A stretch of 64,000 nucleotides of DNA from Croceivirga sp. GTDB lineage: Bacteria > Bacteroidota > Bacteroidia > Flavobacteriales > Flavobacteriaceae. Positions 1-64,000 of the stretch are shown here, in pieces. A program made the translations under genes and the position numbers. Every line of letters starts with the position of its first letter. The first letter of the stretch is position 1. Under the pieces are notes generated by a model. The model was not told where the DNA came from. It searched no databases and was given only the letters and a program-made list of their open reading frames with translations. The stretch is taken from positions 31,096-95,095 of the forward strand of contig JANQQQ010000028.1 of the NCBI GenBank assembly GCA_028284935.1, read 5' to 3'.

Positions 1-75
1 TAAACCGATTAAGTTCCTGAGTCCGGGGGCGGTAATTCCATCATCATTGGTAACCAAAATCAGTGGTTTTTCCAT
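1..75 (-). CDS. surE: 5'/3'-nucleotidase SurE, N-terminal 25 codons (partial)
   Basis: The reverse strand encodes MEKPLILVTNDDGITAPGLR from an ATG at 75 and runs off the left edge in frame. The TNDDG(I/V)xAPG segment is the N-terminal signature of SurE; its two Asp residues bind the divalent metal used for hydrolysis of nucleoside monophosphates in the cytoplasm. Only the first 25 residues are present, so no more can be checked. It is divergent from the prc gene and has its own promoter-like box at 94-101. Confidence 0.88.
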   Translation of the reverse strand, partial: MEKPLILVTNDDGITAPGLRNLIGL

Positions 76-93
76 AAAGTATACTTATTGCTG

Positions 94-101
94 CAAAAAT
101 A
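94..101 (-). promoter_or_regulatory. Bacteroidota -7 box of surE
   Basis: On the minus strand the sequence reads TATTTTTG, an exact TAnnTTTG match, 18 nt before the surE ATG. No clear TTTG -33 element is seen at the usual distance. Confidence 0.5.
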
Positions 102-272
102 CGTTTTTCACTAGGATGGGAGTGTTTATCCGTTTAACAAAAAATTAAACGCCCCTCTAGAATGTGGCATGATTTTTTCAGTATCTTAGGGAATTCGTAA
201 GACGTTGAAATGCTGTTGTAGTAAGGTGTTAAAGAAATCATTTTAGTAAATCATCGTCCCAAAACCATACAT

Positions 273-2516
273 ATGAAAAAGAACCTTGTACTTGTCCTAT
301 TGGTCATTTTAATTGCGGTTGCCTCTTGCAGTTTTACTAATAAATCTTTTGAAACCAATGATAAGGACAAATTGTTATTGGACCTAATCACCTATGTCCT
401 TGAACGTGGTCATTATGAACCTAAAGACATTAATGACAAATTTTCCGCCAATGTTTTTGAGGATTTCATTGACATCCTAGATCCCACAAAACGGTATTTT
501 TTGGAAAGTGATGTCAAGGAGTTTGAGAAATACAAGTATCAAATCGATGACCAAATAAAGAATACGGACATCTCATTCTTCAACTTGGTCCACCAACGTT
601 TAATGAAGCGAATGGATGAGGCGAAAGGCATCTATGCGGAGGTACTTGAAGAGCCTTTTGATTTTGAAAAAGAGGAGACCATCAATATTGACTATGCCGA
701 GGTACCCTATGCCAAAAACAGAAGGGAACTTAAGGAAAGATGGAGAAAGCAACTGAAGTACAACGCCCTTGGTGTATATGACAATAAGGTAAAGATTAGA
801 AAATCTGCCATGACCACTGCTGAAGGGGATGGTTCTGTTAGTGTAGATGTTGATGTCAGTGCTTTAGATCCAGATAAAAAGGTATCGGTAAGGGACTTCG
901 AATCTTCCAAATCCACAGTTGATCCCGCTAAGGAGGAATTAAAAAACATGACCTTGGCCGAGGTAGAGGCCTCGGCAAGGGAAACGACTAAAAATACCCT
1001 GGACGAGTTCTTTGATTTTGTGGATGAATTGGAGCGTAAGGATTGGTTTGAACAATATGTCAATACCATTGTGGACGAGTTTGACCCACATACCTATTAC
1101 TTCGGCCCCTCAGAAAAAGATAAATTTGATATTAGCATGTCGGGCAAGTTTGAGGGTATTGGCGCACGGTTACAGAAAAAGCCGGAAGGAGCCAAAGTGG
1201 TTGAAATTATTTCCGGTGGACCCGTCTGGCAGGCCAAAAATTTGGAGGTTGGAGACGAGATATTGAAAGTAGGTCAAGATGGGGAAGAGCCTATCGATAT
1301 AGTGGGAATGCGTTTGGACGATGCTATAAAATTAATTAAAGGCCCCAAGGGTACTGTAGTGGATTTGACGGTGCGAAAAGTGGATGGTACCATTGATGTC
1401 ATATCAATTACACGGGATGTGGTAGAGATTGAAGAATCCTATGCGAAGTCGGCTACGGTCGAAAAAGATGATATAAAATATGGTCTGATACATTTGCCTA
1501 AGTTCTATGTAGATTTTGATGACTACACGGAGCGAAACGCTGCTACCGATGTCGCAAAGGAGGTGGAACGATTAAAGCAATCAGGTGCTGAAGGACTTAT
1601 ACTGGATTTGAGGGACAACGGCGGAGGTTCTCTTAAAACTGTTGTTGAAATGGCCGGTTTGTTTATAAAGGATGGACCCGTTGTTCAGGTTCGTTCTTCC
1701 GGTCAAAGAAAAGAAGTTCATGAAGATAAGGATGAGCGCATTCAATGGGATGGTCCTTTGGTCATTTTGGTCAATGAACTTTCGGCTTCTGCCTCCGAAA
1801 TATTGGCTGCGGCTATGCAGGATTATAAAAGAGCGGTCGTCCTTGGTAGCAAACAGACTTTTGGCAAGGGAACCGTACAAAATGTTATTCCCTTGGATAA
1901 CATTGTCCGTAGTAACGAACATGGGGATTTGGGCGCAATCAAAATTACGACTCAGAAGTTCTACCGGATAAATGGTGGATCTACACAATTGGAAGGGGTG
2001 AAAAGCGATATTGTTGTTCCTGATCGTTACAGTTATATCGATTTGGGTGAACGGGATCAGGAAAACCCCTTAGAATGGGATAGGATTTCACCCGCGGATT
2101 ATAATGTTTGGGATGGCTATATCGATTATGAAGCCACAGTGGCGAGGAGCAAGGCCAGACTTTCTGACAACCCTCAGGTCAAACTTATTGAAGAAAATGC
2201 CAGGTGGCTTAAAGAGCAGCAGGATGAAACAGTGGTTTCTTTAAACTACAAGGCCTATAGCTCCAGGCAAGATCGTAATAAGGAGAAATCAAACTATTTC
2301 AAAAACCTCTCTAAATATGATTCAAAGTTGACGTTTGAATCATTGAAATACGAGCAAGATCTTTTTACCCAAGACCCCGTTCTTAGGGAGAAAAGAGATC
2401 GTTGGCACCAAGATCTGGCGAATGATGTTTATGTTGAGGAAGCCATTAATGTTTTGCAAGACTTAAAACTCAATACCCTTAAAAAGGAAAACACCAAGTT
2501 GGCCGTAAAGGGGTAA
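273..2516 (+). CDS. prc: Periplasmic tail-specific (carboxy-terminal processing) protease, Prc/CtpA family
   Basis: A 747-residue S41-family serine protease that trims or degrades envelope proteins from their C-terminal tails. The N-terminus (MKKNLVLVLLVILIAVASC) is a lipoprotein signal ending in a lipobox Cys. A helical N-terminal domain follows to about residue 260. A PDZ domain with the GIGARL entry and the SGGPVWQA stretch lies near 285-370. The S41 core runs to about 600 and carries the nucleophile segment SASASEI and the general-base Lys in TFGKGTVQ. The long C-terminal helical extension matches the Prc (DUF3340-type) arrangement rather than short CtpA proteins. The start is an ATG preceded by AT-rich sequence. 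It is divergent from surE and converges on the Sua5 gene across a shared terminator. The family call is firm; the substrates are unknown. Confidence 0.95.
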   Translation: MKKNLVLVLLVILIAVASCSFTNKSFETNDKDKLLLDLITYVLERGHYEPKDINDKFSANVFEDFIDILDPTKRYFLESDVKEFEKYKYQIDDQIKNTDISFFNLVHQRLMKRMDEAKGIYAEVLEEPFDFEKEETINIDYAEVPYAKNRRELKERWRKQLKYNALGVYDNKVKIRKSAMTTAEGDGSVSVDVDVSALDPDKKVSVRDFESSKSTVDPAKEELKNMTLAEVEASARETTKNTLDEFFDFVDELERKDWFEQYVNTIVDEFDPHTYYFGPSEKDKFDISMSGKFEGIGARLQKKPEGAKVVEIISGGPVWQAKNLEVGDEILKVGQDGEEPIDIVGMRLDDAIKLIKGPKGTVVDLTVRKVDGTIDVISITRDVVEIEESYAKSATVEKDDIKYGLIHLPKFYVDFDDYTERNAATDVAKEVERLKQSGAEGLILDLRDNGGGSLKTVVEMAGLFIKDGPVVQVRSSGQRKEVHEDKDERIQWDGPLVILVNELSASASEILAAAMQDYKRAVVLGSKQTFGKGTVQNVIPLDNIVRSNEHGDLGAIKITTQKFYRINGGSTQLEGVKSDIVVPDRYSYIDLGERDQENPLEWDRISPADYNVWDGYIDYEATVARSKARLSDNPQVKLIEENARWLKEQQDETVVSLNYKAYSSRQDRNKEKSNYFKNLSKYDSKLTFESLKYEQDLFTQDPVLREKRDRWHQDLANDVYVEEAINVLQDLKLNTLKKENTKLAVKG

Positions 2517-2540
2517 GGTAATCCAAAAAAATCTATAAAA

Positions 2541-2566
2541 ACCCATCGTTTTGCGATGGGTTTTTT
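2541..2566. terminator. Rho-independent terminator between prc and the Sua5 gene
   Basis: A perfect 8-bp stem ACCCATCG / CGATGGGT with a 5-nt loop is followed by a T run on the plus strand, 24 bases after the prc stop. On the minus strand the downstream side (TTTTATAG) is weaker. It probably ends prc transcription and may also serve the convergent gene. Confidence 0.85.
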
Positions 2567-2573
2567 GCTTGGT

Positions 2574-3533
2574 CTACTTCGTAGTGGATGACCGCAAAAG
2601 GCGATCATTGATTGCTTTTCCAATACCTTGATCTGGGGCCTTTTCAATAATGATGATTTGGAGCCCCAAGGCATCGAGTTCATGCATGGCGGCATACAGG
2701 TTTTTCGCCATTTCTTCCAATGAGCCCTTCTGAGTCAGCACAATTTCCCTTTCTACCTTTAATCCCGTAGGCTTGCTAAAAGAGAGAAGACCCATTCTCT
2801 TGTCTTGATGAATCCCAACAGTTTCTTTGAGTTGGTCAGTTGCTAATGTTCTGGTATTTGGGGCATAATGCGAAGATAGCATCCCTGGTGCTTCGAGCAC
2901 TTTGGACTTGTTTTTAAATTGAAGCCTTTTTCCAAGCACCTCACCAATCTGTTCAACGGTGATCACACCCTTTCTGTAAATTATGGGGGTTCCATTTTCC
3001 CACCCAAGGATAGTAGATTCAATACCACTTGTACATGCACCCCCGTCTAAAATCAGTCGAATCTTTTCGCCTAATTGGGTATCAACATGTTCAGGACGAG
3101 TAGGGCTGATGTATCCGGAAGGATTTGCACTCGGTGCTGCTAAGGGATAATCCAAACTTTTGAGCAATTCCAAGGTGACAGGATGATTGGGTACTCGGAC
3201 AGCCACCCTATTTGAACCTGCAGTGACCATATCAGGTACTTTTTCCGCTTTTGGCAAAAGTAAGGTCAAGGGCCCCGGCCAGAATTGGGAAGCCAGTCTT
3301 CTAATTTCCTCGGTTATGGTGGTCACAAAAGGGGTGACGGATTCCAAATCTTTAAAATGTAGGATAAGCGGATTGTTGATAGGTCTACCTTTGGCTTCAA
3401 AAATTTTTACCAAGGCTTTTGCAGAGGTTCCCTTAGCCGCAAGACCATAAACGGTCTCCGTTGGAATGGCAACAAGTTCCCCTGAGTCCAAGTATTCTTT
3501 AGCGAGTGAAATATCTTTTACAATCTGAGCCAA
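2574..3533 (-). CDS. L-threonylcarbamoyladenylate synthase (Sua5/YrdC/YwlC family)
   Basis: Makes threonylcarbamoyl-AMP from Thr, bicarbonate and ATP, the first step of t6A37 tRNA modification. The YrdC domain is clear: IPTETVYGLA, then the ligand-binding KGRP and NPL(I)xH stretches, and LAAPSANPSG. A C-terminal Sua5 domain of about 110 residues follows (APGMLSSHYAP), so this is the long Sua5 form and not the short YrdC form. The ORF track opens at 3578, but that codon is TTG and there is no in-frame ATG. A well-formed promoter (TTTG-19 nt-TACTTTTG) lies between 3578 and 3533, so a start at 3578 would be upstream of its own transcript. The TTG at 3533 gives MAQIVKDISLA, like other family members, and is preferred. 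Confidence 0.92.
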   Translation of the reverse strand: MAQIVKDISLAKEYLDSGELVAIPTETVYGLAAKGTSAKALVKIFEAKGRPINNPLILHFKDLESVTPFVTTITEEIRRLASQFWPGPLTLLLPKAEKVPDMVTAGSNRVAVRVPNHPVTLELLKSLDYPLAAPSANPSGYISPTRPEHVDTQLGEKIRLILDGGACTSGIESTILGWENGTPIIYRKGVITVEQIGEVLGKRLQFKNKSKVLEAPGMLSSHYAPNTRTLATDQLKETVGIHQDKRMGLLSFSKPTGLKVEREIVLTQKGSLEEMAKNLYAAMHELDALGLQIIIIEKAPDQGIGKAINDRLLRSSTTK

Positions 3534-3548
3534 GGAGTTAAATTTTGG

Positions 3549-3579
3549 CAAAAGTAAGGGTAGGTGGCAAATGGTCAAA
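3549..3579 (-). promoter_or_regulatory. Bacteroidota promoter of the Sua5 gene
   Basis: On the minus strand, TTTG (3576-3579) is separated by 19 nt from TACTTTTG (3549-3556). This matches both the -33 and -7 elements at normal spacing. The TTG start at 3533 lies 15 nt downstream, which implies a very short leader. Confidence 0.7.
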
Positions 3580-3616
3580 ATTGTCTTATTTTACTTCCAG
3601 AAACCAATTGTGTTCA

Positions 3617-4417
3617 ATGACCAAAAACAGATTGATTTATACCGTCCTTTTGCTGGTGTGCGTCGTAGGTTTTTGGTTATTTGAAAACTTTTATACCCCG
3701 GGGCATTATTCTCAACCCAAGAAGGGAAACGGGAGTATTTCTTTTGCTGAAGAACTTTTGCCAAGCTCGACCCATGATGCTATTGTTATTCACGATTATT
3801 TTATGCTTTCTTACAGTGAGTCTCATGAGCAGGCGGAATGGGTAGCCTATACTTTGGAAAAATCGCATTTGACCTATGATGATAGAAAACGACCCTATTT
3901 CATAGAGGACCCCAAAGTAAAGACAAAATCGGCAGACTGGCGAAACTACAAGGGGTCCGGTTATGATAGGGGGCACCTTTGCCCAGCAGGGGATCGTAGG
4001 TTTACTGAATATGCTTATAATGAGACATTTTATACCAGCAATGTTACCCCACAGAACAAGGAATTTAATGCAGGGGTCTGGAATAGATTGGAAAAACAGG
4101 TCAGGCAATGGTGCAAAACCTATGGAACCCTGCATATCATTACTGGAGGCGTTTTAAAGGGGAATATGGAGGAGATCGGCGAAGAAGACGTGGATGTTCC
4201 CAATGCTTTTTACAAGATTTTGGTTCGAAAAAATGGAGATTCTTATAAGGTCCTTGCTTTTTTAATGCCCCACGAGGAAAGTAATTTGCCGCTGTCTGAT
4301 TTTTTGGTTCCTGTGGACAAGTTGGAGTCTTTGACCGGCTTGGACTTTTTTAAAGACTTAAAGGATGTTGGATCGGAACTGGAAAGAAATGTGGATACTT
4401 CCGGCTGGGCATTTTAA
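3617..4417 (+). CDS. Membrane-anchored DNA/RNA non-specific endonuclease (NUC1 family)
   Basis: A 266-residue protein with one N-terminal hydrophobic segment (LIYTVLLLVCVVGFWLF) as signal or anchor, then a beta-beta-alpha metal nuclease domain. The catalytic signature DRGHLCPAGDRR carries the His general base, and the SNVTPQNKEFNAGVWNRLE stretch carries the metal-binding Asn and Glu of the Serratia nuclease/EndoG family. The product probably acts outside the cytoplasm in nucleic-acid scavenging. The track ORF begins earlier at 3545, but the ATG at 3617 starts right at the signal segment and avoids overlap with the divergent promoter. Its stop overlaps that of rodA by 4 bases (tail to tail). 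Confidence 0.9.
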   Translation: MTKNRLIYTVLLLVCVVGFWLFENFYTPGHYSQPKKGNGSISFAEELLPSSTHDAIVIHDYFMLSYSESHEQAEWVAYTLEKSHLTYDDRKRPYFIEDPKVKTKSADWRNYKGSGYDRGHLCPAGDRRFTEYAYNETFYTSNVTPQNKEFNAGVWNRLEKQVRQWCKTYGTLHIITGGVLKGNMEEIGEEDVDVPNAFYKILVRKNGDSYKVLAFLMPHEESNLPLSDFLVPVDKLESLTGLDFFKDLKDVGSELERNVDTSGWAF

Positions 4418-5700
4418 AGTTCACTCAGTCTAGCTGCATCAAACTTTAAGAAGATAAAGAGCATTGCCGTAAAAAAAATGAGTCCAGAACCCCCGTAACT
4501 AAAAAATGGCAAGGGGATGCCCACAGTAGGCAAGAGGCCAATTACCATACCGATGTTGATAAAATAATGAATGAGCAAAATGGAAATAATTCCGTACCCG
4601 TACATTCTTTGGAAATCTTTTTTCTGACGTTCCGCCACGTATATCAACCTTAAGAAAAAGAGGGTAAAAGTGATGATGATGGATACCGTGCCCAAAAACC
4701 CCCATTCTTCCCCTACCGAACTGAAAATATAATCCGTGTGCTGTTGAGGAACAAAATCCCCTTTTGTTCTTGTTCCTTCTAAAAACCCTTTCCCCAAAAA
4801 CCCACCAGATTCAATGGCTTTTTCTGATTGATAGGTATTATATCCAATGGTTTTTTTTATTTGCTCCAATCGCACTGGGTCTTTTTCAAGTCCTAACCAC
4901 AGGCTGAATCGGTCCCTATGCCGTTGCTCAAAAACGTTTTCATACACAAAGTTGACGGAAAAGGAAAATGCGGCGCATAGTACCAAAAACAAAATCAAAG
5001 GGAGTGTGGGTACTTTTAATTCCGGTTTTTTAAATAGAAAAAAAAGTGAAGTCAAAATACCCAATCCTATGCCTACCCATATTACGCCAAACATCAAGGT
5101 GGTAACAAAAAGTAGAATAAAGAGGAGTGCAAAACCTAGGTATTGGAGTGGAAAACCCTCTCTAAATAGAACGAAGAATAGGGAGAAATAGACAAGTGCA
5201 CTTCCAGGGTCCGGTTGGGGTACTATTAGTATAACGGGGGCCAAAATGATAAGAACCCCGTATAACTGATGTTTTGTCTTTTTTAAATCGGTTTGAATGT
5301 CACTAAGATATTTGGCCAAGGCCAAAGCAGCCGTAAGTTTTCCCAGTTCGGAAGGCTGAAAATTGAAGAAGCCTAAATCATACCAAGAAGTAGCACCTGC
5401 AATGGTCTTCCCAAAAAGGAACAGCCCCAGCAATAAAACCAAGGATATCATGTAAAACAGGCTTGAGAACCTTTCGAAAAAGTTGGAATCCAAAGAAAGA
5501 ATGATGACAATAAAAACTGTTGATATCCCAATAAAGAATAATTGCTTGCCATATAACGTGGACATGTCAAAAATTGAAGTATGGTTCTCAGTAAGGGTGG
5601 TACTATAAATATTAACCCAACCAAAGAAAACCAACATGATGAACAAAAGTACCGTAAGCCAGTCCAGCCTTTTGAGTACGTTTTTACCAGACATACTCAT
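4414..5700 (-). CDS. rodA: Rod-shape peptidoglycan glycosyltransferase RodA
   Basis: A polytopic SEDS-family protein that polymerises lipid II into glycan strands for lateral wall growth and works with PBP2. About ten hydrophobic segments are seen. Family motifs include DLGFFNFQPSELGKL, the long periplasmic loop with GKGFLEGTRTKGDFVPQQHTD, and the C-terminal GIPLPFFSYGGSGL. The track ORF starts with a GTG at 5718; the ATGs at 5700 and 5694 (MSMSGKNV) are better and lie inside the last codons of mrdA, so the two are translationally coupled. It is the last gene of purH-mreB-mreC-mreD-mrdA-rodA. Confidence 0.95.
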   Translation of the reverse strand: MSMSGKNVLKRLDWLTVLLFIMLVFFGWVNIYSTTLTENHTSIFDMSTLYGKQLFFIGISTVFIVIILSLDSNFFERFSSLFYMISLVLLLGLFLFGKTIAGATSWYDLGFFNFQPSELGKLTAALALAKYLSDIQTDLKKTKHQLYGVLIILAPVILIVPQPDPGSALVYFSLFFVLFREGFPLQYLGFALLFILLFVTTLMFGVIWVGIGLGILTSLFFLFKKPELKVPTLPLILFLVLCAAFSFSVNFVYENVFEQRHRDRFSLWLGLEKDPVRLEQIKKTIGYNTYQSEKAIESGGFLGKGFLEGTRTKGDFVPQQHTDYIFSSVGEEWGFLGTVSIIITFTLFFLRLIYVAERQKKDFQRMYGYGIISILLIHYFINIGMVIGLLPTVGIPLPFFSYGGSGLIFFTAMLFIFLKFDAARLSEL

Positions 5701-7552
5701 TGATCTTGAAAGGTTCACCGCTCAATGGTTTGGCATATTCATGCTCCAATGTTTTTTCCAACATCTTTCTCTCCAAGTCCTTTCTAGTAATTTCTCCCTT
5801 TATGAATTTTTCAATCATCAAGGAAGCAATGTGGCCCGCATATCTTGCACCATAATAACCGTTTTCTATGTAAACGGCAATGGCAATTTTTGGCTTGTTC
5901 ACTGGAGCAAAGGCAGTAAAAATGGAATGGTCAGTAAGCTGAACCCTTTCCCCATCAATTTTTGTAAAATTTTCTACGGTCCCTGTTTTTCCGGCAATAT
6001 CAATATCCGGTATTTGAATCCACTTTGCTGTACCATATTTGTAAACGTTGGCCATCGCCTGAACTACGGGGCCAAAATGCTGTGGATTGATGGTAGTATA
6101 TCTTTTTTGGGTGTATTTTGGGTCATCGATTCCTTTATCACCAATTTTTTTAATGATGTGTGGTGTGTAGAAAAATCCCCTGTTGGCTATGGCAGCTGTC
6201 ATATTTGCTAATTGAAGGGGTGTTGCCGCTACTTCCCCTTGTCCTATGGAATTGGAAATAATGGTCGAAGAGGCCCATCTGTTATCCCCGTACCACTTAT
6301 CATAAAATCCTTTGTCCGGTATCCTTCCAGGTGCCCCGGTTGGAAGATCTACCCCTAGATAGTCGCCAAGGCCAAAACTTTTCATGTGCCTTTCCCAGAC
6401 ATCCATACCTTCATCCGTGGTGTTGTACTTTCCATAAATCTTTCGGAAGGTGCCTGCAAAATAGGCATTACATGAACGAAAGATTCCAGAGTTCATATCC
6501 CGTATCCCACCTCCACAATGGCATCCCTTTTTTTGATTCCCTACATAGAAACCGTTATAACAGGTAAATTTTGTTTTGGAGTCGATTACGCCTTCTTGGA
6601 GTGCAACCAAGGCGTTCAAGGTTTTGAAAGGTGACCCCGGTGAAGGCTGCGCTAAAATGGAACGGTCCCAAGTGGGCCTCGAAATACTGTCATAGTGAAG
6701 TGTACTATAGTTTTTTGAGCGTTCCCTACCCACCAATAAAGCGGGATCATAAGTGGGCCCTGAAATCATCGCAAGTATCTCACCAGTCTCCGGTTCCAAG
6801 GCAACAATACCCCCACGCTTACCGACCATTAATCGCTCACCATATTCTTGGAGGTCTTTGTCTATGGTAATGTGGATTTCTTTTCCAAGTTCCGGCAAGG
6901 TATCCAGCCTACTGTTTTTATAGGGTCCTATATCTCTATTGAATCTATCTTTTTGGATGTATTTCACCCCTTTTCTTCCCCTAAGGATTTCTTCATATTG
7001 TTTTTCAATTCCTGTTCGTCCCTTTAACTCTCCAGCCCTGTAGTACGGATTGGTGCGAAGATCGGTCTCATTTACTTCACTGATATAACCAAGAACGTTG
7101 GCAGCACTATTGGTTTTATAGTCCCTTAGGGAGCGTTTTTGAATATAAAACCCTTGATATTTTCGCATTTTTTCCTGTAACCTAGCATAATCCTCTTTGG
7201 ACAACTGGGGTACCAAAACGGAGGGCAATCTTGGGGAATATATTCTGGCCCTGCGCATTTTTTCCACGAAATCTTCTTTGGTAACACTAAGAAGGGAACA
7301 AAACTCCAAGGTATCCAAAGTTTTGGTTTCCCTTGGAATGACCATGACATCATAGGCGGGTTGGTTTCCTACCAAAAGTTTTCCATTTCTATCATAAACA
7401 TATCCCCGTTCCGGATAGTCATAGACTGCTTTTATTGCAGGGTCTTCCAGTACTTGGTCCGGAGAAAAACTGAACAATTGCAGATAGGAGAGACGTCCAA
7501 CGAAGACAAACCCAATAATTACAACAAATGATGAAAGTAGTAGCCTTCTCAT
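5684..7552 (-). CDS. mrdA: Penicillin-binding protein 2, elongasome transpeptidase
   Basis: A 622-residue class B PBP that cross-links peptidoglycan in the elongation complex, anchored in the inner membrane by the N-terminal segment (LLLSSFVVIIGFVFVGRL). A dimerisation/pedestal domain covers about residues 40-220. The transpeptidase domain has all three active-site motifs: SPFK (SxxK) near residue 305, SCN (SxN) and KTGT. It also carries a Cys-rich patch, CHCGGG, between the first two motifs. It starts 22 nt after mreD and overlaps rodA. Regulation appears shared with the upstream mre genes. Confidence 0.96.
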   Translation of the reverse strand: MRRLLLSSFVVIIGFVFVGRLSYLQLFSFSPDQVLEDPAIKAVYDYPERGYVYDRNGKLLVGNQPAYDVMVIPRETKTLDTLEFCSLLSVTKEDFVEKMRRARIYSPRLPSVLVPQLSKEDYARLQEKMRKYQGFYIQKRSLRDYKTNSAANVLGYISEVNETDLRTNPYYRAGELKGRTGIEKQYEEILRGRKGVKYIQKDRFNRDIGPYKNSRLDTLPELGKEIHITIDKDLQEYGERLMVGKRGGIVALEPETGEILAMISGPTYDPALLVGRERSKNYSTLHYDSISRPTWDRSILAQPSPGSPFKTLNALVALQEGVIDSKTKFTCYNGFYVGNQKKGCHCGGGIRDMNSGIFRSCNAYFAGTFRKIYGKYNTTDEGMDVWERHMKSFGLGDYLGVDLPTGAPGRIPDKGFYDKWYGDNRWASSTIISNSIGQGEVAATPLQLANMTAAIANRGFFYTPHIIKKIGDKGIDDPKYTQKRYTTINPQHFGPVVQAMANVYKYGTAKWIQIPDIDIAGKTGTVENFTKIDGERVQLTDHSIFTAFAPVNKPKIAIAVYIENGYYGARYAGHIASLMIEKFIKGEITRKDLERKMLEKTLEHEYAKPLSGEPFKINEYVW

Positions 7553-7574
7553 AGTTCAAATTTACATTTCATCC

Positions 7575-8084
7575 CTAATCATATTCCCTTGCAAACAACG
7601 AGCTTAACAGTACACTTAGGAATAACGTAGCAATACTGGTAAACAGTATTTTCTTCAAAATTAAAAGGATATGTGTGAAACTTAAAATTTCAAAGGTGAA
7701 GAAGACAATATGTTGCAGTACGATTAATAAGAGTAAAAAAGTAATTCGCTGTATCCTAGTTGTATTTTTAAAGGTAAAACCCTGAAACTCATAATTGGCA
7801 CCAAAGCAGAAACGCATAACTACCGGTCGCACAAAGGCTAAGGTAAGACCTGCCATGGCGTGTAGGGCCATAGTATCTGAAAACATATCAATGACAAATC
7901 CCAAAAGGAAACCCAGGAATAGAAATAAAGGGCGATTGGTCTTAATGGGGTACCAATAAAAAAATAAAACATAAATCATGGGGTTGATAAAACCCATAAA
8001 GTTAAGTCGGTTGAAAATCATTACTTGGGCCAAAACCAAGAGCACAAAGCGAAGCCCGTTCAGAAAAATAGGGTTATTCGACAT
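7575..8084 (-). CDS. mreD: Rod shape-determining protein MreD
   Basis: A 169-residue inner-membrane protein with about five hydrophobic segments, including LFLFLGFLLGFVIDMFSDT, the (G)xxxDxxS/F-type segment typical of MreD. MreD links MreC to the rest of the elongasome. The call is supported mainly by position: its ATG overlaps the end of mreC by 11 bases, and mrdA follows. Sequence conservation in this family is low, so context carries weight. Confidence 0.93.
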   Translation of the reverse strand: MSNNPIFLNGLRFVLLVLAQVMIFNRLNFMGFINPMIYVLFFYWYPIKTNRPLFLFLGFLLGFVIDMFSDTMALHAMAGLTLAFVRPVVMRFCFGANYEFQGFTFKNTTRIQRITFLLLLIVLQHIVFFTFEILSFTHILLILKKILFTSIATLFLSVLLSSLFAREYD

Positions 8085-8886
8085 TCCCAGTGCTTTTTTG
8101 TAGTTCTAAAATTTCTTTTCTATCCCTGTTTTTGATAATGTAAACATTCTTAATATTGGCCATATCATTGAAGAGGTCCACTTGTATGTCATAAGAGCTT
8201 TGGTTTTGATTTAAGTCGTATTTTTTAATGACCCCAATGGGAATGTCCTCAGGGAAAATACTGGACATGGCCCCTGTACTTATGGTATCGCCAACGGTCA
8301 CGGTAGCTGACCTTGGGATATCGACCAGTTGTACCACATTGTAGTCCTTGGCATCCCATTTCAATGAACCAAAATAATCGGTGCTTTTGATTTTTGCATT
8401 GATATTGGATTTGGTGTTCAAAATGCTTTGTACGGTTGCATAGTTTTTGGAAGTATTCTCCACAATACCCAAAATGCCATAGGGTGCAATGACCCCCATA
8501 TCTTGTTTGACACTATCCCTTACCCCTTTGTTAATGGTAATATAATTTCTTGGCGAGGAAAACATATTCTTGACTACCCTTGCATGGATTATTTCATAAA
8601 TAGGCGCTTTATTGATTGCAACCGTATCTTTTTTGGAGTTAAATAGTAACAATCTGAGCCTTTCATTTTCTTTCGCCAATCGTTGATTTTCTTCTTTAAG
8701 GCCAAAGTAATCACTGACTGCACTTTTTGTTGATAATACACTTCCTGTAAGTAATTTGGATGAATTAAAAAACTTTGATTGGTGATAGGAATGTGAACGA
8801 ATGGTCAGGACCAAGCAGAATATCAAAAGAAGTCCGTAGAGAAACGCATTTCTATAATTGAGGATAAAGTTGATAATCCGTTGCAT
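8074..8886 (-). CDS. mreC: Rod shape-determining protein MreC
   Basis: A 270-residue bitopic protein with a single N-terminal membrane segment (AFLYGLLLIFCLVLTI), a coiled-coil stretch (LKEENQRLAKENERLRLLL) and a periplasmic beta domain. The beta domain has the GVRDSVKQDMGVIAPYGILG segment, as expected for MreC, the periplasmic scaffold that activates PBP2. It lies 44 bp after mreB and overlaps mreD. Confidence 0.95.
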   Translation of the reverse strand: MQRIINFILNYRNAFLYGLLLIFCLVLTIRSHSYHQSKFFNSSKLLTGSVLSTKSAVSDYFGLKEENQRLAKENERLRLLLFNSKKDTVAINKAPIYEIIHARVVKNMFSSPRNYITINKGVRDSVKQDMGVIAPYGILGIVENTSKNYATVQSILNTKSNINAKIKSTDYFGSLKWDAKDYNVVQLVDIPRSATVTVGDTISTGAMSSIFPEDIPIGVIKKYDLNQNQSSYDIQVDLFNDMANIKNVYIIKNRDRKEILELQKSTGNVE

Positions 8887-8930
8887 TCCTAAACATTGAA
8901 ATGTCCATCAATAAAAGAGAGTGATGGGAA

Positions 8931-9959
8931 TTATTTAATCAGTATATTTTTATACCGTTCCAAGTTTTTCAGTGCTATACCCGTTCCCCGAACAACAGCT
9001 CGTAATGGATCCTCGGCAATATAAACGGGTAAATCCGTTTTTTGTGACAGTCTTTTGTCCAACCCCCGCAGCATAGAGCCACCACCGGCCAGATATATCC
9101 CAGTATTATAAATATCTGCTGCCAGTTCAGGGGGGGTTTGGGAGAGCGTTTCCATTACCGCATCTTCCACGCGAAGGATACTCTTGTCCAATGCCTTGGC
9201 AATTTCCCTGTAGGAAACCTGTACCTGTTTGGGCTTACCAGTCAACAAATCCCTGCCTTGAATCAACTTGTCGTCTGGAGGGGTCTGTAAATCTTCCGTT
9301 GCGGAACCAATTTCAATTTTGATTGCCTCAGCCGTGCTTTCACCGACGTAAAGGTTATGCTGGGTGCGCATGTAATAAATGATGTCATTGGTAAAGACAT
9401 CACCTGCAATTTTAACTGATTTGTCACAGACAATTCCACCTAATGCAATAACGGCGATCTCGGTGGTACCACCTCCAATATCCACGATCATGTTTCCTTT
9501 TGGTTGCATGATGTCCAATCCAATACCGATGGCTGCAGCCATGGGCTCATGAATCAAATAGACCTCTTTTCCATTAACGCGCTCAGCGGATTCACGCACT
9601 GCTCGCATTTCCACTTCGGTAATTCCGGATGGAATACAAATGACCATGCGCAAAGCTGGAGGAAACCATTTCTTTTTGAGGGCCGGAATATTTTTGATAA
9701 ACATGTTTATCATTTTTTCCGAGGCATCGAAATCGGCAATCACACCATCCTTCAAGGGACGAATGGTCTTAATGTTCTCATGGGTTTTCCCCTGCATCAT
9801 GCTGGCTTCCCGACCCACGGCAATAATTTTGCCCGAAACCCGGTCACGGGCCACTATGGATGGACTATCAACAACCACTTTGTCCAGATGAATAATGAGG
9901 GTATTAGCAGTACCAAGGTCAATGGCAATTTCCTCGGTCATGAAATCAAAAAATCCCAT
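8931..9959 (-). CDS. mreB: Rod shape-determining actin-like ATPase MreB
   Basis: A 342-residue bacterial actin that forms membrane-associated filaments directing lateral wall synthesis. The nucleotide-binding motifs are visible: phosphate 1 DLGTANTLI near the N-terminus, phosphate 2 DIGGGTTEIAV near residue 160, and the adenosine motif region YLAGGGSMLRG near 290. Length and gene order are standard. A promoter-like box lies in the 54-bp gap after purH, so mreB can be transcribed independently of purH. Confidence 0.97.
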   Translation of the reverse strand: MGFFDFMTEEIAIDLGTANTLIIHLDKVVVDSPSIVARDRVSGKIIAVGREASMMQGKTHENIKTIRPLKDGVIADFDASEKMINMFIKNIPALKKKWFPPALRMVICIPSGITEVEMRAVRESAERVNGKEVYLIHEPMAAAIGIGLDIMQPKGNMIVDIGGGTTEIAVIALGGIVCDKSVKIAGDVFTNDIIYYMRTQHNLYVGESTAEAIKIEIGSATEDLQTPPDDKLIQGRDLLTGKPKQVQVSYREIAKALDKSILRVEDAVMETLSQTPPELAADIYNTGIYLAGGGSMLRGLDKRLSQKTDLPVYIAEDPLRAVVRGTGIALKNLERYKNILIK

Positions 9960-9999
9960 AAAGTTAGTTTAGTATCGGATTAAAGGTAAATTTTATCGG

Positions 10000-10007
10000 C
10001 AAAAGTA
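10000..10007 (-). promoter_or_regulatory. Bacteroidota -7 box before mreB
   Basis: The minus strand reads TACTTTTG (TAnnTTTG) 41 nt before the mreB ATG, in the purH-mreB gap. There is no clear -33 TTTG at the usual distance. Confidence 0.45.
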
Positions 10008-10013
10008 GGAAAA

Positions 10014-11546
10014 TTAATGCTTAAAATGCCGAGTGCCAGTCATTACCATTGATAGCCCATTTTCATTGCAATAATCAATGCTTAATTGGTCCTTTATGGA
10101 CCCGCCGGGTTGTATCACGCTGGTAATTCCGGCCTTATTGGCAATTTCCACACAATCTGGAAAAGGGAAAAACGCATCGCTGGCCATGACCGCCCCATTT
10201 AAATCAAATTCAAAATGGCTGGCCTTGTGGATGGCTTGGTTGAGGGCGTCTACCCTTGAGGTCTGACCTGTACCACTGGCACATAACTGTTTGTTCTTGG
10301 CCAAAACAATAGTGTTTGATTTGGTATGTTTACATAGTTTTGAGGCAAATATTAAATCCTCCAATTCTTGCGCAGTGGGTTTGCTATCGGTTACATAGCT
10401 CAAATCTTCGATAGCATCCGTTTTCGCATCTTTTTCTTGCAATAATGCCCCGTTCAAACAGGTTCTGACCAACATTTTGGGGAGTTCCACTGGTTTTTGA
10501 ACAAGAATGATACGGTTCTTCTTACCTTTTAAGATTTCCAAGGCTTCTTGGGAATAGGAAGGTGCAATGACGACTTCACAGAACAATTGGTGGATTTCTT
10601 CCGCGGTCTCTTTGTCAATTTCCGTATTGGCAATTAAAATACCTCCAAAGGCTGAAACAGGATCTCCCGCCAAAGCATCAATGTAGGCTTGTTTTATAGT
10701 AGCCCTTGTGGCCAGGCCGCAGGCATTGTTGTGCTTTAAAATGGCGAACGTTGGGGCATCATTTTTAAATTCTTCCATGAGGTTGACAGCGGCATCAACA
10801 TCCAGCAAATTATTATAGGAGAGCTCTTTTCCATGAAGTTTGTCAAACATAGCCTCAAAATCGCCAAAGAAAAATCCTTGTTGATGGGGGTTCTCCCCAT
10901 AACGTAAGACTTTGCCCTGGGTTTCACTGAATTTTAGGGCTGCTTGTTCATGGTCTTTGTTGAAATAGTTGAAAATTGCGCAGTCATAGTGTGATGAAAT
11001 ATTGAAAGCTTTTGTAGCAAACCATTTTCTGTCCTCCAAAGAGGTTTCCCCGTTCCCTGCGGAAATGAGCTCCAGAAAGCGATTATAATCTTCCATTGAG
11101 GAAACGCAGAGCACGTCTTTGTAGTTTTTTGCCGCAGCGCGAATTAAAGAGATGCCCCCTATATCAATTTTCTCAATGATGTCCTGTTCTGAAGCGCCGC
11201 TGGCAACGGTTTTTTCAAAGGGATACAAATCAACAATAACAATATCCAATTGTGGAATATTAAATTCCTCCATTTGAGCCACGTCACCCTCATTGTCCTG
11301 ACGGTTCAAAATGCCCCCAAAAACCTTGGGGTGCAAGGTTTTTACCCGGCCCCCTAAAATGGACGGATAGCTCGTTACATCCTCAACGGCGACTACATTA
11401 ATGCCCAAATCCTTGATGAACTTTTCGGTGCCTCCCGTGGAATAAAGGGTAACCCCCAGCTCATCTAACTTTTTTACTATAGGTTCAAGACCGTCTTTAT
11501 GAAAAACGGAAATAAGGGCAGCCGAAGCTTTTTTGGTAGTACTCAT
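10014..11546 (-). CDS. purH: Bifunctional AICAR formyltransferase / IMP cyclohydrolase
   Basis: A 510-residue enzyme for the last two steps of de novo IMP synthesis. The N-terminal MGS-like cyclohydrolase domain (STGGTEKFI, VTSYPSILGGRVKTLHPKV) covers about residues 1-190. The C-terminal formyltransferase domain has the catalytic Lys-His pair in LKHNNACG and the RYGENPHQQ segment. Length is normal for the family. It is the first gene upstream of the mre operon, a gene order seen in other flavobacteria. A promoter box and an inverted repeat lie just upstream. Confidence 0.97.
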   Translation of the reverse strand: MSTTKKASAALISVFHKDGLEPIVKKLDELGVTLYSTGGTEKFIKDLGINVVAVEDVTSYPSILGGRVKTLHPKVFGGILNRQDNEGDVAQMEEFNIPQLDIVIVDLYPFEKTVASGASEQDIIEKIDIGGISLIRAAAKNYKDVLCVSSMEDYNRFLELISAGNGETSLEDRKWFATKAFNISSHYDCAIFNYFNKDHEQAALKFSETQGKVLRYGENPHQQGFFFGDFEAMFDKLHGKELSYNNLLDVDAAVNLMEEFKNDAPTFAILKHNNACGLATRATIKQAYIDALAGDPVSAFGGILIANTEIDKETAEEIHQLFCEVVIAPSYSQEALEILKGKKNRIILVQKPVELPKMLVRTCLNGALLQEKDAKTDAIEDLSYVTDSKPTAQELEDLIFASKLCKHTKSNTIVLAKNKQLCASGTGQTSRVDALNQAIHKASHFEFDLNGAVMASDAFFPFPDCVEIANKAGITSVIQPGGSIKDQLSIDYCNENGLSMVMTGTRHFKH

Positions 11547-11575
11547 GGGTGTTTCAGTTGGAAAATTGGAAAAGC

Positions 11576-11612
11576 CAAAAGTACTTTTTTTGCCTCCTGA
11601 TGTAAAGTCAGG
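11576..11612 (-). promoter_or_regulatory. purH promoter box with adjacent inverted repeat
   Basis: The minus strand has TACTTTTG (11576-11583) 29 nt before the purH ATG. Upstream of it is a perfect inverted repeat CCTGA-N7-TCAGG (11596-11612), placed where the -33 region would be. It could be an operator; no regulator is identified. Confidence 0.45.
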
Positions 11613-11635
11613 TTATCAACAATTTAGGGCAAGTT

Positions 11636-12088
11636 TTAAAGAATTCTGACTACTTGCCCATTCACCCATTCCAAAAAACGTTCGTCAGCTTCAGAAAAGG
11701 GGTCGGCGGTATTGGAATCGATGTCGATTTGCCCAATATTTTCGCCATTCTTGAACATAGGCACCACAATTTCGGATTTTACGGTTAGACTGCAGGCAAT
11801 ATAATTGTCCTGGGCATGTACATCAGGGACAACAAAGTTTTGATTGCTTTCCGCCACTTGACCACAGATGCCTTTGCCAAAAGGGATGATGGTATGGTCC
11901 GTAGGTTCCCCCACGTAGGGACCAAGTTTTAATTCACGTTTGTCGCCATTTTTAAAATAGAACCCAACCCAATCGTAGTAGTCTATGCTATCGCTAAGCA
12001 ATTGGCAAATCTGCTGCATTTTTTCATTTGAATTCCGGTGTGATTCAGAAATAATTTGTTCAACTTTGGTTTTCAGTGACTCAAACAT
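11636..12088 (-). CDS. GAF-domain protein, probable free methionine-(R)-sulfoxide reductase
   Basis: A 150-residue single GAF domain. Free methionine-R-sulfoxide reductases are stand-alone GAF proteins with redox Cys residues in a GxCG motif and an IAC motif. Both are present here (GKGICGQVAE, and YIACS followed by SEIVVP), as is the GxxDIDS-type segment IGQIDIDSN. The third Cys found about ten residues after the first in the E. coli enzyme is not seen. The role would be repair of oxidised free methionine in the cytoplasm. It is a single gene downstream of the MG2-type gene. Confidence 0.82.
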   Translation of the reverse strand: MFESLKTKVEQIISESHRNSNEKMQQICQLLSDSIDYYDWVGFYFKNGDKRELKLGPYVGEPTDHTIIPFGKGICGQVAESNQNFVVPDVHAQDNYIACSLTVKSEIVVPMFKNGENIGQIDIDSNTADPFSEADERFLEWVNGQVVRIL

Positions 12089-12152
12089 GGATGAAATAAT
12101 TGAACGGTAAAAGTCGTTGAAAATTCAAAAAATTACAATACAATTTTCTTTA

Positions 12153-14519
12153 TCAAGGTTTATTCAAAGCGATTAAATGATTCTCAGAAATTATTTTTCC
12201 CGAATCAGAATATCCTTCTATGACAACCATAATTTTATTTTCGTTTTCGACAGGCACTTTAAAACTTAATGATTTGAAATTGCTTTTAGCCTTTATGGAT
12301 TTCCAGCCCAACACCCCAAAATGCTTAAATCCGGTGTTGTTCGTTTCAAAATAATTGGGGCGTCTAAATTGCTTTGGTGAATCAAAACCTTTATCAACGA
12401 TAATTTCTTTAGTTATTTTTTCGCTTGCTGGAAGCGGACGATTAATGTATTTCTCATTGGTAAAAACTACTACTAAGGCAGAACAACTATTGGAGCGATC
12501 CCAATATATTTCATCAATGAACTCCATCCGGGTTTCTTGATAAATATCTATGTAAGGGTTAAAAACACCATTAAAGATAATTGAAGGAAAAATATAACCA
12601 CATCGCTGTGTCCTATTTGCTAACTGAATGGTACCTGCCCTTCTGATATCGTAAAAAAATGGGCTAATGGGAATGTCATAAAAACCTTGATTTCTAACGA
12701 ATTCTTTTAGGGTTTTCAAACCAATTGTACTATCAACCTTTACACCAAAGAATGAAGGAAAAAAATGTTGATAGGTCATTTTTTTTGCCTTAACAGTGAC
12801 CTCATCCAGTTGTTGAATATTTGTGCCTATGCCCGAAAGAGAGAAATATTCGTCAGCGAATTCTTTTGATTTATGGACGTGATTCGTCTTGAATCGATGT
12901 CTAAAGCTGGCAATAACAGGTTTAATCGTATAATTGAAATTGGCTTTGTGGGGCTTTTCATCCTCTCCTATCATTGAAAGATTTAGTTTGCTGCCTTTGG
13001 CCAATATCAATTCCTTAAAACTAAATCTACCTTCTAAAACTTCGGTATTAATCAACAGTTCGTTTTCCTTTGAAAAAAGGACCACGTTCTTTGGCTTGAT
13101 TTTTTTGTTGTGTGGCTCTACAATCCCTTCAATGCCGCCGGTAAATGTATTGGACGTTGGGACAGTAAGGTTTTTGTTAAGAGCCATCCTAAAATCATAT
13201 TTTGGTTTGGCCATAACGGTAATTTGATCAATAAAACTTAAATCTTCCAATGAAATTAGGTCCTTAGTCCACAAAAAACGCCAATCCGGTCCAGGAAAGT
13301 AGGGTTCCAAATGATGCGTAAAAAAAGCTCTCTTTCTAAATCGTTGTGATTTGGTATCCCCAGGCAATATGGAAATACTTAAATTTTGTTCCTTGGCTTT
13401 TGATTTATTACGGAAGTTCAAGGAAAGTTGAACGGAATCACTTACTTGAGCGCTTTTGATAATGTCAAACTTCTTGGATTCCAACTCCGAATTGTGAAAG
13501 AACAACCTTTCTGCATATACTTTTCCTTTGCCATCAACAACGGTAGCTGTAATCATTCCTTTTGGGAGTGCATCGTAATCCACTTTAAACTGGGATTGGC
13601 CGGTTTTGGGACTTGGCACAACAGGCATACCAATGACACTTTTATCTTTATGAATAAGTAGTGTAAGACGTCCTAATTTTTGATGCTCATTAAATCTTTT
13701 ATCAGATACCTTTAGAACAATTTCTTTCTTCAGCGGATTTCTGGTAAAAGCCAAGGTAACACCCTCTGTAGCAACGTTTGGTAACTTTTTCTCTAAAATT
13801 TCTCCTTTAAGGAATAGCCTTAAGCGATAGCTTTGAGCATATTCGGGAATAAGCGAGAACGTACCAAAACCGTAACCGTTAAAACTAATCTTTGAGATTC
13901 GCTTGTTTTCGGCATTAAGTAGTACAACAGAATCAGGGACTAAGGTTCTTCCCATCCCATCGATGGTACGAACCGTACACTTTCCAAAAACACCCGTAAG
14001 TAAATGACCGCCCTCTGGAGCAATTACAATCTCTGGATTTCCACTTTTTTTTACATAATCATAGTTTACAAAATCATTGGCTGAAAAATTGTTGATTAGG
14101 ATTGGAAATTTGGAAGAGTCATCTTCTTCAAAATTTTGCATTGAAGCAGTATAGGCTTGTAAAAAGTATAACCCTGAAGCAAGGGAATTTGGTAAAAGCA
14201 GGTCACCTCTTCCTAAACCATCGGCATACAATATAGTTTTCTGTGCTATGATTTCCCCATTTCCATTGATCAAGTCCACGTAGACGAATTCTCTTTCTTC
14301 ACTAGGTAAATTAAGGGTCTTGTTAAAAATATATGTGCTGAACCAAACATGTTCTCCAGTAAAAAAAACCGTCTTGTTCAAATGCAAGTGCACACTTTTT
14401 CTATCTGTTTTAAAATAGTTTTCATACTGCTGAATGATGCTTTCTGTCTCAAAGGAGTTCTTCTGTGCAATTGCTTGAAAATGAATTAACATCGTTAATG
14501 AAAGGAGAAGTTTTTTCAT
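12153..14519 (-). CDS. Secreted MG2-type protein with carboxypeptidase-regulatory-like and degenerate TonB-plug-like parts
   Basis: A 788-residue exported protein (signal MKKLLLSLTMLIHFQAIAQ) with no assigned function. The N-terminal part (LHLNKTVFFTGEHVWFSTY, then LPNSLASGLYFLQAYT) resembles the macroglobulin MG2 domains common in Bacteroidota surface proteins. Near residues 455-530 there is a CarboxypepD-regulatory/CNA-B-like fold (IEGIVEPHNKKIKPKNVVLF). After about 580, LDEVTVKAKK and a PSIIFNG segment recall a TonB-receptor plug, but no beta barrel follows. Expected in the periplasm or at the cell surface. It is transcribed alone. Role unknown. Confidence 0.75.
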   Translation of the reverse strand: MKKLLLSLTMLIHFQAIAQKNSFETESIIQQYENYFKTDRKSVHLHLNKTVFFTGEHVWFSTYIFNKTLNLPSEEREFVYVDLINGNGEIIAQKTILYADGLGRGDLLLPNSLASGLYFLQAYTASMQNFEEDDSSKFPILINNFSANDFVNYDYVKKSGNPEIVIAPEGGHLLTGVFGKCTVRTIDGMGRTLVPDSVVLLNAENKRISKISFNGYGFGTFSLIPEYAQSYRLRLFLKGEILEKKLPNVATEGVTLAFTRNPLKKEIVLKVSDKRFNEHQKLGRLTLLIHKDKSVIGMPVVPSPKTGQSQFKVDYDALPKGMITATVVDGKGKVYAERLFFHNSELESKKFDIIKSAQVSDSVQLSLNFRNKSKAKEQNLSISILPGDTKSQRFRKRAFFTHHLEPYFPGPDWRFLWTKDLISLEDLSFIDQITVMAKPKYDFRMALNKNLTVPTSNTFTGGIEGIVEPHNKKIKPKNVVLFSKENELLINTEVLEGRFSFKELILAKGSKLNLSMIGEDEKPHKANFNYTIKPVIASFRHRFKTNHVHKSKEFADEYFSLSGIGTNIQQLDEVTVKAKKMTYQHFFPSFFGVKVDSTIGLKTLKEFVRNQGFYDIPISPFFYDIRRAGTIQLANRTQRCGYIFPSIIFNGVFNPYIDIYQETRMEFIDEIYWDRSNSCSALVVVFTNEKYINRPLPASEKITKEIIVDKGFDSPKQFRRPNYFETNNTGFKHFGVLGWKSIKAKSNFKSLSFKVPVENENKIMVVIEGYSDSGKIISENHLIALNKP

Positions 14520-14605
14520 TTTGGCCTTTTCTTAAAAATAGAACATTTACAATGCTCATTTTTGAAATGAATTGTTAAAACTCAAGAAATCAAAAGGATA
14601 AAAAC

Positions 14606-14613
14606 TAACTTTG
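14606..14613 (+). promoter_or_regulatory. Bacteroidota -7 box directly before the HYC_CC_PP gene
   Basis: TAACTTTG (TAnnTTTG) ends only 4 nt before the GTG start codon at 14618. Transcription would begin at or within a few bases of the start codon, which suggests a leaderless or nearly leaderless mRNA. Confidence 0.5.
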
Positions 14614-14617
14614 CCTT

Positions 14618-15028
14618 GTGAAGGAAAAATTGTTGCGGTTACTTTCTCCCCCCCTTGCGGCGCTGTTGGTGCTTTCTACGATTTCATGGTCGGTAGAGAA
14701 GCATCTATGTATGGGTCGTGTCATGGACATTGCTTTCTTTCACCAGACCGATGGCTGTGGTATGGAAGAGGCTATGGTATTAATGGGAAAAACCGCATCC
14801 GATATGGGTTGCTGCGGTAATGAATCCTTTACCTTGGAAGGCCAAGATGACCTACAGCAGTCTTGGGAGGAACTTGACGTGGATGCCCAACAGTTTTTGG
14901 TTGCTTTCGCATATTCGTTTCTGGAAATACTGTCCCAATCCATGGGAGAGGATGTTCCCAAAACCATTTATCCACCCCCTTTATTGGTGCAGGATTTGAA
15001 TATTTTGCACGACGTCTTTTTGATTTGA
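14618..15028 (+). CDS. HYC_CC_PP family protein, probable metal-related envelope protein
   Basis: A 136-residue protein with an N-terminal signal/anchor (LLRLLSPPLAALLVLSTISW). It is followed by the family landmarks: His-x-Cys (EKHLCMG), a Cys pair (MGCCGNE) and a proline pair near the C-terminus (YPPPLL). The family name comes from these motifs; its biochemical role is not established. The Cys/His pattern and its place before a TonB receptor and two heavy-metal-associated proteins suggest metal binding or metal-linked redox work in the envelope. The start is GTG; the signal sequence requires this or a very close start. Confidence 0.78.
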   Translation: MKEKLLRLLSPPLAALLVLSTISWSVEKHLCMGRVMDIAFFHQTDGCGMEEAMVLMGKTASDMGCCGNESFTLEGQDDLQQSWEELDVDAQQFLVAFAYSFLEILSQSMGEDVPKTIYPPPLLVQDLNILHDVFLI

Positions 15029-15092
15029 TTTGTTCCTGAACGGGCATGTATTTGCCGTTGAATAAGGAGTCAAATATCAAATCTACAATGCA

Positions 15093-17336
15093 ATGAAATC
15101 ATATGTTTATTTAGGAACCCTTCTGATTGGGAGTATCCTATCGACCGCTGCCCAAGAAAAAGTAGAGGGTATGGTCATGGAAGCCAATAATGAAGGAAAG
15201 CATATCGGCCTACCGGGTGCCAATGTATATTGGTTGAATTCGCCTGTAGGCACAATTACAAATAGCGATGGCCTATTTTCCATACCGTACAGCAAAGCCT
15301 ACAACAAGCTTATTATCAGTTATGTTGGTTTTGAAACGGATACGTTAACCATCAATGAACCCAGGACGGTGCACCACTGGCTAAAATCTTCCAATCAATT
15401 GGATGAGGTTACTGTTGAACAAGAACGGGAGGCACTTCAAAAGACCTATTTTTCAGCCCAAAATGTGGTGACTGTCAACAGTGCCGAATTATTGAAGGCA
15501 GCTTGCTGCAACCTTTCCGAAAGTTTTGAGACCAATCCAGCCATTGATGTAAATTTCAATAATGCTTTGAATGGGACGAAACAGATTCAAATGTTAGGGT
15601 TAACGAGCCCCTATTTATTGATTACCGAAGAGAACATTCCCATGGTGCGTGGCGCATCACAAACCTATGGATTGACCTTTACCCCAGGGACTTGGGTAGA
15701 AAGCATTCAAATTACCAAAGGCGCTGGTAGTGTGGTCAACGGTTTTGAAAGTATTTCAGGGCAGATCAATACCGAATTGGCAAAACCTCTGACGGATATC
15801 CCACTTTTTGTGAACGGCTACGCCAACTTAAATGGAAGGTTGGAATTGAATACCCACTTGAATTATAAGTTATCGGAAAAACTGAGCACAGGACTGTATT
15901 TACACGCTAATGAACGTCCGTTTGAGGTGGATAACAACGAGGATGGGTTTTTGGACATTCCTTTGGCCAGTCAAATCAATGTTTTGAACCGGTGGCAATA
16001 TCAAAACCCGGAAAAAGGATGGGTAAGTTTTTTCAACCTAAGATTTTTGAATGATGAAAAACAAGTAGGGCAGACCGATTTTAATCCTGATATGGATAGG
16101 TTCACGGCCAATGCCTGGGGCGGCGAAATCGACACCAAGCGTTTTGATACTTCCTTAAAATTGGGTTATGTCTTTCCAGAATTACCCTTTCAGAGCTTTG
16201 GTTTTCAGGCGGCCTATAGCAACCACCAACAGGAGTCCTACTACGGATTCAACGTTTATGATATTGACCATGAGAGTATCTACTCCAACCTTATTTTCAA
16301 CTCTATTATTGGTAGTACAATGCATAAGTTTAAAGCGGGATTGACCTTTGCATATGATAATTATGTAGAGTTGGTAAATAACATCAATTTTGAGCGTTCG
16401 GATAATTCTGCGGGAGCTTTCTTTGAATACAGCTACGATAACTTGGAAAAGGTGAGTCTTACCGCCGGACTTCGATTTGACACCCATAACCGCTTGGGGA
16501 ATTTTTTCACTCCTAGGTTTCATATTCGATACACGCCATGGGAGCGGGGGAGTTTGCGGGGCTCTTTTGGAATTGGGCGTAGAGCGGCGAATATTTTTGC
16601 CGAGAACCAACAATTGTTTGGTTCATCAAGGGCTATCCAACTTTTAGGCAATGATGGGCCGGTTTATGGTTTTGAACCGGAAAAGGCCACTAATTTTGGG
16701 TTAAGTTTTATCCAAGGCTTCAATTTGTTTGAACGTCAGGGAAATGTCTCCATCGATTTTTATCGAACTGATTTTGAAAATCAGGTCGTTGTGGATTGGG
16801 AAAACCCTAGGGAAATCACGTTTACCAATCTGGATGGGGAAAGTTATGCCAACAGCCTGCAAATTGAGCTGAATCATGAGCTATTGCCGAATCTTGATTT
16901 GCGAGCGGCTTATAAATTTTACGACGTAAAGACCCAATATCAAACAGGATTGCTTCAACGACCTTTGGTGGCTCAAAATCGATTTTTTGCCAATTTGGGC
17001 TATGAAACCGAATTAAAGCAGAACGGAAGTCAATGGCGTTTTGACTATACCTTGCACACTATTGGGGAACAACGTTTGCCTAGCACTGACGCTAATCCCC
17101 TTCCACTCCAATTGAGTGATTTTGTGGATGGCTATAGTTTGATGAATGCCCAGATTACCAAGGTGTTTTCAAAAAAATTTGAGGTGTATCTGGGCGGTGA
17201 AAACCTAACCGGTGTAACGCAACCCAACCCTGTTTTGGGAGCAATGGACCCCTTTGGTGCAAATTTTGATACTACTATTGTATATGCCCCTATTTTGGGT
17301 AGAATGGTATACGCAGGATTTCGATTTAAATCTTAA
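15093..17336 (+). CDS. TonB-dependent outer-membrane receptor, probably metal or metallophore related
   Basis: A 747-residue receptor with signal peptide, an N-terminal carboxypeptidase-regulatory-like domain (GLPGANVYW, IPYSKAYNKLIISYVGF), a plug domain near residues 120-230 and a beta barrel to the C-terminus. The last residues, VYAGFRFKS, end in the usual aromatic-rich strand. The plug carries an unusual Cys pair (KAACCNLSESFE), seen in receptors linked to heavy-metal-associated proteins. It lies 64 bp after the HYC_CC_PP gene and 28 bp before the secreted HMA gene, so the four genes are probably one operon. The substrate is not known; copper or another soft metal is an inference from context. 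Confidence 0.88.
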   Translation: MKSYVYLGTLLIGSILSTAAQEKVEGMVMEANNEGKHIGLPGANVYWLNSPVGTITNSDGLFSIPYSKAYNKLIISYVGFETDTLTINEPRTVHHWLKSSNQLDEVTVEQEREALQKTYFSAQNVVTVNSAELLKAACCNLSESFETNPAIDVNFNNALNGTKQIQMLGLTSPYLLITEENIPMVRGASQTYGLTFTPGTWVESIQITKGAGSVVNGFESISGQINTELAKPLTDIPLFVNGYANLNGRLELNTHLNYKLSEKLSTGLYLHANERPFEVDNNEDGFLDIPLASQINVLNRWQYQNPEKGWVSFFNLRFLNDEKQVGQTDFNPDMDRFTANAWGGEIDTKRFDTSLKLGYVFPELPFQSFGFQAAYSNHQQESYYGFNVYDIDHESIYSNLIFNSIIGSTMHKFKAGLTFAYDNYVELVNNINFERSDNSAGAFFEYSYDNLEKVSLTAGLRFDTHNRLGNFFTPRFHIRYTPWERGSLRGSFGIGRRAANIFAENQQLFGSSRAIQLLGNDGPVYGFEPEKATNFGLSFIQGFNLFERQGNVSIDFYRTDFENQVVVDWENPREITFTNLDGESYANSLQIELNHELLPNLDLRAAYKFYDVKTQYQTGLLQRPLVAQNRFFANLGYETELKQNGSQWRFDYTLHTIGEQRLPSTDANPLPLQLSDFVDGYSLMNAQITKVFSKKFEVYLGGENLTGVTQPNPVLGAMDPFGANFDTTIVYAPILGRMVYAGFRFKS

Positions 17337-17364
17337 ATTAATAACATAATAAAAAAATAGAATA

Positions 17365-17724
17365 ATGAAAACTTTTGCAGCTACTGGTCTTTTTCTAATA
17401 ATGAGTGTCTTGTCCTTTTCACAAGACAAGAACAAGAAAATGAATTTCGAGGTCGATGGGGTGTGTGAAATGTGCAAAATGCGAATTGAAAAAGCGGCAC
17501 TGGGGGTTCCTGGGGTAAAATTTGCCTCATGGGATATCCCAACCCATCAACTATCACTAGTTGTTGACGAACGAAAGACCAACTCCATGGAAATTAAAAC
17601 GGCCTTAGTGGCTGCGGGACATGATACTAAAGAGCTCAAAGCAACACAGGAGGCTTATGATAACATACATCCTTGTTGTAAGTATCGGGAGGATGATACG
17701 GACCACAGTGAAAAGCACCATTGA
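17365..17724 (+). CDS. Secreted heavy-metal-associated (HMA) domain protein
   Basis: A 119-residue protein with a signal peptide (TFAATGLFLIMSVLSFSQ) and one HMA ferredoxin-like domain. The domain has a CxxC metal site in GVCEMCKMRIEKA rather than the common MTCxxC. The C-terminal tail adds HPCCKY and a His-rich end (HSEKHH), which gives several extra soft-metal ligands. Probably a periplasmic metal chaperone that takes metal from, or gives it to, the adjacent receptor and membrane protein. It overlaps the next gene by one base (TGATG). Confidence 0.85.
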   Translation: MKTFAATGLFLIMSVLSFSQDKNKKMNFEVDGVCEMCKMRIEKAALGVPGVKFASWDIPTHQLSLVVDERKTNSMEIKTALVAAGHDTKELKATQEAYDNIHPCCKYREDDTDHSEKHH

Positions 17725-18431
17725 TGAAGCAAACGTATGCCATTTCTGGAATGACCTGCGGAGGTTGTGTTGCTTCGGTTACTGAGAAACTTTCAAAAGT
17801 AAGTGGGGTTGAACGAGTAGAAGTTAATCTAGAAAGAGGAGAGGCCGAGGTTGATATGCAAAACCAAGTCTCACTTTCAAATTTAAAAGCGGCTCTTCCT
17901 GAAAAATACACTATCCGGTTGCAAGAGGAGTATAGTGCTTCCTTGGATATTGCCAATGCGAAAACCAAATTACAGCAACTTCAACCCTTGTTCTTGATTT
18001 TTGCCTATTTGTTTGGTGCGGCCTTTCTTTTAAATTATCAGCACTGGAATACCCAAGAAGCCATGCTTGATTTTATGGGGCTGTTCTATATTGTGTTCAG
18101 TTTCTTTAAGTTCTTGGATCTAAAAGGTTTTCCAGAAAGTTTTGGAATGTATGACCCTTTGGCCAAGGCCGTTCCGGCCTATGCCCGGATATACCCTTTT
18201 CTTGAACTCGCTCTCGGCCTGCTGTTTTTAATGCGATTTCAGGTGCAAACGGCACTTATTGTAACTGTAATCATATTGGGCATTACCACGGTAGGAGTGA
18301 CCAAAACACTGTTGGATAAAAAGTCTATCCGTTGCGCTTGTCTGGGAACAGCTTTAAAACTGCCCATGACCGAGGCCACGTTTATTGAGAACACCATAAT
18401 GCTTGTTATGGCAGGAATCATGCTTGTGTAG
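17724..18431 (+). CDS. HMA domain fused to a MauE/DoxX-like membrane protein
   Basis: A 235-residue protein. Residues 1-70 form a classical HMA domain with GMTCGGC. After a short linker come four to five membrane segments resembling MauE-type redox-associated membrane proteins, including FFKFLDLKGFPESF and YPFLELALGLLFLM. A CAC motif sits before the last segment. MauE/DoxX relatives assist thiol or redox chemistry in the membrane, so the fusion suggests a metal-linked thiol redox step. The track ORF includes an upstream TTG; the ATG at 17724 overlaps the previous stop and is preferred. Last gene before a strong bidirectional terminator. Confidence 0.82.
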   Translation: MKQTYAISGMTCGGCVASVTEKLSKVSGVERVEVNLERGEAEVDMQNQVSLSNLKAALPEKYTIRLQEEYSASLDIANAKTKLQQLQPLFLIFAYLFGAAFLLNYQHWNTQEAMLDFMGLFYIVFSFFKFLDLKGFPESFGMYDPLAKAVPAYARIYPFLELALGLLFLMRFQVQTALIVTVIILGITTVGVTKTLLDKKSIRCACLGTALKLPMTEATFIENTIMLVMAGIMLV

Positions 18432-18440
18432 GGATAAATA

Positions 18441-18467
18441 AAAACGCCCTGAACCTCAGGGCGTTTT
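18441..18467. terminator. Bidirectional terminator between the metal module and groEL
   Basis: A perfect 12-bp stem AAAACGCCCTGA / TCAGGGCGTTTT with a 3-nt loop has A and T runs on both sides, so it can end transcription from both convergent genes. Confidence 0.93.
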
Positions 18468-18521
18468 TGTTAAAATATATTTCCGCAAACAAGTTCAGTT
18501 TATGCCTGTCCGCGCTGCGGA

Positions 18522-20159
<1,638 letters not shown>

Positions 20160-20268
20160 TTAAATTTTTAAAAAAATTAAATTTCCAAAACTCAAATCCC
20201 AAATCCCTCTAACGGTTCCATTGAAATAAAGCTTTGGAGTTTATTATTTGTTATTTGAATTTTGACAT

Positions 20269-20547
20269 TTATACAATTGCGAGAATATCGCTCTGTCTCA
20301 TGATTAGATAGTCTACGCCGTCCAATTTAAGATCGGTCCCTGCATATTTTCCATAAAGCACAGAGTCCCCAACACTGACTGTCATATCTTCATCTTTGGT
20401 ACCTGGTCCAACAGCTACCACTTTTCCCTTTTGAGGTTTTTCTTTGGCGGTATCTGGGATAATGATACCCGAAGCTGTTTTGGTTTCAGCTGCCATAGGT
20501 TCAATTAGGACCCTGTCCGCTAATGGTTTAATGTTCACTTTAGCCAT
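20269..20547 (-). CDS. groS: Co-chaperonin GroES
   Basis: A 92-residue lid subunit for GroEL. Family features include [12 protein letters not shown] at the N-terminus, the mobile loop ([21 protein letters not shown]) and [23 protein letters not shown]. First gene of the groESL operon; the 5' region holds a nested inverted repeat that is probably regulatory. Confidence 0.99.
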
Positions 20548-20593
20548 TTGTATAAATTTTTAAGTTTTATTTTAACAATTCTGCATTCAATTG

Positions 20594-20625
20594 GTCAGAA
20601 ATTGTGCCATGCTGGCAAAACTGAC
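20594..20625 (-). promoter_or_regulatory. Nested inverted repeat upstream of groES
   Basis: An inner palindrome TGCCA-TGC-TGGCA (20605-20617) lies inside an outer inverted repeat GTCAG...CTGAC (20594-20625), 47-78 nt upstream of the groES ATG. On the minus strand the same stretch reads TGGCACAATTTCTGAC, which partly resembles a sigma-54 element (TGGCAC-N5-TTGC) but with two mismatches in the -12 part. Likely the operator or promoter of groESL; the regulator is unknown. Confidence 0.5.
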
Positions 20626-20641
20626 AAACTGCTAAAACAAA

Positions 20642-20670
20642 AATGCCAGCTTGTCATTTAAGCTGGCATT
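20642..20670 (-). terminator. Terminator after secG
   Basis: An 11-bp perfect stem AATGCCAGCTT / AAGCTGGCATT with a 7-nt loop. On the minus strand it is followed by TTTTTGT. It lies 27 bp past the secG stop and separates this operon from groESL. Confidence 0.88.
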
Positions 20671-20696
20671 AATGTCTTATTATACTACTGTTTGTT

Positions 20697-21059
20697 TTAT
20701 TGAATGGTATCCAAGGAATTATCGGAGGCAGGTACCTCTTCAGGAATTTGTTCCGGAACGGTTTCAGGAATTGTAGTTTCCACATCGTCACCCTGCAACA
20801 ACTTTGAATCCGGAGTACTGTAACTTCCTTTAAGGGCAACATTGGAGAGCAAAATTAGAACAATTAAAAGTCCTGCCAAGGTCCAAGTGCTCCTGTCCAG
20901 AAAATCCCCCGTTTTCTTTACCCCACCGGCTATTTGGGTTCCTCCACCTCCAAAAGAAGAGGAAAGTCCCCCACCTTTTGGGTTCTGCACCATAATGACC
21001 AAAACCAATAATAGGCAAACAAGGATAATCAACACCAAAAAAATTGAAAACGTACTCAT
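20697..21059 (-). CDS. secG: Preprotein translocase subunit SecG
   Basis: A 120-residue inner-membrane protein with two membrane segments (FLVLIILVCLLLVLVIMVQ and TLAGLLIVLILLSNVAL) separated by the family signature NPKGGGLSSSFGG. It is an accessory subunit of the SecYEG channel. The acidic, Glu/Pro-rich C-terminal extension (TVPEQIPEEVPASD) is typical of Bacteroidota versions. The ATG follows the stop of the TPR-like gene after 1 base. Confidence 0.94.
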   Translation of the reverse strand: MSTFSIFLVLIILVCLLLVLVIMVQNPKGGGLSSSFGGGGTQIAGGVKKTGDFLDRSTWTLAGLLIVLILLSNVALKGSYSTPDSKLLQGDDVETTIPETVPEQIPEEVPASDNSLDTIQ

Positions 21060-21060
21060 T

Positions 21061-21924
21061 TTAATCCTTTTCTTTTTGCAGTCTTTTTACTGCAGTAATT
21101 CGGTCGGCAAAGAAACCACTTTTTTCTGGATATTTCAAACTCAATATTTTATAAGCTTGGATCGCTTTTTTATATTTTTTCTGTTCCAAATACACCTTTG
21201 CCAAAGTCTCTGTCATCAACTCGGTCGTATCAATTTTGACAGAATCGGCGATGTCTATTTTTAGTTCGGTCTCCTCCCTTGGAACAATTTTTGGGTTGCT
21301 TTCAATAAACTTATCGAGCAGTTCAAATTTTTTCTTTTTGGCCAAAGGCGTTTTCTCAGGTTCCGCACTCCTTTGTATGGGATGCTTCTGGGTAAGTTGT
21401 AACCATTCGGAAAAGGAGTGTTTCTCATTTTTGGTAAACGTTAGGGGCTTTCCCAATTCCAAGACCTTTTCAGATGTGGCATCCTTTGGAGGCTCTTTTA
21501 GGTCAAACAAGGCTGGATCTAAAATTTTTTCTGCATGATGTATATTTTGCGGTAGTGGTTCCTCATCGGATGCACCAAAAATCATTTCAGTGCTGGGATT
21601 GGGTTCAATTTCTTCCGATAGGGTTTCCTTCTCGGAAAGTTGGGTTTCCCGCCCCAATAAGGAATTGGCAACGTGATTTTGATCAAATTCCTTTGAGGTA
21701 ATGTATTCAAAAAGAATTTCGCGATCCGTAGTGTGGGCCGCGGCAAGCTTTAGGGCAGCATTGTATTTGTAGGACTCAAGATTTTTTAAACCTTTTAAGA
21801 GCAATGCCCTGGCCGCCTGAAAATAAGGGTACTCCTCCAGAATGGTCTCCAGTTCCCTAGTTTGGCCTGGGGAAAGGATGGTATTTGGATTTTGGAGCAG
21901 TTGTTTAAAATCGGAAACGTTCAT
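21061..21924 (-). CDS. TPR-like protein of unknown function in the lptE-secG operon
   Basis: A 287-residue soluble, acidic protein without a signal peptide. The N-terminal half has helix-turn-helix repeats (EYPYFQAARALLLKGLKNLES, then YKYNAALKLAAAH). The C-terminal end has a clear TPR-like unit (AKVYLEQKKYKKAIQAYKIL, SLKYPEKSGFFADRI). The middle is low-complexity and Lys/Glu/Pro-rich. The start is the ATG at 21924; the track's 21933 codon is TTG. It sits 2 nt after lptE and 1 nt before secG, so a scaffold role in envelope biogenesis is possible but unproven. Confidence 0.78.
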   Translation of the reverse strand: MNVSDFKQLLQNPNTILSPGQTRELETILEEYPYFQAARALLLKGLKNLESYKYNAALKLAAAHTTDREILFEYITSKEFDQNHVANSLLGRETQLSEKETLSEEIEPNPSTEMIFGASDEEPLPQNIHHAEKILDPALFDLKEPPKDATSEKVLELGKPLTFTKNEKHSFSEWLQLTQKHPIQRSAEPEKTPLAKKKKFELLDKFIESNPKIVPREETELKIDIADSVKIDTTELMTETLAKVYLEQKKYKKAIQAYKILSLKYPEKSGFFADRITAVKRLQKEKD

Positions 21925-21926
21925 AG

Positions 21927-22442
21927 CTACCAATCTGCCAATGAGGCATTGAAAATATCCTGGGTTATCCGTTCAAATATGACTTCATGCGCTTCGCTTT
22001 TGACATTTTCCAAAAGTGTGGTTCCAGGAAAATCGAAGAAAAACGAAAACCGTTGTTCAAAATCAGAGTCCTCTTTTGTGGTATTGTAAAAACGCACGTT
22101 CACGCTCATTGTTAGTCGGTTTTGGGCCGCGGTCTGGTTGGCAGAGGCACTCATTGGAGAGACCCTATATTCCACAATTTCGCCTTCATAAACCAGATCC
22201 CCCGCATTGCTGGTTAGGGATAGGCTGGTAAGGTTGGCAATCAAATCTTGAAGGGCATTGGTGAAGTCCCGATCCAACTGAGGCTCAATAGTGGAACCTG
22301 GACTTTGGTCCGCATAATTTTGAAAAAAGTTGACCTGAAATGACTGCGCCGTTCCTGTGCTGGCTCCCGAAAAATTATAGATGCCGCAACTTTGGGAAAA
22401 TCCCAAAAAACAAACCCCAAAAAGCAAAACTATTTTTTTCAT
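21927..22442 (-). CDS. lptE: LptE-type LPS assembly lipoprotein
   Basis: A 171-residue lipoprotein (MKKIVLLFGVCFLGFSQSCG with lipobox Cys) matching the LptE-like family of Bacteroidota (CGIYNFSGAS, then FFQNYADQSPGSTIEPQLDRDFT). With LptD it inserts lipopolysaccharide into the outer leaflet. The track ORF is extended upstream to 22619 into the activator gene; the ATG at 22442 starts exactly at the signal peptide and is used here. It follows the sigma-54 activator gene by 10 bp. Confidence 0.87.
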   Translation of the reverse strand: MKKIVLLFGVCFLGFSQSCGIYNFSGASTGTAQSFQVNFFQNYADQSPGSTIEPQLDRDFTNALQDLIANLTSLSLTSNAGDLVYEGEIVEYRVSPMSASANQTAAQNRLTMSVNVRFYNTTKEDSDFEQRFSFFFDFPGTTLLENVKSEAHEVIFERITQDIFNASLADW

Positions 22443-22452
22443 CTTCCTAACA

Positions 22453-23724
22453 TCACAGGTCATATTGCTTAATTTTACGATACAACGTCCGTTCAGAAAT
22501 CCCCAATTCAGCTGCAGCCGCTTTTCGTTTTCCACGATTGCGTTCCAAGGATTTTTTGATAAGCTCAATTTCCTTTTCCTGAAGGGAAAGGGTTTCTTCC
22601 TCTTCAATTTCCTCGGCAAAGTGATACCGGTCTTCGGTAGGTTGCGGTGTGGCGACCGTTACATTTTGAACTATGGGTTCGGGGAGGGATAGTACCTCGG
22701 CAACAGTTTCTTCTGCAGGTACGCTTTCTTTGTCGTCCCCATATATCTTGCGAATAAGTGTTTCATTCTCTTCCTGGACCTTTTCGGAATTATCTCCTTT
22801 TAGCAATTCCAAGGTCAACTTTTTTAAGTCGTTGAGGTCACTTTTCATATCGAAAAGTACTTTGTACAGAATTTCACGTTCGTTGCTGAAATCACTTTCC
22901 TTTCCATTGGCATTCACAACGGCGGGGAGGTTGGTCGTTGCTATGTTGGGCAAATAGGTATGCAGCGTGGCTGCTGATATTTCCCGGTTCCCCTCCAATA
23001 CGGAAATTTGTTCGGCTATATTCCTGAGCTGTCTGATGTTCCCTGGCCATCGATGTTTCAACAATAATTGAACAGCGTCTTCAGTCAAGCGTACGGTGGG
23101 CATTTTATACTTTTGGCCAAAATCAGAAGCGAACTTTCTGAACAACAAGTGAATGTCCCCTTGTCTTTCGCGAAGTGGTGGGATATTGATTTCAACCGTA
23201 CTCAAACGATAATACAAGTCTTCTCGAAACTTCTCTTTCTTAATGGCTTCGAACATATTGATATTGGTTGCCGCTACTATGCGAACATCCGTCTTTTGTA
23301 CTTGTGAGGATCCTACCTTCAAGAACTCTCCGTTTTCCAAAACCCGTAACAGCCGTACCTGTGTTGTCAAAGGAAGTTCCCCTACCTCATCCAAAAAAAT
23401 GGTTCCGCCATCCGCAACTTCAAAATAGCCACTACGGGTTTGGGTTGCCCCGGTAAATGCGCCTTTTTCGTGCCCAAAGAGTTCACTGTCGATAGTTCCT
23501 TCGGGAATGGCCCCGCAATTGACGGCAATGTATTTTGCATGTTTTCTATGGGAAAGGGAGTGTATAATTTTAGGAATGGACTCTTTTCCAACACCACTTT
23601 CTCCGGTTACCAAAACGGAAATATCCGTTGGGGCAACCTGCATTGCTTTTTCCAAGGCACGATTGAATTTGGGGTTATTCCCAATGAGTTCGAATCGCTG
23701 TTTTATGGCCTGTACGTTCTCCAT
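22453..23724 (-). CDS. Sigma-54-dependent transcriptional activator without receiver domain
   Basis: A 423-residue bacterial enhancer-binding protein. The AAA+ domain starts almost at the N-terminus (about residue 12) and shows Walker A GESGVGKE, the sigma-54-contact loop GAFTGA, and Walker B FLDEVGELP. A variable linker follows, and the C-terminal Fis-type HTH (KRKAAAAELGISERTLYRKIK) binds DNA. No receiver, GAF or PAS domain precedes the AAA+ part, so control must come through expression, a partner or the linker. The ATG at 23724 overlaps the miaB stop (TGATG). Conserved with miaB and lptE in flavobacteria as far as I recall. Confidence 0.94.
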   Translation of the reverse strand: MENVQAIKQRFELIGNNPKFNRALEKAMQVAPTDISVLVTGESGVGKESIPKIIHSLSHRKHAKYIAVNCGAIPEGTIDSELFGHEKGAFTGATQTRSGYFEVADGGTIFLDEVGELPLTTQVRLLRVLENGEFLKVGSSQVQKTDVRIVAATNINMFEAIKKEKFREDLYYRLSTVEINIPPLRERQGDIHLLFRKFASDFGQKYKMPTVRLTEDAVQLLLKHRWPGNIRQLRNIAEQISVLEGNREISAATLHTYLPNIATTNLPAVVNANGKESDFSNEREILYKVLFDMKSDLNDLKKLTLELLKGDNSEKVQEENETLIRKIYGDDKESVPAEETVAEVLSLPEPIVQNVTVATPQPTEDRYHFAEEIEEEETLSLQEKEIELIKKSLERNRGKRKAAAAELGISERTLYRKIKQYDL

Positions 23725-25184
23725 CACTGATTTTCGCTATAACCCACAGCTTCACCCAATAGCGTGGCTGAAGTACAATCGTTGATTTTAATATTTACAT
23801 ACTCTCCCACCTTGTAATTTTCCTTAGGGAAAACAACAACGGTGTTCTGGGAATTCCTACCCATCCAATGGGCATCTGATTTTTTTGAAGCCCCCTCAAT
23901 CAATACTTCTTCAATCCTGCCAAGGTGTTGCTGTGTTCGAAATAGCCCATGCTTTTGCTGAAGGTCGATGATTTCCCGTAACCGCCTTTTTTTTGTGGTC
24001 TCGGGCACATCATCTTCCAATTTTCTAGCAGCCAATGTCCCAGGTCGCTCGGAGTAGGCAAACATAAACCCAAAATCGTATTTTACGTATTCCATCAAGG
24101 AAAGCGTATCTTGATGGTCCTCTTCCGTTTCCGTAGGAAAGCCGGCAATCATATCCTGACTAATGGCACAGTCAGGGATGATTCGTTTAATGTTATCGAT
24201 AAGTTCAAAGTATTCCTCCCTTGTATGCAAACGGTTCATGGCCTTTAAAATGCGGTTGCTTCCGCTCTGCACGGGCAAGTGGATGTAATTACAGATATTT
24301 TGGTACTTGGCCATGGTTTCAATGACATCCAATGTCATATCCTGCGGATTGGAGGTGGAAAATCGAATACGCATCTTGGGTTGTGCCAAGGCCACCATTT
24401 CCAATAATTTGGCAAAATTGACCGAAGTCGCCTTTTGAATTTCTGTAGCTTTTTCAAAATCCTTTTTCAACCCGCCACCATACCACAAATAGCTGTCCAC
24501 ATTTTGGCCTAGCAACGTAATCTCTTTGAATCCACGCTGCCAAAGGTCTTTGACCTCTTCCAGTATGGATTGGGGATCTCTACTGCGTTCACGCCCACGT
24601 GTAAAAGGCACCACGCAGAACGTACACATATTGTCACAGCCACGGGTGATGGAAACAAAGGCGGTTACCCCGTTCGAATTTAATCGCACAGGTGCAACAT
24701 CGCCATAAGTTTCATCTTTGGAAAGGATCACATTTACGGCATTTCTTCCTTCGTCAATTTCTTGGATGAGGTTGGGAAGGTCTTTGTAAGCATCAGGACC
24801 TACCACCATATCCACGATTTTCTCCTCTTCCAGGAATTTACTTTTTAAACGCTCGGCCATACAGCCCAGGACTCCAACTTTCATCCCCGGGTTGACCTTT
24901 TTTACGGCATTGAATTTCTCCAACCGCTTGCGAACGGTCTGTTCTGCTTTTTCACGGATGGAGCAGGTGTTCACCAGAACCAAATCTGCCTCGGTCAATT
25001 CGTTGGTGGTGTTAAACCCTTCTTTGGCCAGAATGGAAGCAACAATTTCACTATCCGAAAAATTCATCTGGCAGCCATAACTCTCAATGTATAGCTTTCT
25101 GGAATTTGTACTGTTGGTATCCAAGACGAGCGTAGACCCTTGCTTGTCTTCCTCTATTATTTTTTCCGCATTGTAATGGCTCAT
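23724..25184 (-). CDS. miaB: tRNA-2-methylthio-N6-dimethylallyladenosine synthase MiaB
   Basis: A 486-residue radical-SAM methylthiotransferase that adds the ms2 group to i6A37 of tRNA. The three parts are clear: an N-terminal UPF0004 domain with three cluster Cys ([25 protein letters not shown]), the radical-SAM motif CDNMCTFC, and a C-terminal TRAM domain ([15 protein letters not shown]). The track start at 25196 is TTG; the ATG at 25184 ([10 protein letters not shown]) is preferred. First gene of miaB-activator-lptE-TPR-secG, with a promoter upstream. Confidence 0.96.
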
Positions 25185-25208
25185 TATCTCTTCCAAAATT
25201 CAGGAATG

Positions 25209-25247
25209 CAAAGATAGTGTTTCATCCAGAAGTGTGACAATTTGACA
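25209..25247 (-). promoter_or_regulatory. miaB operon promoter with direct repeat
   Basis: On the minus strand TTG (25238-25240) is followed after 21 nt by TATCTTTG (25209-25216), a Bacteroidota promoter. Overlapping the -33 side is a direct repeat TGTCA-AAT-TGTCA (25235-25247). The TGTCA...CACACTTCTG text is similar to the groES upstream region. Confidence 0.55.
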
Positions 25248-25338
25248 GTTAAAAATGCTTTTTTTTATCTTTTATTTAGCTAAAAAAGGTATCGAAGTTC
25301 CTTGCTTGTATTTGTTGGATATTAGTTTTCATTTGGTG

Positions 25339-26670
25339 TTAACTGAACTTGGTCATTCCCGGCATAGGGATGGTATAGTTCCCATTTTCATCAGGTAAAA
25401 CGGGAGCTTCACTGCTCCAACTGAGATTATCGGGTACTAAGCTTTGTGCGGCGTTGAATGCCTGCTCCCATGTTATGGTCTGACCTGAATAGGTGGCCAT
25501 ACGCCCCATGATGGCCGTTAAGGTGGACTTGGCAGCATTTTCGGCATCTGCAATAACTTCTTTGTTTCTAATGGATGCAAAAAGTCGATCATGTTCTACT
25601 TGGTAGGGGTTGGGATCATCTTCTTTGTTGGCGTTCAAAAGGGTAGTTCCCTCTAGATTGGTGATCAGTCCCTTTTGTGCCTCAATGGAACCTTTGGTAC
25701 CCTGAAAAGCCTCATCAACCCTATTGAAACACCCTTTTTGATGTCTACACTGACTGGAGATGACGGCGCCACTTGGATAGGTAAACTCCACAAAGTGGTG
25801 GTCAAAGATTTCACCATGGTCCGGTCCTGTTCGGGTTTGTCGTCCGCCCATGCCCTGTGCTGACTTTGGGTATTCCCCAAGAAACCAGTTCGCCACATCA
25901 ATGTTATGGATATGCTGCTCCAGGATATGATCGCCGCATAACCAATTGAAGTAATACCAATTGCGCATCTGGTATTCCAATTCGCTCTGTCCTGCCTGTC
26001 TTTTCCTTACCCAAACACCGGCACTGTTCCAATACACTTGTCCCGAAAGGATCTGTCCTATAGTACCTTTTTTAACCTCATCGAAAAGCAAGTTGTACTT
26101 TTTTTCATAGTGACGTTGAAGACCTACCACTACATTCAATCTTTTTTGCTTGGCCAATTTTGCGGACTCCAAGACCCTTCTAACCCCTACGGCATCCGTA
26201 GCAACGGGTTTCTCCATGAAAATGTGCTTGTCCTGGGCAACAGCATACTCAAAATGTATGGGTCTGAAACCGGGAGGTGTGGCAAGAATAACCACATCAG
26301 CCAAATCAATGGCTTTGCTATAGGCATCAAAACCAACAAAACGATTTTTTTCCTTCACCATGATTTTGCGCTCACCCTCAAAATGCTCCACAATTGCCGA
26401 AAGACTACCTTCCAAACGATCTTGGAAAGCATCTGCCATGGCCACCAATTCCACATCCGGATCCGCGGTAAGTGCCTGTACGGCAGCACCTGTACCACGA
26501 CCTCCACACCCTATCAGGGAAAGTTTAAGTTTTTGGTTTCCTTCCATATAATTCATGGCGTTCATTGATGTACTATTGGCAAGAACTGCCCCTGTTGCCA
26601 ACCCAGTGGTTTTGACAAATGTTCGCCTAGTTAGTTTGTCTTCGTTATCTTTTTTTTGGTTTTGTCCCAT
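25339..26670 (-). CDS. Tat-exported Gfo/Idh/MocA family oxidoreductase
   Basis: A 443-residue protein with a twin-arginine signal (KLTRRTFVKTTGLATGAVLA). A Rossmann NAD(P)-binding domain follows (LSLIGCGGRGTGAA, MEKPVA), then the GFO_IDH_MocA C-terminal domain (GDHILEQHIHNIDVANW). Such exported enzymes usually oxidise sugars or polyols, or in some cases cleave glycosides by a redox mechanism; the substrate here is unknown. The track start at 26748 is too long; the ATG at 26670 places the RR motif normally. It follows the SUMF1-type gene by 4 bases, so both are co-expressed. Confidence 0.9.
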   Translation of the reverse strand: MGQNQKKDNEDKLTRRTFVKTTGLATGAVLANSTSMNAMNYMEGNQKLKLSLIGCGGRGTGAAVQALTADPDVELVAMADAFQDRLEGSLSAIVEHFEGERKIMVKEKNRFVGFDAYSKAIDLADVVILATPPGFRPIHFEYAVAQDKHIFMEKPVATDAVGVRRVLESAKLAKQKRLNVVVGLQRHYEKKYNLLFDEVKKGTIGQILSGQVYWNSAGVWVRKRQAGQSELEYQMRNWYYFNWLCGDHILEQHIHNIDVANWFLGEYPKSAQGMGGRQTRTGPDHGEIFDHHFVEFTYPSGAVISSQCRHQKGCFNRVDEAFQGTKGSIEAQKGLITNLEGTTLLNANKEDDPNPYQVEHDRLFASIRNKEVIADAENAAKSTLTAIMGRMATYSGQTITWEQAFNAAQSLVPDNLSWSSEAPVLPDENGNYTIPMPGMTKFS

Positions 26671-26674
26671 GTCT

Positions 26675-27649
26675 TTATGATTTTGTGTGTTTTTCTTTCC
26701 AATAAACTTGTTGTTCCTTTCTGCTTGGGGTAGTATAGGGTCGCACAATTCGAAAACCTATGAAAGGGGCATCCGTATGCCACCATTTGCTCTTGGGGAT
26801 TTGGGGATCACGTGCCTTCCAAGTTTTGTTGGAAGCCATTCTGGATGCACTTCTAAGGTTTTCCGTAGAACTTGACCAAGAACCGCCCCTTAATGTTCTT
26901 GGATACGTTTTTACCGGCTTTTCAAATGGGTTGTCCACCTTTTTTCGCTTAGCATAGGTGTCCGCTGCATAAGCATCCAACGTCCATTCTGCCACATTAC
27001 CATGCATATCGTATAAACCAAAGGGATTTGGTTTTTTGAGTCCTACCTTATGGGACGTACCATTGCTGTTTTGATTGGACCATGCAAAATCATCAATTTG
27101 GGAGGTGTCATTACCGAAGGAATAAGCCGTTTGCGTGCCTGCTTTGCAAGCGTATTCCCATTCAGCTTCAGTAGGCAGTCTGTAGAAGTTACCAGTCATG
27201 GCGGAAAGCCATTCACAGAATTTAGAGGCCGCGTATTGTGTCATGTTCACAGCAGGAAATCCCTGAATGCCCATGCCATTGGTCATATCAACATAAGGAA
27301 TGGTAGCTCCTGCAACCGCATCAACATTAATGGATACCTCGTTCCCGATCCCTTGTTCGTTCTGCTGGGCATCTATTTGTCTTTCCACAAATAAATTGTA
27401 AATATCCCAGGTAATTTCAAATTGAGCCATCCAAAAGGAATCTATCCGGACTTGATGTTGAGGCCCTTCATCGGGCAATCGACCCGACTCTTTTTTTTCA
27501 CTTCCCATGATAAAATGCCCACCCTTAATGGGAACCATTTCTATTTGAAATTGGGTCCCGGAAATCTTTTGGGAATAGGAGTCAAAAGATTTCTGGCATA
27601 GAACGTTCTGGAAACCAAAAAAAACGGATAGTAAAAAAAAGGTTCTCAA
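26675..27649 (-). CDS. Secreted SUMF1/formylglycine-generating-enzyme-like domain protein, probably non-catalytic
   Basis: A 324-residue exported protein (signal FFLLSVFFGFQNVLC) consisting of one FGE-sulfatase-type fold: PIKGGHFIMGSEK, RLPTEAEWEYACKAG, YDMHGNVAEW, TLRGGSWSSS and FIGFRIVRPY. The Cys pair that does catalysis in true formylglycine-generating enzymes is absent; that region reads STENLRSASRMA. It is therefore more likely a binding or structural SUMF1 domain, as in GldK. Start codon TTG at 27649; no in-frame ATG fits the signal peptide. No sulfatase gene is nearby. Co-transcribed with the Gfo/Idh/MocA gene. Confidence 0.87.
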   Translation of the reverse strand: MRTFFLLSVFFGFQNVLCQKSFDSYSQKISGTQFQIEMVPIKGGHFIMGSEKKESGRLPDEGPQHQVRIDSFWMAQFEITWDIYNLFVERQIDAQQNEQGIGNEVSINVDAVAGATIPYVDMTNGMGIQGFPAVNMTQYAASKFCEWLSAMTGNFYRLPTEAEWEYACKAGTQTAYSFGNDTSQIDDFAWSNQNSNGTSHKVGLKKPNPFGLYDMHGNVAEWTLDAYAADTYAKRKKVDNPFEKPVKTYPRTLRGGSWSSSTENLRSASRMASNKTWKARDPQIPKSKWWHTDAPFIGFRIVRPYTTPSRKEQQVYWKEKHTKS

Positions 27650-27797
27650 ATGAAAGGTTTGTAAATGAATGAATTAAATGTATGACTTAATCCATCATGT
27701 TTTCAAGTTTTTTTGAAATTTAAAACGCAACTTTGTTCAACAAAAACCATCTATTTAGCGTTATTTTAAAATAAATCTTCAACAAAAAACTTAGAAA

Positions 27798-29042
27798 ATG
27801 AAAAAGAACGCCCTACTGATTTTATCTTTTTTGACCTTAACCCTATTTTCTTGTGAGACTAATGATAATGAGGAAGATGGCGAATTTGCCGACTTTTTGG
27901 TCGCTAGACCCATTACCATGACTAGAGCCGAGTTTGCCAATAGCGTGGATATTATTGACCCAGCTCCTATAGACGAATCAGGAAAGATTTATGCCTACCG
28001 AGACTATATTTTTGTGAATGACAAGTACAAAGGAGTACATGTTATTGATAATAGCAATCCGGAATCCCCACAGAAAATTTCGTTCATCAAGATTGCTGGT
28101 AATGTGGACATTTCCATTAAAGACAACTTTTTGTACGCTGATAGCCTAACGGATTTAATTGTGCTTGATATTTCGGATATCAATAGCATTGAGATCGTAA
28201 ATCGCTTGGAAGGGGTGTTGCGGGACAATGTGGTATGGCCAGCGGCGGAGATTTTCGAGTGGGAGGACATCGATTACGAAAACGAAATTTTGGTGGGCTG
28301 GGAAACCACGGTTGAACGCCGCAAGATAGAGGAGGTCCGGACCGATATCTTCTTTGAAGACGCTGTTGCAGCAAACGACTCCGGAGGGGATACCGGACAA
28401 GGCGGTTCATTGGCAAGGTTCAAAATCGTTGGTGACTACTTGTACGCTGTGGACAGCCATAACATCAATGTTTTTGACATTTCCAATTTGGAGGCACCCC
28501 AAGATTTGGATGATGTCTATGCCGGCTTTGATATCGAGACTATTTTCAATAGGGGCGAACATTTGTTTTTGGGCAGTATGAGGGGGATGTACATTTATAA
28601 TATTTCAAATCCCGCCACTCCAACTTTTGTATCCGAGTTTGAACATGGTACGGCCTGTGATCCGGTGGTGGTCGATGAGAATTATGCTTACGTCACCCTA
28701 CGGGGAGGGAACTTTTGTGGTGCCACTGAAAGCGGATTGTACATAGTGGACATTACGACTATTGAACAGCCGGAGCTGAAAGTCATTTATCCAATGGATG
28801 AACCGTATGGACTTGGTATTAAAGACGATAAGTTGTTCGTTTGTGATGGAAGTTCGGGATTGAAGGTATACGATAAATCTGCAGTTCCTGACCTGCCACA
28901 GTTAAATCATTTTAAAGATATTGTTACGTTTGATGTTATTCCAATGGAAGAACAGTTGTTGATGGTCGGTGATGGAATCTTATACCAATATGAATATCTG
29001 GATAATGAAATTCATTTGATAAGTAGTTTGAATCTGAACTGA
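27798..29042 (+). CDS. LVIVD-repeat lipoprotein
   Basis: A 414-residue lipoprotein ([14 protein letters not shown], lipobox Cys) followed by an acidic linker and a beta-propeller-like array of LVIVD repeats. Repeat cores include [68 protein letters not shown] and [15 protein letters not shown]. Such proteins are surface or periplasmic, and their ligands are not known. It is followed after 1 base by the Kunitz-domain lipoprotein, so the two are made together and could form a pair. Confidence 0.88.
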
Positions 29043-29043
29043 G

Positions 29044-29583
29044 ATGAAAGTATTTCGATATATTTTTTGGTTAGCCGCCCTGATGGTATTGGGTTTATCT
29101 TCATGCTCTTCGGATGACGGACAAAAGGAAGATTTAGAGGCGCAGTTCAATGCCCTTGTTCGGCTTTCGGAAAGTGTGGTCTGTGAGGACATTGGTGAAT
29201 GGAGATATGCCGGTTTAGGAGCAAAACCCTGTGGGGGACCTACGGATTATATTGCGTATTCCATTCGCATTGACACCGTTGATTTTCTAAGGCGATTGGA
29301 GGAGTACAACGAAGCGGTTCGTGCTAAGAATGAACGCGAAGGTTTAATTTCAGATTGTGCGCTGGAACCCGCACCAATCGGAGTGCAATGCCAAGATGGA
29401 AAACCGGTTTTAATTTATAGCCCTTGCGATTTGGAACCAGATGTTGGCCCATGCGATGCAGCATTTCCAAGATATTATTTTGATCAAGAGACTCAAGAGT
29501 GTAAGGAATTCATTTGGGGAGGTTGTGAGGGTACCGTGCCTTTTGAAACTATGGAAGAGTGCAGGATTTGCGAAGGTGGTTGA
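29044..29583 (+). CDS. Lipoprotein with C-terminal Kunitz (BPTI-type) domain
   Basis: A 179-residue lipoprotein ([15 protein letters not shown]). Residues about 25-125 form a Cys-containing region common in flavobacterial lipoproteins ([13 protein letters not shown]). The last 50 residues match the Kunitz fold: [26 protein letters not shown], then two final Cys. The six Cys are spaced 8, 15, 7, 11 and 2, against 8, 15, 7, 12 and 3 in BPTI. The P1 position after the second Cys is Asp rather than Lys or Arg, so ordinary trypsin inhibition is unlikely. Possible roles are protease control at the cell surface or simple binding. Followed by a terminator. Confidence 0.87.
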
Positions 29584-29632
29584 TCGCGAAACTCGATGAA
29601 AATCTAAATAATCCGCTCGCAATAATAGCATG

Positions 29633-29663
29633 AAATATCCCGTTTTTTACGGGATATTTTTTT
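29633..29663 (+). terminator. Terminator after the Kunitz-domain gene
   Basis: An 11-bp stem AAATATCCCGT / ACGGGATATTT with a short T loop is followed by a T run, 50 bp after the stop. Confidence 0.88.
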
Positions 29664-29684
29664 GGTTTCAGTTTTCTGACAAAA

Positions 29685-29713
29685 TTTGAAATTAAAAAAT
29701 TCACATACTTTTG
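29685..29713 (+). promoter_or_regulatory. topA promoter
   Basis: TTTG (29685-29688), 17 nt, TACTTTTG (29706-29713): a near-ideal Bacteroidota promoter, 20 nt before the preferred topA ATG. It also shows that the longer track start at 29686 cannot be used. Confidence 0.75.
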
Positions 29714-29733
29714 TTGCCATTAAATCCAATCGA

Positions 29734-32217
29734 ATGCCCAAGAACTTAGTCATAGTCGAGTCCCCTGCGAAGGCTAAAACCATAGAAAAATTTTTAGGAA
29801 AAGACTATCAGGTAGAGTCCAGTTTTGGACATATTGCTGATTTGCCCTCAAAGGAACTGGGCGTAGATGTCGATAAAAATTTTGAACCCAAATATATTGT
29901 TGACAGAGAGAAAAAAGCGCTGGTCAAAAAGCTAAAGGATTTGGCCAAAAAGGCGGACATCATTTGGCTGGCGAGTGATGAAGATCGTGAAGGAGAGGCC
30001 ATTTCCTGGCATTTGGCAGAACAGTTGGGACTGGATAGGGAAAAGACAAAAAGGATTGTTTTCAATTCCATTACAAAATCGGCGATTCAAAAAGCGATTG
30101 AAAACCCCAGAACGATCAATTATGATTTGGTCAATGCCCAACAGGCACGACGGGTTTTGGACAGACTGGTGGGATACGAACTTTCCCCGGTCTTATGGAA
30201 AAAGATAAAACCGGGACTTTCGGCAGGGCGTGTGCAGTCAGTTGCCGTGCGATTGATAGTCGAGCGTGAACGTGAGATCGATGCTTTCGATCCACAAGCC
30301 AGCTTTAGGATAAAGGCATCGTTTAAGACTGCTGACGGGAAAAATTTTGACGCTAAGCTGAACAAGGCATTTGAAAGTAAGCAAGCTGCTGAAGATTTTT
30401 TAAAAAATAATATTGGAGCAGATTTTTCCGTGGCCAAACTGGATAAAAAGCCGGCGAAAAAATCACCTGCAGCCCCATTTACTACTTCTACATTACAGCA
30501 AGAAGCATCACGAAAACTTTACTTTTCAGTGGGTCGTACCATGCAGGTAGCCCAGCGGTTATATGAGGCAGGGCTAATCACCTATATGAGGACGGACAGT
30601 GTCAATCTTTCCCAAGAGGCACTAAATGCAGCTAAAAGCGCCATAGTCTCCAACTACGGCGAGGAATACAGTACCGTTAGGAATTACACAGGGAAATCAA
30701 AAGGGGCGCAGGAAGCACACGAGGCGATTCGCCCTACCGATATGAATTTACAATCTTCAAACTTGGAGCGCGATCAAGCAAAACTCTATGAACTCATTTG
30801 GAAACGAACCCTTGCCTCCCAAATGAGCGACGCTCAATTGGAGCGTACCAATGTTAGGATTGAGTCGAATGGGCATTCCGAAGAATTTACGGCCAATGGA
30901 GAGGTAGTCACCTTTGATGGTTTTCTCAAGGTATATCTCGAAGGAGTGGATGAAGAGGACGCCGTTGAGCAGGAAGGAATGTTGCCAGCCATGAGAGTCG
31001 GTGAACAATTGCATAATAATTATATTAGTGCTACTGAGCGCTTTTCAAGACCTCCTTATCGTTACACAGAAGCCTCTTTGGTCAAAAAATTGGAAGAGTT
31101 GGGCATTGGTCGACCTTCCACCTATGCGCCAACCATTTCCACGATTCAAAATAGGGAATATGTCCAAAAGGGTGCAATTGAGGGAACGGAGCGTTCTTAT
31201 GCCGAACTCGTTTTGGAGTCGGGTGAACTGACCGAAAAGAAACTGAGTGAAATGGTAGGGTCGGATAAAGGTAAATTGGTGCCCACGGATATTGGGATGA
31301 TTGTCAACGACTTCTTGGTCAATCATTTTACCAATATTTTGGATTATAACTTTACGGCCAAGCTGGAAGAGGATTTTGATGAAATTGCTTCGGGGGACGA
31401 AGACTGGCAAAAAGTTATGCGCGAGTTCTATGAGAATTTTCATCCCACGGTTTTGGATGTTGAAGAAAATGCCGAGCGTGCCAGCGGCGAGCGTGTATTG
31501 GGAACAGACCCAAAAACAGGAAGGCAAGTGGCTGCACGATTGGGACGTTTTGGACCTATGGTACAGATCGGTACGGTTGAAGAAGAGGAAAAACCCTTAT
31601 TCGCCAGTTTGTTGCCGGATCAATCCATTTCCACAATTACCTATGAAGAAGCCATGGAGCTGTTTCAACTTCCAAAAAAGCTGGGAGTATATGAAGGTGA
31701 GGAAGTGGAAACCAATGTAGGGCGCTATGGTCCCTATGTCCGTTTTGGGAAAAAGTTCATTTCATTGGATAGGGGTGAAAGTGCTTTTGATGTGGATATG
31801 GAAAGGGCCATTGAATTGATTAAGGAGAAGCAAAAAGCCGATGCACCCATCGCCAATTATGAAGGTAAGGATGTGACCAAAGGTGTTGGTCGTTTTGGTC
31901 CTTTTATCAAATGGGATGGGATGTTCATCAATGTAAACAAGAAATACGACTTTGATAATTTATCACAGACCGATATTCAGGAGCTGATTGAGACAAAAAA
32001 GCAAAAGGAAAAAGAAAAGTTGGTTCAGTCCTGGCCAGAGGAGGGCATCCGCATTGAAAAAGCAAGGTGGGGCAGACATAACGTCATTAAAGGAAGGATT
32101 AAGGTTGAACTCTCAAAAGATGTGGACGCGGCTCAACTTTCTTTGGAGGCTGCCAAAGAGCTCATTGATAAAAAAACACCGAAAAGAAAAACAAAGACTA
32201 AAGCAAAAGCTAAATAA
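29734..32217 (+). CDS. topA: DNA topoisomerase I
   Basis: An 827-residue type IA topoisomerase that relaxes negative supercoils. The Toprim domain (LVIVESPAKAKTIEKFLG, then DEDREGEAISWH) occupies the N-terminus. The catalytic Tyr is in GLITYMRTDSV near residue 285. The C-terminus lacks classical four-Cys zinc ribbons and instead has repeated GRYGPYVRFG / GRFGPFIKWDG units and a Lys-rich tail (KKTPKRKTKTKAKAK). The start MPKNLVIVES at 29734 is chosen over the track start because the promoter lies between them. The arginase-like gene follows after 12 bp. Confidence 0.97.
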   Translation: MPKNLVIVESPAKAKTIEKFLGKDYQVESSFGHIADLPSKELGVDVDKNFEPKYIVDREKKALVKKLKDLAKKADIIWLASDEDREGEAISWHLAEQLGLDREKTKRIVFNSITKSAIQKAIENPRTINYDLVNAQQARRVLDRLVGYELSPVLWKKIKPGLSAGRVQSVAVRLIVEREREIDAFDPQASFRIKASFKTADGKNFDAKLNKAFESKQAAEDFLKNNIGADFSVAKLDKKPAKKSPAAPFTTSTLQQEASRKLYFSVGRTMQVAQRLYEAGLITYMRTDSVNLSQEALNAAKSAIVSNYGEEYSTVRNYTGKSKGAQEAHEAIRPTDMNLQSSNLERDQAKLYELIWKRTLASQMSDAQLERTNVRIESNGHSEEFTANGEVVTFDGFLKVYLEGVDEEDAVEQEGMLPAMRVGEQLHNNYISATERFSRPPYRYTEASLVKKLEELGIGRPSTYAPTISTIQNREYVQKGAIEGTERSYAELVLESGELTEKKLSEMVGSDKGKLVPTDIGMIVNDFLVNHFTNILDYNFTAKLEEDFDEIASGDEDWQKVMREFYENFHPTVLDVEENAERASGERVLGTDPKTGRQVAARLGRFGPMVQIGTVEEEEKPLFASLLPDQSISTITYEEAMELFQLPKKLGVYEGEEVETNVGRYGPYVRFGKKFISLDRGESAFDVDMERAIELIKEKQKADAPIANYEGKDVTKGVGRFGPFIKWDGMFINVNKKYDFDNLSQTDIQELIETKKQKEKEKLVQSWPEEGIRIEKARWGRHNVIKGRIKVELSKDVDAAQLSLEAAKELIDKKTPKRKTKTKAKAK

Positions 32218-32229
32218 TATACCCCAATT

Positions 32230-33387
32230 ATGGCCTTTGATTTTTTAGTGCCAGTAAGTGAAAAGGTTTTGGCCTTTTCAGAATTTCTACCCCCACAGGC
32301 ACTGGGAAAAAACATTTATAAGCATACTGAAAAGAAAGGTCTTCCGGTATTTGCCAATGCAACCGTTGCCATTTTTGGTGTCTTGGAATCCCGTAACGCC
32401 TTCGAAAAAAAGCCGGAGAAACTTGATGTTGATGCGTTGCGAATAGAACTGTATCGATTAATGATGGGCAACTGGAATTCCACCATTATCGATATTGGCG
32501 ACATAGAAGAGGGTGACTCCGTGGAGGATACCTACTTTGTGGTCAAGCAAATTATGGCCGGTCTTCTTGAAGAGAAAATTATACCTATTATTATTGGGGC
32601 CACTCAGGACATTACCTTTCCTACGTATAGAGCATTTGATGGTATCAAGGATATGATCAACTTGGTATCCATTGATAGCCGATTTGATTTTGGTGAGGAC
32701 GATGAGTTGATTTCTTCAGAATCCTATATGAGTAAGATCATTACGGATAAGCCCAATAACTTATATAATTTTTCAAACCTAGGATATCAAAGCTACTTCA
32801 ATGCGCAAGAGGAAATTGATTTGATGGAGCGTCTTTTTTTTGATGCCTATCGATTAGGGGACATTATTTCAGATTTGACCATGGCTGAACCTGTATTAAG
32901 AAACGCCCATTTGGTCAGCTTGGATATGCGTGCTGTCAAAGCAAGCGAGATGGGGGTGTCCTCAAGTTTTTCCCCTAATGGTTTTGACGGAAGGGAGATA
33001 TGTGCCATTGCCCGCTATGCCGGGATAAGTGATAAGGCCCGCGTCTTTGGTATCTATGAAATTGAAAACACCCCCCTTTCATTTAGGCTTGTGGCACAGA
33101 TCATATGGTATTTTATTGAAGGGCTAAGTTTTAGGGTCAAGGAAGTGCCGACTTCCAACGATGAAGACTTTACCAGGTTTACCGTGCCTACGGATACCGA
33201 GGAATTGGTGTTCTTCAAAAGTCACGTTACAGAACGATGGTGGGTAGAAGTTCCTTCTATTTTGCCAGAGCATACTAAAAATAATTCAGTGGCGTTATTA
33301 CCATGCACTCAACAGGACTATCTGGAGGCATGTAACCAAAATATTCCTGAACGGTGGCTTAAAGCTTATAAGAAGGGCTTAAACTGA
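32230..33387 (+). CDS. Arginase/formimidoylglutamase-fold protein with lost metal ligands
   Basis: A 385-residue protein with the ureohydrolase fold (annotated as formimidoylglutamase in related genomes). The positions of the dimanganese site can be followed: GGxH appears as IGATQD, DAHxD as DSRFD, and SxDxDxxDP as SLDMRAV. Three of six usual ligands (two His, one Asp) are thus replaced by Gln, Arg and Arg. Hydrolase activity is unlikely unless other residues substitute. The rest of the protein is intact and full length, which argues for a retained non-hydrolytic role. It sits between topA and gldK; I recall this order in other flavobacteria, so a link to gliding/type IX secretion is possible. 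Confidence 0.85.
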   Translation: MAFDFLVPVSEKVLAFSEFLPPQALGKNIYKHTEKKGLPVFANATVAIFGVLESRNAFEKKPEKLDVDALRIELYRLMMGNWNSTIIDIGDIEEGDSVEDTYFVVKQIMAGLLEEKIIPIIIGATQDITFPTYRAFDGIKDMINLVSIDSRFDFGEDDELISSESYMSKIITDKPNNLYNFSNLGYQSYFNAQEEIDLMERLFFDAYRLGDIISDLTMAEPVLRNAHLVSLDMRAVKASEMGVSSSFSPNGFDGREICAIARYAGISDKARVFGIYEIENTPLSFRLVAQIIWYFIEGLSFRVKEVPTSNDEDFTRFTVPTDTEELVFFKSHVTERWWVEVPSILPEHTKNNSVALLPCTQQDYLEACNQNIPERWLKAYKKGLN

Positions 33388-33393
33388 AACAAA

Positions 33394-33401
33394 TATTTTT
33401 G
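33394..33401 (+). promoter_or_regulatory. Possible -7 box upstream of gldK
   Basis: TATTTTTG (TAnnTTTG) lies 7 bases after the arginase-like stop and 105 nt before gldK. No matching TTTG -33 element is seen, so support is limited. Confidence 0.35.
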
Positions 33402-33506
33402 GTAGATAAACCGTGTTGGCACAATAAATTGCTCAAATTGAAGTTTTGTGATTATGAAATTGTGTTGCACAGTTTACAATCTTAAATCGAAAATTTAACC
33501 TAAAGT

Positions 33507-34892
33507 ATGAGAAAGCTATTAATATCATCTCTAGTACTTGTTTTTTTATTGACCAGCTGTGGGTCAAAATCAAGGTCTAAAGGTGAGCTGGTCGGTGTGC
33601 GAGGGAAGAAGTGGTATCCCGAGAAGCCATATGGAATGGAATTGATACCTCGAGGCTCCTTTATCATGGGTAAGGCCGATGAAGATCAAGCCAAAATATT
33701 GAACGCTCCTACTAGAACTGTTACCGTACGTTCCTTTTACATGGACGATACGGAAATTACCAACAGTGAATATCGTCAGTTCGTGGAATGGGTGAAGGAT
33801 TCCGTTGCGAGAACCAAATTGGCCATTTTGGCCGATGAACTGGGTCTTGGACCGGAAGACGACGATAGCATTGGTGAATTTGCCTTTCAAAGTGCGGATA
33901 CCACTAAACTATCCGTTTGGGAAAAATACAAAATTGACAACTATCTAGGTATGGGGGATGATCCTTACGAAGGATATGCCCTTAACAAGAACGTTGATTT
34001 GGTATGGGACACCAATGATTATCCAGATGAATTCTATGCTGAAGTCATGGATTCCCTCTATTTGGCGGAAGAAGAGACCTACAACGGTCAGCGTACCATT
34101 GACGTAAAGGCATTGAAGTACAAGTACAATTGGATGGATATTGAAGCCGCTGCAAGAGCCAAGTCAGGCAAACGAAGTGATTTTATTAAATCCGAACAAT
34201 TGGCCATTTATCCAGATACTACAGTTTGGATACGTGATTTTGAATATTCGTACAACGAACCTATGCACAATGATTACTTCTGGCATGATGCCTACAGTGA
34301 TTATCCCGTAGTAGGTGTAAATTGGCAACAGGCCAAGGCATTTTGTCATTGGAGGACCAAGTTCAAGAATGATGACCAAAAAAGCCGTGGTAAGCAATTT
34401 GTGAATCAATTCCGTTTGCCCACGGAAGCTGAATGGGAATATGCTGCAAGAGGGGGTATCGAAGGCGGTACGTATCCATGGGGTGGTCCTTATGTGATAA
34501 GTGATACCGGTTGTTTTATGGCCAACTTCAAGCCCCAAAGAGGGGATTATGCTGCAGATGCGGCCTTGTATACCGTAGAGGCCAAGTCGTATGAACCTAA
34601 CGATTTCAATTTGTACAATATGGCCGGTAACGTATCTGAATGGACAAATTCCAGTTACGACCCCGGAGCTTATGATTACGTTTCCACAATGAATCCAAAT
34701 GCTGGTTCTGGTCAAAATAGGAGAAAAGTTATCCGAGGCGGTTCATGGAAAGACGTAGCGTACTTCTTACAAGTGAGTACCCGAGATTACGAATATCAAG
34801 ATTCTGCCCGAAGTTATATTGGCTTTAGGACAGTACAGGATTATATGGGAGAGGAAGATTCCACTAGGGGTCAAGGCCTTCCAAACAGATAA
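33507..34892 (+). CDS. gldK: Gliding motility / type IX secretion lipoprotein GldK
   Basis: A 461-residue outer-membrane-associated lipoprotein (LISSLVLVFLLTSCGSK) with a SUMF1-type fold: LIPRGSFIMGKADEDQ, RLPTEAEWEYAARGG, YNMAGNVSEWT, VIRGGSWKD, IGFRTVQDY. No FGE-type catalytic Cys is present, as expected. With GldN it forms the periplasmic ring under the outer membrane of the type IX secretion system. First gene of gldKLMN; regulated with the rest of the operon. Confidence 0.97.
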   Translation: MRKLLISSLVLVFLLTSCGSKSRSKGELVGVRGKKWYPEKPYGMELIPRGSFIMGKADEDQAKILNAPTRTVTVRSFYMDDTEITNSEYRQFVEWVKDSVARTKLAILADELGLGPEDDDSIGEFAFQSADTTKLSVWEKYKIDNYLGMGDDPYEGYALNKNVDLVWDTNDYPDEFYAEVMDSLYLAEEETYNGQRTIDVKALKYKYNWMDIEAAARAKSGKRSDFIKSEQLAIYPDTTVWIRDFEYSYNEPMHNDYFWHDAYSDYPVVGVNWQQAKAFCHWRTKFKNDDQKSRGKQFVNQFRLPTEAEWEYAARGGIEGGTYPWGGPYVISDTGCFMANFKPQRGDYAADAALYTVEAKSYEPNDFNLYNMAGNVSEWTNSSYDPGAYDYVSTMNPNAGSGQNRRKVIRGGSWKDVAYFLQVSTRDYEYQDSARSYIGFRTVQDYMGEEDSTRGQGLPNR

Positions 34893-34954
34893 AAAGGAAT
34901 AATTTACAAATCAGTAACCAATTCTTATTTAAATACTTAATTAAAACTAAAATT

Positions 34955-35608
34955 ATGGCACAGTCAAAATCAACAAAAAAACTGTTTAACATGGCCTACG
35001 GCCTTGGAGCATCGGTGGTAATCATTGGTGCATTATTTAAAATCCTTCACTGGGAATTTGGACCACTGAACGGTGGAATATTACTTGCAATAGGTCTTAT
35101 TACCGAAGCATTGATTTTCGCAATCTCCGCATTTGAACCCGTGGATGACGAATACGATTGGTCTTTGGTATACCCAGAATTGTCCAATGGTCAGCAAGCC
35201 AAGGGCAAGAAAAATGATGTAAAAGAGGCTCAGGAAGCCGAGGGTATCCTTGGTAGAAAGTTGGATGAACTATTGAAGGAGGCCAATATTGATTCTGAGT
35301 TGTTTACTAGCCTAGGTGAAAGTATAAGAAGTTTTGAGGGAGCTGCCAAAGATATGGCCCCTACTACTGACGCCATTCAAAACACACAAAAATACTCTGA
35401 AGAGTTGTCCCATGCAGCTGCCCAAATGGAATCTTTGAACAGTTTGTATAAAGTACAATTGGAAAGTGCCAGTCGTCAAGCTTCCATCAATGAGGAAGTG
35501 GTACAAAACGCTGGTGCCCTTAAAGAACAAATGGAGTCTTTGGCTACTAACCTATCTTCTTTGAACGGAGTGTATGGTGGTATGCTATCCGCTATGTCCA
35601 AAAACTAA
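34955..35608 (+). CDS. gldL: Type IX secretion motor protein GldL
   Basis: A 217-residue inner-membrane protein with two N-terminal membrane segments (MAYGLGASVVIIGALFKIL and GGILLAIGLITEALIFAISAF), with the conserved acidic residue in TEA, followed by a cytoplasmic coiled-coil-rich tail. GldL and GldM form the proton-driven rotary motor that powers T9SS export and gliding. Positioned between gldK and gldM as usual. Confidence 0.97.
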   Translation: MAQSKSTKKLFNMAYGLGASVVIIGALFKILHWEFGPLNGGILLAIGLITEALIFAISAFEPVDDEYDWSLVYPELSNGQQAKGKKNDVKEAQEAEGILGRKLDELLKEANIDSELFTSLGESIRSFEGAAKDMAPTTDAIQNTQKYSEELSHAAAQMESLNSLYKVQLESASRQASINEEVVQNAGALKEQMESLATNLSSLNGVYGGMLSAMSKN

Positions 35609-35664
35609 TTAGGCCCCCAATTAAACCAAACTTTAATCACATTTAATTAAAACTAATTAGTAAA

Positions 35665-37245
35665 ATGGCATCAGGAAAAGAAACACCACGTCAGAAGATG
35701 ATCAACTTAATGTATTTGATCTTCATCGCGATGTTGGCTTTGAATATGAGCAAGGAAGTTCTTGCAGCGTTCGGATTAATGAACGAAAAGCTGGAGGTTT
35801 CCAATGCTAAAACAGATGAAAATAACTTGGCATTTTTTGAAAACTTAGCCACGAAGGCTTCTGAAAACGAAGCCGAGTATGGGACTTTGTACAAAAACGC
35901 TCAAGAAGTAAAAGAGCTTTCCACAAAGTATTACAATTATTTGGAAGGATTGAAAAAAGAGATGACTGCAGATTTGGAAGATCCAAAAGACTATGTTGTT
36001 ATGGATAAATCTGACTTTTTAGACAATCTTTTTTTCCAAGGTGACAATTTAAAACCTGAAGGTAAAAAGTTCTTGGGTATGATCAACGACTACCGTGATG
36101 GTGTTGTTGGTGCACTTCCAGAAGGTAAATTCGGAGATATTAAAGAAGCTGTTACCACTAGATTTGCGACAGGTGATGGTAAAAAGAATGATGGTAAAGT
36201 TGAGAAAAGGGATGGAACCCGACAAGATTGGATCAATTACCACTTTGAAGGTTTTCCATTGGTAGCTTCCTTAACCAAGATTACACAATTGCAGGCTGAT
36301 ATTAAGGCCACTGAGCAAGAGGTGTTGAAAGGATTATTGGAGGGTAACTTAACTGCCGCAGTTTCTTTGACAAATTTTGCTACTTCTTTAAATGCTTCCA
36401 AATCTGCTTTTTACAGTGGTGAGAAGTATGATGGGAAGATTATTATCAGTAAAACTGATAAAACCTCTACTCCTGTTAGGGCAGAATTGACCTTGGATGG
36501 TAGAAAACTGCGGGAAGGAAAAGATTTCCGTTTGGAAGCAGGAGGTGTACAAATGCTGATTAACTCAGGTGCCGCAGGGGACCATGAGGTTGCCGGGATG
36601 TTATACTTTATGCAGGATGGCAAGGAAATTGAAGTTCCAGTTGCCAATAAGTTTGCCACTATCAATAAGCCAAATGCTGCTGTAATTTCTGCGGACAAGA
36701 TGAACGTGGTGTATCGTGGTGTGGCTAATCCAATGACCATTTCCATTCCTGGAATTCCAGATAACAAAGTTTCAGCTTCGGCTTCGGGATTGAGAAAAGT
36801 TAGTGGTAGTAAGTATATCATGAATCCAGGTACAGGTCGTGAAGTGACCATCAATGCTTCTGGTGTATTGCCGGACGGACAGCGAATCAACACTCCTGCT
36901 ACCTTCCGTATTAAGGATATCCCAAGACCGGCAGGTACCATTCGAGGGGAGGCTGGTAGCACCAAAATGCCAAGAAGAAATTTGGAGATCTCTACTATTG
37001 GATCCATGTTGGAAGACTTCGATTTTGACTTGAACCTTGCCGTAAGCGGATTTAAATTTAAGGTTCCCGGTCAACCTACCGTAAACGTAAATGGTAATAA
37101 GCTTGATTCCAGGGCAAAATCTGCCTTGAAAAGAGCAAAAAGGGGTGATGCCGTACAGATTTTTGATATCAAGGCATACATCACCAACAACAAGAGCTAC
37201 AAGTTGAAGAAAGTATCTCCTGTTGTAGTTGAATTGACAAACTAA
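35665..37245 (+). CDS. gldM: Type IX secretion motor/periplasmic shaft protein GldM
   Basis: A 526-residue protein with one N-terminal membrane segment (NLMYLIFIAMLALNMSKEVL, the conserved GldM start) and a long periplasmic part made of successive domains. Conserved C-terminal segments include VVYRGVANPMTISIPG. GldM spans the periplasm from the GldL motor to the GldK/GldN ring. Normal length for Flavobacteriia. Confidence 0.97.
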   Translation: MASGKETPRQKMINLMYLIFIAMLALNMSKEVLAAFGLMNEKLEVSNAKTDENNLAFFENLATKASENEAEYGTLYKNAQEVKELSTKYYNYLEGLKKEMTADLEDPKDYVVMDKSDFLDNLFFQGDNLKPEGKKFLGMINDYRDGVVGALPEGKFGDIKEAVTTRFATGDGKKNDGKVEKRDGTRQDWINYHFEGFPLVASLTKITQLQADIKATEQEVLKGLLEGNLTAAVSLTNFATSLNASKSAFYSGEKYDGKIIISKTDKTSTPVRAELTLDGRKLREGKDFRLEAGGVQMLINSGAAGDHEVAGMLYFMQDGKEIEVPVANKFATINKPNAAVISADKMNVVYRGVANPMTISIPGIPDNKVSASASGLRKVSGSKYIMNPGTGREVTINASGVLPDGQRINTPATFRIKDIPRPAGTIRGEAGSTKMPRRNLEISTIGSMLEDFDFDLNLAVSGFKFKVPGQPTVNVNGNKLDSRAKSALKRAKRGDAVQIFDIKAYITNNKSYKLKKVSPVVVELTN

Positions 37246-37252
37246 GAAGACA

Positions 37253-38158
37253 ATGATGAATTGGAAAAATGTAATCTTGATTGTAGCGCTGGGAATCCTC
37301 CCGGTATCCCTAATGGCACAGGCAAACATTTTGAATGCCAAGAAGCCCGAGGATATCGGTAAGAAAACCGAGGCGCAAATGGCTTCAGATGATGATAAGC
37401 CATTGGACTACGGTTATGTGGACGACAGGGATATCCTCTGGTCCAAGACCGTATGGGAGACCATTGATTTGGACGAACGTGTAAACTTTCCACTATATTA
37501 CCCAACCGATACCATCGGAATAGGGGCGGATAGAAGATCATTGTACCATGTTATGATGAAGAATATCCAAAATGGAAAATTGACTGATGTTTATACCGAT
37601 TCCTACTTTACCGAGAAGCGTAATTTTGGTGACCTTACCGCTACCTTGCAAAAAGTAGATACCACTGATTTGGGATACGAGCAATTGAATGCCGGTGAGC
37701 AGATTTCTCAGGAGTTTATCAACCGAAGGGATATTTCTGCCGCAGACATTGAGGAGTATCGCATAAAAGGTATCTGGTATTTTGATAAGCGTCAAGGGGA
37801 ACTAAAGTATCGTTTGCTGGGCATTGCTCCGGTAGCTCCCGATGTAAACTTTATTGATGACGAGTCGGTTGACCCAGGCGAGAACAAAGTTGAGTTGTTC
37901 TGGGTGTGGTACCCAAGTGCCAGGGAAATTCTGCACAAGGCCAAAGTATTCAACAACAGAAATTCGGCCCAGCCCATTTCATACGATATGTTGTTGAACG
38001 CCCGAAGGTTCAACGGAGTCATCTATAAAGAGGATAATGTTCACGGTGACCGTGCAATCAAAGATTATATTTTTGATAATGCCCTGTTCCAATTACTGGA
38101 GGCAAACCGTATAAAGGAGACCGTAAGGGATCGCGAACAGGATATGTGGGCCTATTAG
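37253..38158 (+). CDS. gldN: Type IX secretion periplasmic ring protein GldN
   Basis: A 301-residue exported protein (VILIVALGILPVSLMAQ) with the GldN core: DDRDILWSKTVWETIDLDERVNFP, YRIKGIWYFDKRQGELKYRL, ELFWVWYPSARE. It forms a ring with GldK. Only one gldN copy is present; some flavobacteria carry a second paralogue, gldO. It begins 7 bp after gldM and ends the operon at a strong terminator. Confidence 0.97.
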   Translation: MMNWKNVILIVALGILPVSLMAQANILNAKKPEDIGKKTEAQMASDDDKPLDYGYVDDRDILWSKTVWETIDLDERVNFPLYYPTDTIGIGADRRSLYHVMMKNIQNGKLTDVYTDSYFTEKRNFGDLTATLQKVDTTDLGYEQLNAGEQISQEFINRRDISAADIEEYRIKGIWYFDKRQGELKYRLLGIAPVAPDVNFIDDESVDPGENKVELFWVWYPSAREILHKAKVFNNRNSAQPISYDMLLNARRFNGVIYKEDNVHGDRAIKDYIFDNALFQLLEANRIKETVRDREQDMWAY

Positions 38159-38190
38159 CCTCAACCAAAATTTTCCAATTCAAATAATGC

Positions 38191-38223
38191 AACGTCCCGA
38201 TTTTCGTCGGGACGTTTTTTTTT
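38191..38223 (+). terminator. Terminator of the gldKLMN operon
   Basis: A 10-bp perfect stem AACGTCCCGA / TCGGGACGTT with a 6-nt loop, followed by a run of nine T, 32 bp after the gldN stop. Confidence 0.93.
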
Positions 38224-38259
38224 GCCCAATGTTTTGCCTTTTGTAATTCTTACGGCGCT

Positions 38260-38373
38260 GTCACATTGAGTACAGTCGAGATACAGTCGAAGTGAAAGCG
38301 ACGGGCAATCTCAAACCTATTTTGACCGTTTGAAAAACCTCATTTAGATTTCCCGCATTCGCTCGAAATGACC
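38260..38373. repeat. Degenerate intergenic inverted-repeat element
   Basis: The left arm GTCACATTGAGTACAGTCGA...GGGCAATCT and the reverse complement of the right arm, GGTCATTTCGAGCG...GGGAAATCT, share the pattern GTCAxxTxGAG...GGGxAATCT. The arms face each other across about 35 bp. The text resembles the TGTCATTTCGAGCGCAGTCGAG-type repeats that I recall from many flavobacterial intergenic regions. It carries no ORF and ends 24 bp before the next gene. Confidence 0.55.
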
Positions 38374-38396
38374 TTATGAGTTCCTACCTTTACCCA

Positions 38397-39449
38397 ATGG
38401 ATGTGGACTACATTGTTGTTGGTTTAGGATTGGCAGGAATCTCCTTTTGTGAACAATTGGAGGAAAACGGGAAATCCTTTATGGTGGTTTCCGATGATTC
38501 CGAACAGGCCTCCTTGGTGGCTGGGGGGCTTTACAATCCGGTCATCTTAAAACGGTTTACGTTGGCATGGAAGGCCGATGAACAAATGAAGTTGGCCCTG
38601 CCCTTTTATGCGGCACTGGAGAAAAAGCTCAAGGTAAAACTGGATTATAAGGTCCCTGTGTATCGCAGGTTTGCTTCCATTGAGGAACAGAACGGCTGGT
38701 TTGAGGCTTCTGATAAAATTGGTCTGAAAGATTTTTTGTCAGTCAAAATAATGGAGAACAGCAATGATTTCATTGATGCCCCTTTTGGCATGGGAGAAGT
38801 GTTGCATACAGGAAGGGTGGATACCAAAAGACTAATTGATACCTACAAGGCCTACCTCTTAAAAAAGGGTGGCATGCGTCAAGAAAATTTCAACATTGAC
38901 CATCTTGATTTTGAAGATGATAAGGTTCGATATCAAGATATAGTGGCCAAAAAAGTGGTTTTTGCTGAAGGCTTCGGACTAAAAAGGAATCCTTTCCTTA
39001 ACTATTTGCCCCTTAATGGCACCAAAGGCGAATTGTTGACCATTCATGCACCTTCCTTAAAGGAAAAGAGCGTCATCAAGTCCTCCGTATTTATTATTCC
39101 TTTGGAAGACGACCGCTATAGAATTGGTGCCACCTACAAATGGAAGGATAAAACCAGTATACCCACGGAGACTTCCAAAAAAGAACTTTTGGAAAAGCTA
39201 AGGACATTTCTTCGTTCCGATTTTGAAGTAGTCGACCACGTAGCAGGAATTCGCCCAACAGTTGCCGATAGGAGACCTCTGGTTGGACAACATCCCAAAC
39301 ATAAGAATCTATATGTGTTAAACGGTTTTGGCTCTAGAGGGGTATTGATTGCCCCTTTTGCCGCCCAGCAACTCTATGGATGTATAGCATATGGAAAGGA
39401 AATCGATTCAGAAATGAATATCAAACGATTTGAGCATTCATACAGCTAA
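38397..39449 (+). CDS. FAD-dependent oxidoreductase (DAO family)
   Basis: A 350-residue flavoprotein with an N-terminal Rossmann FAD motif (DYIVVGLGLAGISFCEQL) and a DAO-type C-terminal part (HVAGIRPTVADRRPLVGQHP, LNGFGSRGVLIAPFAAQQL). Members oxidise amino acids or related amines; the GGLYNPVILKRF segment resembles the glycine oxidase/MnmC C-domain side of the family. The substrate is unknown. The track start at 38376 adds seven residues next to the repeat element; the ATG at 38397 (MDVDYIVVG) fits better. Tail-to-tail 4-base overlap with the DUF983 gene. Confidence 0.85.
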   Translation: MDVDYIVVGLGLAGISFCEQLEENGKSFMVVSDDSEQASLVAGGLYNPVILKRFTLAWKADEQMKLALPFYAALEKKLKVKLDYKVPVYRRFASIEEQNGWFEASDKIGLKDFLSVKIMENSNDFIDAPFGMGEVLHTGRVDTKRLIDTYKAYLLKKGGMRQENFNIDHLDFEDDKVRYQDIVAKKVVFAEGFGLKRNPFLNYLPLNGTKGELLTIHAPSLKEKSVIKSSVFIIPLEDDRYRIGATYKWKDKTSIPTETSKKELLEKLRTFLRSDFEVVDHVAGIRPTVADRRPLVGQHPKHKNLYVLNGFGSRGVLIAPFAAQQLYGCIAYGKEIDSEMNIKRFEHSYS

Positions 39450-39835
39450 ACCTTTTTTTTTGCCAAATTTTCATCGTATTTCATAAACAGATTGATCCAA
39501 ATGTTGCGGGAAAGTCGGATGATCACTGGTAGAAAAAGGACCAAAGTAACTACGATGGCTATAAAGGAGGTTTTTAAATCGGTGCCAATAAAAAGAAAAC
39601 TGATCACAAAGGCCGCTACGGCAAAGGCGATGCCCACAGCATAACTCACATACATGGAACCATAAAAAAAGGAGGGTTCAATTTTATACTTAGTGTTACA
39701 ATGGGAGCAGCGTTCATGCATTTTAAAGAGCTTGGTAAGTACGTATGGGTTAGGGTTTTCATACATGCTCTCCTGATGACATTTAGGACAACTTCCTGTT
39801 AAAATGCTATACAGTTTTGTGCCTTTTCCTAACAT
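39446..39835 (-). CDS. DUF983 zinc-ribbon membrane protein
   Basis: A 129-residue protein with an N-terminal zinc ribbon (CPKCHQESM and CSHCNTKY) followed by two membrane segments (YAVGIAFAVAAFVISFLFI, SFIAIVVTLVLFLPVII), the DUF983 layout. Function unknown; the ribbon is expected on the cytoplasmic side. The ATG at 39835 (MLGKGTKLYSIL) is chosen because a promoter box lies just upstream of it, inside the longer track ORF. Confidence 0.87.
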   Translation of the reverse strand: MLGKGTKLYSILTGSCPKCHQESMYENPNPYVLTKLFKMHERCSHCNTKYKIEPSFFYGSMYVSYAVGIAFAVAAFVISFLFIGTDLKTSFIAIVVTLVLFLPVIIRLSRNIWINLFMKYDENLAKKKV

Positions 39836-39850
39836 TGGTGTTGTTTTTGG

Positions 39851-39858
39851 CAAATTTA
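39851..39858 (-). promoter_or_regulatory. -7 box of the DUF983 gene
   Basis: Minus-strand TAAATTTG (TAnnTTTG) lies 15 nt before the ATG at 39835. The -33 element is not convincing. Confidence 0.45.
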
Positions 39859-39924
39859 CCCTATTGGACAATGTTATATTGATGAAATTTGTCAATAATA
39901 TTTATGCAAACATAATTAGAGCTA

Positions 39925-41838
39925 ATGCTGAATATCCATAATCTAAGTGTTTCTTTCGGTGGCGAATCCCTTTTTGAGGAGATTTCGTTTCGTCTAAACC
40001 CTGGGGATAAAGTGGGACTCATAGGCAAGAACGGAGCAGGGAAATCTACCCTCTTAAGGCTATTGTCCAAAGAAATGCGGGCAGATTCAGGAGTAATTGC
40101 TTCGGATAAGGAAGTTAAAGTAGGTTTTCTGAAACAGGATATCGACTTTGAACAGGGAAGGACTGTGTTACAGGAGGCCTACCAAGCTTTTCAGGAAATT
40201 AAGCAATTGGAACTTCAATTGGAGAACATCAACCAACAACTGGCGGAACGGGAGGACTATCAGAGCGAAGCATACAACCAATTCATGGTGGATTTGAACG
40301 ATGTCACCCATCGCTATGAAATATTGGGGGGCTATCATTACCAGGGAGATACGGAGAAGGTACTGTTGGGGCTTGGTTTTAAAAGGTCAGATTTTGAAAA
40401 TAATACCGAAACCTTTTCAGGAGGTTGGCGTATGCGTATTGAATTGGCCAAACTGCTCCTACAGAATAACGATGTCCTTTTGTTGGATGAACCTACCAAT
40501 CACTTGGACATTGAATCCATTATTTGGTTGGAACAATTTCTTAAGAACTATGGAGGTGCTGTGGTCATCGTTTCCCACGACAAAATGTTCTTGGATAACG
40601 TGACCAATAGGACCATTGAGATATCCCTCGGTAGAATTTATGATTACAACAAGCCCTACTCCAAGTATTTGGTGTTGCGCAAAGAGATGCGGGAGCAGCA
40701 ATTAAGTGCCCAGAAAAACCAAGAAAGGGAAATTCAGCAAGCAGAACGATTGATTGAAAAGTTCCGGGCCAAATCCACAAAAGCATCCATGGCCCAGTCA
40801 CTCATAAAGAAGTTGGATAAAATGGAACGCATTGAAGTGGATGAAGAGGACAATAGCGCTATTAAGGTACGCTTCCCCATTTCCCAACAACCGGGAAAAG
40901 TAGTGGTTGAAGGGAAGGGCCTGGGCAAGGATTACGGAGAACATAGGGTGTTGGAGAACGTGGATTTAATGATTGAGCGATCGAGCAAAATTGCCTTCGT
41001 TGGGCAAAATGGACAGGGTAAAACCACTTTGGCAAGAATGATTGTTGGCGAGTTGGAACATACCGGAGAATTAAAACTGGGCCACAATGTGCAATTGGGC
41101 TACTTTGCGCAAAACCAAGCGGATTATCTTGAAGAGAGTAAAACCATACACGATTTGATGTTGGATGCTGCTAACGAAACCAATAGAACCAAAGTTAGGG
41201 ATATTTTAGGCTCATTCCTTTTTAGGGGTGATGATGTGGATAAACAGGTAAAAGTGCTCTCTGGTGGGGAAAGGAACCGCTTGGCTCTTGCCAAGATGCT
41301 ACTGCAACCTTTCAATGTGCTCGTCATGGATGAGCCCACCAACCACTTGGATATTAAATCAAAAAATGTTTTAAAACAAGCGCTTAAAAGTTTTGAGGGA
41401 ACCTTGGTCCTAGTTTCCCATGACCGTCACTTTCTTCAGGGGCTAACGGAAAAAGTATACGAATTCAGGGATGGGGAGGTAAAGGAATTTCTGGGGGACA
41501 TTGATGATTATTTGGAGCAACGTAATGCAATGGATTTTAGGGCCATTGAGAAAAAGAGCGAAAATGGGCAGGGAAACAGCACTGAAAAGAAAAGCAAAAA
41601 TGCAAATGACTATCAAAATCAGAAACGTTTAAAAGCCGTTAAAAACAAATTGGGGTCCATTGAAAAAAAGATTACGCTCTTGGAGGGCGAAATAGGGGAA
41701 ATGGATCACGAACTGTTGATGCAGTATGATAAGACGGTGGCCAACCCCTCTTTTTTTGATGACTACCACGGGAAAAAGGAACTTCTGAACCAGTTGATGC
41801 AGGAATGGGAAAACCTATCCACTGAGTTGGAATCTTGA
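39925..41838 (+). CDS. ABC-F family ATPase (Uup/translation-factor type)
   Basis: A 637-residue protein with two ABC ATPase domains and no membrane segment. Domain 1 has Walker A GKNGAGKST, signature FSGGWRMRIELA and Walker B LLLDEPTNHLD. Domain 2 has GQNGQGKTT, LSGGERNRLALA and LVMDEPTNHLD. The charged helical linker between them (QNQEREIQQAERLIEKFRAK) and the C-terminal coiled coil (KRLKAVKNKLGSIEKKITLL) are the ABC-F layout. Members act on the ribosome or on replication intermediates, not in transport. Divergent from DUF983. Confidence 0.94.
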   Translation: MLNIHNLSVSFGGESLFEEISFRLNPGDKVGLIGKNGAGKSTLLRLLSKEMRADSGVIASDKEVKVGFLKQDIDFEQGRTVLQEAYQAFQEIKQLELQLENINQQLAEREDYQSEAYNQFMVDLNDVTHRYEILGGYHYQGDTEKVLLGLGFKRSDFENNTETFSGGWRMRIELAKLLLQNNDVLLLDEPTNHLDIESIIWLEQFLKNYGGAVVIVSHDKMFLDNVTNRTIEISLGRIYDYNKPYSKYLVLRKEMREQQLSAQKNQEREIQQAERLIEKFRAKSTKASMAQSLIKKLDKMERIEVDEEDNSAIKVRFPISQQPGKVVVEGKGLGKDYGEHRVLENVDLMIERSSKIAFVGQNGQGKTTLARMIVGELEHTGELKLGHNVQLGYFAQNQADYLEESKTIHDLMLDAANETNRTKVRDILGSFLFRGDDVDKQVKVLSGGERNRLALAKMLLQPFNVLVMDEPTNHLDIKSKNVLKQALKSFEGTLVLVSHDRHFLQGLTEKVYEFRDGEVKEFLGDIDDYLEQRNAMDFRAIEKKSENGQGNSTEKKSKNANDYQNQKRLKAVKNKLGSIEKKITLLEGEIGEMDHELLMQYDKTVANPSFFDDYHGKKELLNQLMQEWENLSTELES

Positions 41839-41957
41839 TTTCATAGCAAAAACGTCACATACAGAATCAACCACTTCACAACACCTGGTATTACGTTTAC
41901 AACAAAGTAAGCAATTAGATGGCCTGTAATTTGGGTGTTAGTACTGGTAATACTTAA

Positions 41958-41984
41958 TTTGTAGGTAAAATCTTACTAATTTTG
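41958..41984 (+). promoter_or_regulatory. Possible promoter of the LRR gene
   Basis: TTTG (41958-41961), 15 nt, TAATTTTG (41977-41984); the ATG is at 41994, giving a leader of only a few nucleotides. Spacing is slightly short. Confidence 0.4.
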
Positions 41985-41993
41985 ATTGAGATA

Positions 41994-42887
41994 ATGAGAT
42001 TACGTAGTTCCACGGTATTCATTTTAGTAATAATCGTCCATTTCGGGTGGGCTTCAAATGTGTCTATATCAAAAGCTGAAAAAGAAGCATTGTTGGATCT
42101 GTTTGAATTTACCAATGGGACGTCTTGGACCAGCAGCTGGGATTTAAACACTCCAGTTTCTTCATGGAAAGGGATTCGCATACAGGATAACCATGTAATC
42201 GCCATCAACCTATTCAACAATAATTTGGATGGGGTACTACCAGAAAGCTTGGGAGACCTGAAGTACTTGGAGCATTTGAATTTGGCATTCAATAACCTAA
42301 CCGGGGTTTTACCTAAAGATATTGTCAAGTTGGAAAACCTAAGGGTGCTGAAACTGGAGATGAACAGAATTAAGGGAGCTCTACCCGAAGGTATTGGTCA
42401 ACTTGAAAGATTGGAGGAATTCTCCATGTTCAATAATTTCCTATCGGGTCCTATCCCGAACAGTTTTGGAAAAATCAAAAACCTGAAAATATTGAATCTT
42501 TCCAGTAATAATCTAAAGGGTATTATTCCACAATCCTTGGGTGATTTGACCAATTTGGAAAAATTGGGCTTGTTTGAGAATAGTTTGGAAGGGTCCATTC
42601 CAGGTGAATTTGGGAACCTTACCCATCTAAAAGAGTTGGTTTTGGCCAATAATCAACTAGGAGGGGAAATACCGGTGGAGTTTTCACAATTGGCAAGTCT
42701 TAGAATCCTACAAATCCAAAACAATAGGTTTGACTCTTTCACTGGATTGAAGAACATGGATGCAAAACAGTTTTTGGTGTTTGACACTGATGATAAAACA
42801 ATACACCCTTACAAGGAAATTAATCTTCAAAAAACACGTACCAGAATGGCGGATACCAAATTTGAGGATGATGACAATAATGAGTAG
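41994..42887 (+). CDS. Secreted plant-type leucine-rich-repeat protein
   Basis: A 297-residue exported protein (LRSSTVFILVIIVHFGWA). An N-terminal cap follows (EKEALLDLFEFTNGTSW), then about seven 23-24-residue LRRs of the form LxxLxxLxLxxNxLxGxLPxxIG. The GxIP/GxLP pattern (DGVLPESLGDL, GPIPNSFGKI, GSIPGEFGNL) is the plant-type repeat. Such bacterial LRRs are surface binding proteins. The acidic C-terminal tail is short, with no T9SS sorting domain visible. The track's TTG start at 41982 is replaced by the ATG at 41994. Confidence 0.9.
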   Translation: MRLRSSTVFILVIIVHFGWASNVSISKAEKEALLDLFEFTNGTSWTSSWDLNTPVSSWKGIRIQDNHVIAINLFNNNLDGVLPESLGDLKYLEHLNLAFNNLTGVLPKDIVKLENLRVLKLEMNRIKGALPEGIGQLERLEEFSMFNNFLSGPIPNSFGKIKNLKILNLSSNNLKGIIPQSLGDLTNLEKLGLFENSLEGSIPGEFGNLTHLKELVLANNQLGGEIPVEFSQLASLRILQIQNNRFDSFTGLKNMDAKQFLVFDTDDKTIHPYKEINLQKTRTRMADTKFEDDDNNE

Positions 42888-42915
42888 TTAGTTATACTTT
42901 AGTTTGTTTGGTTCG

Positions 42916-42943
42916 GGGGACGCAGCGGTGTGTCCCCTTTTTT
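42916..42943 (+). terminator. Terminator after the LRR gene
   Basis: Stem GGGGAC / GTCCCC with a 10-nt loop and a following run of six T, 28 bp after the stop. Confidence 0.75.
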
Positions 42944-43011
42944 GTTTTACCATCCTAAGGTTCCATTAAACATTTATGAAATATTTAACCAAGAGGGCAT
43001 AGCCAAGACAA

Positions 43012-43019
43012 TAGATTTG
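43012..43019 (+). promoter_or_regulatory. -7 box of the RND operon
   Basis: TAGATTTG (TAnnTTTG) lies 22 nt before the ATG of the adaptor gene, in a position consistent with driving the three-gene operon. No clear TTTG -33 is seen. Confidence 0.5.
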
Positions 43020-43041
43020 CACTGAACTAATCGGCAGCTAC

Positions 43042-44175
43042 ATGCGCAAGACTATTTTATCGGTTCTCCTTGGTATTGTTGTAATCATAGGGGCATATTT
43101 CCTTTCGGGGGTAATTGCCAACAGTAAGGAAGACAAGAGGCCAAGACCTCAAAAAGTAATTAAGACTGTATTTGTGGATACTGTTTCCAATGGAGAGGTT
43201 CCTATTGTTGTTCCCGCCAATGGAAATTTAGTGGCCAAAAGACGAGTGGAGCTTTTCGCGGAGGTGCAAGGCGTTTTTAGACCGGGCAATAAGCCGTTTA
43301 AACCTGGCCAGCAATACCGCAAGGGGCAGACCCTAATCCGAATTGATGCTTCTGAATACTATGCCAGTGTTCAATCGGCAAAGAGCGACCTGTACAATTT
43401 AATAACTTCTATAATGCCCGATCTGCAATTGGACTATCCAGAGCATTTTCCCAAGTGGCAGAAGTATTTGGCCAATTTTGATTTGGAGAACTCCACTCCT
43501 TCACTTCCAGAGGTTACCTCTGAAAAGGAAAAATATTTTATCACGGGACGAGGTATCTACAGTAGCTATTACAATGTTAAAAATCTGGAACAACGTCTTT
43601 CAAAATATACCATTTCTGCTCCGTTTTCAGGAACACTTACCGAAGCCTTGGTTACGGAAGGTACATTGGTCAGGGCAGGTCAGAAATTGGGGGAGTTTAT
43701 TGAAACAGGTACATATGAGTTGGAGGTGGCCATTAGCAAAACGTATGCAGACTTTTTGAGGGTAGGGGAAGAGGTAAGCTTGTCCAATCTAGAAAAGACC
43801 AATGAATTTATGGGACAGGTGATTCGGGTTAATGGTAGGGTGGACCAGTCTTCACAAACCATTACCGCTTTTATTGAGGTGAAAGGGGAGAATCTAAAAG
43901 AAGGGCAATATTTAGAAGCCAACCTTAACGCCAGGAATGAAAATGATGCCATAGAAATAGATCGTTCTTTGCTGTTGGAAGACGATAAAATCTTTGTGGT
44001 CAGAGATTCCATTCTGGATGTAATTGATGTTAACCCTATTTATTTTACGGATAAAAAGGTAGTCCTTAAAAATGTCCCCAACGGCGAAACTATTGTTTCA
44101 AGACCTGTTTCAGGTGGATATGCTGGGATGCTTGTGAAAGTATATGGTGCAGCAACTAATGGAACTACCCAATGA
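43042..44175 (+). CDS. RND efflux periplasmic adaptor (membrane fusion protein)
   Basis: A 377-residue adaptor with an N-terminal membrane anchor (TILSVLLGIVVIIGAYFLSG). It has the split lipoyl/barrel-sandwich arrangement: VPIVVPANGNLVAKRRVEL at one end, YTISAPFSGTLTEALVTEGTLVRAGQ at the other. A short helical hairpin lies between, then beta-barrel and membrane-proximal domains. It links the inner-membrane pump to the outer-membrane channel. Its stop overlaps the pump ATG by 4 bases (ATGA), so the genes are translationally coupled. Confidence 0.94.
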   Translation: MRKTILSVLLGIVVIIGAYFLSGVIANSKEDKRPRPQKVIKTVFVDTVSNGEVPIVVPANGNLVAKRRVELFAEVQGVFRPGNKPFKPGQQYRKGQTLIRIDASEYYASVQSAKSDLYNLITSIMPDLQLDYPEHFPKWQKYLANFDLENSTPSLPEVTSEKEKYFITGRGIYSSYYNVKNLEQRLSKYTISAPFSGTLTEALVTEGTLVRAGQKLGEFIETGTYELEVAISKTYADFLRVGEEVSLSNLEKTNEFMGQVIRVNGRVDQSSQTITAFIEVKGENLKEGQYLEANLNARNENDAIEIDRSLLLEDDKIFVVRDSILDVIDVNPIYFTDKKVVLKNVPNGETIVSRPVSGGYAGMLVKVYGAATNGTTQ

Positions 44176-47100
44176 AAAAACTGATTTCCTATTTCATCCG
44201 GTATCACGTTGCGGTAAACGTAATTATCATTTCCTTTTTCATCTTTGGAATTGTTGGTTTTTTCACCTTGAATTCTTCTTTTTTTCCTTTAGTTGATTCA
44301 AAGAATGTATCCATAGTTATTACTTATCCTGGAGCGTCTCCTCAAGAAATCGAAGAAGGGGTAGTATTAAAAATCGAAGATAATCTTAAAGGATTAGAGG
44401 GGGTAGACCGGGTAACTTCTACTTCTCGTGAGAACTCAGGTTCCATTAATGTTGAGATTGAAAAGGGATATGACATTGACTTTATGCTATTGGAGGTCAA
44501 GAACGCCGTGGATCGTGTCCCGACCTTTCCTTCGGGAATGGAACCTTTAGTAGTCTCAAAGGTAGAGGCGGTGAGGCAGACCATCAGTTTTGCAGTAAGC
44601 GGGGATCAAATTTCGTTGGCTACCTTAAAGCAGATCGGTCGACAGGTCGAGAATGATTTGAGGGCGATTGATGGCATCTCCCAAATTGCCATTTCTGGAT
44701 ATCCCGACGAAGAAATAGAAATTGCGGTAAACGAAAATAACCTTTTGGCCTATAATGTTTCCTTTAATGAGGTGTCCCAAGCAGTAGCGAATGCCAATCT
44801 TTTGGTGACAGGAGGGAATATTAAGACAGATGCTGAGGAGTATTTGATACGGGCGAACAATCGTTCCTATTATGGGAAAGAATTGTCCAATATTGTTGTT
44901 AGGGGAGATGCTTCGGGCAGAACCGTACGTCTTAAAGATGTTGCTGAAATTAGGGATCGGTTTTCCGAGACCCCAAATGCTTCGTATTACAATGGTAATC
45001 TTGCGGTCAACGTTTCTATTACAAGTACCAATACAGAAGATTTAATTGGTGCTGCGGATAAGGTAAAAGACTATATCGAAGAATTCAATGAGAAATATAA
45101 TAACGTTAAGTTAAATGTCTTAAGTGATTCTTCAGTAACTCTAAATCAAAGAACAGAACTACTAGGAAAGAATGCCCTTCAGGGTATGTTATTGGTATTG
45201 TTATTCTTATCACTTTTCCTAAATACCCGATTGGCTTTCTGGGTGGCCTTTGGACTTCCCGTGGCCTTTTTGGGAATGTTCATTTTTGCTCCTATGCTGA
45301 ATGTAACCATCAACGTGCTTTCCCTTTTTGGGATGATCATTGTTATCGGGATTTTAGTAGATGACGGTATTGTTATTGCAGAGAATATTTATCAGCATTA
45401 TGAAAAGGGAAAAAAGCCCATACAAGCTGCCATTGATGGAACCATGGAAGTAATTCCGCCCATTGTATCGGCTATCGTAACGACCATCTTGGCATTTTCC
45501 ATCTTTCTCTTTTTGGACGGTAGGATCGGGGATTTCTTTGGGGAGGTATCGGTCATTGTAATCTTGACCCTAACGGTTTCTTTGGTGGAGGCGCTTATCA
45601 TACTTCCCGCACATTTGGCACATTCCAAAGCCCTAAGAAAGCAAAACAAGGAGGCTAAGACGGGTATTGGCAGAGTTTTTTCCCAGCTAAGGGTCATCAA
45701 CAAAATGGGAGATAGGTCCATGGCGTGGATGCGTGATAAACTCTACAGCCCGGTACTACGTTTTGCCCTCGAGTATAAAATGCTGACATTTTCCTTTTTT
45801 GTGCTGGCCCTCTTTCTAACGTTTGGATCCATAGGAGGAGGAATCATCCGCACCGCATTTTTTCCAAGGATTGCCAGTGATCGGATAGCGGTAGAACTTT
45901 TAATGCCCAATGGCACCAATGAAAAGGTGACGGATTCCATTATCAGTTTGATACAGGAAAAAGCGGCTATTGTCAACCAAGAGCTTACGGAGGAGTACCT
46001 AAAGGGCACCAATAAAGACCTCTTTGAAAACATAATCAAAAATGTGGGTCCCGGTTCCTCTGCGGCGACCTTGGTCATCAACCTTCTTCCAGGGGAGGAG
46101 CGCCCCGATGCCATCAGGGCCGACTTGGTGACGAGAAGGCTTCGGGAATTGGTCGGACCCGTATTCGGTGTGGAAAGTTTGATTTATGGATCCGGAGGTA
46201 ATTTTGGAGGTGATCCCGTTTCCATTTCCTTGCTTGGCAATAATATAACGGAACTTAAAGCCGCCAAGGCTGAACTTAAAACAGCGATGGTGGAAAATTC
46301 ATTATTAAAGGATGTTGCGGACAATGATCCAGCAGGAATCAAGGAAATTCAGTTAGGGCTTAAGGATAATGCATATTTGCTTGGTCTTGATTTACGCAAT
46401 GTAATGGATCAGGTCCGTGCAGGATTTTTTGGAGCCCAGGCCCAACGCTTTCAAAGGGGACAGGACGAAATTAGGGTGTGGGTACGATACGACCGTGAGA
46501 ACCGATCGTCCATTTCTGACTTGGATGAAATGCGAATCTTGACCCCTTCCGGTTCCAGGGTTCCCTTGAAAGAGATTGCGGATTATGAAATTGAACGGGG
46601 GGACGTGGCCATCAATCATTTGGATGGGCAAAGAGAGGTGAGAATTAGCTCCGATTTAAAGGATCCTGACAATACCAGTGCACCAGATATGCTGAATTGG
46701 ATTAGAACTGAAGTAATGCCTAATATTCAGTCGAAATATCCTTCCGTTACTGCTTCTTACGAGGGTCAAAATAGGGAACGAAATAAGTTATTTGATTCTT
46801 TGACTTTTGTTGGATTGAGTGTTTTAGGATTGATTTACATTACCATTGCCTTTACGTTCCGTAGTTTTAGTCAACCATTACTTCTTTTAATTTTGGTGCC
46901 ATTTAGTCTTACTGCCGTATCATGGGGTCATTGGATACACGGTTTTCCCGTAAATATTCTTTCCATGTTGGGGATTATCGCCCTCATCGGAATTATGGTG
47001 AATGATGGTCTGGTATTGATAGGTAAGTTCAATGGAAATCTTAGGGAAGGAATGACTTTTGATGATGCCATTTACGAGGCGGGAAGGTCTAGGTTTAGGG

Positions 47101-47459
47101 CCATATTCCTGACATCGGTAACCACTATCGCTGGTCTGGCACCGCTATTGTTGGAGAAAAGTAGGCAGGCACAATTTTTGAAACCCATGGCCATTTCCAT
47201 TGCCTATGGAATTGGGTTTGCTACGGTCCTTACCCTGGTAATGTTGCCCATATTTCTATCCTTCAGTAACCAGATCAAGGTGTCCGCCAAGTGGTTGCGC
47301 ACAGGTGACAAGGTGAGCAAGGAGGAAGTGGAACGGGCCATAAAGGAGCAACAGGAAGAAGCCCATCTTTCTGAGAGTGCAATATCATCTTTAAACGGCC
47401 ATCAAAAATCTTTGGATATTAAAGACAAATCCCAACAAGAATTAGAAGAGATATTATGA
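44172..47459 (+). CDS. RND family efflux permease (AcrB-like)
   Basis: A 1095-residue inner-membrane pump with twelve expected membrane segments in two halves, each with a large periplasmic loop. The first half has FPLVDSKNVSIVITYPGASPQ at the start and the proton-relay segment GILVDDGIVIAENIY. The second half has the matching GIMVNDGLVLIGKF. Residues fit the multidrug/small-molecule (HAE1-like) rather than the heavy-metal group, but the substrate is unproven. The C-terminal 60 residues form a hydrophilic Glu/Gln-rich tail. Overlaps genes on both sides by 4 bases. Confidence 0.95.
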   Translation: MKKLISYFIRYHVAVNVIIISFFIFGIVGFFTLNSSFFPLVDSKNVSIVITYPGASPQEIEEGVVLKIEDNLKGLEGVDRVTSTSRENSGSINVEIEKGYDIDFMLLEVKNAVDRVPTFPSGMEPLVVSKVEAVRQTISFAVSGDQISLATLKQIGRQVENDLRAIDGISQIAISGYPDEEIEIAVNENNLLAYNVSFNEVSQAVANANLLVTGGNIKTDAEEYLIRANNRSYYGKELSNIVVRGDASGRTVRLKDVAEIRDRFSETPNASYYNGNLAVNVSITSTNTEDLIGAADKVKDYIEEFNEKYNNVKLNVLSDSSVTLNQRTELLGKNALQGMLLVLLFLSLFLNTRLAFWVAFGLPVAFLGMFIFAPMLNVTINVLSLFGMIIVIGILVDDGIVIAENIYQHYEKGKKPIQAAIDGTMEVIPPIVSAIVTTILAFSIFLFLDGRIGDFFGEVSVIVILTLTVSLVEALIILPAHLAHSKALRKQNKEAKTGIGRVFSQLRVINKMGDRSMAWMRDKLYSPVLRFALEYKMLTFSFFVLALFLTFGSIGGGIIRTAFFPRIASDRIAVELLMPNGTNEKVTDSIISLIQEKAAIVNQELTEEYLKGTNKDLFENIIKNVGPGSSAATLVINLLPGEERPDAIRADLVTRRLRELVGPVFGVESLIYGSGGNFGGDPVSISLLGNNITELKAAKAELKTAMVENSLLKDVADNDPAGIKEIQLGLKDNAYLLGLDLRNVMDQVRAGFFGAQAQRFQRGQDEIRVWVRYDRENRSSISDLDEMRILTPSGSRVPLKEIADYEIERGDVAINHLDGQREVRISSDLKDPDNTSAPDMLNWIRTEVMPNIQSKYPSVTASYEGQNRERNKLFDSLTFVGLSVLGLIYITIAFTFRSFSQPLLLLILVPFSLTAVSWGHWIHGFPVNILSMLGIIALIGIMVNDGLVLIGKFNGNLREGMTFDDAIYEAGRSRFRAIFLTSVTTIAGLAPLLLEKSRQAQFLKPMAISIAYGIGFATVLTLVMLPIFLSFSNQIKVSAKWLRTGDKVSKEEVERAIKEQQEEAHLSESAISSLNGHQKSLDIKDKSQQELEEIL

Positions 47460-48826
47460 TGCAGAAGATTTTCCTGCCCACCTTCTTATGTTCTATCCTT
47501 TTTTGTACCTCTTTGTTTCCTCAGGAAGTACTGACCAAACAAGAAGCAATTCGGTTGACACTGGAGAATAATTTGGGTATTCAAATAGCTGAAAATAATG
47601 TTGAAATTGCTGAGAACAACAAGAGTGTTTTAAACTCAGGTTTCCTTCCTACCCTTACCGGAACTGCTGGAGCCAATTACCAACGTGATGACTCTACCTT
47701 TGAATTTCCAGGTCAGTTTTTCATTGATGAGGAGACGGGAGAGCGAGTACCTAGGCCAGACGCCGAGCTGTACAAGGCTGAAGCACAACGCTACAATGCA
47801 AGGCTCACGGCAGATTATGTTCTTTTTGATGGGTTTGGAAGATGGTACGATATGAAAAGACTCAAGGAGGAATATAACCTGAGCTCCCTACAAGCACGCG
47901 AAACCTTGGAGAATACCATTTTACAGTTGTTCACGGTGTATTTTGAGGCGGCCCGCATTTCCGAGAACATTGAAGTATTGAAGCAGACCTATGAGAATAC
48001 GAAAAGTCGACTTCAACGGGCAAATTACAGTTTTGAATTTGGGCAGGTAAATAAACTCGAAGTATTAAATGCTGAAGTGGATTTGGTCAATGACAGTATC
48101 AACATGATGAACGAAAGACAGTTGTTGGAAAATACATTGAGGGATTTAAACATCGTTTTGAATGCAGATTTGCAAAGGCAATTTGCTGTTGATACAACAC
48201 TTGCATTTATCAACGAATTGCAATTGGAGGATTTTGCTTCCCAAGGCGAAAATAACAATGTGAGAATGCTTCAGGCCAAATCCAATATGACCATTAATGA
48301 TTACTCCTTAAAATCCGCCAAATCCGTTTTTTTACCCACGGTTGGCCTGACTGGATTTTATGGATGGAACCTTAACAATAATGCCCCTGGGCCTTTCTTT
48401 CCCGGGGTAACGGTAAATAACCGACGGAACTTTGGACTCGGTGCCACGTTGACTTGGAGTCTTTTTGATGGGGGCAATGGAATTACCCAAGTAAAAAATG
48501 CGAGAATTTTGCTGGAATCCCAAGATGCCCAACAGGAACAAATTGCACAGGAGGTTAAAAGGGATATTGCCAATGCCAAAGGCGATTTTCAAAATCGGTT
48601 TAAAGTCTACCAATTGCAGCAACAGAATGTCATTACAGCAACCGATAATTATAACCGTTCCAATGAGCGTTACAAATTAGGTCAAATTACATCCGTGGAA
48701 CTGCGTCAGGCCCAAATTAATCTGTTGAATGCCAGGACGAGTAAGAATTTGGCCAAGTATAATGCCAAGTTGGCAGAGCTTCAACTCCTGCAACTTACGG
48801 GACAGCTTTTGAACGTAGAACTTTAA
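47456..48826 (+). CDS. TolC-family outer-membrane efflux protein
   Basis: A 456-residue exported protein (FLPTFLCSILFCTSLFPQ) with the two repeated outer-membrane-efflux domains of long helices: LTLENNLGIQIAENNVEIAE in the first, RSNERYKLGQITSVELRQAQINLLNARTS-type helix in the second. It forms the channel of the tripartite pump with the two upstream genes. ATG overlaps the permease stop (ATGATG). Confidence 0.94.
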   Translation: MMQKIFLPTFLCSILFCTSLFPQEVLTKQEAIRLTLENNLGIQIAENNVEIAENNKSVLNSGFLPTLTGTAGANYQRDDSTFEFPGQFFIDEETGERVPRPDAELYKAEAQRYNARLTADYVLFDGFGRWYDMKRLKEEYNLSSLQARETLENTILQLFTVYFEAARISENIEVLKQTYENTKSRLQRANYSFEFGQVNKLEVLNAEVDLVNDSINMMNERQLLENTLRDLNIVLNADLQRQFAVDTTLAFINELQLEDFASQGENNNVRMLQAKSNMTINDYSLKSAKSVFLPTVGLTGFYGWNLNNNAPGPFFPGVTVNNRRNFGLGATLTWSLFDGGNGITQVKNARILLESQDAQQEQIAQEVKRDIANAKGDFQNRFKVYQLQQQNVITATDNYNRSNERYKLGQITSVELRQAQINLLNARTSKNLAKYNAKLAELQLLQLTGQLLNVEL

Positions 48827-48835
48827 AACAAAAAG

Positions 48836-49018
48836 GTGCTGGAACACTTTTTTCAATGTCCGTATTGTTGGGAAGAAATCTCGGTGCTATTGGATTCCTC
48901 CGTTCCCTCGCAAAGTTATGTGGAAGACTGTGAAGTGTGCTGTAATCCAATCGAAATTACTTCGAACTTCATTGGTCAAGAATTGGCTGATTTTTCCAGT
49001 CGGGAGTTGGGGCAATAG
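48836..49018 (+). CDS. CPXCG-motif cysteine-rich small protein
   Basis: A 60-residue protein with two Cys pairs (CPYCWE near residue 8 and CEVCCNP near 34), the CPXCG family pattern that should bind one zinc. Function unknown. It starts with GTG ten bases after the TolC-family stop, so it is probably co-transcribed with the efflux operon. The short length, spacing and conserved motif support a real gene. Confidence 0.83.
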   Translation: MLEHFFQCPYCWEEISVLLDSSVPSQSYVEDCEVCCNPIEITSNFIGQELADFSSRELGQ

Positions 49019-49252
49019 ATATTGAGGGCCAGTTCCTCACTTTGGATGGTCTAAATTAATAATGGAGATTTCACCCACATAGGTATTTTCAAAGGAGAAA
49101 CACCAAATTTTCAAGTTGGTAATGCAAAACAGGGGTGTATTCCTATAAGATTCGGTGAAAGAAAAATAATCCATTATATTCACAGGGAAAATACTGCCCA
49201 TTCGATAAAAAAATGGGAGGGGCGACCTAATACCTAATCAAACCAAAAAGAA

Positions 49253-50713
49253 ATGAGTGATCAACAGCAAGTATCCCAAGAGAACGAGAGTTATAGTCTA
49301 CCCAGAGTCATCTTCTTATCATTCGTTGCGGCGATAGGCGGTTTTTTGTTTGGATTTGACAGCGGGGTCATCAATGGTACTGTGGATGCCTTGCAGATTG
49401 CATTTGACTCCGATGCTACCGGTACTGGTTTTAATGTTGCGTCGGTGCTGTTAGGATGCGTTGTGGGTGCCTTTTTTGCCGGTACATTGGCCGACAGGTT
49501 CGGAAGAAAACCGATGATGTTGGTCGCTGGTGTAGTTTTTATTATCAGTGCATGGGGATCTGGTATCTCCCAAGGTTCATTGGAATTTGTTATTTATCGA
49601 TTGATTGGTGGCCTTGCCGTAGGTGCGGCCAGTATATTGGCACCTCTTTATATCAGCGAAATTGCTCCTGCAAAAATTAGAGGTCGCTTAGCTACCCTGC
49701 AACAATTAATGATTGTGATTGGGCTTTTTATGGCCTTTATGAGTAATTATTCCCTTGTAGGGATATCGGGTGGTGCGGAAGAGGAACTATGGATGGGCTT
49801 CCAAACTTGGTCATGGATGTTTTGGGTTGAAATCCTTCCCGCCGCCATATTTGTGATCGTGCTTCTTTTTGTACCTGAATCACCGAGATATTTGGTGGCT
49901 TCCAACCAGTCGGAGAAGGCACTAAAAGTGCTGACTTCCATTGGCAATGCCACTCAAGCTGCTGCCAAGGTGGAAGACATAAAATCTACCGTTAGGGAAG
50001 GGAGTCGTCCCAAGCTTAGTGATATTATCAGCAAATATACCGGCAAAATTCATCCTTTGGTTTGGATTGGTATTGGCATCGCCGTATTACAACAGCTAAC
50101 CGGGATTAATGTCATCTTTTATTACGGGGCAACACTTTGGCAGGCCGCTGGCTTTACGGAGGCCGATGCACTACTTACCAATGTTATTGGTGGAAGCGTG
50201 AATATCTTTTTTACGTTTGTTGCCATAGTTTTAATTGACAAAGTAGGTAGAAAGCCGTTATTGCTCGTCGGTTCCATCGGACAAGCGGTCATGCTTGCGG
50301 TAATGGCCTATCTTTTCGGTACTGGGACTTTGGATGCTGCCAATAATCTCGTTCTGGAAGGAAACAATGGAACCTATGCTTTAATTGCGGCCAACGCCTA
50401 TATCGCCTTTTTTGCGGCCTCATGGGGACCCGTGATGTGGGTAATGCTGGGAGAAATGTTCCCCAACCAATATCGAGGAGCTGCACTGGCGGTATGTGGT
50501 ATAGCCCAATGGGGATCCAATTTCGCCATCACCATGACGTTCCCGATCATGTTAACGTATTTAGGACTCGGTGTTTCCTATGGCGTTTATGCGCTGTTCG
50601 GTCTAGTCGCCTATTTCTTTGTGAAGTCTTTGGTCAAAGAGACCAAGGGAAGGACTTTGGAAGATATGTCCCGTGAGCAAGATGAAGAGGAAAGAAAACA
50701 TGCGACACAATAG
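49253..50713 (+). CDS. Sugar porter family MFS transporter
   Basis: A 486-residue, twelve-segment proton symporter or facilitator of the sugar porter family. Signatures are GFLFGFDSGVINGTVDAL, ADRFGRKPMM after segment 2, PESPRYLVA after segment 6, and QQLTGINVIFYYG in segment 7. The C-terminal VKETKGRTLEDM is the second sugar-porter signature. It is likely a pentose or hexose importer of the XylE type. It stands alone with a strong terminator after it; the 233-bp upstream gap shows no clear promoter. Confidence 0.93.
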   Translation: MSDQQQVSQENESYSLPRVIFLSFVAAIGGFLFGFDSGVINGTVDALQIAFDSDATGTGFNVASVLLGCVVGAFFAGTLADRFGRKPMMLVAGVVFIISAWGSGISQGSLEFVIYRLIGGLAVGAASILAPLYISEIAPAKIRGRLATLQQLMIVIGLFMAFMSNYSLVGISGGAEEELWMGFQTWSWMFWVEILPAAIFVIVLLFVPESPRYLVASNQSEKALKVLTSIGNATQAAAKVEDIKSTVREGSRPKLSDIISKYTGKIHPLVWIGIGIAVLQQLTGINVIFYYGATLWQAAGFTEADALLTNVIGGSVNIFFTFVAIVLIDKVGRKPLLLVGSIGQAVMLAVMAYLFGTGTLDAANNLVLEGNNGTYALIAANAYIAFFAASWGPVMWVMLGEMFPNQYRGAALAVCGIAQWGSNFAITMTFPIMLTYLGLGVSYGVYALFGLVAYFFVKSLVKETKGRTLEDMSREQDEEERKHATQ

Positions 50714-50781
50714 GGCATCGGCTACTTATTTGCTTTGATACCCCTTGATTTTTTCATAAGAAAAACGATGAACCCAAAAAA

Positions 50782-50809
50782 GCTCCTTGATTTTCAAGGA
50801 GCCTTTTTT
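50782..50809 (+). terminator. Terminator after the sugar porter gene
   Basis: Stem GCTCCTTGA / TCAAGGAGC with a 3-nt loop, followed by a T run, 69 bp past the stop. Confidence 0.9.
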
Positions 50810-51108
50810 AGTAGGGGACATAACTCAAACCAATGATTTGTAGGTTACATTCACCTCTGGGCCGCTTCCATGTCCGCAGGGTTTTCCTTAACTAAGACCC
50901 ATTACCTTGTTTGGATGCTTCGCTGTTGGAATTTAATAGGTTCTATAACAGTATTGTTGTGCCATGTATTCAACAGACTGGCCTTTTCAACTCGATTCTC
51001 ACAAGTACCAATGCCAAACCATGTTTTTTTATTCAAAAGATGGATTGCGGAATTTTTATCCGAACTTACAATTCAGAAGTAATATCCCATTTTCCACAGA
51101 AAGAATAA
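50810..51108. other. Non-coding stretch before the membrane AraC regulator
   Basis: About 300 bp. Two overlapping short ORFs (70 and 65 aa) are present but show no signal, domain or coding character. No clear TAnnTTTG box is found. It should contain the AraC gene promoter. Confidence 0.5.
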
Positions 51109-52251
51109 ATGATGGACATAAAAACCTTCCCTGAACTTCTGGGTGTATTGACGGGTTTTTTGAGCCTTTTCTTTGCCTTTTTCCTTTTGACCTTGAAAAC
51201 GAAGAAACCAATCAGTAACAACCTGATTGCCATGTTTCTCATTGTTTTTGCTATCGATACTGGAGGAAATGTGTTATTGGATACTTATGTCTATCCCAAA
51301 CATCCTGGACTGGGCCTACTTTTAAGCTCCTTAATTTTTTTGGAGCTTCCATTTTTCTATCTCTATTTACGCACTATTCTTTACAATGATTTTAGATGGA
51401 AGCCTGTCCATGTGCTACATGGGGTTCCTTTTTTATTGGCATTTCTGATTTTACTTCCCAATTTCTATTTGGCCAGTTTTGAAGAAAAGTATACTGTTCT
51501 AAAAGGCGAAGCCCCTGTGTTGATAGAGCTTAAAATTGCATATATCCTTATCCATCTACAAGTTTTATTTTATCTCATTGCCAGTTTTATTCTTGTCTCC
51601 CGCTACCGAAAGCTTTATTTGGAAAACCATTCGAACACCAAATGGTTTAACCATAAATGGTTATTTCAATTGGTAGTGTTCCTCAGTATTAATTTTTTGG
51701 TCTCTACTTTGAAGAATACTTCTTTGTTTCTTAAAAAACCGATACTTTATGAAAACGTAGCAATGATCACTAATCTCTTGGCGTTGGCATTGATTTCTTG
51801 GATAGTATTTAAAGCCCTACGCCACCCCGAACTTTTTAAAGGGGTGAATTCAAGAACGCGATTGGCTAAACAACTAGTCAAAAAAAACGATGCGAATCTT
51901 CAGCTGACAGAAAAGGAAAGGAACCTTTGGAAAGCACTCAAAAAATATATGGTACAAAGCGAACCCTTTATGAATGCTTCGTTATCAATATCTGACGTAG
52001 CGGAACATTTGGAAGTGCCATCAAAGGAACTCTCCATACTCATCAATCATAAAATTCACAAGCACTTTTTTGATTTTGTAAACGAGTATAGGATTGAAAA
52101 GGCAAAATCAATTTTTGAGAGTAGTGTCGATAAAAAACTCACGGTTCTGGAAGTACTTTATGACGTTGGTTTTAACTCAAAATCTTCGTTCAATACGGCC
52201 TTTAAGAAACATACTGGACTGACGCCGACCCAGTTTCGCCATCAACTTTAG
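51109..52251 (+). CDS. Membrane-bound AraC-family transcriptional regulator
   Basis: A 380-residue protein with about seven hydrophobic segments in the first 240 residues (e.g. VLTGFLSLFFAFFLLTL, SLIFLELPFFYLYLRTI). A C-terminal AraC-type double HTH follows, with LSISDVAEHLEVPSKELSILIN as the first helix-turn-helix and VLYDVGFNSKSSFNTAFKKHTG as the second. Likely senses a signal in or across the membrane and acts on nearby genes; its target is unknown. The CPBP gene follows after about 115 bp in the same direction. Confidence 0.92.
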   Translation: MMDIKTFPELLGVLTGFLSLFFAFFLLTLKTKKPISNNLIAMFLIVFAIDTGGNVLLDTYVYPKHPGLGLLLSSLIFLELPFFYLYLRTILYNDFRWKPVHVLHGVPFLLAFLILLPNFYLASFEEKYTVLKGEAPVLIELKIAYILIHLQVLFYLIASFILVSRYRKLYLENHSNTKWFNHKWLFQLVVFLSINFLVSTLKNTSLFLKKPILYENVAMITNLLALALISWIVFKALRHPELFKGVNSRTRLAKQLVKKNDANLQLTEKERNLWKALKKYMVQSEPFMNASLSISDVAEHLEVPSKELSILINHKIHKHFFDFVNEYRIEKAKSIFESSVDKKLTVLEVLYDVGFNSKSSFNTAFKKHTGLTPTQFRHQL

Positions 52252-52367
52252 TTTCTATAGGACGTTCCAATCCATTTCAAAAAAGCGTTTGACTTTTTTT
52301 AATCGGTCGACTTGAACGCTACTATGGGTCAATTTTGTTTCCAAATGACAAAACAAAAACCGGACAG

Positions 52368-53114
52368 ATGGAGATAAAAAGAATTAAACCGATACGACTG
52401 GGAACCTCTGCTATCATTTTTTTTGGGGCCGCACTACTATTTTTAGTCTTGGAGCGTATGGTGTTGCCCTTTCTTAATGATAGAGGGGTTTCCCAACCTA
52501 TTATGTTCTTGGTGATGGCATCGCCCCATGTTATATTCTTCATTGGAGCCCTGATTGGATTTCTACTGGAAGGGCATCCTTTGAATTGGGATTCGTTGAT
52601 GAGCCGTTTTCGATATAAAAAAATCAAGGGAAAAAAATGGTTATGGACCCTATTGTACGTGGTGGTCTTTGTTGGCCTCTACCTCTTTGTGTATACCTTT
52701 GCTTTGCCATTGGTCAAAATTATCCATGCATGGTTCCCAACAACAGAACTCTTGACGGACATCATGAGCGATGGTGAAACCTTTGTCGGGTATCCCCTAA
52801 AAGGAAACTGGTGGTTGTTAGGTCTATTTATGGTTTTGTATTTCTTCAATATTATGGGAGAGGAATTTTTATGGAGAGGCTACCTGTTTCCAAGACAAGA
52901 AAAAACCCATGGTAAACGTACATGGGTTGTTCACGGCTTGCTTTGGACCTCTTTCCATCTATTTGCGCCTTACAATGCTATTATGGTGTTTCCTGGGGCT
53001 ATGTTTATGTCCTATATTACGCAACGAATACAGAACAATACGGTGTTTCTTATAGCTCATGCTATGTTGAATGGTATTCCTGTAGTTATGCTTATCATGG
53101 GAATCATAGGATAA
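52368..53114 (+). CDS. CPBP-family intramembrane glutamic protease
   Basis: A 248-residue polytopic protein with the CPBP (Abi/Rce1-like) catalytic motifs: EEFLWRGYL (EExxxR), WTSFHLF (FxxxH) and HAMLNG (HxxxN). These residues form the active site within the membrane. Bacterial members process prenylated or small peptides, or serve in self-immunity; the target here is unknown. The track start at 52335 is TTG; the ATG at 52368 (MEIKRIKP) is used. Confidence 0.88.
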   Translation: MEIKRIKPIRLGTSAIIFFGAALLFLVLERMVLPFLNDRGVSQPIMFLVMASPHVIFFIGALIGFLLEGHPLNWDSLMSRFRYKKIKGKKWLWTLLYVVVFVGLYLFVYTFALPLVKIIHAWFPTTELLTDIMSDGETFVGYPLKGNWWLLGLFMVLYFFNIMGEEFLWRGYLFPRQEKTHGKRTWVVHGLLWTSFHLFAPYNAIMVFPGAMFMSYITQRIQNNTVFLIAHAMLNGIPVVMLIMGIIG

Positions 53115-53415
53115 TCACTAAAAAATTTCCAATAAGGTTGACATTTTGGGTAGTGATTGAGCCATTTTAATTTACAATCCTATGTAAATACCCTCTAATT
53201 ACTAATGAAAAGAAAAAAGAAACCCTACTGATATCGATATACAAGGATCATAGAAAATACTTTCCGAGACAGAAATTCCCTAATGTGCAATTGACCTTAA
53301 TCAATGTTTACAAATCATTTGGTCTACGAATTAGGATTGGTAGTGTTATTCAATTTGATTGTAAGTAAGCAAAATGAAATGGGCAATTGCCCCTTTTTAC
53401 AGGGTTCTAAAAAAA
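53115..53415. other. Non-coding stretch
   Basis: About 300 bp of AT-rich DNA with no credible ORF. A 12-bp palindrome GGGCAATTGCCC (53381-53392) lies just past the end of the lipoprotein pseudogene, but without a clear terminator T run. Confidence 0.5.
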
Positions 53416-53815
53416 TTATGCTCTTCTCGCTACAAGACGCATTTCAGTAAAAGTTGTTCTTGGCGTTAAAGAGGCACAGCTATTTGGTGCGCAATCAATA
53501 CTATTGGGACTTTCTGCAACAAACAAAAGGACACCAAAATAATCAATGCTAGATAGTGTCGTTTCTAATTCAAATCTAAAAGAACCATCTTGGGAAAGTG
53601 TAATGTTCCTTTCAATTATAGTTTCATCAAGTTGACCAATCCCTTCAACTCTTTTCATACAAAGGAATCTTAATGTCGCACCTGTCTCACGGGACAAGTC
53701 ATCTTCATAAATGACTACACCTTCGTAGGTGGTGGCACTATTTTCATTATCATTTGAACTACATCCTAAAAAAAGCAAGGATTAAAACAATTAAAAATGC
53801 AGTGTGTTTTATCAT
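53416..53815 (-). pseudogene. Small lipoprotein gene split by a 1-base frameshift in a poly-T run
   Basis: The track shows a 120-residue ORF from a TTG at 53778 that begins inside a lipobox (LFLGCSSN). Upstream, in another frame, an ATG at 53815 encodes MIKHTAFLIVLILAFF. The frames meet at a run of seven T (minus strand; A7 at 53768-53774). With six T the protein would read MIKHTAFLIVLILAFLGCSS, a perfect lipoprotein signal. The mature part has a ligand-binding beta look and four Cys, but no known domain. Explanations are a true frameshift, slippage-based expression or phase variation, or a sequencing error. Confidence 0.7.
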
Positions 53816-53869
53816 TACCATCATTTATTTCGGTTGATAACCTACAGCTACGGGCCAAAAAGTGTTCAT

Positions 53870-54709
53870 TTATTCTCTCAAAAAATCCAATACTAACGTA
53901 TTAAATTCGTTAGGTTGCTCCCAAAACATGGCATGGCTATAAATGGAATTGACCTTAACATTTGGAACATTGGCATACAGCCATTTGCTGGCTTTTTCAA
54001 ACCAAGATTCCCTAACAAGAAATAAGGATGGTTTGTTTAGATGTTTTGCTTCCTCAGTATAATCACATGCCAATCCATCAATATATAAGCTTAAGGCAAC
54101 GTGAGGGGGGGTCATCAGTATTTCTCTTCGCATCCAAGCTTTGGTATCGTTGTCAATAGGGTCTTTTAACATCCATTCAATTATCCCATCCGGATTTGAA
54201 GGTTTTGAAATCATTCTCTTTAAACTACTTCTATAATCATCAAATGTTCCATATGCCCATTCTTTCTCAACATCACCAATCCATTTTGGTGGTTCATCAA
54301 TAAAAACCAGCTTAGAAATTTTGTCGGTTGAATAGGCACGGATATATTCGAACATCGTAAGGCATCCACTGGACCATCCTACCAGTACCACATTTTGTAA
54401 CTTCTTTTTCAATATTAATTCTTGAAGATCTGTTGCATGGCTCGCATAGTTATTTTGGTCAACGGTATTGTCAGATCTTCCTTGACCTCTTGGGTCATAG
54501 GTGATTACGTGATAATTTCTAGAAAAGAAAGGTTTTTGTTTATTGAAAAAATGATGGGTCATCGTCCAACCAGGGATGAAAATGATTGTTTCTCCCTTAC
54601 CCATTTCATCCACAAAAAGTCTTGTCCCATCTGGTAATTCAAAATAGTTTCCCTGACCATAGATTGAAATGGTAAAAAGTAAAACCACAAAAAAACTAAA
54701 AGGTCTCAT
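53870..54709 (-). CDS. Exported alpha/beta hydrolase
   Basis: A 279-residue protein with a signal peptide (RPFSFFVVLLFTISIYGQ) and an alpha/beta hydrolase fold: IIFIPGWTMTHHFF near the oxyanion region, YDPRGQGRSD, nucleophile elbow GWSSG, and the late His in YSHAMFWEQP. Likely a periplasmic or secreted esterase or similar; substrate unknown. The preferred ATG at 54709 overlaps the racemase-like gene by 14 bases, so it is the third gene of a minus-strand group. Confidence 0.88.
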   Translation of the reverse strand: MRPFSFFVVLLFTISIYGQGNYFELPDGTRLFVDEMGKGETIIFIPGWTMTHHFFNKQKPFFSRNYHVITYDPRGQGRSDNTVDQNNYASHATDLQELILKKKLQNVVLVGWSSGCLTMFEYIRAYSTDKISKLVFIDEPPKWIGDVEKEWAYGTFDDYRSSLKRMISKPSNPDGIIEWMLKDPIDNDTKAWMRREILMTPPHVALSLYIDGLACDYTEEAKHLNKPSLFLVRESWFEKASKWLYANVPNVKVNSIYSHAMFWEQPNEFNTLVLDFLRE

Positions 54710-55910
54710 AGATGCGTTTTGGTAAGGATTCTTTGTATTGGATTTGCAAATAATTATTCCCGTCAATTAACTTGGCAAAGCCTGCAGGGGTAATTTCTGG
54801 ATTTTCAGGGCCAATTAAAGTTGCCACATCCCCGATCTTAATTTTAGTTTCCGATCCAAGGGATATATTGGTATGACTGGAATTGACGTTGACCACCTTG
54901 TAAAGCTCATTGCCCAAAAGGACTTTGGCCCCATTTTCTGCCCTGCTGTCATATCCATCAGCCCAGCCAATGGGTAAAGTGGCAATCCATTCCTCGCGTT
55001 CAACTTTATAAAATCTAGAAAAACCAATCGTATCACCAGCTTTTAGTTTTTCCAATCGTATTACCGGTGCTTTAAGACGGTAGGACACCTCCAACGGAAA
55101 TTCCTTCGCTTTTTCCATTTTAGCGTTCGGGAAAGAACCATGTAATAGAATTCCTGGGCGAACGGCATCTTGATGCGAATTGCTTAAATCCAAAAGGGAA
55201 TAGGATGGCGCCAAATGTGCCAATCCAGTGGATATACCATTTTCGTTCAAATTCTTAATAAGGGTTTCAAATCGATGAATTTGTCGTATTGCAAAATCCT
55301 TTGGGGAAGTAAGGGTAGAAAAAGTATGGGTTATTTTCAAACCGCCACTCTTTGATATTTCTTGTGCGATCGTATGGGTTTGCTCATATGGGATACCCAT
55401 TCTTCCCAGCCCGGTATCTACGTATAGCGCAACTTTTACAAGTTTTTTAGTCTCTTGGGACAAAAGCTGGATTTTTTTTAAAGAGTCTTTCGAAAAAATA
55501 CTTAAAATAACGTGTCCATTTACAAGGGAGGGCCCATTATCAAAATCAAAGTCGCCCATTAACAAAATGGATTTTTTAACCCCCGCTCTCCCGATAGCAA
55601 TGGCACTTTCATCGGTAACGACCGCTATACTTGCTATGGATGTCGAATTATTCAAAATTTTGGCCACTTGGACATCTCCCAATCCATAAGCATTGTTCTT
55701 TAAAACGGCTATAACGGGTTTTCCTCCGGCCATCTTACTAATTTGGGCAGCATTATGCAAATAAGCTGATTTGGAGAGTTCCAACCAAGGCTTGCTTTCG
55801 TAAGACCTTTTAAATAAAAGGGGAGTATTGGCGAGAAGCTGGGGTCCAACGGTTATGGTTGTTAAACCAGCAAGAGTATTATAAATAAACTGCCTTCTAT
55901 TTTGTTCCAT
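54696..55910 (-). CDS. Exported alanine-racemase-like PLP protein
   Basis: A 404-residue protein with an RR-containing signal (QNRRQFIYNTLAGLTTITVG) that suggests Tat export, consistent with loading PLP in the cytoplasm. The Alr fold is clear: PLP Lys in AVLKNNAYGLG, DTGLGRMGIP, and a C-terminal beta domain. The usual GYADGY appears as GWADGY, and the GRxCMDQ-type segment appears as NVNSSHTNIS, so the second catalytic Tyr and nearby residues are changed. It may have a different specificity or only bind. The track start at 55916 is GTG; the ATG at 55910 is used. Confidence 0.85.
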   Translation of the reverse strand: MEQNRRQFIYNTLAGLTTITVGPQLLANTPLLFKRSYESKPWLELSKSAYLHNAAQISKMAGGKPVIAVLKNNAYGLGDVQVAKILNNSTSIASIAVVTDESAIAIGRAGVKKSILLMGDFDFDNGPSLVNGHVILSIFSKDSLKKIQLLSQETKKLVKVALYVDTGLGRMGIPYEQTHTIAQEISKSGGLKITHTFSTLTSPKDFAIRQIHRFETLIKNLNENGISTGLAHLAPSYSLLDLSNSHQDAVRPGILLHGSFPNAKMEKAKEFPLEVSYRLKAPVIRLEKLKAGDTIGFSRFYKVEREEWIATLPIGWADGYDSRAENGAKVLLGNELYKVVNVNSSHTNISLGSETKIKIGDVATLIGPENPEITPAGFAKLIDGNNYLQIQYKESLPKRIYETF

Positions 55911-55942
55911 TGCCACTTAAGTTGGCTAAAAATGTCGTTAAA

Positions 55943-57055
55943 TTAAGGTTTCATAATTTTTTCCAATATCCCCATGACAACAGTTTCAGACGCTGGAGAA
56001 TCATAATTTGAAAGTACAACAACATTTAATCCGGTTGGCCCATGATAGCCCACGGTTGCACTAACACCTGGTGACGCACCTATAAAATCAAACACAGCCC
56101 TTTCCGTTTCCAGTTTTTCGTCTTCAAAATTGGATATTAAAAGGGATAAAGAAGTCGTATCAATAAATCTTTCATTAAAAATAGAATTAATGAATTCTGA
56201 CATATCCCCTATGGTTGAATAACCACCACCATCTGAAGCTCCCCTAACTGACATTATTTCACTAAATGTTACATTCTCTCCATTTTCAGTTTTTGTTAGG
56301 GGCTCAGCGAATGTGGAGTCCAACTCAGAAAAACTTGGAAACCCAGTGTCCTTCATGTTGAGGGGGGAAAAAATATTTTCTTCTACGAAGGAATAATAAT
56401 CCTGACCGGAAACTTGTTCAATTATTCGTCCCAGCAAAATAAATCCTTCATTACTATACTTATAATTGGTCCCGGGGTTGAATTCTAGAATTTTCTTTTC
56501 AATAAAATTAACGTAATCAGATATTTGGTACAGGTCAGTTTTTGATTTTTTGTACTCGGGGTCATCCCAATAATGACCGAAACCAGATTTATGGGAAAGT
56601 AGGTTTCTAATGGTAATATCATTGGCTCTTGGATCCGAAAAACTGAAGCTAAATGCATCAAGTTTGTCCTCATAATTCAATTTGCCATCATTTATCAATT
56701 GGATAGCAGCCAGAATGGTGAACAGTTTTCCAACTGAGGCAAGAGAGAACTTGGTGTTGAGATCATTTTTTATCGTACCACCACTATTGCTAAAACCGAC
56801 ACACTTTTTTATAACCCTTTTTGAATTCCTGTCGGAAAGAACAATACAACCTGAAAATTTTCCTTCTTTGGAAAGATGATCAATGAGGTCCTCTATTTCC
56901 TTTTTGAATATATTTTTCTCCTGTTGGGAATAAGTTGAATTCGATAAAAGTGATGCCAATAGTACTAAGACAGCTAGTTTAAAAGAAAATTTATCTACCA
57001 ATCCAAAGCTAAATTGATATGACATTCTTGGTAACTCTTTGTAACTGATTTTCAT
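55943..57055 (-). CDS. Exported serine hydrolase (class C beta-lactamase / DD-peptidase family)
   Basis: A 370-residue exported protein (KLAVLVLLASLLSNSTYSQ). It has the three motifs of penicillin-recognising hydrolases: SVGK (SxxK) near residue 105, YSN in YKYSNEG, and HGPTG at the place of KTG. Family members include beta-lactamases, D-amino-acid peptidases and esterases. The HxG third motif fits the esterase/peptidase side as well as class C. The start at the ATG 57055 replaces the track's TTG; another ATG (MSYQFSFGL) is possible. First gene of the three-gene group with the racemase-like protein and the hydrolase. Confidence 0.88.
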   Translation of the reverse strand: MKISYKELPRMSYQFSFGLVDKFSFKLAVLVLLASLLSNSTYSQQEKNIFKKEIEDLIDHLSKEGKFSGCIVLSDRNSKRVIKKCVGFSNSGGTIKNDLNTKFSLASVGKLFTILAAIQLINDGKLNYEDKLDAFSFSFSDPRANDITIRNLLSHKSGFGHYWDDPEYKKSKTDLYQISDYVNFIEKKILEFNPGTNYKYSNEGFILLGRIIEQVSGQDYYSFVEENIFSPLNMKDTGFPSFSELDSTFAEPLTKTENGENVTFSEIMSVRGASDGGGYSTIGDMSEFINSIFNERFIDTTSLSLLISNFEDEKLETERAVFDFIGASPGVSATVGYHGPTGLNVVVLSNYDSPASETVVMGILEKIMKP

Positions 57056-57292
57056 AAGTTCAATGATTGATATTGTTGCCAAATTAATTGGGTCAATTCC
57101 TAATAGGTATTTCAGAAATTGCTTTTTAAGTGTTCTTTTTCGATGATTTCAAATCCAGTCCTGATTTATTGGTTAACTGCCGTGAATAGACCGTACTTAA
57201 AAATCAAGCAATTTTTGAAAGGACTTTTATTTTAAAATCACTTTAAATTGAAAATTGCTTGATTCCTAACGCTTACCCTCATTAAAGGCATA

Positions 57293-58105
57293 ATGAACAA
57301 TAAAAAAACTACAGTCTTTTTGATACTTACGTTTTTGTGGTCTTGGACCTTATGGTTTAAAGGTTTAGATCATTTAATTGATGGTATTACCCAAGATTCC
57401 ATCGACAGTTTTTTGATATTTTTTTTTGCAGGTATTTATGGACCAACTATTAGTGCCATAGTAACCGCAATTATTTTTGATGGTTTCAAAGGGGTTTTGG
57501 ATTTACTTAAGAAAGTATTTATTTGGAAGGTCCCATTAAAAATATACTTGTTCATTATTCTTTTGCCTGCACTATTTGTTAGTATCGGAATTGTGCTCTA
57601 TTACCTATTTATCGGAGCTATTGGAAGCTTTGATGAGATGGGTTTTATAGCAATTCCCGCTGTGCTGTGGGCCGGGTTCTATGCAGGGCCTCTGGGGGAA
57701 GAATTGGGTTGGAGAGGCTTTTTGCTTGTCGAATTTCAAAAAGGATTTTCTAGTCTAAAAAGTGCAATTATTATTGGGATAATCTGGTTTGTTTGGCATA
57801 TACCTCTATTCTGGGCGCCATTCGGAACACTGGTTAGTGGAGAATCAATTACTTTTTTTCCTGTTCTCACCTATTTTTTAATGCTCATCTGCCTATCCAT
57901 CATAATTACTTGGTTGGTAATCAACTCAAAAGGCAGTGTTCTAGTTGCGCTCCTTTTTCATTTGTCCATAAATGCAGGAATAGTGCTGTTGTTTTTTCCC
58001 GAATTGAATATGGATTTCAAGAAGGTGCATTTATTGTCCGGAATAGGAATGCTAGTATTTACTTTAATGCTACTACTAAATAATAAATTAAAAAGAAATA
58101 CCTAA
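57293..58105 (+). CDS. CPBP-family intramembrane glutamic protease
   Basis: A 270-residue polytopic protein with motifs EELGWRGFLL (EExxxR), WFVWHIP (FxxxH) and HLSINAG (HxxxN). This is the second CPBP protein in 5 kb, but it is of a different subgroup (EELGWRG type) and not a recent duplicate. Function unknown. Directly after its stop codon, in the same frame, a TPR-like coding remnant continues. Confidence 0.88.
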   Translation: MNNKKTTVFLILTFLWSWTLWFKGLDHLIDGITQDSIDSFLIFFFAGIYGPTISAIVTAIIFDGFKGVLDLLKKVFIWKVPLKIYLFIILLPALFVSIGIVLYYLFIGAIGSFDEMGFIAIPAVLWAGFYAGPLGEELGWRGFLLVEFQKGFSSLKSAIIIGIIWFVWHIPLFWAPFGTLVSGESITFFPVLTYFLMLICLSIIITWLVINSKGSVLVALLFHLSINAGIVLLFFPELNMDFKKVHLLSGIGMLVFTLMLLLNNKLKRNT

Positions 58106-58219
58106 GAGTTTATCGGCACCATTAAAAATGCCATCAAAAATTATAAAAAATCACTGGAACTTAATCCTAAGAATACGAATGCCGTAAAGATGATAGAACG
58201 TATAAGCTTCAAAAAATAA
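58106..58219 (+). pseudogene. Stranded TPR-domain gene tail
   Basis: Immediately after the CPBP stop, the same frame reads GTIKNAIKNYKKSLELNPKN and on to ERISFKK before a stop at 58219. This is a typical single TPR unit as found at the C-terminus of TPR-tailed serine hydrolases and similar proteins. It has no start codon or promoter of its own. It is probably the surviving 3' end of a deleted gene. The following 206 bp up to the AraC gene show only a 22-codon ORF without support. Confidence 0.65.
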
Positions 58220-58425
58220 AGGCTTAACAATGAAAAAGGGGAAAGTTATCTTTTTTGGCAATCCTGTTAAGCCTAAAATCCAAGGCAAGTTGATTTAGAA
58301 TCGAATGCTAGGGGATTCCCATTATAAAAGTATTGGGCGAACAATTCCAATAAGAATAATGTTAAAATCTGTAACTATTGAAGTTTTTTAATGTCCTTAA
58401 TTAGTGAGGAAACTTTTTACAAACT

Positions 58426-59337
58426 ATGGATTACAGGCCAAGTCTTATCTTTATTGACAATGGTGAAATGCCGGAGTTTCCAGATTTCTTTTCAAACGAA
58501 GTGTATATCTCTAAAGGGAAGTCTCCAGAGTATCCAACGCCTGTTTCATACTCCTCTTCCTATACGTTGAAATGCGTTGTTAGTGGAAATGAAAAATATG
58601 AAGTTGATGGAGAAGTAAAAACCCTTGATAAAGGGACAATTCTGTTCATTGAGCCCAAGTCCAAAGTTCAATTCTTAACCGCAGAGGGACTTGCTACATC
58701 TATCTTTCTCGATGAAAAAATGTTGAAACAGGCCCACCATCAAATAATAATGGGGCCAAAAATACTTGATTATCCTTTCGATGAACCAAGAGATGGGAAT
58801 GTTCCATTTTACGCACTTAAAAGCTATCAGAACACCCATGAACTTAGGGCTATTGTTTCAAAGGTATTCAGTTATAAAGGCGAGGTGGACTTAAATTTCT
58901 ATTTAGAGTTATCTGAAAAGATCATCCTTGCGCAAAATGAGGAATTTCTTAAAAAGGATAGGCTCGGTTTCAAAAAAAAGACAACTAAATTTGAAATTTT
59001 TAAGCGACTCCTAATTGCCAAAGAATACCTCGAAGATAATTTAAGCTCCAATATTTCCTTGGATGAACTGGCTTTGGTTGCCTGTCTTTCAAAGTACCAT
59101 CTAATCAGAACCTTTAAATTGGTTTTTGGTAAATCTCCTGGTCAATATCATATTGATTTAAAAGTTAATCGCATTAACCACCTGCTTTCATCACAAACCA
59201 AAATTGAATCTCTAACTCAACTTGCCTTGGATTTTGGGTTCAATGAATATTCTGTCTTTTATAAACATTATACCAATAGATTCCATAAAAAACCAAGTAT
59301 CGGTTTGGGAAAGAAAAAAAAATTCTATTTTAACTAG
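58426..59337 (+). CDS. AraC-family transcriptional regulator
   Basis: A 303-residue soluble regulator. Residues 1-190 form an AraC-type sensor part with a cupin-like segment (YTLKCVVSGNEKYEVDGEVK, LDKGTILFIEPKSKVQF). The C-terminal double HTH has ISLDELALVACLSKYHLIRTFK and LTQLALDFGFNEYSVFYKHY. The extreme C-terminus is Lys-rich. It is not the membrane type found at 51109. Targets unknown. Confidence 0.92.
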   Translation: MDYRPSLIFIDNGEMPEFPDFFSNEVYISKGKSPEYPTPVSYSSSYTLKCVVSGNEKYEVDGEVKTLDKGTILFIEPKSKVQFLTAEGLATSIFLDEKMLKQAHHQIIMGPKILDYPFDEPRDGNVPFYALKSYQNTHELRAIVSKVFSYKGEVDLNFYLELSEKIILAQNEEFLKKDRLGFKKKTTKFEIFKRLLIAKEYLEDNLSSNISLDELALVACLSKYHLIRTFKLVFGKSPGQYHIDLKVNRINHLLSSQTKIESLTQLALDFGFNEYSVFYKHYTNRFHKKPSIGLGKKKKFYFN

Positions 59338-59759
59338 TATTTGGCCATATTTTTTCAAATTCCCTTCACACTTCCAAATACCAGATTTGATACCAAATTA
59401 GGAGCTCAAAAATGATATGAAGACTTTCAACAAATAGTAAATTCGGTATTCTTTTTTGGACATATTTTTGCCGGCTAGGAGGGAACAACTACTTTTTATC
59501 CTTACCCTATCCTTACTCTTTGTACTAAAACACTCAAGAATATTCTAAACCAAATGGTCTTCTTCTATCTTAATTCATAGCGCTTTAGCCTGAGACTGTG
59601 AATTCCTTAATTGATGAAGGAAGCAATCGAGGTGTATTCTCCATATAAATTTTAAAAAGAGCAATTTTTGAAATCTTCATTGATCCATTGATGGCTATAA
59701 TCACCTTTGGGTATCTCTTGTTTTTTTGAAAAAACAAGGCAATAGAATCTAAATAGACT
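59338..59759. other. Intergenic stretch upstream of the DUF4249 gene
   Basis: About 420 bp without a credible ORF. It contains a TAnnTTTG box (TATTTTTG, 59463-59470) and, near the DUF4249 start, a perfect inverted repeat. No trace of a TonB-receptor gene, the usual neighbour of DUF4249, was recognised. Confidence 0.5.
59717..59738 (+). repeat. Perfect 10-bp inverted repeat before the DUF4249 gene
   Basis: CTTGTTTTTT-TG-AAAAAACAAG, arms 59717-59726 and 59729-59738, ends 21 bp before the ATG. It could be an mRNA hairpin near the ribosome-binding region or a protein-binding site. Confidence 0.55.
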
Positions 59760-60995
59760 ATGAAAAACGTTGTATTTTTTATTATGACTGTCCTTATTAG
59801 TGGCTGTGTGGAAGAATTTCAATATGATGGTGCAACCAACTTATTGGATTCCAATCAAAATATTCTGGTTGTTGAGGCCAATTTGACCAACGAAATAAGT
59901 TCGCAACAAATCCGCTTGAGTAAGGTTGTGGATTTTGGTAACGATTCCATAGCCCTACCCCAAAGCAATGCATTGGTAAGAGTTATTGATCAGAATGAAA
60001 ATGTATATGAATTTAAGGAGAAAGAAAACGGTATTTATGCGTCATCTTCAACATTCTCTATTAAGGAAAACAATGCTTATCGATTGGAAATTCAAACACC
60101 TAATGGAGATGTATTTGTTTCCTCCCAGGAAAGACTTCCAGAAGGAGAAAGCAAAATTGGAAATATGGTTGCGGAACGGGAAATCTTAAAAAACGGGATG
60201 GATGGAGTAACCATTTATTTGGAGAATGGAAGCGCAAATACAAACAATCTCCCCTATAGGTATGAATTTGAGGAAACCTATAAGATCGTTGCACCGTATT
60301 GGACATCGGTAGATTTTCAACTTACCGATTATGACCCTTGTTTTCTGCCTATTGAGTATAATTTAGATGTTGTTCCGAGAACTGAGGAGCAACAGGTTTG
60401 TTTCAATACGCTTCATTCAAAGGGTGTACTCCAATTGACCAACACTTCAAGTAAAGCAGCTATAAGGTCTATTGAGAAATCGGATTTTATTATTTCAAAC
60501 CGCTATAGCATACTTGTTAAACAACTTTTGGATACCCAGGGAGCAAGAGACTTCTATAGGCAATTAAGCGCGTTTAATTCCAATGATTTTGTTTTTTCAC
60601 AAATCCAGGTTGGGGAATTACCTACCAACATCACAGTAATTGCTGGCGAGACGGGAGTCATTGGTTATTTCTCTGTTTCCAATCTAGATAAAAAACGCAT
60701 TTTTTTTGATTTTGGAGACATTTTTCCAAATGAATCTAAGCCCGATTTCGTAAAAAATTGTCAAATTTTTTCCGCTCCTCTGGAACCTTTTGCGTTTTGC
60801 GTGAATGGTATCGCGCCATATTTTTGTGAAGAACCCATTTTGGAACAAGTGGATGATAATTTAGTTTCTTATTATGATCAAAACCCAGAAGAAGGTGCAA
60901 ACGACTGTGAAGGTCCTTTTTTGATGGTTGATCGGGTTTGTGGGGATTGTACGGTTTTAGGAAGTAATATTAAACCCGATTTTTGGGTGGATTAG
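59760..60995 (+). CDS. DUF4249 lipoprotein
   Basis: A 411-residue lipoprotein (VVFFIMTVLISGCVEE). The N-terminal DUF4249 beta-sandwich has the landmarks ILVVEANLTNE, VRVIDQNENVYEF, and YRLEIQTPNGDVF. Several Cys pairs occur in the second half (DYDPCFLP, PYFCEE, RVCGDCTVLG), probably disulphides. DUF4249 genes normally sit next to a TonB-dependent receptor and act as its surface partner. Here no receptor is adjacent, so it is an orphan. Confidence 0.87.
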   Translation: MKNVVFFIMTVLISGCVEEFQYDGATNLLDSNQNILVVEANLTNEISSQQIRLSKVVDFGNDSIALPQSNALVRVIDQNENVYEFKEKENGIYASSSTFSIKENNAYRLEIQTPNGDVFVSSQERLPEGESKIGNMVAEREILKNGMDGVTIYLENGSANTNNLPYRYEFEETYKIVAPYWTSVDFQLTDYDPCFLPIEYNLDVVPRTEEQQVCFNTLHSKGVLQLTNTSSKAAIRSIEKSDFIISNRYSILVKQLLDTQGARDFYRQLSAFNSNDFVFSQIQVGELPTNITVIAGETGVIGYFSVSNLDKKRIFFDFGDIFPNESKPDFVKNCQIFSAPLEPFAFCVNGIAPYFCEEPILEQVDDNLVSYYDQNPEEGANDCEGPFLMVDRVCGDCTVLGSNIKPDFWVD

Positions 60996-61083
60996 ACAAG
61001 AAATACCGGTAGTATATTGATGTGTAGCTCACTGAGAAGGGACTATCCTTTTGTTAAGAGATGATCTAGTTCATATAAGGCAT

Positions 61084-61113
61084 AAAGGCACCTAATCTAC
61101 ATTAGGTGCCTTT
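61084..61113. terminator. Bidirectional terminator between DUF4249 and the SusCD locus
   Basis: A perfect 13-bp stem AAAGGCACCTAAT / ATTAGGTGCCTTT with a 4-nt loop lies between convergent genes. The T runs are short, but the stem is strong. Confidence 0.8.
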
Positions 61114-61148
61114 ATATATATTTTAAAATAAGTATTATACTTTGAATC

Positions 61149-62111
61149 TTACTGCTTGGTGAACAAATACGTGGTCTGCACCGGCGGGCCACAATCTGAT
61201 TGCGCATCATCGGTAAACGTAACCAAGAAACTACTGTCATCGTTGATATCATAGGTTTCCTGGACATCAGGCTGGGTGAAATAATCGGTTCCATCCGAAC
61301 AATTGCACGAGTTATTCTGATTGGGAACCGAAATACTACCACAGATCAATTCAAAGCTAAATGCCGCAAACGTACCCGAACAGAAAAACGGGTAGAACTC
61401 GGTCTGAAAGGTCCTTGTCACCGATGTTGTCCCTACGGCAAGTTCCACAACCGATCCACTTGAAAAAGTATTACTGACCCCATCGGAAAATGGCGTGGTC
61501 TGCTCAATTAGATAATCACCAACAAATGCAGTTGCCTCAACTGGGCATGACACCGTGGGGAAATAAATGAACGGGGAACTGTAAAAGGATCCCCCCAAGT
61601 TATTGGCATTGGAGTTGGTGGAGGAGAACGTCCTTCCGTCGTTCAACACGAGCTCAAAACGGATGGGGAAGAAATCCCCACCGAACAGATCGGCCTCGCT
61701 GACCCCGGTAAAGGAGAGCAACTCACCAAAAGATACAGAAAATGAAGTCCTTGGCAGGCCAAAGGGCCCCTCGGTAAAGTCCGCACTGGACAGGGTGGCA
61801 AACAATGCCTCGGCCACATCGAAATCAGGTTCGCCCACTTCCACCGTATTGTCACTAAAGGCAATATAAATGTTGATGTTGTCCACCAATGTTCCCCCTT
61901 CTATATCCTGAACTTCAAATTCAGCGGAGAACTCTGCATCCGCATCCCCAATGGGGAGCTCGTTGGAAATCAGGTTCACGGTCCTCAAAGCGGCACCCCT
62001 GGTGATACCATCCGTTACCGTATCCACCGGCAAATCGGACTCTTCACAGCTTGCCAGGGCAAGTGTCCCTGCTACCGCAAACAATATGTATTTATTAAAA
62101 TAGTTCTTCAT
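61149..62111 (-). CDS. Lipoprotein of a SusC/SusD locus, unknown function
   Basis: A 320-residue lipoprotein (ILFAVAGTLALASCEES) starting 13 bp after susD, so it is the third gene of the SusC-SusD operon. Beta-rich, acidic, with late Cys residues (VSCPVEA, CSGTF, NNSCNCSDG). No catalytic motif is visible. Third lipoproteins in such loci are usually surface glycan- or peptide-binding proteins; that role is inferred from position only. Confidence 0.8.
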   Translation of the reverse strand: MKNYFNKYILFAVAGTLALASCEESDLPVDTVTDGITRGAALRTVNLISNELPIGDADAEFSAEFEVQDIEGGTLVDNINIYIAFSDNTVEVGEPDFDVAEALFATLSSADFTEGPFGLPRTSFSVSFGELLSFTGVSEADLFGGDFFPIRFELVLNDGRTFSSTNSNANNLGGSFYSSPFIYFPTVSCPVEATAFVGDYLIEQTTPFSDGVSNTFSSGSVVELAVGTTSVTRTFQTEFYPFFCSGTFAAFSFELICGSISVPNQNNSCNCSDGTDYFTQPDVQETYDINDDSSFLVTFTDDAQSDCGPPVQTTYLFTKQ

Positions 62112-62124
62112 CTTTTAGATTTTA

Positions 62125-63819
62125 TTAGTTAGCAGGTGGGAATGCAGGGCTTGCTGGGTTGGTATCCCAGAAGACCTGATTGGTCAAGTCGGATCTTTGC
62201 GTCAGGTTGGGGTTGTTGATCACCTCGTCCTGGGGATAAAGGAACGTCCTTGGGAACGGTCCCGGGTTCTCCTGCCAGTTGGGCAGTACCGTTGTTGGGT
62301 ATCCTGTCAACCGGTAATAGTTATAGGCCTCGGTCCCCCCACCGAACAGGGTGGTAAAGTACTGTTCCGCAAAAAGGTTCTCCTGGTCATCCCCTGTTGC
62401 TGCGTTGAAATCGGCCACGATGCCATCAATGTAATCCGTGACATCGGTTGCGGATGGCTCAAAGGAAGTGTCCCTACTGCCATCAAGGGCGCCAAAGGAC
62501 TGTACCTTCGCTATCGACTTTTCCAGACCGGACCTTAGGAAGGTGGCCCTATCGGCTGCGCTCGTTGCCATAATACCCCTCCAGAAATCAACGTAAGAAG
62601 AAAGGAAGATGGGCTCTATACCGGCACCTCCTCCACCAAGGCTCAGCCCTACGTTGGCAAAACGGTCGTCATCAAATAGGCCTCCGGTCGGGTAGACACC
62701 CACGGCCGTCCTGAAGAAGTTGTCCGGTGGGGCACCTTCTGCATTTCCATGGGACCTTCCCCAGTACCCGTTCTCTACACTGCAGTAGGTGAAACCACCA
62801 TTAAGGTAGTGTGGGGGCGGGATGGCCAAGGAACAGGACAGGGTCTCCCCATTAGGTGGGGCATCCGCACCAGGGGTGGTCTCGTTCTGGCGGTAGAAAT
62901 AGTACCGTATCCTCGGGTCATTGTTGTCCAACATCAGCTCCATCAACCAGTTGGACTGGTAGATGTTGGCTCCTGATGGCGTATAGTCATTGGCATAGTC
63001 CGGATGTCTATCGTCCGGTTGCAGCTCACTGGTCCCATAGGCAAACTGGAAATCGTCTTCCGCGTCCTGGATGTAGTTGCCGCCGTTGATAATGGCATTG
63101 AAAGCAGCGGTGTCCCCCGTAAGCACATAGGAACGCAAACGGATGGTATTAATTAGTCTGATCCATTTTGAAGTATCACCATTATAGAACAGATCAAGGG
63201 CTCCTTGAGGATTTGGATTTCCGGATAACAAAGCTTCCGCTTCATCTAAGATTGCAAAAGCTCCGTTATAAATGGTTTGTCCATCATCTAAGATTGGAGC
63301 TGGAAACTCAATCGCATTGGCTGCTTGGGTAAGTGCAGCTTCTCCAATGTAATCCGCCAATAGGAACAGCATATGTGCCTGCATGACCTTGGAAATACCA
63401 ATATGGAAGGAATAATCAATGTCACCATTTTCATTGATGGTTTCCAAGTTCTGCAGGTTGGTCAGCATCCCGATGGCAATACTTGGATCTACCGGATCGT
63501 TGACATCACTTACGTCACTACTATAGTACCTTCCCCAAATTTGGTTAAAGGTATCACCAGGATAATTGTTGAAATAATCCAAACCGTTCATATAGTCGAT
63601 ACGCGTCAATTCCGCTCCCAGATCACTGATATCGTCCATATTGGACGCATAGGCCAGTTGGACCGAGTTCAAGAGCAGGTTGGGATCTGCCGCATCGGGG
63701 GAAAGGTCGTTGGGACTTACCGTCAAGTCCAGTTCCGTGGTCTCGCAACTTGTGAACACCACAAGACCCATGACCACTAACGTAAAATATCTATAAATTT
63801 TTCTCATTGTTCTGTTCAT
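62125..63819 (-). CDS. SusD/RagB-family nutrient-binding outer-membrane lipoprotein
   Basis: A 564-residue surface lipoprotein (YRYFTLVVMGLVVFTSCET), the lid of a SusC-SusD uptake complex. It belongs to the SusD-like group with DPNLLLNSVQLAYASNMDD near the N-terminus and the TPR-like core (KVMQAHMLFLLADYIGEA, NTIRLRSYVLTGD). Start: ATG 63819 or 63807; the track's 63825 is TTG. The first third of the gene is much poorer in GC than the rest. Substrate unknown. Downstream of the SusC gene by 12 bp. Confidence 0.92.
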   Translation of the reverse strand: MNRTMRKIYRYFTLVVMGLVVFTSCETTELDLTVSPNDLSPDAADPNLLLNSVQLAYASNMDDISDLGAELTRIDYMNGLDYFNNYPGDTFNQIWGRYYSSDVSDVNDPVDPSIAIGMLTNLQNLETINENGDIDYSFHIGISKVMQAHMLFLLADYIGEAALTQAANAIEFPAPILDDGQTIYNGAFAILDEAEALLSGNPNPQGALDLFYNGDTSKWIRLINTIRLRSYVLTGDTAAFNAIINGGNYIQDAEDDFQFAYGTSELQPDDRHPDYANDYTPSGANIYQSNWLMELMLDNNDPRIRYYFYRQNETTPGADAPPNGETLSCSLAIPPPHYLNGGFTYCSVENGYWGRSHGNAEGAPPDNFFRTAVGVYPTGGLFDDDRFANVGLSLGGGGAGIEPIFLSSYVDFWRGIMATSAADRATFLRSGLEKSIAKVQSFGALDGSRDTSFEPSATDVTDYIDGIVADFNAATGDDQENLFAEQYFTTLFGGGTEAYNYYRLTGYPTTVLPNWQENPGPFPRTFLYPQDEVINNPNLTQRSDLTNQVFWDTNPASPAFPPAN

Positions 63820-63831
63820 TAACAATTTTTA

Positions 63832-64000
63832 TTAAAAAGTGGCTCTTAGGGTCACACCGTACCTTCTACTGGAAGGACCGTTCAAGAAGTCAAAGCCCCT
63901 TGAGTTACCAACACCGGCACCCTGTACGTTGGGATCGAAGTTGGCACCATCAGGGGTGTTATAGGCATCGAACCAAAGGTTGAACCCCTGTGCGGTGATG
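63832..64000 (-). CDS. SusC/RagA-family TonB-dependent receptor, C-terminal 55 codons (partial)
   Basis: The reverse strand gives ...QGFNLWFDAYNTPDGANFDP and ends SRRYGVTLRATF before the stop at 63832. The last barrel strand with terminal Phe and the FNLWFDAYNTPDG-type segment are typical of SusC C-termini. It pairs with the SusD gene downstream. The rest lies beyond the right edge. Confidence 0.88.
   Translation of the reverse strand, partial: ITAQGFNLWFDAYNTPDGANFDPNVQGAGVGNSRGFDFLNGPSSRRYGVTLRATF

Follow-up and report, generated by a model that had tools for sequence, protein, structure and literature searches.

A candidate copper-handling operon of the Croceivirga cell envelope, probably controlled by its own first gene

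When the four plus-strand genes at positions 14618-18431 of the window (the whole 64,000-nucleotide stretch of Croceivirga sp. DNA analyzed here) are compared with their relatives, they suggest a cell-envelope copper-handling operon that is controlled by its own first gene, a reading to which we give a probability of about two in three. The genes encode, in order, HYC_CC_PP (HYC below), a TonB-dependent receptor, a secreted HMA protein and the membrane protein HMA-MauE (Table 1). If HYC is a copper-sensing leader, it would be a testable regulator of copper efflux and receptor operons in ~31% of sampled Bacteroidota genomes (92/297 carry HYC). The locus further points to a candidate copper TonB-receptor family of Bacteroidota with a dedicated, sometimes fused, HMA partner, and a membrane partner, HMA-MauE, that would be interchangeable with a CopA-like ATPase.

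Table 1. Coordinates of features in and around the operon
Feature	Position	Strand	Remarks
Bacteroidota-type -7 promoter box TAACTTTG	14606..14613	+	ends 4 nt before HYC start codon
HYC_CC_PP gene	14618..15028	+	GTG start, 136 aa; NF047658 match; proposed copper-responsive nascent leader protein
HYC motif H29-x-C31	14702-14710	+	
HYC C47	14756-14758	+	
HYC C65-C66	14810-14815	+	
HYC P120-P121	14975-14980	+	15-residue tail after PP
RNA stem-loop	15022..15083	+	from folding against shuffles; kept across loci
TonB-dependent receptor	15093..17336	+	747 aa; CarbopepD_reg_2, Plug and TonB barrel domains
Receptor plug motif KAACCNLSESFET, C138-C139	15504-15509	+	
Secreted HMA protein	17365..17724	+	119 aa; PF00403
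HMA C34-x-x-C37	17464-17475	+	
HMA C104-C105	17674-17679	+	
HMA-MauE membrane protein	17724..18431	+	235 aa; PF00403 and PF07291
HMA-MauE C204-A-C206-LG	18333-18347	+	
Bidirectional terminator (read as)	18440..18468		hairpin flanked by runs of A and T, read from sequence

Layout and recurrence in Bacteroidota

A sequence-only reading had described a four-gene same-strand unit here, and ORF positions and domain searches bear this out. The hairpin behind HMA-MauE separates the operon from the convergent groEL; it was not listed by the generic terminator scan, and both that scan and the sigma-70 promoter scan performed at chance level.

Recurrence was surveyed in a sample of 297 Bacteroidota genomes, in which 77 receptors were counted at E < 1e-120. 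HYC lies at most 3 kb from the receptor in 44/77, an HMA domain adjoins the receptor or is fused to it in 55/77, and at genome level HYC and receptor co-occur with an odds ratio of 11 (p 5e-17). HYC, receptor and HMA form a recurrent core that is mostly collinear across Bacteroidota. The four-gene set proposed earlier as a module was rejected as the conserved unit because HMA-MauE is optional, adjoining the receptor in 3 of the 18 survey genomes that carry it, and is replaced in relatives, which have a CopA-like ATPase or a CusB-like adaptor. The broader proposal of a soft-metal envelope module stands, being recurrent with conserved cysteines; for three of the four families, both the co-occurrence and the cysteine conservation on which that proposal had been staked were found. 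It had also been remarked that the operon includes neither a P-type ATPase nor a known regulator. This locus indeed lacks a P-type ATPase and a separate regulator; relatives have both within the operon. At loci without a recognised HYC, the receptor is preceded by other small exported ORFs that are rich in Cys. Our literature search found no usable copper transcriptome of Bacteroidota covering these genes.

The first gene and the junction behind it

The product of the first gene matches NF047658 (E 9e-25; 87.6 bits against a cut-off of 28), a family named from its motifs alone, without an assigned function, and not named in any paper found by our literature search. It carries a signal peptide, and its metal-motif residues (HxC, C and CC) and PP are near-invariant among 67 homologues, with PP absent from some HYC proteins (L047, L048, L051, L065, L162, L165). 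The distance from CC to PP is 53-54 residues in 68/73 homologues (50-57 across the phylum) and varies less than that from HxC to CC (SD 1.0 vs 2.6), and 67/73, like the window protein, have a tail of 15 residues; in the Flavobacterium type the tail is 12, so PP falls within the last 15 residues. HYC thereby shares the design of the leader proteins CruR and CutF, namely a signal peptide, a metal motif and a PP at near-fixed distance from both CC and stop codon. The fixed spacing might instead reflect a folded domain; the structure model is poor (pLDDT 70, pTM 0.31) and a fold search with it returned no match. A same-strand gene follows HYC in 75/75 cases. HYC is the first gene of both receptor and Cus efflux operons: it is directly upstream of RND genes in 19/42 loci, and the one HYC-linked RND gene tested belongs to the CusA/CzcA family.

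The promoter lies close to the coding sequence. The Bacteroidota -7 box has the consensus TAnnTTTG, which is found within 120 nt upstream of 66/75 HYC genes against a background rate of 8.5% per 132 nt. Because the box mostly stands 4-8 nt before the start codon, the HYC mRNA is probably leaderless or nearly so.

On the other side of the gene, the junction with the receptor is predicted to be structured. The 5' arm of the stem (15022-15037) covers HYC's final Ile codon, its stop codon and the nucleotides that follow, and the 3' arm (15065-15083) ends 9 nt before the receptor ATG. In the window the fold has a z-score of -2.32 (6/200 shuffles were equally stable); median z is -2.8 over 76 HYC loci and -3.7 over 19 RND loci, compared with -0.65 for 231 other intergenic junctions. 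Since the arms drift in register in a MAFFT junction alignment, we used arm-swap permutation tests, in which own arms paired better than swapped ones by 8.5 SD in HYC loci and 7.4 SD in RND loci against 1.9 SD in the control, on related loci and uncorrected for phylogeny. A stop-to-start stem is present in 61/67 HYC loci vs 138/315 controls (p 2e-13); its sequence varies between species, and it is found before receptor, HMA-MauE and RND genes alike. A search of known RNA families at the junction gave no credible match. Simple translational coupling, with no part for copper, might also account for the stem.

HYC may instead be a stable periplasmic copper-binding protein, CusF- or chaperone-like, and not a cis-acting leader, in which case the module would simply be an operon for copper uptake or resistance. 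The export signal and the near-invariant metal ligands suit such a protein, and a chaperone could equally stand beside RND and receptor genes. We consider this unlikely: HYC gives no compact model or fold match, the PP-to-stop distance is near-fixed with a conserved tail, the promoter abuts the start codon, the junction right behind the gene is structured where other junctions are far less so, and the position before the receptor is otherwise held by those other small Cys-rich ORFs. The anatomy of HYC is that of a copper-responsive leader protein, and the earlier statement that no known regulator is included is probably wrong.

As a leader, HYC would bind Cu(I) through its His/Cys motif during translation and export, at a point where ~53 residues would separate the bound motif, then close to the SecY exit, from the peptidyl-transferase centre. 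Binding would alter ribosome pausing at PP and the tail; pausing would decide whether the ribosome reaches the HYC stop codon and opens the stem, and opening of the stem would in turn decide translation of the following gene.

Receptor, HMA protein and membrane partner

The receptor matches the plug and barrel families PF07715 and PF00593, and the ACC of its plug is invariant in 11 aligned receptors. TIGR01778 (OprC-type) is not among its 12 NCBIfam matches at E <= 0.1, and no OprC model appears among its NCBIfam and PDB matches; by family matches, membership of OprC or CrtA is rejected or unsupported. Uptake is the default reading for this putative copper TonB receptor, which would pass copper itself or a chelate of it through the outer membrane.

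The secreted HMA protein, most similar to CopZ/MerP, has a CxxC, an HPCC and a His-rich end. The last two had been singled out from the window and are present there; across relatives CC alone is invariant, with H, P and the His tail varying, whereas C34, C37, C104, C105 and G85-H86-D87 are kept throughout. HMA and receptor are fused in nine survey genomes, five of which were read directly (L185-L189). We propose that this protein exchanges copper at the periplasmic face of the plug, the site of the CC pair.

HMA-MauE most likely starts at ATG 17724, overlapping the HMA stop codon (TGATG). Its HMA half is closest to MerP/CopZ; the N terminus contains GMTCxxC and is followed by about five TM helices (model pLDDT 83), with Met pairs at M114/M118 and M226/M229. 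HMA-MauE, or CopA in relatives, would link the module to the inner membrane and cytosol by way of the cytosolic GMTCxxC, the CxC and the Met pairs. MauE has been described as redox-associated, and a thiol-redox relay had been among the roles first suggested. In such a scheme HMA-MauE would act as a DsbB- or DoxX-like electron donor that keeps the cysteines of the periplasmic HMA and the plug reduced. The CxC that would serve it is present in 18/18 HMA-less MauE proteins compared, and being common to MauE proteins lends the relay no specific support; M118, M142, M215 and M226, by contrast, occur in HMA-MauE and in 0/18 of the HMA-less proteins. These added methionines fit Cu(I) binding better than a redox relay, and the HMA-MauE slot is taken in relatives by a CopA-like ATPase (TIGR01511, 577-587 bits vs a cut-off of 397), never found alongside HMA-MauE. 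We therefore regard the electron-donor role as improbable.

MerP-like HMA domains also bind Hg, so the copper assignment rests mainly on neighbours, which in relatives include the CopA-like ATPase, the CusB-like adaptor, the RND genes behind HYC and PepSY_TM genes. Mercury or silver as substrate, with the HMA protein and HMA-MauE acting like MerP-MerT, would be in keeping with HMA domains that match MerP nearly as well as CopZ and with the existence of HMA-membrane fusions as MerTP. However, MerT gave no match at cut-off, no mer gene is among the neighbours examined, and the genes recur in ordinary marine flavobacteria beside CopA-like ATPases, which makes another soft metal very improbable. 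The MerTP model itself scored below its cut-off (36.6 bits vs 180, from the HMA part only).

The operon might serve copper detoxification instead of acquisition. Copper would then induce it, as with Cus and CopA, and the receptor would import something needed under copper stress or help to discharge copper. In keeping with this, Cus-like RND operons also begin with the HYC leader and its junction stem. In relatives, both the CopA-like ATPase and a CusB-like adaptor lie beside the receptor in the same direction; the adaptor, which carries HMBD and DUF3347, precedes the receptor in L115. A receptor used for uptake alone would sit uneasily with a leader type that stands before efflux operons too. 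On the other hand, OprC and CrtA import copper, and CruR mediates repression of CrtA by copper (PMC12914433, PMC9426467); we hold detoxification possible but doubtful. The related leaders CutF and CruR can give opposite regulatory signs (PMC9973294, PMC9426467). HYC might also be a Bacteroidota-wide class of leaderless copper sensors with a stop-to-start stem, whose regulatory sign is the same for efflux operons and receptor operons. The receptor, with its plug CC pair and a docked or fused HMA, would then work under copper excess, possibly for TonB-driven copper exit or exchange and not import; this seems to us quite improbable.

Comparison with known systems

The closest parallel in layout is the CruR-BfrG/CrtA-PepSY_TM operon of Bordetella pertussis (PMC9426467, PMC12914433), which likewise opens with a small exported Cys/PP leader ORF before a TonB-dependent transporter. 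Both leaders have near-fixed spacing between Cys motif and PP, and PepSY_TM genes occur near some HYC relatives (L108 and L112). The details differ: CruR has CXXC and RAPP with 45 residues between them, 3 residues before the end, belongs to DUF2946 and works with Rho termination, whereas HYC has HxC/CC, 53-54 residues, a 15-residue tail and a stop-to-start stem. None of 67 HYC members matched PF11162 (DUF2946) at E <= 1; as no homology was detected, the likeness is one of design, not proven descent. CrtA lacks a conserved Cys, whereas the window receptor has the plug CC and an HMA partner.

The CutF-CutO system of Rhodobacter capsulatus (PMC9973294) shares with HYC an exported leader, a C-terminal Pro motif and a stem-loop shielding the next start, and CutF senses Cu; the Cys motifs of CutF and CruR are CXXC/CxxxC, against HxC plus CC in HYC. 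The accompanying survey reports many CutF-like proteins in Bacteroidota, with OEP, RND and TonB genes among their neighbours, and a filter of PP within the last 15 residues. In 67/73 HYC proteins the second P stands 16th from the C terminus, so the filter may have removed this subtype; in the survey text consulted there is no mention of a HYC family, an HMA partner, a leaderless promoter or a stem in Bacteroidota.

OprC of Pseudomonas (PMC8610252) shares TonB-type copper import with the window receptor, for which that function is putative and which has an adjacent CC pair in its plug. MerTP and MerP-MerT join an HMA domain to a small multi-helix membrane protein, as HMA-MauE does, but in HMA-MauE the membrane part belongs to MauE, has CxC and Met pairs, and gave no match to MerT at cut-off. 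Finally, the copper efflux loci of Bacteroidota (Cus RND and CopA) share components with relatives of this locus, in which the receptor stands with the HYC leader and with CopA- or CusB-like parts, whereas the window locus contains neither pump.

The unit and its recurrence across Bacteroidota

Domain and profile matches confirm that the four named genes lie on one strand where the sequence-only reading had located them, each in the family proposed: HYC_CC_PP (HYC, NF047658), a TonB receptor, a secreted HMA protein and an HMA-MauE membrane protein.

Features of the unit in the window
Feature	Position	Remark
Four-gene unit	14618-18431	starts with GTG; same strand throughout
GTTAA element	14574-14578	32 nt before the -7 box
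Hairpin within HYC	14987-15010	9 pairs, T-rich end; in the HYC 3' end, immediately past the PP codons
Junction stem, 5' arm	15022-15037	from the last Ile and stop codons of HYC
Junction stem, 3' arm	15065-15083	ends 9 nt before the receptor ATG
HMA-MauE start	17724	most likely ATG; overlaps the HMA stop codon
Hairpin flanked by A and T runs	18440-18468	between the unit and convergent groEL; read from sequence

When one set of 297 Bacteroidota genomes was searched with all four proteins, HYC was present in 92, the receptor in 98 at E 1e-70 (77 at E < 1e-120), secreted HMA in 102 and HMA-MauE in 18. Among the 77 receptors at E < 1e-120, 44 have a same-strand HYC within 3 kb and 55 an HMA adjoining or fused to the receptor. 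Eight receptor loci lacking a recognised neighbour were inspected; in most, the ORF directly 5' of the receptor is small, Cys-rich and exported, and some of these ORFs are weak HYC matches. Across 80 named loci, almost all from Flavobacteriaceae, the order HYC-receptor-HMA recurs at the same genomic place, frequently beside groEL-groES. In 30 of these, HMA-MauE follows HMA or separates HYC from the receptor; in seven others a CopA-subfamily P-type ATPase stands before the receptor in its place, and the two never occur together. The proposed four-gene module holds for HYC, receptor and HMA, but not for HMA-MauE, which is optional and replaceable.

Nine genomes carry HMA in the receptor reading frame, in one or two copies N-terminal to the plug, and this arrangement puts the HMA domain in the periplasm-facing part, physically tied to the receptor. 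Five fusions were inspected (loci L185-L189): in each, HMA and a His-rich linker are fused ahead of the plug, with two HMA domains in L185 and L186 and one in L187, L188 and L189. The gene before the receptor in L115 encodes a CusB-like adaptor that contains heavy-metal-binding and DUF3347 domains. After HMA, L112 and L134 encode a ~322-aa protein starting TCCSGGVPLSNN and a DUF3179 lipoprotein-like protein; similar genes, judged by size, occur in L113, L115 and L131.

From sequence, we infer that copper is the metal handled, because neighbours in relatives include a CopA-like ATPase, a CusA/CzcA-type RND gene and a CusB-like adaptor, PepSY_TM occurs in L108 and L112, and the HMA domains are of the CopZ/MerP type with GMTCxxC. 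The soft-metal cysteines are conserved almost without exception. The plug motif A137-C138-C139, presumably on a periplasm-facing helix given the general TonB receptor layout, is invariant in 11 aligned receptors with identity to the window protein down to 37%. In aligned homologues, C34, C37, C104 and C105 of secreted HMA are also invariant, but the His tail varies, as do the first two residues of HPCC. Both HMA cysteines and both CACLG cysteines of HMA-MauE are invariant, the latter pair being common to MauE proteins in general; M118, M142, M215 and M226 are present in HMA-MauE but absent from 18/18 HMA-less MauE proteins. HMA-MauE lacks a signal peptide and has about five transmembrane helices in its structure model, from which we infer a cytosolic position for both its HMA domain and its CxC.

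HYC as a candidate leader protein

The sequence-only reading saw no known regulator here, which is probably wrong, since HYC has leader-protein anatomy, its own promoter and a stem at its junction with the next gene. A same-strand gene follows HYC in 75/75 loci. This gene encodes the receptor, HMA-MauE or a CopA-like ATPase; elsewhere it is an RND gene (19 of 42 loci, the single one tested belonging to the CusA/CzcA family). HYC carries a signal peptide; C31, C47, C65, C66 and P121 are invariant, and H29 and P120 almost invariant. Its CC-to-PP distance is 53-54 residues in 68/73 HYC (50-57 phylum-wide), PP lies exactly 15 residues from the end in 67/73, and by contrast HxC-CC distances range between 30 and 42. 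An AlphaFold2 model showed no compact fold (pLDDT 70, pTM 0.31), and a fold search with it gave no match.

The motif TAnnTTTG, the Bacteroidota -7 box, lies upstream of HYC in 66/75 loci (chance expectation 8.5% per stretch of equal length), mostly 4-8 nt 5' of the start codon. HYC therefore has its own promoter, and its mRNA is likely to be leaderless or almost so. A GTTAA element, which may be an activator site, precedes the -7 box at a fixed spacing (42-43 nt in most cases) in 37/62 aligned loci, against a 3-4% background. In L036, L049 and many L132-L179 loci, a pair of genes read as exosortase-like (~180 and 142 aa) precedes HYC, and the HYC promoter is retained. In two loci an AraC-type regulator that carries MVCDRC at its N terminus is encoded near HYC (L053:4491-5078 and L046:10549-11148), and L048 has two divergent HYC genes, one heading an RND operon.

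The stem in the window is moderately significant alone, 6/200 shuffles being equally stable. Over 76 loci the junction has a median folding z of -2.8, with 91% below -1, compared with -0.65 and 39% for 231 other intergenic junctions of the same loci and -0.25 for receptor coding sequence. Although sequences differ between loci, own arms pair better than arms swapped between loci (-9.7 vs -7.5 kcal/mol; 8.5 SD, kinship of loci ignored), against 1.9 SD at control junctions. For 19 RND junctions, a distinct set that is more independent because it is drawn from many families, the median z was -3.7 and own arms exceeded swapped ones by 7.4 SD, again ignoring kinship. A stop-to-start stem is present in 61/67 HYC junctions and 138/315 controls, counted irrespective of kinship. 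The hairpin within HYC could be an attenuator or due to chance.

Proposed mechanism and comparison with CruR and CutF

Copper bound to nascent HYC would alter ribosome behaviour at PP and hence how strongly the next gene is expressed. During a pause at PP, the ribosome would stand ~48 nt short of the stop codon with the stem still closed, whereas a ribosome that had reached the stop codon would open the stem. One type of leader and stem before both efflux and receptor operons suggests a common sign, under which the receptor operon would be copper-induced; the published leaders CruR (PMC9426467) and CutF (PMC9973294), however, have opposite signs.

HYC resembles these two in overall design. Both are small exported proteins encoded before copper genes: when copper binds the growing chain, the ribosome behaves differently at a Pro motif near the C terminus, which alters how the following gene is expressed (PMC9426467, PMC9973294). 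In CutF the metal motif, placed by the authors in the SecY vestibule, lies 45 residues from the Pro motif, and a stem-loop keeps the start of the following gene covered (PMC9973294). This kind of leader is already known, since CutF-like proteins have been reported in Bacteroidota, and CutF-like genes have OEP, RND and TonB genes among their neighbours; the survey filter demanded PP within the last 15 residues, and the HYC subtype of the window falls narrowly outside it (PMC9973294). We found no paper naming HYC_CC_PP in the literature searched, and no DUF2946 homology among the Pfam families matched by HYC members. As far as our tools show, what is new is that the HYC family can be assigned as a leader, that its promoter abuts the start codon, that a covarying stem runs from stop to start, that HMA can be fused to the receptor and that a CopA-like ATPase can take the place of HMA-MauE.
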